The notes beneath the pieces were generated by a model. The model was not told where the DNA came from and made no database searches. It saw nothing but the letters and a program-made list of their open reading frames with translations. From contig JADHZB010002034.1 in the NCBI GenBank assembly GCA_015657535.1, forward strand, positions 18,603 to 82,602: a DNA stretch of 64,000 bases, written 5' to 3'. This document shows, in pieces, positions 1 to 64,000 of the stretch. Source of the stretch: Nephromyces sp. MM_2019 (taxonomy: Eukaryota > Apicomplexa > Aconoidasida > Nephromycida). Positions within the stretch are counted from its first letter, which is position 1. The number at the start of each line of letters is the position of its first letter. Made by a program: the position numbers and the translations under genes.

Positions 1-2054
1 ATTCTAAGCTATTATATATTAGAAAGAAATTGTGTACTTTACTTTTTTAAGTATTTTTTAATGAGCCAAACAAGCTCCATGCTCAGCAATTTTAACGCTT
101 GGAAGATGATAGTAACATGTGTACATAAAGTTGTTTAAGAAAGAGTATTTTTAATGAGTTTGGTAGCAATAGTTTTTAGGCATATCTACTCGCAGTTGTA
201 TTACTAGTATGCCTAAAAATACAAATAAACTGGTAGCAGTACATAAATATAACACATCCATAACTAAGCTATAACATCACTTTAAGGACATGTAAACATA
301 TATCCTTGATGAGTTAAGGACATGTACAGCACAAATATACTGGTCACTCTGCAGTCGATTTGGAATGTGCTCTCACAGCTAGATTAAGCAAATAGATATA
401 GATAATTATGCACATCAAGCTAACTGTGAATAAACATTCATTTGCTCAGAAATAAACACGTCAAATGATTTCAAATACACTCATAATCTCGTTTATTGAA
501 CTTGTATGTATTCAGATAACACAGTACTGTGGTATCGCTAGGTGTCATATTTAACATACGCTCCCATTTGACACTAACTCCTCTAACTTTTACAAAAAAC
601 CAAAGCATAAACATGTACAAAGAATTGCAAAATAAATATTTTTTTGAATTAACCTAAAAGATTTCACAAAAGATACAAAAATACAATTTCATCTTAAAGC
701 TCGTGATTGAATGTTAATACTATTTAAAACAAATTGTAACTAAGGTTACCATTAAGTCTACTTTCCCTCATTTGAGCTACACTTTTGCTTTGATCAAGGA
801 ATTACACATAAATCATATTAAAAGCTTCAATGAGAACAATTACTATTTATTATTTGTGCATGTATTACAATTTCATTGTGAATCTAACTTAACAATACCT
901 AAAGCTCTAACACCAAAGCACATTAAGCATACCACTTGCGACTCGTTTTCTTATATAACTATATACCCCAACCCACTTATTGTAATAACCATACTCCAAC
1001 ACTTGATATCATTTTAGTATTTAAAATTCTTGAAATCAAATTAAATCATAAAGTTTCCCTAATTTCGCTTCCTTGATACCTTGATTATATCCATATTTTT
1101 ATGTATACATATAAATTTCCTACTTCTTGACTGGATTTACACTTGGCTGGGTAATCAATTAAAGGGAGCATGCTTAATGTCTAAATAATTCTTAAAATAA
1201 AATTATGCTACTCAATTCAATATGATATGATGTACTAGGATTTCTTACTGAGTAAAAAGTTTAAGGATAAAAGTCTGATTTCAAGAAGTTCATAAAAGCC
1301 AGAAAAATAAGATATCTTAAATGATACATAAATGGAGTGTTCAGAAAAAGGAAGACCAAGACTCATTAAAAAAACTGAAATTAAAACGAAATTAATTAGA
1401 GCTAGTAAGATTTAAATAAACTTAGCAAGAAATATAATTTAGAAATTGAAGGCTGTTTTTTTTATTACTTATCAACTTAGCCTATTATACTAGTAGATAT
1501 AAAGTATTTAGGTGAACTTTAATCCTTTAATGTGCTTTGAGAATTGATAAGAAACGTAAACACTGTTGTTTAAGGTGTATAGATCTATTCTAATTTAAGG
1601 ATTTAATTGGTTTAAGCCTACAAATATGGTACTTAATCAAATCAGTAGGTATTGTTCCCTATTTATTTCGAGACACATTTGGTTAATACCTTTTATTCTC
1701 CTGTAAAAACAACAGCCTCTGTCTTAGAGTTAGCAAATGTCTTTGTGACAAAAATGGAAAATAAAATATCGTAATTTCAATGTGATGAGTCTGCGCAATA
1801 AAATGTGAAAAGATGTTCAAATTTTGAATATTATATTACCATAAAATAATTGTGAGAAAAATCTATTTTTAATTTATAATGAGGGACTTAATATATGATT
1901 CACTAATAAAATTAAACTATAAACTCTATACTTTATTATTCCTTTAAAGACATTTATATTAATAACATAATTCCTTGATGATTTTGAACACAGGTAACTG
2001 GATTTAGGATAAATTTATTATATCATTCAATCTTTATGTACACTTGGCCTAATT
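1..2054. other. A+T-rich non-coding region
   Basis: No convincing gene was seen on either strand. The longest open frame (772-1017) begins with TTG, has no recognisable motif and looks like chance. The segment ends directly at the MAP kinase start and probably holds its promoter. It lacks the CA/TG microsatellites that dominate the second half of the window. Confidence 0.6.
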
Positions 2055-4002
<1,948 letters not shown>

Positions 4003-4549
4003 ATCAGATATTAAACTAGGATAAATATTGAATTAATAATGGGACATGTATAGTAATGTATAATATAGTTTATCACTTGAACATTTTTATAGCAATGATT
4101 GTAAACAAAATTAGTAGTTATTTATAATATGAATAAAATTTCTAGTTCTACAAGCGAGTTCTAATAAGAAGGTATGAGATTCTAAATGATTAGAAATTTA
4201 TAATTATTTTAAAACTGTAAAGTTTGAACATTTATCTTTTAAAAACTTCGATATCAATAAGTGTCAATTTAGTAAGGTGCTTGATATTATTCGTTAGTAG
4301 GATATCTTTGGTAAAGTTTTCAATCCATCTTTGTGTGAGAAACGAATGCTTCCCTGAAGCTCTTTATGATTCATGGCATTATAAAAAGTATTGCTGAGAT
4401 TTGAATTGGTAGTCCTATTTATTGTCTCAAGTGTGTTGCTGTTTCTAAATTAAATAAATATAGTATAAAATAGCTTTAAAATTCAACAAATCACAGATAT
4501 ACTCTGTTTTCTGGTAGACTCATCATGTTAATGTCTATGATTAGCAGAT
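4003..4549. other. convergent spacer between MAP kinase and UBA5
   Basis: A 3'-to-3' spacer of about 550 bp, A+T-rich, with no open frame or repeat of note. It should hold both poly(A) regions. Confidence 0.6.
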
Positions 4550-5907
4550 TTAGCTATTCATCAACTGTTCAAATTCCTTAGATATTTCATCCAAGCTTTT
4601 TTCGTTAGTAGAGTTGATATGCTTTATTTCTAAATGCTGGTTTTCAGTATAGTTGATATCTTCCTCATCATTATTTACAATTTCAATACCAAATTCATTG
4701 GTAGTATCTACAATTTCGGTATCCTGGTGATAAGTCATATCATATGATTTTAAAACTTCTGAAATGCTTTCTAAGGTTGAGTTTTGCTGTCTTAGTATAC
4801 ACCTGTGTAAGAAAAATTAAAATAATAATATGGAAAATTCATGGTAAATACTCAAAGTAATTTAAAAAAGAAATGAAGCTATACCATACCATTGATCGTT
4901 GCATTCAGGGTTAGGGGCGATGTGGTATGTAGGAAAGAAATTTTTGGTAGAATCATAGCCTAAAAACCAAGAAATGTTACCAAATTTTAGGATGTACTTC
5001 AAAGTGTTCTGTACAAGAAAGCCTGCGATAATACCCATTGTTGTTGGTAAGCTTGCGGTACACACAAGGTCGCGCTTAATTGTTTTTTCATCGTCCCCGG
5101 TTGATACTATTAAGGGTGGAGCGCACTTTTTTGAAGAAAAGTGAAAGAATTAAAAAATTTTAGAGTTAAGGAAAATTGTAGTAAAATATGTAGAATAAAT
5201 TTACAATTTATCTAATAATACTCACTTGGAAACAAGCTGAGAATCCGGGTAGGCAAGTTTGAATTTGTCCGGTCATAGCGTTCTCTGAGACTCCAGAATT
5301 CATCCAACACTGATTTGTTTCGTTGCAGGCTTGACTTATGCTTACACGAGCTGAATAATTATCAACACAGCAAAGTAACAAATCTACCTTTTTATTTTCC
5401 AATGAGCCATGATTGATCCTTTCGAGCAGTAGGTCATAAGACTGGGATATGTTGCAGTCATGTGTTTCAATTACAACATCAGAGTTTATTTCTTTGAGAG
5501 TATCCATGCATGCCTGTTAAGGTATACATATAATTCTAATTTTCATGAATATATTTAAGTTTCTGCAAACTTTTTTTAAGGTGTGGGTTGCCGTATGCTT
5601 ATAAATAAGTGTTTCTATAAATATTTACCTTAACCTTCGGTAGACCCAGATGACGTGGCGTGTAAAATAAACGATTCATATTAGCCATTTCTATTGTGTC
5701 GTAGTCAAAGATTATTAGTTTTCCTATCCCACAGCGAACAAGCATCTCGGATGCTGAGCTACCTATCCCTCCCACCCCGATTATAATGACAGTTTTCTCG
5801 CGTATAGAGCTATAATTTTCCACCACTCCCATTCTCTCAAGGGCGAATAGTCTACTGTAGCGATCGTCATCAACCCGATTGTTACTTGTTTGTATATTAC
5901 GAGCCAT
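4550..5907 (-). CDS. UBA5: UBA5-like UFM1-activating enzyme (E1)
   Basis: E1 enzyme that adenylates UFM1 and forms a thioester with it before transfer to UFC1. Four exons on the minus strand: 5907-5629, 5513-5226, 5125-4890, 4802-4550; about 351 residues (human about 404). Visible features in order: the family-typical start [13 protein letters not shown]; the ATP-binding loop GVGGIGS and [32 protein letters not shown]; zinc cysteines C187 and C190 (CFQC, split by an intron) and C264 and C269 (CNDQWC); and catalytic C211 in the motif [10 protein letters not shown]. The C-terminal tail holds F305-GIEIV followed by acidic residues, which matches the UFM1-interacting motif of animal UBA5 (WGIELV) with Phe for Trp, and ends in a helix-like [12 protein letters not shown] resembling the UFC1-binding end. 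Assignment to UBA5 rather than another E1 rests on size, the missing extra domains and these tail motifs. Confidence 0.93.
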
Positions 5908-7749
5908 TTAAAGCTGAGTGTTTGCCAAAATTAAAGTATGTGTCTATTTTTGTCAGCAAAGGTATTTGAATAAGTAGAATATAATTTACTTTAAGCTTTT
6001 ATGAATTGGGCATTAAAATTGCTATATCTTCGAGACGTTGGTTTTATATTCTAAATTTTCTAGAGGTTTTAATTAAGTTTAATGGTAAGGAGTAACAAAA
6101 CGTTGTCTCGATCATGATTATTAGATTGTAGCTCAGGATTTTAATATTTTACAATTCTAGAGAGTTATTTTTCTCAAATTTTACTAAAATGATTATGAAA
6201 CTATACTAAACAAGGTTCTGTATAATCAAATAATAATCATCACTATAAGTTCACAAAAAAATATCTATTAATAGTGTATAGGAGTCAATTTAATAGCCTA
6301 GATTAAAAATCTGACTTGATTTAACTCTTAGTAACAAGTTTCGACAAAATCACAAATCTCTTGCTCAATTTTAATCAACTCAGGCTGGATATCTCTAAAT
6401 TAGATTGATATAAAAATTAATTAAATTAAGAATCAAGGAATTTAGAAACTTGCAACTGCATTTAGTAATTAACTTAGGCTTCATAGCCTAGGCAAAGATA
6501 GAGCTCATTTGTCTATTAGTTTAGTCTCATCACTAGTCGTATTTAAATGGCATAGACTTTTCAAATAGTATTCAATATATCTTTAACACTGAAAAATATA
6601 AAGAATTGTTAAAAGTGTTTAGCCACTAGTTTCATAGTTTTTAGTTTGTCAATCTCAAACTAGTTTTTACAGATTTATGCTGAGTATATTATTTAATAAA
6701 TTCAATCAACCAAAAACTAAGTATTCTTCCTCATTGATGTCATATTCTTTGTTCTAAATAACATTTGAATTTTTATTAAACTCATATCTTTAGGTTCAAC
6801 AAGTTATTATACCTTGGAAAGAACCAACTCGAGTAAAAATTTGAGATAAAAATATTGAAAGCTGTTGATAAGAATTATAAAACACAAGAAAAAATTCTTC
6901 ATATCTTACCTATGCTAGTCTGTTTTAAATTAATTGAATATTAGCCCTGAATCATTGTTTTCATACAAAGTTGGACAAATTTTACCTTGGAAAACTCAAG
7001 AATTCATATTTGAAATTTTTAAAAAAATCCTAAAACATCTCAACTGTAGGAGATGAAATCCATTACAACGTATCATTGAGCATAAATTTAAATCAAGCCG
7101 AAAATTTTGAGTTCTAATTAAAATTAAAATTTCATTTTCAATTGATTGTCTCATAAAATTTCACTCTGGCGCAGTAATATTGTTCCAACATTTGTATAAA
7201 AAAATTTGTACCTTAATTATTCCAACTTCTTTGCCTCAGTTTTATAAAGAAATGGATGACTATGATATAGTTTTCAAAGGTTGTCATTGCCATTATTGAA
7301 AGTCGTTAATGGCCTGTAATTTCCTATTCATCATTTAAAGTTCTTGCAGATTTTTCTGTGCAATTAGGTAAACATTGATCTTTTGAATTTGGATCATGAG
7401 TCATGCTGTTGCAATTTAATTGGTAAGCCTTTCTTTGTTAATCTATGTACAGTGGAATTGATGTAAAATGTATGAATGTGGGTTTAAAATTAAAAAGACT
7501 TTTATAATACGTTCTAAGTTTTTAAGTGTGAAGGATTTAATTATGACTTAGATAAATAAAAAAATATTCTAATTGTATGTAATTGTGGTACAAAACTTTT
7601 TAACGACTTAAACATTGTCGGAGTATAACTTTAATTTGGTGTTTATTATCTAATATAGATAATTATAATGTCAATTTTATGTAGGGTCGTTTGTCTTGGA
7701 GCCTTTGCCTAAATTAAACTAGGATTATTTATTGTTTCATAGCTAAAAA
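5908..7749. other. divergent intergenic region (UBA5 / ApiAP2)
   Basis: About 1.8 kb between two divergently transcribed genes. No open frame of note, no microsatellite and no RNA gene recognised. It probably contains both promoters, but no specific element can be supported. Confidence 0.6.
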
Positions 7750-8463
7750 ATGGAAAATGTAAAAAAAGAGGATCGTATTCCTGGAGTAACTTATGACAGA
7801 AAAAATGAAAGATGGGGGGCGAGATGGAGTGCACCCGATGGTAGAAGGGCTGGAAAATACTTTCCCGTAAGTCAATATGGTTTTGAACACGCTCGTAGGA
7901 TGGCAATTCAATGTCGTAATGATGCGATCAGGGAACATGGTGCCTTAAGAAAACAAGGTAAGCCATCATATGTGAATAAGGAAAGTGGTATAATCACTTG
8001 CAGGAGGATTGAAAATGGTAATAAGTTGGGAAAAAAAAGTAATCCAATTAAAATAAAAATGGAAAATAGCACTTCAAAAAGTAGATTCGATAATATGGAT
8101 CCCGTAAAAAATTATCTTGAGCTTAGCAATATACAGTATGAAGCTCGTGATGAGCCCAGCAAGGCCTCGCCACTTTATGAACAAAGTGATAATTATTTTG
8201 ACACTATTAAAGCAGTCATTTCACGAGAGCCAAATTCGATTAATACAATAAGAAATCACTCAGTTTATGGAAATGCAGTGTGGTTAAAGTCCAGTGTTAT
8301 GGGTATCAACAAGGGGAATGATATCTACTTTACATCACCCAATCATTGCCATGATTGTAGTGATAATGATGATTTTGACACAGAATTACTACGTAATTGT
8401 TTTCACCAGGGTTATGATAATTACACTTCATTAGATAGATCGATCTTTATTTCTCCAGAATAA
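7750..8463 (+). CDS. ApiAP2-type DNA-binding protein, intronless
   Basis: Predicted transcription factor of 237 residues in a single exon. Residues about 12-63 form one AP2 domain: [15 protein letters not shown], a central [18 protein letters not shown] and an amphipathic helix ending near DAIREHG. The [12 protein letters not shown] stretch is characteristic of apicomplexan AP2 proteins (compare their usual YF.V..YGF..AR), where three beta-strands contact DNA and a helix packs behind. The other ~175 residues are low-complexity Asn/Ser-rich sequence with no second AP2 domain. The ATG is the first in frame, and the antisense frames over 7709-7938 are shadows. This is the clearest lineage marker in the window. 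Confidence 0.9.
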
Positions 8464-9704
8464 GACAAAAAGAATTGTATTAAAGATGTTAGATTTTCAG
8501 AATTTTAGTTTCTCAGTGACTAATGATTGATATTTATATATTTCTTGCTCTACTTTTTAAAATATATAAATAATCATTTCAAATTCGACTTAAAAAATTT
8601 AACCTCTAGACCAATTTGTTTTCATTGATAATGTTTGGTTAATTCATTTTGAATTTATCTTTGCTAAATTAATGATCATGAAAAAATGACCTTGTAAATT
8701 AAATTACTATTTATTTAAAATAAAATATTTCAAGTATATAATCATAAGAAGTCTACTTTACAAGTTTTGGGTTCAACTGATCATATAACAAGTTCACAAA
8801 CTTGTAGCTTAATTTGATAACTTTTTTTTTAATAAACGGTTTAAGTCTGAAATATAAGGCCAAATCTTTGGAGTGGACTCGATCTAAAACATATAATCAT
8901 AAAAATAAATGGTTTTAAAATTAATCAGATTAGTCAAAATTTCTAGGACTTAATTAACCTTGTGAAGTGCTATATAGTATACCTCTTGAAGTTTGCTCAA
9001 AACAATAGAGTAATTTTAATTCTTTAAGCAGTAGGCATGGTCGTTGTGTAAACAATTGATAAACTAAAGTAATGATATGTGGTCAATTATATTACAAAGG
9101 TTTATGAGGTATTACTATGTAAAACATTGTTTTTGATCTGTAACTTGAATGATTCAATGATGATACACTTAACTCTTATAATCAATTTGGAATATGTTGA
9201 TTATGTTTATGAGCATGTTGGAAACAACTCACACTATAAGGAATCCATTCGGTTTTAAAGCTCTATTAATTGTTTCATTAAATTAACAGTAATAAAAATT
9301 TTATTTTAATGCACATTATTCAGATTTTATTAAACATGAAAATTTTATTTACAACAACCATAGGCATAGCGTGGTGATAATCTAACATATCACTTTTGTC
9401 TAAAGCTGGTGATTTGTAGGAATAAACGTATCCATCTATATGAAATACAATATCATTTTTAAAAATCACCTGATTAGTTTAGAAAACGATTATAGTAATT
9501 GTCTCTAGCAACAATTTTGATGTCCTGTGATTGCTTAGCCGTGTTTATTAGATAAAAAAATTTTCTCTTTGAAGGTCTTGCCATTACATATCCTGTATAC
9601 ACAGGATAGAACTTACTTCGCCATACAAAATCTAATTGACATTACATTTAAACTCTCTATGATTTCACTCCAATCTCTAAGGTCTATTTATTTCTTTGGG
9701 CACT
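8464..9704. other. A+T-rich non-coding region
   Basis: No gene seen. The sequence is of ordinary complexity and free of CA/TG repeats. It probably contains the ApiAP2 3' end and the promoter of the next gene. Confidence 0.55.
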
Positions 9705-10928
9705 ATGAGCAAAGAAACTAAGGAATTCAACCAGGAGACTTACAAAAGCTTACTAAGGTATAACTTACTAACCCAAAGAGCTAAGAACACAATTTTTTAG
9801 AATTCACTGCCTTCACATGAGCTTAGCTAGACAGAAAGAACTTATCCAAGTGTTTATCCATAAATATTTGCTAACTGTAATAGCCTTTAGCAACTACCAA
9901 TAAGCATTTTATATCACTCATCCATATCCGTTGCCACTACCAAGCCAAAATATTATTTCGATCAGCACACATAACAAATATATATACATGGATAGAAATA
10001 GAGAATAGTTTGTTGTTATCAATAAAAAATGAGCACTTTTAAAGATATCCTCATTACATTTTGGCTTTAAATCACCCAATTCTTGCTTTGTTGATCCTAT
10101 CGTTTAGGGAGATTGTAACAATCGAATCATGGGAAAAGTTAAGCAGAAAAGAAGCTAGGAATATGCTGGAAGAAAAACTTGATCTGCCTAAAGATGCTCT
10201 CAAATTTGACAAGGAATCAATTCACTCAATCATTGATAATATTATAGGTTCAATTAGAGAAACCCGAAAGGATACTGCTGTTGAAAATGCAAACAATCAG
10301 GTACACTAAATCCATTTAATCCAATAGGAAACTTTATACCTATTCAAGTGTGAGCACCCTCAAATAAATTGATCCATTAACTTAACTTCATACTCCAATC
10401 AGAAAGAGGATAGTAAATCAAACACACCTGTAAAGCAGCCAAGAAATTTGAAGAGATCACAAGGTACTCTTATAATGCTTGTGATGATTGATTCCTTGAA
10501 AATATATTTTTAATTTTAATATTATATCATCAACCCTCGTGCCTTTTAACAGCAAATGCAATGTCAAAAGCTTACTTTTTGAAAAATGCTACATCTCTGA
10601 AAACAAAAATTGGTAACAACATCGAATTTGACATGCTCCCCCGTATTTTTGGCCCAGGGAGTTGTGGATGGTGAGACTTATAAGTTTAAATTTCTCCTTA
10701 CAAAACATGTTAGCTGTATTTATTGAAGGTTTTATGGCTCAAAAGTCAGCTTACCTGTCGGTAATCAAAATGTGTGGTGCCAATTGAGCGTCAATTGTAT
10801 TGGTTAGCATTATTACATCTTACTTGATAAATATTTTATTTTAGAAACATGAATTTTCACTAATAGCTCTTGGTAGCAAGGAATGGCAAGAGAACTCCAA
10901 AGACAAGAAAAGGAGGACACAAGGCTAA
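9705..10928 (+). CDS. small protein with DEK_C-like domain, 6 exons
   Basis: Reconstructed protein of about 186 residues, missed by simple open-frame calling because the first exon is only 53 nt. Exons: 9705-9757, 10108-10300, 10403-10463, 10553-10670, 10729-10802, 10867-10928; all phases agree. Residues about 15-65 contain LSRKEARNMLEEKLDL followed by a second helix, SIHSIIDNII. This resembles the DEK C-terminal (DEK_C) fold, which binds DNA or histones in other proteins. After a Lys/Pro linker comes a separate block (AYFLKNATSLKTKIG... IFGPGSCGWFYGSK... VWCQLSVNCIALGSKEW) that I do not recognise, then a basic tail KDKKRRTQG. A chromatin role is inference from the DEK_C resemblance only. An alternative acceptor at 10845 for the last exon is possible but requires a weaker donor. 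Confidence 0.65.
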
Positions 10929-12326
10929 AATTTTTGCTCAACAAGTTTTAAACTTATAAGATATATCAGCATAACTCTGAACCATTTTGCGCAAGAAAAC
11001 CATTACAAAATTATAATTATCACAAAACAATAAGTAACGTTTGCTAGTTAATTATAAGATTTAGCATAATTTCGGTTGATTAACCATTTCTCTCAAGTTT
11101 ATTTGTTTTCAACAACCTTTTTATGGATTCCTCAACTTAAGTCATCCATAACTCAAAAGCATGGGGATGTACATAATTTATTTCAAGTTTTAGTTGATTC
11201 ATTTTTTATTAAATAATAAATTCAGTATGGTTTGTTTTTTGTAAGAATGGAAATAACTTTTGTCATGCTAAATTTAAAATAAAAATTAAAGATTAATATT
11301 TTGTTACAATCTCATATATTGCTTTGTATATCAAATATTAAAAGATGAAAGCTACTTTTTGAAATAGGAAGATTAAAAGTCACAAAAGCTTCAATTAGCA
11401 ATAATAATAGAGTTTTGAACTGTATAAAAAAATATTAAATTCATGGATAAGTTTGGTATAAGACACAAGACATAAAGAAATAAAATAAACAATTAAATTT
11501 TCAATTTTGAGACGTTAGACGTAAATGTTATTGATATACTTATAAAATTAATTTTTAATAGAATAAAGTTTTTGAGGAATTTTCTAATCAAACGAGTATA
11601 TGATTCTCATAAAACTTGAATTTCATTATTAAAATCAAAACAGGATTTATATTGTTGATTTATATTGTTTATTTCTAGTAATTCAATTGGAGTATCTGAA
11701 CTGCCTAAGGAAGTGTGTTTAGGTAAGTGATACTTATATAATAAGTCCAATATAATATACTCAGTTGTCTCTAAAATACTCAAAATAATGTGGGTTTGTG
11801 TGTTTCAAAATCTACTATTGATCTTTATTTTACAAGTATCTAAATTAATGTAATTATGTATATATATATGCACTTATAAAAATCTTAGAAAACAAATTAG
11901 GACAGTCTTAAGAAATTGAATAATTCATTCATATTAAACAAATAATCAAAACTTTCCCTCATTTTTTCTTTAAATCACTTAATTAAACACCACGACAAAT
12001 AAAACAATAACAAGGTAAAGAGAAAATTTTTTTGGGCATGCACAACTATGAATACAATATAAAATATATTACCAGATCAATAAACATAGTGCTTTATAAA
12101 TGCTTGAAAATTCTAGCACTATGAAACATCTAGTTCTTATATTTTTGAAATGCTTTTTAAGACCTTTATCATTTTGACTTCATTGAGAGTAAATTTGTTT
12201 GTGATTAAATATATGTATATATATAATAACAATTCTTATTTGAACTTCATAACATCAATCAAACAGTTAACATTATTTCTTCCATCTGTTATATTCAATT
12301 GCTACTAGTTAAACTTTTCTAATAGA
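10929..12326. other. A+T-rich non-coding region upstream of Argonaute
   Basis: No gene established. A short segment near 11677-11724 has an open reading bounded by AG and a good donor (GTAAGT), so it could be an isolated 5' untranslated exon, but nothing links it to a gene. The last 150 bp before 12327 probably include the Argonaute promoter. Confidence 0.5.
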
Positions 12327-13749
12327 ATGTCTAGCTATGGATATAGAGGTGGAGGTCGTGGTGGAGGAAACCGCGGCGGTGGAGGCGGTAGCGGCGGAGG
12401 CCGAGGAGGATATCGTGGTTCAGGGCCATCTAGCACAGCCGGTTCCAGAGCCCCACCAGTGTCGACAACGGAATCGTCTGTGTCACTATACACAAACTTA
12501 TATAAGATGCAAAAATCATCTATAAAAGTTGATAACTACAAGATATTAGCATTTGACAAACATCAGGATCCAATACAAGGGATCTCTTTTGATAGCCTGA
12601 ATATTATGATTAGAAAAAAGGCTCAACAGGTTAGGATTACTATATCCTAGCCTTGTTCAATTTACCAAGCAATAATTTATTTGTTTACTCAGATAAAAGA
12701 TATAGTTGGATGCCAAAATTATGAAATTAACTCAGGAATGTTAATTTGCCTTAAACCTACTATTTCACCAGAAGAGTTTATAGTTGAATTCGAACAGCAA
12801 GAGGTTAAAACATTCATAACATACTTTAAGCATATTATAACTTTCTGTTCAAATACTTTAGGAGGATCTCTTTGGTGTAAATGCAATATATTTTTCCAAG
12901 AGTAATGAACAAAGCTACTCGGGTAAGTATTAATAAATAAAATGAGATTAACGTTTCCACACAACATAGGCACTCATTTGTATTGAATTTTCACTTTTAT
13001 CAGCCATTGTAAACCACGGAATTTACAGAGGAGTGCTTAAGAAAGCCGCAGGGAAATTGAATGTAATTTTACTCCTTATATTCTATACTTCATTATCATA
13101 AACTTTTCATTGATTCGACACACCTACATACACACATCTCATTATATGCCTTTCCATATATTTACTGATTTATAATTTTTATCAGCTTATGTGGTTTAAC
13201 AATAAGTATTTCTCTTGGCCTACTGAAATTTCACTAGGCAATTATAAGAGTATCTTACGGCCCGCCTTTGATATTACATTGATTCCTTTTGAAAATAATG
13301 AAATGGCTGTACAGGTTATCAAACATATTAGATCTCAACAAACAAACACTTCATGTAAAATGAGTTTTATATAATCATCTAATATGTACTCTTTAAACAA
13401 ATTTAACATTAGATCCTTAATAAGCATTTGGTATTCCCAAAAGAAAATTTAGCATTCTATATAGATTTAATTAAAAGAAGTAAGGAAAATTATATATTCC
13501 TAATCTACTTGTCCATATCTGCTTCATTTTTGATTTTTTTGAAATTTAGTAAACAAAAATCAAATAAACTTGATCAAAAAAGTATCAGAAGACTACTTTC
13601 TTGGAAAACCCATTCTCTTAACTCATCGTACAGGTTTACATAGAATTACTTCTGTAAGTTCCTCAACAATTATATTTAAAAACATATATATGTATATTTT
13701 ATTCAATGTATATATATGTATATAAATGCATATCGTAAAATATTCCATT

Positions 13750-13792
<43 letters not shown>

Positions 13793-16700
13793 TATATCGT
13801 AAAATGTTTTATTTAATTTCTCAGTTTGAGTGGCCTTCTAACCCAACTATTAATTTGGTTGACCGAACATTTGAATTAAACGATAATAGAACTGTTTCTT
13901 TTAGACAATATTTCAAAGTACTAATGTTAAAATTCTTTGTGCTTCATTCACACACATAACAAATAACTCTCACTATCTCTCTTTTAAGGAAAAATATGAT
14001 ATCACCTTTAGTGACAATAAGACATTAGGAATGCCTTTTGTCATACACAATGATCGAAATGGTGTTATCCACAAGTTTCCTGCTTGTTTATGTATTCCTA
14101 AAGGTACTATAAGCGTGTAAATATATCTTTATAAGTATATTTATACAGTCGAGCATACATACATAGCAGAGCATATATACAATCGATTATACACAAACAG
14201 TCGTTTAGTATGTACATACAGCTGAGTCTTTTTAGTTGAATACATATACACAGTTGAAAACATACACGCGAATATGCACACACACTTGTGAGCTCACAAA
14301 TCTTATATATTATTTTGACTATTTCTTCAAGGAAATACATATTTATGTTACTACAGGATATGATTTTAGAGATGGAAAGGAAGACAGCAAACTCAGAGGT
14401 GCTGTATCAAGAACAACTATTAAACCCATTGGTAAGTTTAAGTTTATCTTTTTATTAACTTGTATATAGTTAGATAATAACACACACAAATACTTATATT
14501 CACGCATACAAATCCTCGTAATCCAAACTCGCATATATAAATATATAGATACTATGCATACTTTAAACTCACACAAACCTACATACTCCAAACGCACACA
14601 CATATTTATATATATATATATATAACACACACACATTTAGTCCCTTTAACATCTTAAACTATAATTTGGTATACAATTTTTATATTAGGGGCACGTTTCG
14701 AAACTCATAACAAATTTGTAGATCAATTGAAGAACGGTATCCAAAAATTACCTGATAATCTCAACACGACAATTAGTCCTCAACCTATGGTCGTGGTATG
14801 TATTTCAATAATTACATAATATTTATATATATTATAACAGCGCTCACATCATTATAGCATATAGATACCTTTCAAATATAGAGCTAATACGAAAAAATAC
14901 AAACTTGAAAACCCTACTCTTTTTTTAATACTCCTTATTAGACACATACACATATATATATATATAACTTAAACACAATGATTATTTAAGAATTATAATA
15001 CATACACACACACTGATAAATATATTTATAAATTAAACACAATGATCACAATATATACGAAACTGGTCACGATAACGTTGTTAATAATAATTTTTGTGTA
15101 TACAAATATTTTACACTAAGTATATCCTTAACACATGCAATCAATATATTTTAAATATATACTAGACTGGTGTAAATTTACCTATGAGTATGTTTCAATT
15201 TGAAATAGGAGGAAATCGCACTGAAGGTAGACAAATTTTTATTCAAAACTTAATTAAAATTAAATGTGTGTAATTTATTTTAATATATAGTTCTAAATCA
15301 GTATAGCACCTTCAATGTTAATACATTAAACCAAGTAAATTCTTATAAAATATTCTTTTCTACACATTTCATTACTTAAATGATATTACCTAGTACATGT
15401 ATGTATATATTTAACAATTATACATGTATGTACTAGATAAACTAATATTAATTCCTCCATATTCTAGTTTTGCAATTTAATTAAATTTATTTTAACATAT
15501 ATATGGATATGTATATATAAATACAAGAATGTGGATATATAAATGTAAATATATATTTATATACATATATTTAAGTAATTAATATTTTAAATAGATATCA
15601 TCAATATAATTTATTAACTTGATTTTATAGCCAAGTGATTGCTTCCGTAAATGGGCTATAATTATCCCATCTAATTATAGAAGCCCTGTTGAAAATGTAA
15701 CAAGAGCATTCCGTGATACTATTGATGGTAAATGTGTAACCTGATCTTATTCTAAACCATGAATTTTAGACCCATTTCTATATGGTTATTAAACATCTTG
15801 AATTGTCCTAACTTTAAACACACAAACACACTCACGCGCTCACACACAAACACATACACATATACACGCCCACACACACACACACACATCATTGCATTAG
15901 GAATGCGATTAAATTTTACAAACCCTGAGATTTTAAAAGTAAACAATGTGGATGAAACCCTTGAAAAAGTTACAAGGGATAAATTTACGGCTGTTGTAAT
16001 GATATCAACATCTGATAATGATTACTGTAAATTTAAAGATTGGTTATCATTCAAGAGTAGAGGAATACCTTCACAGGTTAATTTAACCTTTTTATATTTA
16101 AAAAAATAATTTACACATTTTCTGTGTACTCTTTATGAATTGTATTACTCTAAACTCATTTTACTTATAATCCATATACTACTATATACACACTTTCTAT
16201 ATACACAATTTATTTTCTACACAGTTACTATACACACATTTTATTTTTATACATATACACCACCTTTTTCATAGTTAATATATACATAATTTTTATTTAC
16301 ACAGCAACTATCTACATCATTTTTTTTGCACACACATTCTATTGATATATGCTCTAATTATATAGGTAGTAAGAGCATCTACGCTTGAACAACCTGATGA
16401 AAAACGAACAAAAATATTGAAAAATATCATTTTACAAATTCAAGTTAAGGTAAGTTTAATTATTTCAATTTGTATACACAACAAAAATATTTTTCAATTA
16501 AAATTTCAAAATAGTCGGGAGCCTTAGGTTGGAAACCAAGTCGTAGTATTCTTAATCAAGCTCATATTGTTATTGGTATTGCCTCCCAGCAACATATTGG
16601 TTTGTATATATATATATATATACATATACATATTTATATTTATATTTATATTCTTTTCATGAAAGATATATATGTATTTATAAATATATTCATATAGGGA

Positions 16701-18453
16701 AGGACAATCGTTTATTCAGCTTCTTTGCTGATTTAGGACAACAAGTTAAAGCTGATTTCCTTTCAAATGTGTGTAATATGAGACAATTAATATAATTATA
16801 TGACATCAATTTTTGAAAAATTTCTTAGCATGAAACATGTACTTATGAAGAGGGTACAGAACATTTAATAACCTTTACACAGAGTATGTTTATTGTTAGC
16901 AATATTTATAACTTATTTTAATATACAATTTAACATATCTTACATGTTTGTTTCCAAAGATGCAATAAAAAAATTCAAAGATACTAATGGAAAACAGCCG
17001 GAGTTAATCATTTTTTATAAGTAAGCTCAAAATTTTTTTTACTTTATATACACCGACACATATTTATATAATTATTAAAAATTTTTATAATAATAATACA
17101 TAACTCAACTATATGAACTTTTACACATCCTCATATTTTGGCTATTTACATAATTATGAACATATTAACACAATATTATAAGTATACACTACTTATATCA
17201 CACATAAACATAATATCTCAAAAACATATACAAAAAATATCATTCACTAATTATATCTTACATCAAAATAATATCTTGAAAACATACATATATACACAAA
17301 AAATATCATACTCTGCATATGATATATAAAAATAACTTAACACACATACTCACTATATTTATTAAATTTTATTCTTAGGCTCAGCTCTATTACGAACAAC
17401 TTAGATAAAATTATGACAGAAGAATTGAAACCACTTAGAAAAGGCTTACAAAATTATAAAAACTTGAAAATTATTGTACTTTATGCTGTTAAAGATGGCA
17501 GGATGAGGTATATATTGTTATCTTATTTATGTATGTATATAAATAGATATATATTTAATAATTAAAATATTCACATCAGATTTTCATTAAAATCTTACAA
17601 CTCAAATGCGGTTGCAGATTGCTCTAACCCACCACCAAGTTTGTAAACATATAAAATATAAATTATTTTTATATTTTTAAAAATTTTTTTTTTTGATTTT
17701 TTATAAAATTATTTCAAATTTATAATTTAGTGACACTGGTTGATAAAATCGGGTTAAAAGAATCAATTCCACAGTTTTATTGTGTACATCAAAAAGTTTC
17801 ACCACGGGCAACAGCATCTCCTACACTATATTATGTATTACATAATGATATGAGTATGTTGATACATTATTCTTTTTGTATATTTATTCATTATTTATAT
17901 ACTCTATTATATATATATATATCATCATATATATATACTCATTACTTATAAACTCTATTTTTATATAAACATATTTATTTACATATTTATAAACTTATTA
18001 CTTAAACACTCAATTATATATATATTTATCAATATTATTCTTTAGAGACTCCTGATTCATTTAAGCAAATTAAGCACTATACAACGTTATCTTCATGCCT
18101 ATATTTTAATTGGCAAGGTAAACATATATAATCTTATAGCTTAATTTTTTTATATATATTAATTTTTCATACCAACTGTCTTTAAGAACAATTGATATAC
18201 TAGTATTTTGTTTAGTTAATTTGAGTAAATTATCATTGTTTCCTTTAACTCTTTTACAGGTTCTATACCCTTACCTGCTCCCTTGATGTATGCAGACAAG
18301 TAATAAAATTAATAAAGAATTATAAAAATATTTATTTTTTAAATTTAATTTTTATATTTTCTCAGGAATTTGAAATGGCTAACAACTATATATACTTCCT
18401 CAACTCCACCACCGGTTGCCAGAGCCTTAACAACAACTCCTTATATGCTTTAA
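12327..18453 (+). CDS. Argonaute with RGG N-terminus, predicted slicer-inactive, 26 exons
   Basis: Argonaute/PIWI-superfamily protein of about 818 residues, expected to bind small guide RNAs. Exons: 12327-12629, 12693-12803, 12862-12922, 13004-13062, 13186-13314, 13425-13479, 13550-13653, 13825-13917, 13989-14103, 14357-14431, 14689-14795, 15166-15226, 15291-15334, 15631-15727, 15901-16076, 16366-16449, 16515-16599, 16698-16768, 16829-16883, 16960-17020, 17379-17507, 17580-17638, 17731-17853, 18046-18117, 18260-18299, 18366-18453. Order: Gly/Arg repeats (residues 1-35), N domain, PAZ (around VSFRQYFKEKYDI and FPACLCIPK), MID, PIWI ending IPLPAPLMYADK. The 5'-phosphate pocket is largely kept: Y513 and K517 (YCKFK), Q530, K558; one position is Gln554 instead of Lys. 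Slicer positions are lost: A581 in VIGIAS, L650 in FYKL, L744 in PTLY, where active enzymes have Asp, Asp and His. The 44-nt exon at 15291 is required to keep the frame. Confidence 0.88.
13752..13789. repeat. (TA)n microsatellite in Argonaute intron
   Basis: About 19 uninterrupted TA units in the intron before the exon at 13825. The introns of this gene grow longer and more repetitive downstream of this point. Confidence 0.95.
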
Positions 18454-19829
18454 AACTATAGATATTTCCTTTAATATAAAAATTAAAACTATTTAAAAAG
18501 TTAAAATCTTGTATGTTATAATTTCATACTTATATAATCAAGCCTAATTTTAAAAAATTTACAGAATTTTCAAACTGAAAAACTTTAGATTAAATAAGAA
18601 TTTTTAGTTTTACTATCTATATAGGAGAAACACACAAATTTTAGATTTCTTTTATAAATTTATTCCATTATATTTTTTATTAAGCTTTTAATAGATAATT
18701 TCTAAAATAATATACGATATTTAATTTACTTAAGAAAAAAAAATTAATAAATATAAAATTGTAAATATAGTTAAAAATTTCTGTTAGGCGGTAGTGAGCA
18801 TATATATAGATATATATATATTAGATAGTTTTTAATTAGTTAATTTGTTGTCTGTGTTTGTTAAGCCTGTGTCAGAAATGTTGTGTAATTTGTGGGTATT
18901 TTCTTTTATAAAATTGTGTTTTATGTGTATAATATTCTTCCATAAAGCTATCTTCTGTGTAAATTTTAATTAGTCATTTACAATATAAAACTATATTTTT
19001 TATGTTTATTTATTTATTTATAAAGCTATTATGTTCTGTATCTATAATTTTTGTGTGTATATGGTATACACAGCATTTATGTAGAAAAGAATAGGAATCG
19101 ACAAAAATTAAGTTTATTTTATTCTTCCCAAGCTTTACAAACTGTGAATTTTAGTGGCTGTTATTTCTATAGCACTTATATGGCTAACAGAAACTACCTA
19201 CAGTTTGCCCAATTTATTATTTTCTAGTTACGAAAAGGCTTGATAATTTACATAAATAAGTGCCTGTAACTAATTCTTTATCAATTCTGGTAGTTAGCAA
19301 CTCTATATATACACGTGTAAAAGCTTACTTAACAGTCAATGAAATTAATTTTATACTTAGAACTTTCAAATTACACCACGAATTTGAAATCAATCAAAAG
19401 AATTTTTACATTTTGAGAAGATATACAAACCTAAACAGTAAACTGAATTGAGTTAATAGCTTTTTATACTAACATGATAAATGGAATATATTTAGTGTTT
19501 ACAATTCGAGCCCCACTTAAATTTTTCTATACAGCCTATCACTAGTCTCTCGATTCAAAAAGATTGATCTTTAACTTTTCCCCGTTAGAGTATTATTTTG
19601 TCAAAGAAGAAACTTATTGATATTACTAATTTTAAATTATAAATAAATCATATAGAATATTCCACATTGAAACCTAAATAAGTTTAAACTTATTTAAGAA
19701 TATTTCAAAGCAGTTAAGATATAATCAATTTTTTATATATTTAAACGCATAAAAATTATCACAATTTACTTGTATTGTAATATTTACACATCAGATTACT
19801 TTTAGTTGTTTTAAGCTACAATTTTAAAA
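18454..19829. other. A+T-rich spacer between Argonaute and PiT copy 1
   Basis: No gene recognised. The open frame at 19260-19451 starts with GTG, has no motif and is rejected. The spacer should hold the Argonaute poly(A) region and the promoter of the transporter. Confidence 0.6.
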
Positions 19830-21410
19830 ATGGATTTTATTAGAAACTTACAAGAAGCAGCACAAACAAATTACGATGTTCACCCCGATCAGGTGTTCTG
19901 GATCGTTGTTATTGGTGCCATATTTATGGTTGGCATGGGTTTTATGATTGGTGCAAATGATATGGCTAATGTACTAGCCACATCCATTGGTAGCAAAGCA
20001 TTGAAACTATGGCAAGCAGCTATAATTGGAGCAATTGCAGTAACAATTGGTGCTACATTCTTGGGTTCACAAACTGCATCAGCTATTAGAAATAACATTG
20101 TAAATGTAGATCTATTTCAGGATAACCCAACAGTATTAATGTATGGTATGCTTTGCTCACTTATGGGAGCTAGTCTCTGGTTATTCATCGCTACCAAATT
20201 AGAATGGCCTGTTTCCACAACACACTCTATTACTGGAGCTATTTTAGGTTTTGGTTTAGCTCTCGGTAACACCTACGAAGATACTGGCATTACTGTAATT
20301 GATTGGCCAGGTATGGCAGAAATTGCCTTGTCATGGGTCACTTCACCTGTCTTGGCTGGAATATTGAGTGCCTTGTTCTACTTTATTGTAAAAGCCCTCT
20401 TTCTTAAACCACAAGACTCTGATAGAAGGAGCAAAACTTTTTTCTTTTTCTTGTTGTTTGCACTTGGTGAAGTCTTTATTGTATCAATTTTGATGGATAC
20501 TTCCTTTTATTTCCCATTCGCCTGTATGCAAGGAGAGGAAGAAGCAACATCACCATGTATAATGGATGATTGGTTTGCAGCAAATGTTGGTATGGGTTTA
20601 GGTGTTGCAACTGCCGCTAGTATAGTAGTTGCTGCTATAGGTTACTTCTCTATGAAACCATGGATGGATAGAGTAATGAGCGATGAAAATCTAGTTAAAG
20701 AATCAACCACTACTGATTCAGATTTTACAACTGATCAAACTCCACATGATAGAGTCTTTGTTAAGAATCTCCTTGTTGATGTTCATGGAACCTCGTATAG
20801 CGAAAGCAAGAAGGCTCTTGAAATGAGAAAAGCTATGCAAGAATTCTCGCCAAGAACTGAAAAGTTCTTCAGTGTACTTCAAGTACTTTCTGCCGCTTTT
20901 GATTCCTTATCATTAGGTGCTAGTGACATTGCTAATGCCGCAGGTCCTTTCGCTACAATTATCAGTGTATATCAAGAAGGTGAATTGCTTTCACGTGTAG
21001 AAACCCCAATGATATTGCTTTTCGCAGGTGGTGTATGTATTGCACTTGGTATTATTGTTATGGGATATCATGTTGTCAAGACTCTTGGTATCAAACTTGT
21101 TGCTGTTACACCTTCAAGAGGCTTCTGTATTGAAATGTCATCCTCGTTAATTTTGCTTATATTTGCTAACGCCGGTATCCCATTATCATCTACTCATTGC
21201 CAAGTAGGAGCTACCGTTGGCCTTGGTATGACAGAACGAAGAGACCCAAATAACCATACTATGATGCACAAAATATTTGGTAACGCAGTTAACTGGCAAT
21301 TAATGGGACTTATCGCAGCTTCATGGGTTCTAACTATTATTGTAGCTGGTACCTTTTCCGCAATATTCTTTTCATTTGGAGCTTATGCACCTACAATCTT
21401 GAACATCTAA
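19830..21410 (+). CDS. PiT-family sodium/phosphate transporter, intronless copy
   Basis: Inorganic phosphate transporter of the PiT (PHO4/SLC20) family, 526 residues, one uninterrupted exon. Two inverted halves, each with a PiT signature, are visible: GANDMANVLATSIGSK (from residue 41) and a second at 363 that reads GASDIANAAGPFA, so the usual Asn of GAND is Ser. Other family hallmarks are PVSTTHSITGAILGFG and its mirror PLSSTHCQVGATVG. About ten to twelve hydrophobic segments flank a hydrophilic central loop (residues about 285-345) rich in Ser/Thr/Asp. PiT proteins import phosphate with Na+ or H+ at a surface or vacuolar membrane. The next gene is a paralog in the same orientation 1.2 kb downstream, so they arose by duplication. 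This copy's coding sequence is noticeably less A+T-rich than its surroundings. Confidence 0.95.
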   Translation: MDFIRNLQEAAQTNYDVHPDQVFWIVVIGAIFMVGMGFMIGANDMANVLATSIGSKALKLWQAAIIGAIAVTIGATFLGSQTASAIRNNIVNVDLFQDNPTVLMYGMLCSLMGASLWLFIATKLEWPVSTTHSITGAILGFGLALGNTYEDTGITVIDWPGMAEIALSWVTSPVLAGILSALFYFIVKALFLKPQDSDRRSKTFFFFLLFALGEVFIVSILMDTSFYFPFACMQGEEEATSPCIMDDWFAANVGMGLGVATAASIVVAAIGYFSMKPWMDRVMSDENLVKESTTTDSDFTTDQTPHDRVFVKNLLVDVHGTSYSESKKALEMRKAMQEFSPRTEKFFSVLQVLSAAFDSLSLGASDIANAAGPFATIISVYQEGELLSRVETPMILLFAGGVCIALGIIVMGYHVVKTLGIKLVAVTPSRGFCIEMSSSLILLIFANAGIPLSSTHCQVGATVGLGMTERRDPNNHTMMHKIFGNAVNWQLMGLIAASWVLTIIVAGTFSAIFFSFGAYAPTILNI

Positions 21411-22632
21411 ATGTTTGCCTAATTTTTTTAATTTTTTATTGGGAGAGTTTATATTTCAGTTTTCTATTTTTGTTTTATTCCAGAATCATTATTAATTATT
21501 ATACTAGAGAGAGCCACGAGATTGAATAGATTTATTAGTAGTATTAAGTAAGTTGGTTTATATATCGTTTTATTATTTAACTGTAATTCCTCAAAAATCA
21601 ATCAAATATATGTTTTGTAATAATGCATTTTTAGTATAGATGATAGTTACGATTTTATACAACATGTAACATTGTTTTGTATATTGAATAGATTATATAT
21701 ATATATATATTTGAAGAATGATTTATTCTATTTAATGATTTGTAATATTCATAACACATTCACATTTAAAATAAATCATATGCAATGAAATGATCTTATC
21801 CAATTAGCAATCAATTTATAGTTGCGAATGTACAAGTTTATTACTTGTACTAAAAATAAAAACTATTACTATGTCTCTAAAATGTTCAATTAAAGGTATT
21901 GTTTTTATAGAAATTTAGGCAATCTTGTAGATGTTAAACAAGTAATATTTTTATAAAGAATCAAGACAATAATTTAGATGTAAATCATTGTATATTTAAT
22001 AAAATATACAAGAGATATAAATTCATACTCGGATATATATATAACTAAGTTGTTCAATATTGATCTGCATGTTTAATTATATATATAAGCAGATCGAGGT
22101 ATAACATATATTGCAGCATATATATAAACATTGCTAGAGTTGTATATATATAAGTCGTTAAGAACTAAATAAATAGCCTAGTGATGCAATATATTTGGGT
22201 AAGATAATAAAAACTTAAAAGTAAATATATAGTTAAAAAAACCTATATATAGAGGAATTTCACAGTTAAAACAAAGCAGATAAAAAGTAGATACAGAATA
22301 CAATTCTAGAAAGTTATACAATAGAAGCTGCTGTATATATTAAACATATATATAGTGGAAAGAATAATAGCAAAGTTATTCATAAATTTTGCCAAAACAA
22401 ATAGAAGAGAGGCTATGAAATAACCCGCACGAATAAGAATAACGAGTTACTTAGCAAATATCGAAAGCAAAGTATACTTATGAAAATAGTGAAATAATCA
22501 ACTACTCTTAAATCATTGTTGAACAAAATTTGTTAATGCATTTGCATTATATATAAATCAAGCAAAATATATATTTTTAAAAGATATGCTCTTTTAATTT
22601 CTCTAAATTAACAACTTCCTACGTTTTTGAAA
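21411..22632. other. spacer between the two PiT genes
   Basis: About 1.2 kb of A+T-rich DNA with short TA runs. No gene and no remnant of a further transporter copy was seen. Confidence 0.6.
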
Positions 22633-25600
22633 ATGGCTGCAAACCCCGAGATGTTAACGTAAGTTCAAATTCTTAAGATATATCAAAATTTTTTCCTACA
22701 AAACCTTACCATCTTCTTGCCCTAGCACTAAAATTTCTAAAAAGAATAATCTATTTGATATATATTACATTTTTTTAAAAATAATCATTAGCATCATAAA
22801 ATCTACAAGAATAAGCCTTTGAATACAGCAATGCATGCTTAGTTAAAATTACATGCATAACACAACTAATGAAACTATTTGAGAGGATTTCAACACAGTT
22901 ATTGGAAGCATCCAATAAGCTCACTTTTTATTTTGATTTATAGATGTATGAAAATTTGTGATATGACTCAAAATATAGCTATCATCTTACACTTAATAAA
23001 TACTTTGAAAAGTCTTCCAAAAATCATATTTTCTAAACAAGCTCATGCGTTTCTGAAATTTTACTTTTGAAATTATAATTTTCGAAACTATGCTTTTTCA
23101 AATTAAATGAAAACACACAACTCATAATTTTCAGGCTGGTAATTGTAGGAGCAATAATTATGCTTGCAGTAGCTTTTGTTATTGGAGCTAATGATGTAGC
23201 AAATTCCTTTGGTACTTCTGTTGGTAGCAAATCTCTGACTCTTAGAACGGCCTGTATCCTTGCATCGATATTTGAGACACTGGGAGCCGTTTCACTGGGC
23301 GCTACAGTTGCATCAACATTTGAAAACAATATTATTGACCCCAACCATTTCCAAGACCATGAAAAGATCTTGGCGGTTGGAATGATTACATCATTAATAG
23401 GCTCTATGATTTGGCTATTTGTAGCTACCTATTTTGGTATGCCAGTTTCAACTACCCATTCAATCATTGGAGGGATTTTAGGTTAGATTTAAAAGTCTTA
23501 TTCACTATAAAATGAGTAATTGATGAATAAACAGACACCTCTTACTAAAATTTATAACACATGCTTTAGGCACCCATTTTTTATAAATTTTTCTTGACCC
23601 ATATAATTCAAACATTCTTGAAATAAATTTGACAAATATCCTTTAAATCATATACATAATTATATTATAATTGATAGGATTTGCTATAGCATCGAGCCAC
23701 ATCTCTTCTATCCGCTGGTCCAGTTTAGGTACGATTGCCTTATCATGGTTGTTCTCACCTATTTTATCTGGTTTTATTTCAAGTAAGTGATATACACCAT
23801 ATATGATTTTCTATTTTGCAAGAAAATAAAATTTGATAATTGTTTTCAGTGTTGATATTTTCCATTTTCCGATCTCTTATTTTTCGTCGAAGAAATTCTG
23901 TTGAAAGAGGATTCAAGTAATTATAAATACGCCCCAGAAATACACACATCCTAACCAATTTCTAAATTCTTTTCCTACAGATTTATGTGGATCCTCATTA
24001 CCCTCATTAGCCTTGTTCTAAGTGCTTTCATTCTCTATGGTAACCCAGTATCATTTGGTTTTTCTTGTTACCAAGATGTGGGTGGTACTTCAAAGTTCGT
24101 ATCTCCTTGTGTGCTAGAAAATTGGGCTATCACAAATTTAGGTAAGCTCTTGGAATATATATATGTAATATCAAAATTGATCACAATCATCTTTTTTTAT
24201 ATTCAGCTTATTCAATCCCACTAACTTTTGGTATAACCGTTATCATAGCATCTATATCTAATCTCATCATCTATAATCATGCTCACCGCACTTTAAGACG
24301 CTTCGATTCAAAAGTATCTCATAATGGTGATGAAATATTGGAGGTAATATATATTTAAAGTTATACATGCACAAACAACCCAGCGTATATACATATAACC
24401 ATATAAACACATATATATTGAGCTATCTAGGGAGTATATACACAATTATACACTCATAAATAATAAGCTACTCGGAGTGTATATACATTATAACTATTTA
24501 TATATATTATATTAATGAAATTACATGATCACCTTACTAAATAAATGTGTTTATACACATATCTTTCCCACCAAATTCCAAATTCTCTTTAACACAGTCT
24601 ATATATAGAAATACTTTTTACATACATACAAACTGGATAACAACAAATACACTATTTTTACAGTTCTCTACAATTAAGCATGTAACAAGTCATGATGGAG
24701 AGTCTGAACCATTATGGGAGGAAGATCCTACACAAAATGAATCATCTAATCCTAATTCTAGCAACTCATCTCCTACACACTCTGACTTATCTGATTCAAA
24801 GGTTACAGCAGCACTAAAATTAACTACAGATGGTCGAGAAACTAAGAAGAACAACTTTAAGGTCAACTTTTCCGTTGATGATGTAATTCAAAAATCAAAG
24901 TCACTTAAAAAATTGTATTCAACCGGTGAGAAATTTGAAGAAAGAACAGAAGCCTTCTCTGGTGCTGTACAAATATTTTCAGCTTGTTTTGCTAGTCTTT
25001 CACATGGAGCCAATGATGTCTCTAATGCTGTTGGGCCTTTTGCTACTATCTACTCACTATATAAATATGGCCTACAAGACTCTACAACTACACCTCATTG
25101 GGTTTTATTTTTATGCGGTTTATTCATCTCTTTAGGACTAGCTCTTTATGGTTACAAAGTGATAAAAACTATTGGTATAAAGATGATACACATGACACCA
25201 TGTCGAGGTGTATGTATTGAAAGTGCTACCGCTTTCACAGTTGTTATATTTTCAAAGTTGGGTGTACCCCTATCTACTACTTATTGTCAAGTTGGTTCAA
25301 TCATTGGTGTTGGTATGCTTGAACCAAGAACACAAGTATGTTTTCTTACCCCTTAACCTTACATCTCAATAGATAGATACATTTTGACGTATATATATAT
25401 AACACTTTTTGATACTCATTTAACATACTCTTTAACTCCTATAGATTCAACATACTTTTCGATTTGATATACACTTCTGCAACATACTCTTTTGACACAT
25501 ATATTTACAAATCTATTTTTAGTCATTAAAAATATTCAATTAATTTATATAATGTTTTTAGGATTCTAAGGGTATTGACTGGATACTTGGAAGATCTGTT

Positions 25601-25929
25601 AACTATAAGCTATTTCTAGAGATTTTTGGTGCTTGGGTATTAACTATCTTTTTCTCAGGTAACCATTGTGATTTTTCTTACACAAACACAAGCTGTACTA
25701 TTATACACACATACCCAAAAGCACATCCAAAAAATACAGGATATACAGATCTTATAACACAGCCAAATAATACAATACCCATACAATCCTTAAAACATAC
25801 AATACTATTATTGAACATACTCGCACACAATTATAGCCACATTTCTTAATATCTATTCTTTTTATAATTATGTTAAATTCAGGCGTTGTTACGGCTATTG
25901 TCTATCTATTTTCTACTCTATTTTTTTAA
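22633..25929 (+). CDS. PiT-family sodium/phosphate transporter, intron-rich copy
   Basis: Second PiT paralog, about 552 residues in nine exons: 22633-22658, 23135-23481, 23678-23782, 23850-23916, 23981-24141, 24207-24343, 24664-25335, 25562-25658, 25883-25929. The first exon (MAANPEMLT) is only 26 nt and precedes a large intron. Both signatures are canonical: GANDVANSFGTSVGSK near residue 30 and GANDVSNAVGPFA in the second half. PVSTTHSIIGGILG and PLSTTYCQVG are present, the latter with Tyr instead of the His seen in copy 1. The central loop is longer and more acidic/Asn-Ser-rich than in copy 1. The last exon encodes the final hydrophobic segment and ends in poly-Phe before TAA. An alternative ATG inside the 24547 frame is intronic and rejected. 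Confidence 0.92.
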
Positions 25930-28900
25930 TTTGGCTCTATATATCATATATTATCTAAGCTATATGTTCGCACCTGGAATCCCCTCAAACGTGTTGTACA
26001 ACTGAAACTTCGTTAAAATTTGTCAATTGTTTCCTCTACTATAATTAGATTATTTTACCAGTAAAAATACAATATACACATACAATAATTAGTTCCTTTT
26101 ACCTATCTAATAAGTTGAATTAGACCATTTAGTTACACGTAATGTTGTTATAAATAGATATATACATACAAAACTGTTGTATATAAATTTAAATGGAAAA
26201 CTTCAAAATTTAAGAGCTTTGAGAGAGTTTATAATTTTTATAAATCATTTTACATAATTTTATTATTTACATTAAGACTTTTATAGAAGTTTATATTAAT
26301 GCACACAAATACATAAATACAATTATGCATTTAATATCGCTTTTACTTTTACAATTTATTTAAAAACATATTAATGATATATAAATAAATAATCAATACC
26401 TATATACACTTTATTTACCCATTCACTTAACTTTATTCCTTCATTTTTTTTTCTTTTTATTCGATCTTTTTTACTTTTCATTATACACGTAATTACTTTT
26501 GACACTCACATATATACACACACTACTACTAAAGGGATAAATCAGAATTACACACACCTCCTCGTTTAAATTATCTATTTATTATATTAACAATTTGAAA
26601 GCTAGTTTTCGTTTAATTAAGCAACACAAGATTCAAGCATCTTTGCATTTTATATCAACACTCAGTATTTATATATTAATACATTTAATATGATTCATAT
26701 TAATTTTGATACATATAATCTCTACATACTTTAAGTATATTATTGTGACATAAAATTTTTGATTCTAAAAATTTAACTAAATGAGAAAAACACACTTTTC
26801 TACATAATTCAAACACTAAGCTTGAATTCCACAATCACACACACAAATATATTAAGATTACAAAACATTAAATCTAACTGAATATATATATATTATTCAA
26901 ATAGGCAAAAAAATTTAATATATGTTAATACTATTCAAACAGTCAATATAATCAATATATACACATTATATAAATTCAATTTTAGTATCATGTAACTCTA
27001 CTGATTTGACTATTGATAGAACTTAAAGTCTCACTATCAGTTTTATTTAACACATTCTTATATAAAACACCATCAACAAAACAATTCATTTTAAAATTTA
27101 GAGACATTTATATTAAGTTAGGATTTTTATTATTTCCTAAATTGGTAAAAAAACATTTTATGATTTTTTTATCCTCATCATACAGATGGACACAATCTTT
27201 TCATAAATAAATTTCATAATATTCCTGATTTTATGTACTTTAATAGAAAATTTAAAAAAATTTTTATATTTACACGCACACAATCATTTCATCTAATTTT
27301 CGACTTGTTTTAACATTTTTGTATCTGATAAATTATTTCACTTCTTGAGAAAAATAACTTTCAATACACTTAATTATATTTATATGAGATTTTAAACATA
27401 TAAGTATGACATGTATATGTATTTGTGTGTGTATGCGCGTTAAGATTGCTTATTATTAGTGTTAATTATGTATGTGCGTGTATGTCTATGTAGATGTGTT
27501 TGTAACGATTATTTAGATCAAATATTTATAACATGTGCCTGCGTATTTTGTTTATATGTTTTTTAAATATTTTGGTTAGTACGTGGATGTGTAAAGACTG
27601 TTTATTATAATTATTCACATATTTATACTTAATTATTATGCACCAATTCTTTCTAAAGCTTTATTTAACACTTATATAATTATTATGTGTGTAGAGTCAT
27701 TATGATTATTACCTTCTTAGATTTTATAAAAATCCAAAATTGTGAGAAACTTAGGTTTCAATTTATTAATGAAGAATTAAAAAATTATTTGTATTATAAA
27801 AAGCACAACTCATTTTTATTATTTTATGCATAAGCTTACACATACTCAGCACAAATCTCATAATAAATATATACACACATATAATTAAATCTACATGTCA
27901 ATACAAGCAATCAGATATATTTGCATACTTAAACACATAATCAAGTCTATAGAATGTAACACATAATTAGACATGTATACACACAATTATATACAGAAAA
28001 ACAAATAAGTACTTAAAATCATCACATATAACACACACATCTGTGTATAATTAATCTACATACAATAATCATATATATATAAATTCTCCACACAACTAAA
28101 TAATAGCAAAATATATTTTATTTATACACATAAGTCAATATTTTTATATTAAAATAGTCATATCGTAAGTGTAGAGTATATGAAAATTTTAAGTAAACTT
28201 AATGTATAAACAATTGGGTTGATTATGTAAATATACAAAAATAATTAAATAAACAACATATATTTATATATCAAAAATGATTACTAAATATCTTTTATTT
28301 ATACATAAATATTAAACGAAATAATTAGCATTTTAAATGAATTTAAATACGAATAAAGTAAGATGTAAGTTATTCATTTTTGGTATCTAATTATAAAGTA
28401 AAATATATGTAAACAAATAGTTTAATTGATGTAAACATTTCAATTAAAATTTAATATATATATTACCCACGCACAAAAAAGCTTTGCTTGTGTAATATAT
28501 ATATATAAACATACACACATATATTATATTTATTGTAATATACATATATATATATATATGCTTTCAGACATAGACACATGCACATAAAAATATAAATAAA
28601 AGATATACATACATATGTATATAACATAAACATTAATATAATATATATGTGTATGTGTGTATATTATGCAAGTAAATATAAACAAACTGTTTAAATATAC
28701 AATCCCATAGTCATATAATTAGATATCCACCTAAAAATCTTGTATATCCATATATATATATATAATTATATTTCATATTACATCTTTCACACATGCACAC
28801 ACATTTAAATAATATAGCTATATATACAAATATCCAAACATACATACACAAGAAACATCTAAACACATATAGACACAAAACATACTCAGACATACTCAAC

Positions 28901-29267
28901 ACACACACACACACACAAAATCATCCACACCCTTGTATACAAAAACATTCACACACTCGCAAACAAATACACGCATACTCACAATACCGACACACATACA
29001 CCTTACACCCACACAGGCGTATATACCTCTCTCTAACAGTTACAAGGCTTTATATTTCTTAAGTAGTGGGAATTAAGAAAGACATAAAATATACATTCAT
29101 ATATACAAACAAAAACATATATAAATTCATACCCATACATAAACACAAACCCAAATACACATACAAACTACTCCAATTGTTTTATATACAAATTCACTGA
29201 CAACAAATACCTTGGGATACACACACCCATAAATGGCGGAAATTGAGTAAAATTATCCAAGCTAAAT

Positions 29268-29291
29268 AATATATATATATATATATATATT

Positions 29292-29330
<39 letters not shown>
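29268..29330. repeat. interrupted (TA)n tract
   Basis: Two TA runs separated by TTGTG, together about 60 bp. Such tracts can extrude cruciforms and are prone to length change. Confidence 0.93.
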
Positions 29331-29334
<4 letters not shown>

Positions 29335-29629
29335 AAATTGCACATATTTTCAAATGAAAATTTATATGTGTTCAAATATTTGAAGAAAGCGTGAATAGAT
29401 AAGCCTCAAAACAAACACTTTTTTGAGGGGAAAAGGCCCAACTCTTTCTATGAACACGTAATTTTAGACACTTCTTTCACCCCTATTTATAAAATATATA
29501 CACTGTTTAACACTTATTTTGAGTTGATCTACACACATTTCATAAACTATACACACCCACCATTAATACAGACTCACACTAAATATTCTTATAGACACAT
29601 TACACACTCACACAAATCACACACATTTA

Positions 29630-29815
29630 CACATATACACACACTCCACTCTTACACATACACACACACTCTTTACACACACACATTTACACATACACAC
29701 ACTCTTACACATACACACACACTCTTACACATACACACACACATTTACACATATACACACACTCTTACACATACACACACACTCTTAACACATACACACA
29801 CTTTTACACACACCT
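29630..29815. repeat. CA-rich imperfect tandem repeat
   Basis: Repeated units built from ACTCTTACACAT followed by a CACA run, with an ACATTTACACAT variant; unit length is mostly about 20 bp. Confidence 0.85.
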
Positions 29816-30041
29816 ATTTACATATACACAAACACTCACAAAAACACCATTCACACGATCCATCTTAATTCGCACTCAAATTTAGCACACTTACACTCAC
29901 TAAACACATCTTAATATATATACACCATCACATGACTTATAAATATGCACATATACCTATTTCCACATATTTAATAACACGACACACATAATTACACACA
30001 ATCATACTATACACGTCCAACCCTACGCATTATACACATCT

Positions 30042-30145
30042 CACAACAAACCGTACAACCATCACACAACAAACCGTACAACCATCACACAACAAATTGT
30101 ACAACCATCACACAACAAATTGTACAACCATCACACAACAAATAG
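30042..30145. repeat. 23-bp tandem repeat, about 4.5 copies
   Basis: Copies contain CACACAACAAA and GTACAACCAT. The first two share ACCGT and later ones ATTGT at the same place, so the array has homogenised in pairs. It lies about 175 bp upstream of the lipin start codon. Confidence 0.9.
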
Positions 30146-30317
30146 TATACACAGATTACATATGTTTACATGTTCAGACACTCTCAATAAACTGATCCCT
30201 CCCTTCCACTCCCCGTACAAAACTCTACAAAGATTTATATATATATATTTATATATTTATTCATATATTCACACACATACCCCCCCCCATACACACACAT
30301 TATCTGAACCTCCAAAA

Positions 30318-32366
30318 ATGTGGGGAAAAATTGTAAGTAGTATATTTGATGCATTGGATTTTAACCAAGCTACCTTATCGGGGTGTATTGACATAATATG
30401 TGTGCCCCAAGATGAAGAGGGTACACTCAAATCAACACCATTTCATGTACGATTTGGTAAGGCCAAATTATTACGGTCGAGAGAAAAAATTGTCAATTTG
30501 ACTGTAAATGGTGAAGAGGTGGATATTAAGATGAAATTGGGGGCAGAAGGTGAAGCTTACTTTGTTCAAGAAACTGAGGTGTGTATGTGTGCGTGTTTAT
30601 AGGGGGGTGTGGGGTGTGTGTGTAGGGGGTGGTGGGGTGTATGTGTGTGTGGGTGGGTGGGTGTAGAGGGGAGTGGGGGAGTAATGTTTATTTATTACAT
30701 GCGGTAAAAGCCCAATTCGATTATGTATATATGTATTTGATGTGTATGTATTTGATATGTGTATATATGTATTTGACATGTATGCATTTGATGTGTATGT
30801 ATTTGATATGTGTATATATGTATTTAACATGCATGTATTTGATGTGTATGTATTTGATATGTGTATATATGTATTTGATATGTATGTATTTGATGTGTAT
30901 GTATTTGATATGTGTATATATGTATTTGACATGTATGTATTTGATGTGTATGTACTTGATATGTGTATATATGTATTTGACGTATACATATATGTGATGT
31001 GCACACATTTAAAATATGTGTGTGCTTATAATTCCTTCATTTATAGGAAGAAATTGATGATAAAGAATGGGAAACTTCACCCTTAGCATCACCCACAACA
31101 AGTCCTCGTTCAATTACAGAGGCCAGTGAAGTCGCCCCACTTTTGAAATTGGATGAAACAGTTAAAACAGAGGAGTCGAATTTTATAACTGGTTTGATAT
31201 GTGTGTGTATATGTGTAATTTTATTACAGAATGTGTATAGATAAAATATAATAGGAATATAATGTATGTATGTGTGTGTGAATATATTGACATGTGTGAT
31301 GTTTTTAGATTCAAATATATCTGTAGATATGTTATTTAACCTGTATGTATGTATTATCTACATAATTTGCAGAGTGTTTTCATATTTTGTGTTTGTGTAT
31401 GTTGTGTGTGTGTGTTTGCTATATATTCTTATGTGCTTTGTATGTGTGTGTTGGTTTTATATTTTTGTGTGTTTTGTATGTATGTGTTGGTTTTATATTT
31501 TTGTTTGTGATTGCTTCAGATTTTGAAAAGCCTCCTGAACTCCCTACACTCGCCCCTATTGCACTCAATGAAGAGGTAAGGCTTATTATAATGATTTACT
31601 CACATCAAATTTCTATTTTTCTATATACCTACACACAAGTCATTCATATACACACAAGCAGGCCCTATATATATACATTCCCATATACAAACAATCTATA
31701 TCCATATAGAAACACCAACTACTATCACACAAAACAAAAGCATGTATATACATACCTATTTATACATACATTCACACACACACATACGTACATATACACA
31801 CACATGTGTAATTTAATTTGATAGCAAACATCACAAGGTGAGTGGTCTTGGAAATGGGGAGATTTACCCAAAAAACGATTTAAAGAAAACGCTGATTTTA
31901 CACACAATGATGATATCACCAAAATGATGGAAATGAATAATAAAGAAATAAATATAATGACTGATGGAAATGTACTAAGTACACACTCACTCACACACAC
32001 AATACACCCACTCACACACACAATATACAAACACACCAAACACATACACACACACAACTACACACATACACACACACAATATACACACACAACTACACAC
32101 ATACACACATATTCAGATGAATCATATTTTGGAAGATGACCCCGTTATTTCACTTAGCCTGTGTGGCCACCTCCTCAAAAACTTACCGCCCGACTCTATA
32201 CAAGTACAAGACATATTTAATGCAAATATTATGAGTCGAGAAGATATGGAAGTAAATTATTATATATCTGTGTGTGTGTGTGTGTATGTGTGTATGTGTG
32301 TGTATGTGTGTGTGTGTATGTGTATGTGTGTGTGTGTATGTGTATGTGTGTGTGTATGTATGTGTA

Positions 32367-32397
<31 letters not shown>

Positions 32398-34630
32398 ATG
32401 AAGGGTATCCTTAATGTGTTCTTTTATGTATATGTATGTGTATGTATGTATGCGTGTGTGTAAAGCTTGATAATATTCATTCTATAATATCACTCACTTG
32501 TAATTATATACATAGCCACATTAGTAAAAATACATATACACTTTTGTGTATTTACATGCATATCTTTAGTCAATTATATGTGATTAATAGCCCTATTTGT
32601 AAGTGTGTGTGTACAAATAATAATTAAAATTTTATTATATACAGAGTAACCCAGAGTTATGGTTTAACCCAAATTTACTAGTTCGCTTTAAAAATCGAAT
32701 GGCTTATTACCCATGGAAAATTGCCTACCCATTATTATTCTCGTAATGTGTAGATAGTGTATTTACATATAATGTATGTAATATTTGTGTGTTTATATAT
32801 TATGTGCGTGTTTATATATATAATGTGTGTATGTATATGTGTGTGTGTATATATAATATGTGTATATCATTATGTTTGTGTATAATTATGTGTGTATATA
32901 ATAATTATAATTATTACATAGGTGGTATGTATTTGATCAACCCTTATCCATCCAAGCAATCGAGAAGATTTTAAACATGTAAGTTTGTTGTAACATTTTT
33001 TTTAGAAATTATTACACACTTTTATTTCACACATATTATATCTATAAATACATCTACATAGTACACACACATATATATATATATATACTGCAACAAATAT
33101 GTACACACAATTCTACATAATCATATTTAGGAACGCACCTCACAATAGAGATTGGCCACCAGTTTGTTTTGTAGACCTTAATAGTGCTCCAGGTAATAAT
33201 TTCAAATTATAAATACACACACACTTATACTATATCCACTAAATTATACATAATATTTATTTTACTCAATTCTTTTTTACACATACACAGAATATACCTA
33301 TTCAATCATCTATATTGTTCTAACCACCTCAAAATATTTACATAAACCCACACTATACCTACCCAATCATACACATTATTTTAATCACCTCAAATTTTTG
33401 ACACACATACTTTTACACAAACACACACACACACACTATACACACTCAATAATACATATCATTCCAAACACCCCAAATTTTTTACACACACACATTATAG
33501 CTAGTAAGGAAGATGTAACTAGGGAGAATGGGAGTAATGAGCCCCAAAATTTCTTACCTATTTCATCATCTTTGCCCGACACATTGGCCTCCTTTACACC
33601 TCTTGAAGGAGCTGTTGATAATTTAACTACACACACAAATCGTAAACGTTTTAGGAAATCATTAAGGCCTAGTTCATCACAATTGGTGTGTATACACACA
33701 CATACACATACACATATAGTTACACTGATTCCTTTATATATATTTATACACACACACATGCACATAAATATATAATTAAATTGATTCCTTTATTTATATA
33801 CGCATATATATACATAATATTCAATATACATACATACACGCACATATATATTTTTATATAACATATATATATATGTGTATGTGTATTTATATAGAATGCA
33901 TTAAAATTAAAGGCTGGGGCAAATAGTATAACATTTAGTGTAACATCATCACTCCAAGGAACAAAAACAATTAGCTCAACAATTTATTTATGGCCAAGAA
34001 ATCCAAAAATTGTAATTAGTGATGTAGATGGTACAATTACACGGTACGATTTACACACACTCATACACACAAATTATATACAACTTATATATACACATAT
34101 ACATGTACATACGCACTCTGAAAAATATCTTACAGCCCCCTCCCACAATATACACAGCCCACACACACACTACACACATAATACACTCACACACTGCACA
34201 TATATTACACTCACTCACTAAACATATATGATACTCACACACTACACACATAATATACTCACACACTAAACACATATTACACTCACATACTACACACATA
34301 TCTACACACCCACACGGCACACACACACTACATACATACACACACACAGATCAGATGTATTGGGCCACCTTATGCCAATTGTTGGGCGAGATTGGTCACA
34401 TGGGGGTGTGGCTGAATTTTTTACGAAAATTCGTCAAAATGGTTATTATATACTTTATTTAACATCACGGGCTATTGGCCTAGCTGATTCAACGAGAGAT
34501 TACTTATTTAGTTTAACACAAAATGAAAAGGCTAAATTACCTGGTGTGTGTGTGTGTGTGTGTGTGTATGTTGTGTGCGTTTATGTGTGTGTGTCTGTGT
34601 GTGTGTGTGTGTGTGTATGTGTGTGTGTGT

Positions 34631-34686
<56 letters not shown>

Positions 34687-34875
34687 NNNNNNNNNNNNNN
34701 NNNNNNNNNNNNNNNNNNNNNNNNNNNNNNNNNNNNTGTGTGTGTGTATGTGTGTGTGTGTGTGTGTGTATGTGTGTGGAATGTGTGTGTGTATGTGTGT
34801 GGATTGCGTGTGTGTGTATGTGTGTGGATTGTGTGTGTGTGTATGTGTGTGGATTGTGTGTGTGTGTATGTGTGT

Positions 34876-34917
<42 letters not shown>

Positions 34918-36702
34918 TGTATGTGTGTGTGTGGGGGGTGGGGGTAAGGGAGTGAGTTTGGATTGTGTGTGTGTGGATTGTGTGTGTATGGATTATCTTT
35001 ATATGTGTGTATATGATATATGTATTTAGGAGGATAGATGTGTATATATATTTATTTTCAAATTAATATATGATATGTATATTTTATAATAATCGTTTTA
35101 TTTACACACAAACCCTCTATATAGATGGACCCCTAATTCTTAGTCCAGATAGATTTTTTTATTCGTTAAAACGTGAAGTTATTGACCGCACACCTTATGT
35201 AAGTAACGTTTATTATACACATGATTTATATTTATAAAAACAAACATATATATATATACATAATTAGACAAACAAATGGACTTAACAATAAATAACACAC
35301 ACAAATATATATAAGCATATACTTACACAGTTACATATATAGTATAGACAAACCAGAATTTTTACACACATAACTATACACACCATACATCATGAATAGA
35401 GCTACAAGTTTAGACACACTCATAATATTTAGATATTTAAAATTGCTGCCCTGAGAGATATCCGTGATCTCTTTGATCATCAACATTGCCCATTTTATGC
35501 TGGATTTGGAAATAGAGAGGCTGTATGTACACATTTTACATATTTTAAACATTTTATGTTTATTAAGCTTATTACACACTTTACAATACATATTTATATA
35601 CTCAAAACAATTCTAATTTAAATACTCAAATCGATTATTATTCAAACACACAAATAAATATTTTACACACCTCAAAGTTATGCGTCCACACACATCAACA
35701 TTTATGATACACATCTACACTCATGAATTTGTGTTTACACTCTATAATTCATACTTACACACTACTATATATACATTCAACAGTACTAGTTTATATATAG
35801 AATTGTATATGAACTATTATTCATTTTATAGGTTATTCGTGTGTTTAATTTGTATATATAATAAATTTGTGTATACAATATTCTGTGTGTATAATGTGTA
35901 TATATGATAAATATGTGTGTGATAAATGTGTAAAATTTTAGGATCACAGAGCTTATGTTCATGCGGGTATACCCGAGGCTAAAGTTTTTATCATCGACCC
36001 AAAGGGAATTATACGCCAAGTCAACACCACCTATTCTAAAACGTACCATAATGTCTATTCATACACATGCACACACACACAAACACACATGCACATATAT
36101 ACACCTATAAACAAACGAATTCTATATTTAGTCTGATTATTTAAATTTCAAATTATGTATATATGTTATTCTACAATTCTATATATGTATGTGCGTACGT
36201 ATTGCTAGTTTTATATTTCTACTTATGTGTGTATAAAATATATTTGTATATATATATATATATTCTCAAATATGACTTCTATGTCTGTGTATGTTTATAT
36301 TGAATGGCTCATGTAATGGTTTCATGTATCTATGGTAATATATAAGCTATATATGAATATGTGTATACAATAAAACACTCCATACTCAAGCATACCTTAT
36401 ATAAACCTCCTATCACTCCGCAAACCCCACTTCCCCCAACACTCGCACAAACACACATACATACACACACAACTATAAAACATATAATTAGGTATGAGAC
36501 ATTAACAGAATTGGCTGAACACATGTTTCCCCCTATTGAACGTGATTCATTTCTTGAAGATGATAGTGATAATGATGATAAGGTCAGACGTAGAAAATTA
36601 TTCTCTTACACACTCAATTTAGATGATAATAATGAAATTTTTCCTTCGGGGTTGTGCGGTACATCATGGGGGAAAGTCACAACCAATGAAAAAAGAAAAT
36701 AA
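30318..36702 (+). CDS. lipin / phosphatidate phosphatase, 15 exons
   Basis: Mg2+-dependent phosphatidate phosphatase converting phosphatidic acid to diacylglycerol, about 654 residues. Exons: 30318-30578, 31047-31191, 31520-31575, 31825-31971, 32117-32251, 32645-32742, 32922-32978, 33131-33192, 33501-33685, 33895-34043, 34350-34543, 35125-35198, 35433-35522, 35942-36042, 36492-36702. The N-LIP domain (1-95) is clear from [27 protein letters not shown] and [15 protein letters not shown]. The LNS2 catalytic domain begins near residue 385 and carries the haloacid-dehalogenase motif D425-V-D427-G-T429, then [45 protein letters not shown] and an ending with FPPIERDSF. The C-terminus is acidic then basic. 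Introns are dominated by CA/TG repeats; the one after 34543 holds the N gap. ATG 30318 is the natural family start. Confidence 0.93.
30724..30985. repeat. 51-bp minisatellite in lipin intron 1
   Basis: The phrase GATATGTGTATA recurs at 30805, 30856, 30907 and 30958, a strict 51-bp period built from three related ~17-bp pieces (TGTATTTGAT variants). Because 51 is a multiple of three, several frames on both strands stay open through it. Those frames are not genes. Confidence 0.92.
32268..32400. repeat. (TG)n with TATG interruptions in lipin intron
   Basis: About 130 bp of TGTG broken by TATG every 6-14 bases, in the intron after the exon ending at 32251. Confidence 0.93.
34544..34935. repeat. 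long (TG)n tract containing the assembly gap
   Basis: The tract begins exactly at the 5' splice site of the lipin exon ending at 34543 and runs about 390 bp, ending in a repeated GTGTGGATTGTG motif. Its true length is unknown because of the gap. Confidence 0.93.
34687..34736. other. assembly gap of 50 N
   Basis: Fifty undetermined bases inside a TG microsatellite within a lipin intron. The round number suggests a placeholder rather than a measured length, and no coding exon appears to be lost. Confidence 0.98.
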
Positions 36703-38961
36703 AAAAAACCGGGAAAGTTGGGTGTATCTACACTCATTTATTTTACCCTTATATCTTATAATTTGTCGTCGTAGTAGTAGAAAGGGGTCGGATGGAGGTA
36801 GAATAGGTTTAGGGGTGTGTAGGGTGATAGTTGGGTGTGTGTGGAATAGGGAGTGAAAGCAGGGTGTGTTGTTATGTGTTGAGTGTTGTGTGTAGTGTAT
36901 AGCGTGATATTTGGTGTGTAGCGTGATATTTGGTGTGTAGCGTGATATTTGGTGTGCAGCGTGATATTTGGTGTGTAGCGTGATATTTGGTGTGTAGCGT
37001 GATATTTGGTGTGCAGCGTGATATTTGGTGTGTAGTGTGTGGTGTGTAGTTTTTATATGTAATATTTACTCTGGTGTTTGGTATATAGGTTGGTGCGTAA
37101 TGGTCTTTTTTGTGTGTAGTGGGGTTGAAGAAATGAAGGATGGTGTTGTTTTGGTGTGTATAAGATGTTGTGATTTGTATAGTGTTGTATGTAGAATTTA
37201 TATATTTTTAAAGTGTGTGGATGAATGGGTATTTCTAACAATGTCATGTATATTAATATGCAGAGTGAAAATTTGTTTTAATTCAAATTGTCTAATTTTT
37301 GAGAGAGTTTTCAACAAAGGTTGATTATAAATGATTTAATTTATTTTACATGTGTTTAGACTACTTTTTTTGTAAATTTTTGATTAAATAGTGTGTGGAT
37401 TTTTTTTGTAAATTTATTATAAATTTTACTTTGAAACCACACATTGTGTGTAATTTTATTAAATAATTCAAACCCTTTTTTGTATATTAAATGCTCAGAA
37501 AGTTTATTATTTTATTATATCTTAATTTTAAGATATATTTTCATGCGCACACACACAGAGTTAATGTTCTATATAGTATAATTAAGCCTTAATTTAGATT
37601 ACAATATAGGAACATCTTTTAAGATTGAGAAGCCATAATTTTTTTTACTTTTATCCTTATTTCTATGAACACCCACATAGATTTAAAACACATTCATAAA
37701 CACACACAAACACCTGTTTACACACACACCCATTTAAAACATGCTCACAAGCTTGTTATATATAGAGTTAAACTCATACCTATTTATACACACACATTGA
37801 TTTCACACATATACATAAGCAAACTACATTGCATTACATTGACGCCTACTTATTCACATTTTAACTTCACATATTTACACAAACACATTACATATATATA
37901 ACCATACCTCCACACACACACCCTATTTACCCCTTACAAATATATAATAACACCCACACCTATACAAACGTACCCATTTAACACCTTATATATATATTAT
38001 TTTTTATATATATATCCAATACAATCCCTACACACACTCCAACCAAATATGTAATAAAATTTAGTTTGGTGGTTATAAGCCATATAATTTAGGAAATCAT
38101 CCGTCCTTTTACACACACAATTTAATATATATTTTTGAGTATATACATTTTATTTTATTGTATAATATAACTTAAACTTTTGTTTTAGAAAAATTATATT
38201 AGACACATTATCTCTATAAACAAAATTTCCATTTTTTTTTTTCTCAGTATAATAATTTCAATTTCTGGAAGTCATGGGATTACGAAAATGAAGGCCTTGA
38301 TATCAACACATAAAATTCTACACATAATTACAAACACAAATAATACACACATATATATAATACACATACACTTATAAAATACACACAAACACAATCTAAG
38401 TACACACATAATACACACACACGCAATAAACACACACACACATTACACACACACTCATATTATACACACACTCATATTATACACACACATATATATTACA
38501 CACACACGCACATAATACACATAAATACAATGTACGCAAACATAATTCACACACAATAATATACACACACATAATTCAGACATAAATAATATATACGCAC
38601 ACAAATAATACACACACAATCAACGGGTACTTACATATGCTGAGAATGGCGGTTATATTTCTATCCACATAACAGTTTTAATATCTAATTATATTAATCA
38701 AAATTTATGGCTATTCGTCTAAAATGTGCTATAAACATACAGACACACAGACACACATAAATATATAAAACAAAATACACACAAACACATAGACACATTA
38801 ATATATGTATATATAAATACCTATATATATATATATATATATATCTTTTGAAAATGTTAAGTAATGCAAAAATTTTTTTTAATATATAAACAAATTTATT
38901 TACAAGTGTAAACATTACAAATCTACAATAAATATAATTCCTATAAACCATTTAATCATAT

Positions 38962-38997
<36 letters not shown>

Positions 38998-40137
38998 GTG
39001 TGTGCAATTTAATCATTAAATATATATAACTATAAAATATTCGAGTTTGTGCCAATTAAGTTTAAGTATATTTAAATTTATATATATATATATATATATA
39101 TACTTGGAAATCGAATTTAAAATATTTATGTAATAAATATAAATACACATTATTTATAATGTGAAATTATGTGTAAATATAGATAAAATAATATGTAAAA
39201 TGATTAAGTGTTAACATATTTACACGCATACACATACAGACATTATTATAAACATTATAACGTACAATACAGTGTGCTTATTATAATAAAAAATATTAAA
39301 GATGTGTTATTAGCTATATATATCATAGAAATTATCTATTTATAGATATGTATACAATTTTTAATAAAATATGTAAATTTTTTTCAAAGTTATGTAAAAA
39401 TTGTGCTTGTGTGTATATTTATCCATAGGTGTGTGTTTGAGTTTGTGAATATATATAAAATTTCACACACATTCAATATATTTAATTAGATTATTTTTAA
39501 TACCCATAAATTGCACTTTCCTAATAGTATATATTACATAGGCGTACACTCTATAGATATGATTCAATACTTAAACAAATATAAACACAATACACACAAA
39601 TATGATATATATATACATATAAATCATATTTATATTCACAAACATTACATGACAAATATTCTCACACACATCTATGATATACACACACACTACATTATAT
39701 ATTCACACGCACATCTATGATATACACACATATTATATATATATAATATTACACACATGAAAACATCATATACCTCTAAATACACAACCTACCACCACAC
39801 CCACACCACTTCTCACCCTACACACATAAATCTATCTCTACCCACACTCCTACTCCTCCCCACATATACCTCCACCTAAACACATACTCACATATACCTT
39901 CACCTAAACACACACACACACATACATATCGCATCAACACAAACATACACTTACCCCTCAACATACCCACACCTATATCTCCCCCTCAACACAACCACAC
40001 CTAGATCTCCCCTTCAACACCTACATCTTTCTCCAAGCACATACTCACGTACACACACATATATATATACACACACATATATATTTATATATATATACAA
40101 ACACATAATTATTTCAATTTGAAAAATTTATAATACA
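36703..40137. other. repeat-rich intergenic region downstream of lipin
   Basis: About 3.4 kb with no supported gene. It contains a 19-bp array (36904-37030), many CACATA and ACACAC runs (37660-38620), TA tracts near 38820, 38963 and 39078, and pyrimidine/CA-rich DNA (39700-40080) leading to the next start codon. The open frames here translate repeats. Confidence 0.65.
36904..37030. repeat. 19-bp tandem repeat, 7 copies
   Basis: GTGATATTTG recurs at 36904, 36923, 36942, 36961, 36980, 36999 and 37018. The full unit is GTGATATTTGGTGTGTAGC, with some copies reading GTGCAGC. It lies 200 bp after the lipin stop codon. Confidence 0.95.
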
Positions 40138-43064
40138 ATGGAAAATGATAATAATGAACGACCTGGGGCAGAGCCTCTTTACTATTTTGCAATTCTCTCT
40201 CTCATGCTCCTTTGGATACAAGGAGAACGTTCTGATGGATCTCCTTCAAGTCAAGCTACTAAACCACAAGTGTGTACACATATTTAACACATGTTTATCT
40301 TTGAGGGGGGTTAGAGTGTGTTTGTGGGTGTGTGTGTATGGGTGTGTGGGTAAATGTGTATGTGATTTAATGAGATGTATGTATTGTGTTGTGATGTGAT
40401 ATGCGTACTGTGTTGTAATATGTGTACTATGATAAGATGTGATATGTGTATTGTTATGTGTATATTTCAGTTTATAATTTTCATATATGTATGAAAATTT
40501 GTGTACACATATCAAAACCATCTACATATATAAATATGATTATATATTTCCTCTAATATCACTATAATCCATACAAACAAAATTTTAACACAAATAACAT
40601 TCTTTCCCCCCCTCAAATACACTATATTCCACACACATACTCCCAACCCCCCAACACACACACATATATATATATATGTTATAGACAATCTGGGACTCAT
40701 CAAAATTACCAATGCATAATGTAGTATTAACACACATGAGTCCAGATTTTGTAACACCTACAACAACATATTTATTGTCACAAAATTTTATATATACAAT
40801 ACAACCCCCACACACACAAAATGAAAATTTACACTCATTTCCACAAACACCATCACGATTTCAACTCACTTTACAACCTAATGTGTTATCTGATCAACTT
40901 TGGTTAACTAGTGATTTCTCACAGGCCCAAAACAATCACACATTTTGTGAAATAATTTCAATATTACCAGATTACACACTACATCATTTAATGGAATTAC
41001 CTGGGTGTAACAATACACATAAAGATTTAGGTTTTAGCATATGTTATATAGCATTAATACGTTTACCTAGGAGTGAATGTAATCATAGTAAATATGGTTG
41101 CCTTAATCAATCTCATGATGAAATACACACACCTTCATGGACATGTAGTCATACTACTAATACGAGTTACACACAAGATAGTAATTTTTGTATTGAATTA
41201 ATATCATCCTCATCCATACAAGATATCTATGAATATGCACACACACGAGATGCACAAATCAGTTCAGATACACACACGCAAAATAATTCAGATACACACA
41301 CGCAAAATAATTCAGATACACACACACACACACTGGATGATAATTTATGCCTCTTTAATACACAACAAAAACAAAATAAACTAGTCGCAGGGAAAATAGT
41401 TTCATTCTGTGCTAACCCACTCTTTCATTCACTAGCTATTGACTCTGAAGGGAAAAAGATATTCTTTACACAATCAACACATTTTAATGAAACGTATACA
41501 AATTTACAAACACAAGATTCTACACACATAAATGCAACTGTTGAGGATGAAAAGGTTAGAATGTTATCAAGTGATAATACACACACCTTATATCAAGAAA
41601 ATATCACAAAAAATGATTTATTTGATGATATACACATCAAACAGATGGTGAATAATGTATTATCAATGAATCACACATATAGAAACCTTAATGATGAACC
41701 TATACACACACATGATAATAAGAAATCTATAAATAATATACATACACATGATTTTGATAAACTCTTACTATGGAGTTCTAATTCACATCGTCATCTTGAT
41801 GATACTACACACACACATGATCTTAGAATGGGTTATAATTCATTTGATGATACTACACACACACATGATCTTAGAATGGGTTATAATTCATTTGATGATA
41901 CTACATACACACATGATCTTAGAATGGGTTATAATTCATTTGATGATACTACACACACACATATTTCTAAAGGGAATAATGACACACACGCATCATACAT
42001 ACGCAACCTACAACACAAACATAAACTCTCTGATCAACCATCTCACACATCACACATCTTACCTAGATCATGTATATCTGCTATATCATTAGCCCCACAA
42101 CACTTGGACCTTACACAGTGTGTAAACTTACCTACAATTTCAAGCAAATCTTTACCTACACACATTATATATGAAGAAACATCTATGAAATTAATTACGT
42201 TCTCATTTGATGAAGAGAGAGCACTTATTGTGAGTGTACTCGATAAAAATACACACCTACTTGAATATAGTATGCGATTCAATCACTTTCATTCAGGTGT
42301 GTGTTGTATGTGTGTGTGTCTGTGTGTGTGTGTGTGTGGAGAGGGGTGGGGGCAGGGGAAAGGTGCGTGTGTAAATCTGGATGCGTGTGGGGGGGGAAGG
42401 GTGGGGGTGCGTGTGTATGTGTATATATATATGCGCGTGTGTGTTTATGTATATATATATATGTGCGTGTGTGTTTATGTATATATATATATGTGCGTGT
42501 GTGTTTATGTATATATATATATGTGCGTGTGTGTTTATGTATATATGTGCGTGTGTGTTTATGTATATATATATATGTGCGTGTGTGTTTATGTATATAT
42601 GTGCGTGTATGTTTATGTATATATGTGCGTGTATGTTTATGTATATACATATGTATGTGTGTGTATGTGTAAATACATATGTGTGTGTGAGAGGGGGGAT
42701 TTATGAATATATATTTATATTTACTATGTTTCAATATAATAATAATTTTCCTAAAATATATCCAGGCTGGTTCCTTACAAATACTTTTTCTAATGATGGA
42801 TATTTATTTATAATTAGTAAGTTATTCATATAAATTGTTTTATATCTACAAACTTGATAACATATTATATTTACACACATATTTAATAATATAATATATA
42901 ATTTACACACACATTTAAGAATATTATATATATAATTTACACACATATTTAATAATATTATATATACATTTACAGAGGATGGTGATATGTTAATGCACAC
43001 AGTCCATGCTATAAATTTAACAAAAGGCAGAATTTCATCATCACATCCATCAACAATCCCATAA
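40138..43064 (+). CDS. membrane-anchored protein with Thr/His-rich repeats, function unknown
   Basis: I do not recognise this family. Four exons: 40138-40269, 40685-42296, 42766-42816, 42976-43064; about 627 residues. A single hydrophobic segment near residues 15-30 (YYFAILSLMLLWIQ) follows a short charged start and looks like a signal-anchor or uncleaved signal. The first ~130 residues after it have several Cys (CNNTH, SICYIAL, SECNHS, YGCLN) and read as a folded lumenal or external domain. The middle is low-complexity Thr/His/Asp/Asn, including three NNSDTHTQ-like units and a 16-residue repeat (DDTTHTHDLRMGYNSF) in about 3.5 copies. The C-terminal ~120 residues (LITFSFDEERALIVSVLDK, then LTNTFSNDGYLFII and KDGDMLMHTV) have a beta-propeller-like rhythm. 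The repeats derive from CA microsatellite sequence that is read as codons. Confidence 0.72.
41798..41961 (+). repeat. 48-bp in-frame coding repeat
   Basis: GATGATACTAC starts copies at 41798, 41846, 41894 and a partial one at 41942. The 48-bp period keeps the reading frame, and copies are almost identical, so the expansion is recent. Confidence 0.95.
42421..42650. repeat. 30-bp tandem repeat in intron
   Basis: Units combine GTGTGTTTATG with a TATATATATATATGTGCG stretch. Most are 30 bp and some are shortened by loss of TA pairs. It lies in the intron following the exon that ends at 42296. Confidence 0.9.
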
Positions 43065-43344
43065 TATATAAATAAATAAATCATATCAAATTTCTACAAA
43101 ATGTGTAAATTTATTGAAAATGTTGATTATAATAATTATGATTTTAATATGTATATATATTTTTCAAATATACATGTAAACATTTATAATATAAACTCGA
43201 AATTTTTATTTTTTAAAAAAAGTTTATACAATACAATGACAGAGTATGTCTATGTGTGTATGTATGTGTATGTATGTGTGTGTGTGTATGTGTGTGTAAG
43301 TATGTGTGTATGTGTGTAAGTATGTGTGTGTATGTATTTATGTA

Positions 43345-43375
<31 letters not shown>

Positions 43376-43921
43376 ATGTATGTATGTATGTGTGTGTGTG
43401 TATGTGATTATATGTTGTTGTGTGTTTGTTCTTTATCTGATTGTAGAGTAATTAATTATTCGTCAAAATATTATGAAATCTAAAAACTGAAAACACACAC
43501 AAGAAATATTTTAATATCAAATAAGTTTCAAATTTTTATCAAATAAATGTGTATCCAACTTGTATTCAATGTGTATCATTCTTATATCATATTTTTATCA
43601 AACGTGTGTCATAATTATATCATATGTATGATAAATGTATAGCCAATTATCTTAAATGTGTGTAAATATATTAAATTAATTTCAGAGAGAAGGTTGTATT
43701 CAGCACAGTTTGGATAACCCCAAAAAAATCAAGTTTTTGAGGGGAAATTCAAAGTCAGCCAAAAAACCAAATTTTGAAATAATCAAAATTGGTTGAACGA
43801 TACAAAATTTACTCATCATAATATATAGTGTGTGTGAATGTGTATGTATATGTGAATGTGTGTGTGTATGTGAATGTGTGTGTGTATGTGAACGTGAGTG
43901 TGTGTGTGAGTGTGCGTGTGT

Positions 43922-43969
<48 letters not shown>

Positions 43970-45832
43970 GTATGTAAGTTTCGTTCAGTGTCAGTAAGCA
44001 TAGTATGGTTCATTCAGAGTGTTTAAGTCTGTGTATGTGTGATTTAAAATGCCTTGTGTATGTGTGATTTAAAATGCCTTGTGTATGTGTAGGTGAGAAT
44101 CATTGATTGTGTGTGTAAAAATCAAACTAACCAGTTTGTAAAGTGTGCCTTAGATGTCTTTTGAAATTTAAGTATTAAATAAATATAAAGAAGGTGTGTA
44201 AATATAAGGAGAAACCAAAACAAGATAAAACAAAATAAAATAAATAATTTATTGTGTACGTTTCTTATTGAAATATAAGCTGTGTGTGTGCGTGTGTGTG
44301 TCTGTTTGTATCTGTGTGTGTAATCCAAAGAAGATAGATAGTTCAATTATTGGCATTGGTAGCAATTGTTACAAATATAAATAAATTGTTTTTATATTTT
44401 TATATTAAAATTTTAATTGTCAAAAAGTGCACACACAAGATTAATATAAAAGGGGCGGGGCGTTCAACTTTAGTTTTAAAATACATATTTACATACTAAA
44501 ATTACAAATTCAAAATTTCTTAAACATCATATACCCGTGAGTAAGAGAAACACACACACATGCAACACATACCTATCCTTTGCAAACACATAACATACAA
44601 ACAATTTACACCCAAAATACAAACCTCACACACAACACACTCAGACACACAGTATCACACCCTAAACACACACATACCTAAAACACATACTTAAAAATAG
44701 TAAATAAACGAATTCAAACACACACATTGAGCTTATTCAAAACACAACCCATACTCAGACAAACACTTAACACACTTTTCCACACAGTATACAAATACAT
44801 ACATACATACACATACATTCATACACACACATTCATACAAACACATTCATACAAACACACACATACTCGCACAAAATTTAATAAGTATATACAAATATAT
44901 ATTTACACATATATAATTAAGAAAAATTGACAATTAAGAACTATAAATCAATATTTATACACACTAAACATCTAAATATATATACACAAACAACTTTACT
45001 GGATATATACACACATTTAACAAAATTTATTTATATTTCATTTGATAGAGTGTTTTGAGTTAGAAGTTTGTGACACATATTTCTCAGATAAAATTTACAT
45101 ATAGTGTGTATAACTTGTTTAAAATGGGTATTAGATGTGTATTGGTATATTTGTGTGTGTGTGTGAGTGTGTGTGTGTGTATATATATATGTGTGCGTAT
45201 GTCAGTTATATAAAGTTATGTTTGTGTGTGCGTTGTATGTTTGTAAAGTATGTTTGCGTGTGTGCAGTGTAAATGTGTAAAAGTGATAGAAAGTATATAT
45301 AGTTTATGATAGACATCTATAAGTTAAAAGTGTGTACACAATTTATAATATGCAACATTCAGAGTATTTGGTGTATAAATAGTGTGTATCTATGATAAAA
45401 TGAGTATTTAATTGAGTATTAAAAACATTGATAATAGGAACTTGTTAAAATAATTCAAAGGGAATAAAAATTCTAACGGTTATTATAAAAAAAAAAATTT
45501 ATTTTTTCAAAAAATATAATTTTGTGTGTGTGTGTGTGTTTATGTATGTAATTTTTCGGTTGATTTAATTAGTTAGCTTTTTAATAATGGCTTTGATAAA
45601 TTTGGATCTGTGGAAATTGTAGAGTGTGTACAGATAAATTCAATTCATTTATATGTGTGTATGATATATAAAAATAATAGGGTATATTAAATGTGTGTAA
45701 AATGTTATTGGTTTTATAAGGTATATTAAAGGGGTGTTTAAGATTATGGGCTAGAGATCAAACATATATTGATGTGTAATACAAATAAAGATTATGATGT
45801 AACGATAATAAATTGGCATTATAAAATGAATT
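43065..45832. other. convergent repeat-rich spacer
   Basis: About 2.8 kb between convergent genes. It holds TG microsatellites at 43255-43410, 43830-43970 and 45150-45190, CA/CATA-rich DNA at 44530-44880, and an isolated G-rich motif at 44451-44466. No gene recognised. A possible final exon of the minus-strand transporter could lie near 45600-45755, but I could not establish it. Confidence 0.55.
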
Positions 45833-48749
45833 TTATGTAAATAGTGCGTGTGTCTGTGTGTGTATGTGCCTGTGTATGTATGTATGTTTGTGTGGGTGTA
45901 TGTTTGTGTGTATGTGTGTGTGTGTATGTATGTATGTGTGTGTGTGTGTATGTGTACCTTCATCCACAAGATGATGTACTTTTTTATGAATAATTCTGAA
46001 ACAAATTAGCGCCAAAATAGCAAACAAGGAAGCTACCTTCATCAGAGTTTTGAGGGAAATATATGACCACTATAAATATAAAATTATATAGCCTTTATAA
46101 GGTTATTTTAAGATGAAAAATGTGTAAATTTATTACTTACAGTAAGGTAGATGGTGAAGATAAATAGGTGTGAAGGTAAACGAAAAATTGTTAGTATAGT
46201 GGCTTGAGAATTTTTAGGAAGTATAAAGCTTGCCCTGTTATATATATATATAGTGTATGTGGGTGTGGGTGTGTGTGTAATAATTACTTAGGGTTGTTTA
46301 TCTATGTAATGTTATGTATACATTTATATATATGTTACTTAGCTAAATAATAAGTTTGTATATCAAAGGTACTAAATATATATATCTGTACTTATCTTTG
46401 TGTATCTATGAGTTTATGTGTTTATATGTGGGTTGAAACATGTGTATAAAATTATGTATGTATATATATATGTGTATATAAATGTAAAACGCTAGTATGT
46501 GTATATGTGTACAAAATAATGTATGCATATATAATTATATGGGCTCTATGTGTGTATAGGTACTATAATATAAATGATATGTGTATGAGAAAAGAGATCA
46601 CCTGATAGAGTAATATGAAGTTAGATGGGCCCCTACACAAAATTCAAATACACAAAAACAATATACCAGCGCTATACCCTCTGACATACTAGCGACTAGG
46701 AATGCAATACTTGAAATAGTCATATATACATAAACTTGGCCAAATATATAGTGCCTAGAGAATTTAAATTGAGTGTGTGTAACATGTTAACCATAAATTG
46801 GTTTTAGTGAATTAATATATGAAAAGTTATACGATAAAAAGAAACGTAGAACTAGTATTTTAAGTTGTATGGAGATTATTTTCAATGTGTGTAATCTTGT
46901 ATTAATCTAAGATAAATATACCTAATTTTTTCAGATTCTTTTGATTCATTAATTTCTTACCATTTCAAGGGTAAAGCAGCTGATAAACTACTACCTAACA
47001 TAATACTAGTCATTAGATATGTGTAAACAAGTCCTGGATCATATTGGGAGTTAATTGAGGGTGTCCATATTAGTATAAGGATTTGTACCATGTTATCAAA
47101 TAGAGATTGTAGCATTACAGCAAACCTAGGAGTTGGTAATAATCAGATAATGAAATCAACAAGTGTAAGTATGTGTGTGAAAATATGTTTTATTTCTATG
47201 TGTGTGTGTAAGTGAAAGGTACAGCTGTGTGTGTATGAGTGTAGGTTGTGTGAGTATACATTTCTTCTGCATTAGTATAGGTTGTGTTGTGTATTTCATA
47301 TCATATAAGGCTTGTAGCTTATTATTTTGTGTATAAATATGGATTTTTTGCTTTAATTGAAAATAAATTTTACCAAAGCTCCTTTCGAGAGTGGAAATGT
47401 TGAGAAATTGATTTAAATGATTGTTTGATATTTCTAATAAAATTATTTTCTTGAGTACTTCCATAATTCTCATCCCAAGTAGTGAGTATAATAATAAAGC
47501 TCAGTAAAGAAAACATTGCTGATAAATTGAAGATATTTGGTAGTGTAGACCTGTACGTAGTAAGTTTACACAAAAATGAGTTAATCAAACATAATTTCCA
47601 TTATAAAATTTTCTTCAGATTGTATGTATGAAGCAATAAAGATTTTTAGTCTTGTTATATGAAAATGGATTTCAATTTGCGTGTAGTTTTAAAAATGCGA
47701 AATCTAAATTTCACCCACTTTTGAGCAATGATGCTCGCTATAATCCCTGCCATTATAGCAAATATACCACTTGAAAATGTGCATATTGAGTAAATTCCTC
47801 TAATATATCTTGATGGAAATGAGTTTCTTATGTTATGCTCATATATTATCCAAGCATCAAATGATGTAGAGAAAAGAGAAGATGCTATGCCTATGAAATA
47901 ATAAAGAAAAAAAAATTAAGTCAATAGGTCATATATTAGTTGTAATTTTCATTACCAGATAGAAATCTATTTAGAGCTAAGCTTTGTAAACAGTTGTAAT
48001 TAAGTACAAGGCTTGATATCACGGAACAGGCGCAATATAATAGGCAGCTCTTCTTACGGCCAATACTAAATAAAAATTAGTGTAATGGCTTTACTATGTT
48101 TCTATTGAATGGTAATTTGTGCGTTTATGAATTTGTATTTAGAACAATGTAGAAAACTGTGTGCTTTGATTTCTCTGGACTGGTGTTTTTGAATGGAAAT
48201 CTAGAGTATTTGTGTGAAGTCTTATAAGTTGTTTTTAATTCATGGAAATTGTTAAAAATGAATTGAAATCTCTGTGTTACCCATCAGATAGCATTCCAAT
48301 TGTTGAGCCAAATATTAGAGATGATAAGTTCCCAATGATGTAAAAGAATCCAATTTGTTGTTTTGTGTAGCCATAAAAGTTGTATAGCTCATACATATAG
48401 GGTCCCTGTAGCCAATCACCAAATGCAGCTAGGAAATAAGCAGCTAAATATCGTTGGACAAGACTGAATTTAGGTAAAGTTATATATAGTTTCCAAGTTA
48501 ATCTACTTATTACTCTATAATGATAGATTATTGCTTATTTCGAAAATCAAACTATATTTCATACCTCGAATATTTAGGCATCTGTGAGCTCTCCATAGGA
48601 GAATCATCCAAAATGCGGTTTTCGTCATCCTTAGATTTTCTAGGAATCCATCTCAGTATTATATTGAGGCTAATTGTCAGTAAAACATATGAAATTAAAG
48701 CAAACCACTTTTTTTCTATGGGCGGTAGATGTTGCAAGAAATCATTCAT
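45833..48749 (-). CDS. MFSD5/MFS_5-family membrane transporter, 9 exons
   Basis: Major-facilitator protein resembling MFSD5 (molybdate-anion transporter family), about 476 residues as drawn. Minus-strand exons: 48749-48565, 48463-48281, 48065-47956, 47890-47719, 47550-47374, 47125-46961, 46709-46602, 46234-46141, 46069-45833. Family landmarks are YFLAAFGDWLQGPYMYEL, GYTKQQIGFFYIIGNLSS, the loop SDGIGRKKSC (the MFS loop-A motif), TSFDAWIIYEH, QILILIWTPS, FEFCVGAH and NSQATILTIFRLP. About 11-12 hydrophobic segments are present. The start is the ATG at 48749; an upstream in-frame TTG is not used. The 3' end is uncertain: after KVHHLVDEG the frame enters a CA repeat giving a Thr/His tail to the stop at 45833, but a donor at 45957 could splice this off to a further exon. 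Confidence 0.82.
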
Positions 48750-50494
48750 CTTGATCAATTAAGTTAGAGTAGTTATTATCAATTTTTGAGCAAAAAGGGT
48801 TCTCGCTAGTTAATACTTGTTCAATCAGAAGCATTAAGTTGATATTCGATAAGATGACTCATCGATAATTGTTATTCATAATGAACTTTCTAATCGATCT
48901 GCTCTCTCAACATTTCTAGGGTAACTGTGTATATAATTCGCATTGAAGAAATTTCTGGACAATATTCATAAGTAGCTATTGTTGAGAGAGTGAAGTGTAC
49001 AATGAGTTTTAAATTGTTGAATATGGGATAATGTAAATAAAATTTTGATTTAATCTGGAAAAATTTGACACAACACGGCTTATTATAATGTAAATGGCAC
49101 ACACGAATTCCGAATTATAATTAGCTATCCTAAGATATTTAAAAATTTAGACGACCAATTGCAGGCCTTTGATCTACTATGAAAAGGAATTAGTGCTTAG
49201 TTTAAATCAACTGTGGAGATTGAATTGAGATTAATCATTTTGATGGATGAGGTCTTTTTGCTCATATTTAAAATAATATTGATTTCAACTCCTAAAAGTT
49301 CCATTTTCATCAAAAGACACCTCAAACATATTTCCAGTAATTACTTGACAAATAAGATTGGATACCTTTATTGAACAAAAACTTAACTCTGAAAGAACTT
49401 TTTGTCTAATTATATAATTGGAAAATTCAAGTTGAATATTTAGGCTGAGAATAGTCGCTCATTTCAATTGTCCACGAATATTTTATTCAATTTTGTGGTA
49501 ATATTCTCATTTATTTTAAGTGTGCCAAGTTATCCACTTATCTTCTCTAAATTATCTATCACAATTTACACAGTAACAACCGGTTTCCAATTAAATAATT
49601 GTAGTTTTCAGTGTAGAACAAAAAAATTGAGCTTGAAAATAGATTTAAGCTATATTCCGAATCCAAAATTTTGTTGAACAAGGATAATCATTTAATGAAA
49701 TATTTTAATTGAAGTTGTGTTTATGGCGATGGTGAATTATTAGTGCCTTTTCAAATAATCATTTATTTCATTTTAAATTTTTACCCTTTTAGTGTGTTTA
49801 TGTTTTTAGAGCTTAAAAAAATTACTGTTGCCAACACTATTATTTTTATGAATTGTCTTGTTAGCTATTTCAATATGCCAAACGAGAGTCTGTATTATGA
49901 AATGGGTGTTGATTGCAAAGGTTGATTTTCCGATTATAATTTTTATAGCCCAACATTATTTATGAAATAGTATCCAAAGTAATGTGTTTCGCCATTTATT
50001 TAAATTTTTTTATTAATTGTTTTGGTTTGTTTGAGCTACACTAAACTCTTTTGTTATAAAGATTCCATAAAATATGTTTCATAACTAAAGAAGAAATTTA
50101 CAGGATGTAAATTTCTCTAAAAATTTTATTTCTAATTAATAAACCTATAAAAATCATAATGATTGTAACAATTTGTTTATTATAACTGTGATTATTTTTT
50201 TTTATGAATGAATCTAATTTAAAAGTTTATATAAATATAAAACTTGCAAAATATATCCATATAGATTAGTTGAATCTTTACAAGGTTTCCATAAATTCAT
50301 TTTTTAAAACAAATCATTTAACTTGAATAAGTTGTTTTTCTAATTTTATATTTTTAACTGAGAATTAGGCTCAGAAGACTTTGCTTTAATAAAAGCTAAA
50401 ATTATTTATGACAAAACTAATATTTCTATTTTAAATTCTTTATTGAATGAAGTTGTAATAATTACATAAAAAGGATTTTGTTTTGGTTTAAACA
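48750..50494. other. divergent intergenic region
   Basis: About 1.7 kb between the minus-strand transporter and the plus-strand RCC1 gene. A+T-rich, almost free of microsatellites, with no motif-bearing open frame. Expected to hold both promoters. Confidence 0.6.
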
Positions 50495-53400
50495 ATGTCG
50501 AATTCACATACGATTTATTATTTTTCGGGCTTCAAAAATGATAGCTGCGAAACCTCTCACATGGATGGGAAAAATTGGTCAATAAATAATTTCCTTAGGC
50601 CATTAAAATTTGAGTCTAAGACAGTGATAAAAAAAGCAGCATGTGGACGGTATATTGCTGCCCTTGTTTCAGGTATATTAAATTACTCAAATCTCCTAAA
50701 AAAAATAAGTCACAAATACAAGTATTCCAATTTGGTAAGATTTTATCATTATTGACTGAATTTCAGCTGAAGGAGATATTTATTGGTGGAACTGGAGAAC
50801 AGAAGATTGTTTAAAATTTGAAGCTCCAACACTGCTTGACGAAAACATCATTGAGAATGAAAGTATAGTTAAAATCAGTTGTGGTGACGAGCATTTCGCA
50901 TGTTGTACAGGTATATAATTAAATAAATTGCCATATACAGTTTAACATAATTTTGTCACAAAAACTGTTATTTGTTTTGATATATAGACTCAGGGCAAGC
51001 AATTGTGTTTACATTAACCGGAAATGATAACACTGAGATTAGTGAAGATTCTAAAAGTATATTAAGGTAACTAAACAACCAAAGTCAAATTAAATAAAAC
51101 TATTAAAGGGTACTTTTATCACATGGAATGCATCAAATGATTAGCTTGAAACTATTAAATTTTAAATAATTCTCAGATTCAGGAAAGTTGATTTGGAATT
51201 TGTAAAGGACGTTATCTGTGGATCAAATATCACGTTTTTCATAACAGGTAGATTCAATACTTTGATTGTGATCTCAATTCTTATTTATCTTATTTCAAAC
51301 TCTAAATTTGAGTACTTAAAATTAAATATCTATTTTCTTAGAAAATGGGCAATTGTTCGGTTTAGGAAGGAACAATAGTGGAATCATAGTTCCCCATAAG
51401 ACCACTCTAAGTAAGAGCTAGAAATAGGTTTGACTGAGATTGGGAGAATAGGTTTTTCTGAAATTATAATATTATCATAACATATAAAATGCTATAAAAG
51501 AGATAAAACTTGCTTTTAATCTGATTTTAATAACAGATGTAACGGAACCTGTTCTAATAAACTTTGGGTCTACAAAGGTTAAAAATGTAGCAATAGGAAA
51601 AAACCACGTTCTTGCCGTTACAAGTGAACTCATATAATGAAACTTTAGAAGCTTTTCGTTGAGATTTGATGTCCTTGTATTAGATTGCAGCAAATTATAT
51701 GCCTGGGGAGATAACTCCAATGGACAGTTAGGATTAGGCCATAATAAAGAGTCATTCACACCAACATTGGTGAGTGAAACTTCATTTTTCTTCACCATTT
51801 GGATACTTACAAATGAATGTAGCTCTAAATTTTCACTCTTGCAACATTAATTCAAATTTAGGTCCCTAAGTTTAGCAAATCCAACCTTACTTGGAGTTAT
51901 TTAAGTGCTCAAGATGAAAGTCTAGCAGTTGCTGAACAAGGGCAAATATACATTTGGGGGTGCAATGGATGGATTGAACCAAGACTTTATATGAAAACAA
52001 GGATATATAAGGTCCAATAACCCCCAAATCATATGCATTTGGACAAGTTAATAATGTTTTCAAACTTATTTAGTTATATGATTACTTTTGAGTTTGGCTT
52101 CAAGTTTTATATCTATACCTTACGCTTGCTTATTTTATACTGATTCTATATCTGTACTTAGGCACTTTTATGGTTCCATACTCTTTTACTAGTCTACCCA
52201 GGTTTTGTGTGGTTAAATGAGTTTGAAATTCCATTTTTAATAAATCTCATACTTCTACTTTTGATAGAGAAAATTCAAATTTTTCCACTTTTTCTAAACG
52301 CTGATGGTCAGCCAAGAGATTCTACAGTTATACATATCCCGAAAATAAACCAAGTAATTATAATTTTGATTTTGATTCTGGCATCGGCAAGTTAGCTATA
52401 AATTACATCTTTAAATAAATTTAAAGGTTGCCGGGAGCTTTGGGCGTATGTTAGGCCTAACTGATTTTGAAGTAAATATATATGATCCAATTTCAAATTA
52501 CAAAAGTCAAAAATAAATCATCAAATGAATTAAAACTGCATAATAAATTAGATTATACTACAATTTGTATATTAATTTGATCTTATGTTAATAATAATTT
52601 AAGTATCAAGCAACTATAGAAAGCTACAGTGGAGCTTCTATTGAAAAAGTTAAGCAACAGAAAAATGAGAATGAACAAAGCTCAGGTTAGATATATACTT
52701 CAAAATTACATGGAATCAGCAGTATTTCTACCTAATTGAGTCACAGATGCCACAAGATACACATCTCACAGTGAAAGTGAAGATTTTTCAAAAGATAAAA
52801 ATAAAATTTCTGATGGTATAGGTACCAGAGTTCTTAAAATTCATATTTTCTAAATGCTATAAAAATGTTACCATTGATATTAAACTCAATATCAACAGAT
52901 ATAGTAAAATCAAAACATGCCGAATGTGCTGAAAGTGTAAAAGCTACACAAACTAACACAAACAGTTTTAACAAATCAACATCACAGCTATATGACAAAT
53001 CAGATAATTACGTTAACTTAATAAGCACATCAAGTGGCAACGAAGATGACTGTTCCAATAGGTTTCAAAATGAGTCAGAAATATCTACTAATTCTAATAT
53101 GTTTTATGATAAGCGATATTCCACGAGAAAAGCGCAAGGAAGAACTGATGGATTAAATATGTACTACCATAGTAGTCCTAGAAACCCAAGATGTAACCAT
53201 TATAATACAATAAGATGGTAGCTAGAAATTTTGGTAATAATAAATAAGACTTATAAAAATTTCAATTCTATGAAATCCAAACAGTGATAATCGGAATCAA
53301 GTGATGTTTCCCAATGGGATGTACAATGCACATGAGTCATTCGATTTTGGAGCTTCAAGAGTAAGTTTCTAGTTTATTAGTGAAAAATAACTACAAGTTC

Positions 53401-56400
53401 GATCTCCCACCACAAATAAAGGACACCAGCAACACAAGATTATTGTTGGAAGCTCAATGTAAGAGCCTTAAAGAGCAAGAGGTCAAAATTTTAATGGAAA
53501 AAATCGAAAAAGAGAATGAAGTAAAATGCCTTCAATCTGAATTGGAAAGGTTAATACAATATTATCTTATGTCACAAATTTATTGAAATTACATATCAAG
53601 ACAAATTGCTTAAACAAAATCAAATATGATATAGCATAAAAGCGGAGCTATTAAATGAAACAGATCTACACCAAAGAGATTTAGAGGAATTAGTTCAGGT
53701 ATAGCTTAATGTTTTTAATCAAATGATACTGCTTTATTTAGGATTTTTTTTTAGAAATTAGATTGTGGTGAAGAATTAAGGAAACAACTCAATGAAACTA
53801 TACGCCAACTAGAAGAAGAAATGATTGAGTAAATACTTTAGAAATATATTATTTTCCGAGCTTTTCTTCGCATAAAACATATATTATACCTTAATTTTAA
53901 CAGCACAAAGGCAGATAAAAAATGCACTGTGAGTTTTAGAACTAATCACTTTCATAGCCGAAACTCTTAATTATATAGTTTTTCTTAACTGAAAGGATAT
54001 AAAATTAGAGATGCTTGAAAATCAAGTAACTAAATTGAATAATGAAAAGGTAATATTGTTCGCGCTCCTAGTTATATCTAGTTACGAACTCAATCCATTT
54101 CTTAAACACAGAAAGCGATATATAAAAACGCTCAAGAAACTGTAGCAGAATGGCAAGCTGCCTATAACAAAATAGAAGGAGCTTATAAGGCAACCTGTAT
54201 ACAATCTGGATCGTTAGAAATAAAAATGCATTATTTAGGCTTAATACTTCACCCAGACTTTAATTATACTAGTTATATTGTGATTGTGTATATGAATCTT
54301 CGAATTGTGACTCAGAACTTTGTCTAAAATTTACTTAGTAACTTGTTTTTGATTAGGTTCATGGTCTAGTTGGTCTAATTTTCAGCACCATTCCTCAAAT
54401 TTGCTAAATTTAATTAAATTATTTTGTTATTTTCAATTTATTAGGTTTATAAATGAGCAATTGAAGATGAAACAGAGCACATGTGAGTTTTGAATAATGT
54501 AGCATTTGTATATCCAAATATACTAATTCTTTATTTCAATTGAATGCGTTACATGCCAGACAATGAAGATTCGCTACACAGAAAATTAGATGAGTAATAA
54601 AATGACTTATACAGCTAGCTCATATTTATAGCTCGGAATTATATATTTATAGGGCTAGTAATCTCAAATTTAAAACATGTTTCATATAAAAAAATATGAT
54701 ATTACTTAAAGAGTTCATTTTCTGATAAATGTGGAGAATTTATTTTGACTCTTATTTTATCTATTACTCCCTAAGATCGAATCAAAAATGCTTCAAGGCT
54801 GAAGAAGAGAATCGAAATTTGAGTCAACAGATTCTGAGGTGAGAATTGCCTTGTATCTGAATTTTTTATGAATTAGGTCATTTCAAGGTTATATACAATA
54901 CAAAATAAATGCTGATTGTATAAAGTGACACCAGAGTGTTGAAACTAAATTGTGTCTTAAATATTAAAGCCTACAGAACCAAGTAACTGAGAAAGATTTG
55001 TTTTCAAAGCAATTAGAGTCTGAAAATAAATGGTAATAACGAGTAATATTCAATTGAACAAATATTTCCATTTCCTCTTATCAATCCTATAATTAGTTTA
55101 AAACAAGAACTAATTCTTGAGCAAGATAAAGCCAACTTGGCTAATGAGATAAAGGTGTGAATGTTACCAAATATTTTATTGTTTTAAAATGGAATTATAA
55201 TATAATATAGAATAGTTTGGAAACTGAGCTCAATCAAGTCAAAGAAGAGTTAGGAAAAATGGAAAAGGAATTTTCTGTGTCTATTGAGAAATCGAATTCA
55301 AAAGTTCGCCAAGATGAAGTGAGAAATTATAAGTGTCATCACAAATGGAATATTAATTTATTTATGCAAATACCTTTTAGGAAAGTCAGCACGTTGAAGA
55401 GTTAAAAAAAGATATTAGTAGTTATCAAGAATCGATTAAGCAAATGCAACAGCAGATCGAGAGTGTAAATAATTCTCATTCAGAACAACAAAAGATGCAT
55501 GAAATTGAATTAAAAGAGTTAAGAAAACAAGTAATACCTTTCATATCCATCGAAATTTAGAATGAAAAACAATCCTATTAAATATACAGAAAACAAATTT
55601 ATTAGAGAAACTTATAGAAATGGCTAAAGGAGGTAATAGTAACTTTGTCTTTCAGTATCTATTACACAAAATGATGTTCTCATAAAATTCAGGTGATACC
55701 ACTACTCCAACTTGGGACAATACGAAGTTGAATGAAGTAAGAGATAAACACCTGAAGAAAAATTGTTTAGTACTCATTTTTTCTTCGTAACTTTTTATAT
55801 TCAAAGCTGGACGAGATATTAGTGATATTAAGAAAGTTTGACTTAATTGACCCTTGTGATTCTGAAGCTGATAGTGGAGAGAGTAATAATAATCAGGATC
55901 CAGTATCTGTTCAATTGGTGAATATTTGAAAGCTATTGAGATTTAGTTGATTAATTTAGACGTTTATATATAAAGTATGTTTATACTGTGTTATGTTCTT
56001 AAATAATACAAGGTGTTTAAACCATTTGATATATATAATACAAGTTGAGAATATATAATATTTATTTAAAACACTATAAATCGCTCAGGATAGGAGTCTA
56101 AAAGAGATAAGGTCAACACTTATAAGAAGGTTCGAAAGCTTTGGTGTAATGATATATACATGAACTTACTTGATAGTTTTTAATTTTATTTCAGTCAGCT
56201 AATAGGGAGTTCATATACGGGAAATGAAAGCTTAGGTCCAGAGCATAAAAGGTATTCAAACAAGCTGATTTCCATTGTGAATGATTATTCTTTTTTCAAA
56301 ACTTAAAATATTTAAAGTAATTTGGAACGTTTGACGGATAAAATTATATCAATGGAGTGTGAATTAGATGAAAAAAATAATCAAATTTTCAATTTCTATA

Positions 56401-57419
56401 AGGTATAGAACATTGAGCAATTTATATTAGATCTAAAACAAACTCTAATAGAGGTACAAATATATATTAAAATAAATCTTAAGAACCAAGGAGATATGAA
56501 TGGTACTATGGACCTTGGAACAGTTGATTTAGTTAATAAGTTTCACCAGGTATGATAATTGAATTGTAATTGATTTAGTATTCCTATTTTTGAATTGATT
56601 TTCATTGATATTATAAAGTCAATTCAAGAAAACCAACAGCAAAATAATGATATTATAATGTAAGTCTTATAATTCTTAATTGAAATCATATCATCACATC
56701 TTCATTTATGTTATCAAAAAGTATACTTGAGCGACAATTTGGACTAAACCAATTTGGATTTCAAGGCGTAAGGAGAGGTGGAAAAAACCAGTTAGTAGAA
56801 ATGAATCAAATAGAATGAATCCATTGTGTCTTGGGAATTAAATAAACTTTGTGAATTCCATTAAACTATAGAAATGAGCAGAAACAATTACTTTCTATAT
56901 ATAGGTTTGGTATGAGTCAGTCAACTCGATCCATATCAAAACCGGAGGTTAGTGTAAAGGGAGATGACTACAAGAAGCGGGGAAGAAAAAATTTGGAAAG
57001 TAATAAGGCTGTCACAGTAAAAAAGGAAGCAGCTATTGTTTCACCTGTAGAGTTGAGAAGAAATATTTCACCCAATACACTCACCTCTTCAAAATTTCAA
57101 CACGGTAATAATGATAATGTAGTTATATTAACACATTTCCATTTGATTGAAAAATTGGATAAAACACCAAAAAAATTGAAAAAACTTTATTATAGGAAAT
57201 TCAAGTAGGTTAAGTAAGGCCACATTGAAGAGAGATACAGAAACAGTAAACTTTAATTTACATAAAGAACCCAAAGATTTTTTTTCCAAAGATATTAAAC
57301 ACGAACTAAACAAGGTATACGAAATTTCTCCCCATAGGATGACCATGATGAATAATACAAATTTCAAATATCTTTAATAAAAACTTTCTTATTGTTTTTA
57401 GCTTTTTGAGAAGCCATAA
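50495..57419 (+). CDS. RCC1-repeat and coiled-coil protein, about 39 exons
   Basis: A very exon-rich gene with short introns (mostly 45-120 nt), encoding roughly 1,150 residues. The N-terminal ~330 residues (exons to 52471) contain degenerate RCC1 beta-propeller repeats: KKAACGRYIAALVSG, KISCGDEHFACC, NGQLFGLGRNN, AIGKNHVLAV, KLYAWGDNSNGQLGLG, GQIYIWG and VAGSFGRMLGL. A Ser/Asn-rich linker follows (52599-53340). From about 53402 to 56800 most exons encode heptad-rich Glu/Lys/Gln sequence (for example ETELNQVKEELGKMEKEF and KQMQQQIES), a long coiled coil split among many exons of 27-150 nt. The C-terminus is basic (DDYKKRGRKN) and ends LFEKP. The exon structure near 56400-56550 and the exon joining 54190-54470 are uncertain. 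The combination suggests a scaffold or cytoskeletal protein rather than a Ran exchange factor; this is inference. Confidence 0.8.
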
Positions 57420-57592
57420 TTAATAGCTATAACTTTTCAAATTCATCCACATTTTTTTATAAAAATAATTTCGAATTTGAAATTATAGTATTTTGTAATA
57501 CACAGACATATATTTAATTCAAGAACCCATTAAATTTTGTTATGTGTGTGATCTTATTTTCCAAGATATAAAAATAGAAGGATATTTTCATA
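57420..57592. other. short convergent spacer
   Basis: Only 173 bp separate the stop codons of the RCC1/coiled-coil gene and the SufA/IscA gene, so their transcript ends probably overlap. Confidence 0.75.
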
Positions 57593-60239
57593 TTAATCAG
57601 AGCATTTACCCTTAGATTGATTGATTTCTTGACTTGTGAAATTTTTGGGTACACCAAATGACATACCACAGCCACATTTCCGAGAAGCATTTGGGTTTTT
57701 AAATCTAAGGTTACACATAGTGAATAAAATACACAATACAATGAAGAAAGTAACCAAAATTAAATATACACACGCAAAAATAAAACTCAATATACACAAA
57801 AATACAGTGAAACATACATACACAACTTCAAATACAAACAGTACATCATACACAATATACACATATACATACACAATATACACATATACATACACAATAT
57901 ACACATGTACATACACAATATACACATATACATACACATACAACACATATACATACACAATATACACATATACATACACATACAACACATATACATACAC
58001 AATATACACATATACATACACAATATACACATATACATACACAATATACACATATACATATACAATATACACATATACATATACAATATACACATATACA
58101 TATACAATATACACATATACATACACAATATACACATATACATATACATACACAATATACATATATACATATACAATATACACATATACATATACAATAT
58201 ACACATATCCATCAAAAAAACACATATACAAACATCTACACTTACTATATAACACAATACAACACACACACAAAGTATTATAACTAACCTAAAACCACCA
58301 CCAATTAGATCTTCAGAAAAATCTAATTCCATCCCTAATATATAGAGCATTGATTTTGATTCAATATGAAAATTAAATCCATATTTTGGGTATTTATCAA
58401 CAAAATCAGAGGGGCAAATATTATCCTAAATGTGTATGGAAATGTGTAAAGAAATGTGTAAAGAAATGCGTAAAAAGATGTGTAAAAAAATGTGTAAGGA
58501 AATGTGTATAAGTGTGTAAAATTGCACGTAAAAAAATGTATATAAAAAAATGTGTAAAAGTGCATGTAAACATATATAAGATAAACATGTGTAAGAACAT
58601 GTGTGTGTAGTCTAATAAATTGAGGTGATAAAATATATAGATATTTACCTTGTTAACAATATCAAGTGTGTAAGATAGGCCACTACATCCACCCGATTTT
58701 ACACCAATACGTAACAACATAGTATCATGAGGTGATCTCTCTAATCTTAATTTCTATATAATTATAATATAAATAAGTTGTGTACTAAATTGTATTGAAA
58801 TTTTATATAAAATGTGTGTATTAAATTGTATTGAATTTTATATAAAATGTGTGTATTAAATTGTATTGAAATTTTATATAAAATGTGTGTATTAAATTGT
58901 ATTGAATATTTATATAAAATGTTTATATTAAATTGTATTGAATATTTATATAAAATGTGTATATTAAATTGTATTGAAATTTTATATAAAATGTGTATAT
59001 TAAATTGTATTGAAATTTTATATAAAATGTGTGTATTAAATTGTATTGAATTTTATATAAAATGTGTGTATTAAATTGTATTGAATATTTATATAAAATG
59101 TGTAAAACCTGTAGATGTTTTAAAGCTCGATTTGTTAATGATATAATGTTTTCAATAGGTGAAGGTGAACCTTGTATTATCTCTGATAAACATATAAATA
59201 ATAGGGAGGTTGTATAATCACACGTGTTTCATAAATACTATGTGTGTATATATATGTGTGTGTATGTGTGAATGTGTCATGTATTGATTATATATCAAAT
59301 GTGCACGTGTAAAAATTAATATGTATATATATATATTCTCTATTATTGATAATATAAATTTCTATACACACAAATATAGGTATATATAGATATTTCGAAA
59401 GTGATCTAAAATTGAAGATTTACTTATCGAGTATAACAAGAATTTTACAAATTATCTCATCAGACACACATATACCCAATTTACACATAAAACAGATAAA
59501 AAGTGTGTATATACATATATCCCTATGTATACATAATATACATATCCATATTTAAACTTATATAAACACAAACCTAAGAACACACACGTGCACACATATA
59601 CATACACATATTCGAGCACACACACACACATGAGCACATATATACACATAAACACCCAACCACCCAACCCAATAGACCAAACTAACACATCCACCTCCCA
59701 CACAGGTACACACACACCCAAAACCCCACACACATCACACACATCACACACCCCACACACATCACACACCCCACACACATCACACACATCACACACCCCA
59801 TACACATCATACACCCCACACACATCACACACATCATACACATCACACACATCACACACACATCACACACACATCACACACATCACACACACATCATACA
59901 CATCACACACATCACACACACATCACACACATCATACACATCACACACATCACAAACACACTTATGAATAGAGATGTTACCAGTTTGAGATGTAAATAAT
60001 TTGGTTGGTTTGAAGTTGAGTGGAATTAAACGTTTATTGTGTGTATATGTGTGTATGTACATTTTTGGTGGAATAAATGAAATATTTGGAGGAGGAGGTG
60101 GTTGTGTGTAATAGTCTAAATTACTCAAAGGGTGTGTGTTAGATAATTGCTCTCTAATATAGTGTGTGTAACTCATAGATGATGTTATTAATAGTGTTGA
60201 AAGTATAAAACTTTCGATTAATAATGTGTAGATGTACAT
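57593..60239 (-). CDS. A-type Fe-S cluster carrier (SufA/IscA/HesB), with N-terminal extension
   Basis: Fe-S carrier that receives clusters from a scaffold and passes them to target proteins. Minus-strand exons: 60239-59981, 59182-59109, 58753-58649, 58425-58289, 57704-57593; about 228 residues. The HesB domain starts near residue 98 (ISLTNRALKHL) and has all three cluster cysteines: C134 in SGGCSG, and C202 and C204 in KCGCG. DPKS/YLDG-type positions appear as IESKSMLYILGMELDF and the GGGFRFKNPNA loop is present. Before the domain are about 95 extra residues: a hydrophobic start (TLLIESFILSTLLITSS) like a signal peptide, then Pro/Tyr/Asn/Lys-rich sequence. A signal peptide plus transit-like region would suit the plastid SUF pathway, while a mitochondrial ISCA would normally lack the hydrophobic core. 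A 19-residue tail follows KCGCGMSFG. Three of the four introns are full of tandem repeats. Confidence 0.88.
57849..58207. repeat. 20-bp tandem repeat in SufA/IscA intron 4
   Basis: ATACACAATATACACATATAC-type units of about 20 bp, roughly 18 copies with small variants (TATACA, AACACA), fill the intron between the exons at 58289 and 57704. Both strands show long open frames because the repeat has few stops; these are not genes. Confidence 0.93.
58784..59104. repeat. 35-36-bp tandem repeat in SufA/IscA intron 2
   Basis: About nine units containing AATGTGTGTATTAAATTG and TATTGAA(A)TTTTATAT. The first copies start at 58811, 58846 and 58882. The array occupies almost the whole intron between the exons ending at 59109 and starting at 58753. 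Confidence 0.93.
59725..59960. repeat. CACAT/CCACACA-rich array in SufA/IscA intron 1
   Basis: About 235 bp of ACACATCACACA units with interspersed CCCCACAC and CATACACAT variants. On the minus strand it reads TGTGTGATG. Confidence 0.9.
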
Positions 60240-60950
60240 TCAGTCTATTTCATTTATATTAAAATTGTATTCATTATGACTCAAACAATTGATTTTTATA
60301 TATAAATATATATATATAAATTATATATTTTGAATGTGTGTGTGTATAATAATGTCTTAATTATATATATATATATACTGTATATACATTAAATTACATA
60401 TTGCTATAGGTTACATATAGATATATTTATATAGTTTGTGTTTATTGGTTATATATTGTGTGTGTGTGGGTGGGTGTTGAGTTGTGTTTATATATATATA
60501 TATAGGTATTATATTATATGTGTGTTATGTAGTGTATATATATATATATATAGGTGTGTATATAAAATACTGTGTGTATGTGTTAAATAGGTTAGTTTGT
60601 GCCTGTATGTGTGAGTGTATATATATATATATACATATGTGTGTGTGTAGATATTCAGTGACATTATTGAGCTGTTTATTTTATATAATCAAACTTTTAC
60701 ACATTTATATAAATTAAATTAATAGTGAACTTTCTATAAAATTTTATTGTGTGTGTGTAGATTTATAAAAGTAATAGTTTACTCGTAAAAAATTTATAAG
60801 TTCAATTTATTTTTTTCTTATATTTTATCATGATTTTATTTCCTTTACACACACACACACACAATTTTTTTAAAAGAGGTTTCATACCCATATACACTAA
60901 AGTTACACACACACGCACACACACAAATTAAAAAAAAAAAGTTTATAACA

Positions 60951-61075
60951 CATAAACACACTCATGTTACACACACATAAACACACTCATGTTACACACA
61001 CATAAACACACTCATGTTACACACACATAAACACACTCATGTTACACACACATAAACACACTCATGTTACACACG
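60951..61075. repeat. 25-bp tandem repeat, 5 copies
   Basis: CTCATGTTAC recurs at 60961, 60986, 61011, 61036 and 61061, separated by ACACACATAAACACA. Copies are identical except at the ends. Confidence 0.95.
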
Positions 61076-61482
61076 CATACACACACAAACACATTTAAGT
61101 TAAACACATTTTTAAGTTAAACACACATTATAAAAATAATATAAACACACACGTTTTCGAATTTTCTTTGAATTATGTGTGTGTAATTGTTATAGTTTTT
61201 ATAATTAGAATTATATTCACATTAATTGTTATACCAATTTTCAAAACTTAAATATGTGTGTAAATTTGATAACAAATTATTTAATTTTAAAAAGTATGTT
61301 TATGTGCATGTGTGTGTGTGTGTGTAAATTTATAATTTATTAGTACATTGTAATATTTTATTAATTTAATTGGGTATATTATATATCAACATTATGTGTG
61401 TGTAAATATTGAATATAAAACAAGTGTGTGCAAAAATATACTTCAAATTGTTAAATTTGATAAAACTAAATAAAATGTATAC

Positions 61483-61514
<32 letters not shown>

Positions 61515-61654
61515 GTGTGTGGGTATACAGATATATATATTATGTTTATATATATATTTAATATGTTTTTAACATTTTGTAGGTGCAAAATGTGTAGATC
61601 AAGTGTGTGTGTGTGTATATTAAGTGTTTGTAATGTGTGTATATATTACGTGTG

Positions 61655-61945
61655 TATAAGGTGTGTATATTAAGTCTGTTTAAGTTGTGTGTATATTGTG
61701 TATGAGGTGTGTATCTTAAGTGTGTATAAGGTGTGTATATTTTGTGTGAGGTGTGTATCTTAAGTGTGTATAAGGTGTGTATATTGTGTGTGAGGTGTGT
61801 ATCATAAGTGTGTATAAGGTGTGTATAAGGTGTGTGAGGTGTGTATCTTAAGTGTGTATAAGGTGTGTATATTGTGTGTGAGGTGTGTATCTTAAGTGTG
61901 TATAAGGTGTGTATATTGTGTGTGAGGTGTGTATCTTAACTGTGT
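61655..61945. repeat. GTGTGTAT/AAGTGTGTATAAG variable array
   Basis: Higher-order repeat alternating AGGTGTGTATCTTAAG with TGTGTATAAGGTGTG and TATTGTGTGTG. Longer units of about 50 bp recur near 61750, 61800, 61860 and 61915. Confidence 0.85.
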
Positions 61946-62159
61946 ATAAAAAACAAGGTGTGTAATTTAAGTGTGTGTAAAAGGGAGTGTGTTAAGTTTA
62001 TTACCAAAATTTGATTTTTATTTTTAATCAAAAATTTTTGTGTGTAATTAGCACAACATCCCCATACACACTAATCGACCCATAAATCTTATTTTTATCC
62101 TCCTATTAAATAAATAATAAATAAATAGTTCAGTGTGTAAACTTGAAATGAATATATAA

Positions 62160-62430
62160 TTGTTGATGTGTGTGTGTGTATAACTGTTGATGTGTGTGTG
62201 TATAACTGTTGATGTGTGTGTGTTAATAATTGGTGTGTGTGTGTGTATAATTGTTGATGTGTGTGTGTGTATAAATGTTGATGTGTGTGTGTGTGTATAA
62301 TTGTTAATGTGTGTGTGTGTGTATAATTGTTAATGTGTGTGTGTGTGTGTATAATTGTTAATGTGTGTGTGTCTGTATAATTGTTAATGTGTGTGTGTGT
62401 TAATAATTGTTAATGTGTGTGTGTGAATAA
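62160..62430. repeat. TGTTGATG(TG)n TATAA array
   Basis: About eleven units of 20-29 bp, each made of TGTTGA or TGTTAA followed by a (TG)4-8 run and TATAAT. Unit length varies with the TG run. Confidence 0.9.
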
Positions 62431-63749
62431 TTATTGACCGTTATTTGTTGAGTGTGTAATTAATTTTTGAAGTGTGTATATATTTTTAGATTTGTTTATT
62501 TTATTCTAATTACTATGTATATGTTATTGTTGATGTGTGTATGTAATTAAATGGTTAATATAGAGTTTTAAGATGTGTGCTTATAATTATAACAATGTAT
62601 AGAGTGTGTATCTTATTGTCTATGTAATCATACATGTGTGTGTGTAATCATAGATATGTATATATAACCAAAATGATGTGTGTAAAGCGAAAAGTGTGTA
62701 TATAAACAATAGAGATATGTAAGAATATGATAAATGTGTGTATAAGCAACTATTGTGTGTATTAAATTACAAATGAATAAGTAATACTATATAATTAATA
62801 TAATGTGTGTAATATAATTTACTGTGAAAGTTATATTGCTGATATTGTAATTAAAGATTGCATTTCCCCCCATAGATCTTGCATGACACTTGAAAGTGTG
62901 TGTGTGTAAATATTGGATTTATTTATGTGTAAAATTGTTTGAAATTATGTGTGTAAAGATCATAGAGTTGTGTGTAAGATTTATATATTTAAATGTGTGC
63001 TAAATTATATATATAAACATGTAAATAAATATATAATAAGATATAAATGTATATAAATTAAATAAAAATGTATGTGTGTAAGATATGTAAGCTTTAAAAT
63101 CAAACAATAAATTATACACATGTGTGTATAGATATAAATTAAATAACAGTAACAAACAATATAAATGTGTGTGTGTATATAAATAAAATAAATAAAAGGA
63201 ACACATAATATAAATGTGTATATAAATAAAATAAAAGTAACACACAATATAAATATGTATATAAATAAAATTAATAAAAGTAACACACAATATAAATGTG
63301 TGTGTGTATATAAATAAAATAAATAATAGTTTTAAAGGGTCTTAAGAAGTTTAAAACAATCAGTCTTTATAAATTATATGAGTGTGTATATCCCCCCACC
63401 CCCATAATTTTACAAATGATCTATATATATACACACACACAAATACATATATATATGTATGTGTATATAATATATATAAATGTGTGTATATTACTTTAAA
63501 TGCATATGTGCATTGATTCATTAGGTCTTGATAAAACATCTGTTTGTTTTAATTAAAAATTTGACAAAATTATTTTAATTTTGGTGTACGTACATTTAAA
63601 GGCTTAAATGAAGTTTCCTTTATGAGGTGTATACACACAAATCCGTAATTCCTAAATATATATATATATATATATATATATAGATGTGTGTGTATGTGTG
63701 TTATGTGTGTGTGTGTCCTGTTTATCTGGGTTGTGCATATTTTTAGATA

Positions 63750-64000
63750 TTTGTATATCTATATAATGTGTGTATATCTATATAATGTGTGTATACCTAT
63801 ATAATGTGTGTATATCTATATAATGTGTGTATATCTATATAATGTGTGTATGTGTATATAATGTGTATATATCTATATAATGTGTGTATGCCTATATAAT
63901 GTGTATATATCTATATAATGTGTGTATATCTATATAATGTGTGTATATCTATATAATGTGTGTATATCTATATAATGTGTGTATGTGTATATAATGTGTG
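63750..64000. repeat. 19-bp tandem repeat running off the window
   Basis: CTATATAATG recurs at 63759, 63778 and 63797 and on to the window end with period 19 (unit CTATATAATGTGTGTATAT), about a dozen copies. The array is cut by the edge. Confidence 0.93.

Follow-up and report, generated by a model that had tools for sequence, protein, structure and literature searches.

The apicomplexan studied here, a relative of Cardiosporidium, probably carries an intact-looking PIWI-clade Argonaute, Ago-A, which is predicted to load guides and not to slice. Its gene spans positions 12327..18453 on the forward strand of the window, the whole 64,000-nt stretch of DNA that was analysed, and all features given below lie on that strand. 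We propose that Ago-A would load small guide RNAs, would leave their targets uncut, and would silence or process RNA by keeping hold of those targets while its N-terminal Gly/Arg tail and its PIWI surfaces recruit partners. Drosophila Piwi, for which a role in transcriptional silencing is proposed, or Tetrahymena Twi12 with Xrn2 may serve as the model for such action. Guides would be supplied by a Dicer-like gene, and cutting by a separate AGO-clade protein with a DEDD set, both of the same genome.

The gene model comprises 25 exons and 24 GT-AG introns encoding 835 amino acids, and a recount confirms both that this is a real spliced gene of the Argonaute family and that it occupies the coordinates originally assigned to it. 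The joined coding sequence (2508 nt) has its sole stop at the last codon, while the remaining two frames contain 59 and 99 stops, and 500 base shuffles contain 62.7 on average and never fewer than 35; since open frames and motifs of the family were among the criteria by which exons were chosen, this statistic serves as support rather than as an unbiased test. Residue numbers in the original prediction run uniformly 17 lower than in the present model, and the exon 12/13 join, the weakest in the gene, may be the source of that offset. The protein opens with a Gly/Arg-rich (RGG/RG) tail at residues 1-34 (12327..12428), and one intron, of just 21 bases (12630..12650), contains an in-frame stop. 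A Pfam Piwi domain (PF02171; residues 520-808, 100.7 bits against a cut-off of 28.9) places the protein in the Argonaute superfamily. The PAZ match (PF02170; residues 253-334, within exons 6-9 at 13413..14103) is weak, at 26.9 bits and E 4.9e-6 against a cut-off of 28.8, and a PAZ profile run across the organism's own genome gave a single match, that of the second Argonaute, Ago-B. Within the window, neither Rfam nor a tRNA scan gave any match.

The sequence supports a loss of slicer chemistry at the two RNase-H Asp positions. The MAFFT alignment contains 11 sequences and was read for 10, P0002 being left out. In it, with the neighbouring joins checked, the first catalytic Asp is replaced by A598 (16581..16583; VIGIAS vs VGYD) and the third catalytic position is occupied by L667 (17380..17382; KLSS vs RDGV), directly 3' of the exon 19/20 join, exactly the substitutions that had been predicted as A581 and L650. 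The HMMER alignment of the A598 region agrees for Siwi and is shifted by 1-2 residues for Drosophila Piwi, with Asp found in neither register. Here the original prediction needs amending: it read L744, now L761 (17826..17828; PTLY), as the catalytic His site, but the human AGO1 motif opposite it is PSHY, and PIWI proteins have PTSY or PTYY there. PTLY is ruled out as that site because His874 of Siwi (YAHK) pairs with D806 (18295..18297; YADK) by both HMMER and MAFFT, so that the fourth position holds an Asp and not a Leu. For the Glu finger (16847..16861), sequence alone gives two registers, E635 by HMMER and H639 by MAFFT, with Glu at 634, 635 and 638.

Transcripts with other exon joins that restore Asp/Asp/His had been named as one case that would overturn the prediction. 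The third catalytic position was scanned for joins giving an Asp, using GT-AG introns of at least 20 bases, donors within a 117-base stretch and products of up to 60 residues. None of the four open joins places an Asp within four residues after IIFY (position 667), and IIFY itself is absent from two of them. With A598 and L667, Ago-A departs from the DEDX set of active slicers (two RNase-H Asp, a Glu finger, and His or Asp): by alignment, neither RNase-H Asp survives, while the fourth position carries an Asp. Residual cutting by Ago-A, whether feeble or assisted by a second nuclease, is highly improbable. D806 and the nearby Glu residues are retained, and weak cleavage by Toxoplasma gondii AGO (Tg-AGO), together with its binding of a Tudor nuclease, has been described (PMC9935688), but both RNase-H Asp are gone from Ago-A. 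Moreover, the H874K change alone leaves Siwi almost no slicer activity according to PMC7015924, albeit at a different one of the four positions.

The residues of the guide-binding pocket are kept. The MID residues Y530 (16023-16025), K534 (16035-16037) and Q547 (16074-16076), which lie within 16023..16076, align with Tyr551, Lys555 and Gln567 of the Drosophila Piwi pocket, while Q571 (16435-16437) and K575 (16447-16449) follow at 16435..16449. The protein ends in L835 (18448..18450; PYML), which corresponds to Leu843 of Piwi, a residue that contacts the metal through its carboxyl (PMC7015924). Four of these residues had been correctly predicted as Y513, K517, Q530 and K558. The fifth, formerly Q554, is also present, but not as the replacement for a lost Lys that it was taken to be, Gln being the usual residue at this site in the PIWI clade according to PMC7015924. 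As Q571 is the PIWI-type metal-binding Gln, the predicted metal-dependent 5'-phosphate pocket is complete: Ago-A has Gln at the position of AGO2 Lys566 as well as the terminal carboxyl, and metal binding would be expected. Sequence comparison thus upholds the core of the original prediction, that slicer chemistry was lost and the guide pocket kept.

Of the 82 columns from residue 455 onward that are invariant among PIWIs, Ago-A retains 39, compared with five out of five side chains in the pocket. It retains only nine of the 19 columns that do not vary across eight other Argonautes, a count that left out P0002 and P0005, and two of the lost positions, 573 and 576, flank the pocket Lys. This large divergence, the altered residues adjoining the pocket and the weak PAZ match would fit a protein that no longer binds guides and acts as a protein scaffold. 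Retention of the five side chains together with the terminal Leu speaks against that reading, which we regard as quite unlikely.

Several comparisons place Ago-A with PIWI proteins. All 11 of its PDB matches at E<=0.001 are PIWIs (HMMER; best E 5.8e-22), while a fungal AGO query, run as a control, and Ago-B both put AGO chains at the top. Ago-A scores 136.8 bits on a PIWI profile vs 47.6 on an AGO profile, Ago-B 98.6 vs 247.1, and each of eight leave-one-out controls, as well as P0005, which is in neither profile, scores better with the profile of its own clade. Unrooted trees of 11 sequences, built without a ciliate PIWI or the Toxoplasma AGO, group Ago-A with PIWIs (100/99), and do so again for MID-PIWI minus the catalytic neighbourhoods (100/98), on a very long branch of 3.33 and 3.78 changes per site. 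Identity to PIWIs is 20-22%. At 63 columns three PIWIs share a residue that AGO1 lacks; Ago-A matches the PIWIs at 23 of these and AGO1 at nine, while Ago-B does so at seven and 17. By these measures Ago-A lies closer to PIWI than to AGO proteins, and it may fall either among the animal PIWIs or next to them. PIWI-clade proteins bind piRNA-like guides that are 2'-O-methylated at their 3' end. A protein database search with residues 100-835 found nothing at E<=0.001 among 4432 candidates, and a genome-collection scan for an outgroup gave 44 pattern matches, with no relative among them.

Could Ago-A instead be a fast-evolving orthologue of the Toxoplasma AGO ('PIWI-Api') that lost its slicer residues, its long branch and the small number of sequences having produced a false placement? 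Like Ago-A, Tg-AGO is apicomplexan, lacks slicer residues, and has the pocket Y/K/Q/K and an N-terminal RGG tail; it was classed as AGO-like with weak support (PMC2877743), and is said to resemble PIWIs yet sit near plant and algal AGOs in a tree (PMC9935688). Against this stand the all-PIWI PDB matches of Ago-A, profile scores 89 bits apart, and its PIWI-type Gln and terminal Leu. By published description, moreover, Tg-AGO is AGO-like, the sole Argonaute locus of its genome, with catalytic residues E/S/E (PMC9935688) vs A/L/D in Ago-A, which is PIWI-type and accompanied by a second, DEDD Argonaute. We therefore consider orthology unlikely.

That second protein, Ago-B, is of the AGO clade, with an intact DEDD set by alignment; searched with residues 520-870, it gave five database matches among 4867 candidates, four of them fungal. 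An intact second Argonaute exposing Ago-A as a decaying copy had been foreseen as grounds for rejecting the original prediction. Such an Argonaute exists, and 43 of the 82 PIWI-invariant columns have changed, but that Ago-A is a leftover decaying since the DEDD protein took over is very unlikely, given its retained pocket, a frame open across 25 exons, and the different clades of the two proteins, which mean that Ago-A is no recent copy. A sister relationship is rejected (p-AU 0.0019 and 0.0103), ruling out recent duplication from Ago-B. A search for Dicer, suggested along with the original prediction, found Dicer-like RNase III domains, arranged in tandem within a single contig. The RdRP profile PF05183 had no match in the genome, nor did its positive control give one; an RdRP motif search gave six matches vs 15 in a reversed control, none of the six convincing on reading. 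Matches to transposon domains, too few to build an argument on, number at least six for reverse transcriptase (one below the family cut-off) and at least six for integrase (five below). A transporter tree was built from 17 of the at least 120 matches listed.

Argonautes devoid of slicer residues are already known, and a non-cutting one was reported in Apicomplexa in 2010, in Toxoplasma (PMC2877743). Drosophila Piwi is another example: as described in PMC7015924, it shares with Ago-A the PIWI clade and a metal-dependent pocket of Tyr, Lys, Gln, Gln and Lys plus terminal Leu, and is a non-slicer, as predicted for Ago-A. Its tetrad, DVDK in that source, keeps both Asp and lacks Glu and His, whereas Ago-A has lost both Asp and has Asp in fourth place; and Piwi works in animal gonads, while Ago-A comes from an apicomplexan. 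Ago-A may also be likened by description to Twi12, a PAZ/PIWI protein of an alveolate, which has tRNA fragments as ligands and the nuclease Xrn2 as partner (PMC6562869).

What looks new for Apicomplexa is a predicted PIWI-type non-slicer alongside a separate AGO slicer. PMC2877743 and PMC9935688 both state that evidence for a PIWI protein is lacking in Toxoplasma, and the latter asks for further apicomplexan Argonautes to decide between PIWI-like and AGO-like. With both types in one genome, one of them non-cutting by sequence, that question becomes directly testable. The pair provides a comparison point for the puzzling coccidian Argonaute and is relevant to how Plasmodium lost RNA silencing. 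Tentatively, early apicomplexans might have possessed two Argonautes, a slicer of the AGO clade and a non-slicer of the PIWI clade, dividing cutting from recruitment as in animal piRNA pathways; both would have been kept here and one or both lost elsewhere, leaving the Toxoplasma AGO as a possible remnant of the pair.

Ago-A, the PIWI-type Argonaute-family gene of the window, lies at 12327-18453 (+) and is modelled as 25 exons joined across 24 GT-AG introns to give an 835-aa product. Exons have a G+C of 0.346 vs 0.211 in introns, which range from 21 to 370 bases. The only stop in the joined frame is the terminal codon, vs 59 and 99 in the other two frames, and 500 base shuffles of the joined sequence averaged 62.7 stops, never fewer than 35. 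As exons were chosen knowing open frames and family motifs, these counts support the model rather than test it independently. A Piwi is aligned by HMMER to residues 183-809 in a single stretch, covering 21 of the 24 joins; the weakest join is exon 12/13, with donor GTGTAA. One intron, 12630-12650, spans just 21 bases and the remainder 58-370; piroplasms have introns of about 21 bases. Residue numbers in the original prediction each fall 17 below the present model, its calls otherwise agreeing.

The catalytic site was aligned across Ago-A, Ago-B (a second, AGO-clade Argonaute of the same genome), three PIWIs, human AGO1, four fungal AGOs (one row not printed) and one unnamed AGO. Ala had been proposed to replace the first catalytic Asp and Leu the second Asp listed; both substitutions hold, with A598 in the first Asp column and L667 in the third catalytic column, where KLSS is the counterpart of RDGV. 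HMMER comparison with Siwi likewise places A598 at the first Asp, while Drosophila Piwi aligns in a shifted register that puts a different residue, also non-Asp, at that position. The A598 codon is internal to exon 16, clear of exon ends, and none of four open GT-AG alternative joins near L667 gives an Asp at that position. PTLY, taken for the catalytic His position, is instead another motif; the true fourth column holds D806. Siwi has His874 there, Drosophila Piwi Lys818 and AGO1 Arg (YYAR), and Asp also occupies this column in Ago-B and in P0001, P0004 and P0005, the fungal rows for which residues were printed at that point. The Glu finger register differs by method: E635 (HMMER) vs H639 (MAFFT). 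P0005, from Diaporthe batatas, itself has no Asp in either the first or the third catalytic column (MGYGTT, YRYGV); judging by this sequence, slicer loss may recur in AGOs.

The crystal structure of Drosophila Piwi assigns Tyr551, Lys555, Gln567 and Lys593 to the 5'-phosphate site, with a metal held by Gln589, a Lys in eukaryotic AGOs, and the C-terminal carboxyl of Leu843 (PMC7015924). Ago-A has Y530, K534, Q547, Q571 and K575, and ends in L835. The pocket is thus retained, as predicted, and is complete with Q571, since this Gln is the PIWI form rather than a substitute for a lost Lys. Ago-A keeps 39/82 PIWI-invariant columns, counted from residue 455 onward, and 9/19 columns invariant in eight other Argonautes; those lost include 573 and 576, adjoining the pocket Lys. 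From these residues we infer that Ago-A would bind guides without slicing and act by recruitment. Drosophila Piwi is proposed to have given up slicing so as to remain on partly matched targets (PMC7015924), and Tetrahymena Twi12 partners the nuclease Xrn2 (PMC6562869).

A second Argonaute locus with an intact tetrad does exist: Ago-B, on contig C1005 (12 exons, 897 aa), carries GADVT, TEIIED, YLRDGV and KAADVA, an intact DEDD. It was the sole Piwi-domain match in a six-frame search of the genome (48.3 Mb, 1127 contigs). Introns presumably explain why that search overlooked the PIWI domain of the window itself, and more Argonautes could likewise have escaped it; with Ago-A as query, all 23 matches among the best candidates fell within its own gene. 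PIWIs made up 11/11 PDB matches to Ago-A. Ago-B matched 44 sequences, rows 1-27 being AGO-type (one labelled only 'Uncharacterized protein') and the first PIWI appearing at row 28; a fungal AGO control ranked AGOs on top. Unrooted trees, of only 11 sequences and with a long Ago-A branch, separate Ago-A and PIWIs from AGOs and Ago-B (100/99), and keep Ago-A with PIWIs in a MID-PIWI tree without catalytic neighbourhoods (100/98). Ago-A and Ago-B as a single pair was rejected (p-AU 0.0019 and 0.0103 in two tests). The three animal PIWIs group to the exclusion of Ago-A in the first tree (93/98) and are unresolved in the MID-PIWI tree, so that Ago-A may lie within the animal PIWIs or immediately next to them; depending on where the root falls, it could even form a third, deep line.

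Both Argonautes are 18-28% identical to the animal proteins compared, too unlike for contamination from an animal host. The phosphate transporter 1.4 kb downstream of Ago-A (19815-21410; PF01384, 337.7 bits) pairs with that of Cardiosporidium cionae (100/98, 47% identity); the tree comprises 18 sequences, of which 17 were hand-picked from 120 listed matches. A second PiT-type ORF (24541-25356; PF01384, 166.3 bits, partial profile match) follows 3.1 kb further on the same strand. Upstream, an ORF at 7747-8463 encodes an AP2 DNA-binding domain (51.2 bits), as in ApiAP2 factors. The transporter tree and AP2 ORF fit an apicomplexan; for any closer placement, one gene is thin evidence.

The Dicer search proposed originally turned up a Dicer-like pair of RNase III domains, 1.4 kb apart, on contig C1007. 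The preceding ORF has no Pfam match but resembles the final part of a Dicer helicase. For RdRP, a motif search produced 6 matches, fewer than the 15 of its reversed control, and none of the six was convincing. An additional RNase III piece on contig C147 (LEFLGDAILDM), separate from the Dicer-like gene, is perhaps a second Dicer. Thr-His runs, probably derived from CA repeats, occur within long open frames at window 40685-42706 and, on another genome stretch, L015:4876-6438; among these frames is the Dicer-like ORF, in which a THTHKHDE-like unit is repeated.

A non-cutting Argonaute in Apicomplexa is already known. The 2010 Tg-AGO paper describes absent slicer residues, retained Y596, K600, Q610 and K644 and an RGG tail, and states no evidence for a Piwi protein in Toxoplasma (PMC2877743). 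A 2023 review gives Tg-AGO catalytic residues as E/S/E, its cleavage as weak, and its tree position as beside plant and algal AGOs despite PIWI resemblance, and calls for further apicomplexan Argonautes (PMC9935688). We found no report of a PIWI-clade protein beside an AGO-clade slicer in an apicomplexan in searches of an open-access library. Hence it is not slicer loss but the PIWI identity of Ago-A, and its pairing with an AGO-clade slicer, that appear to be new here.
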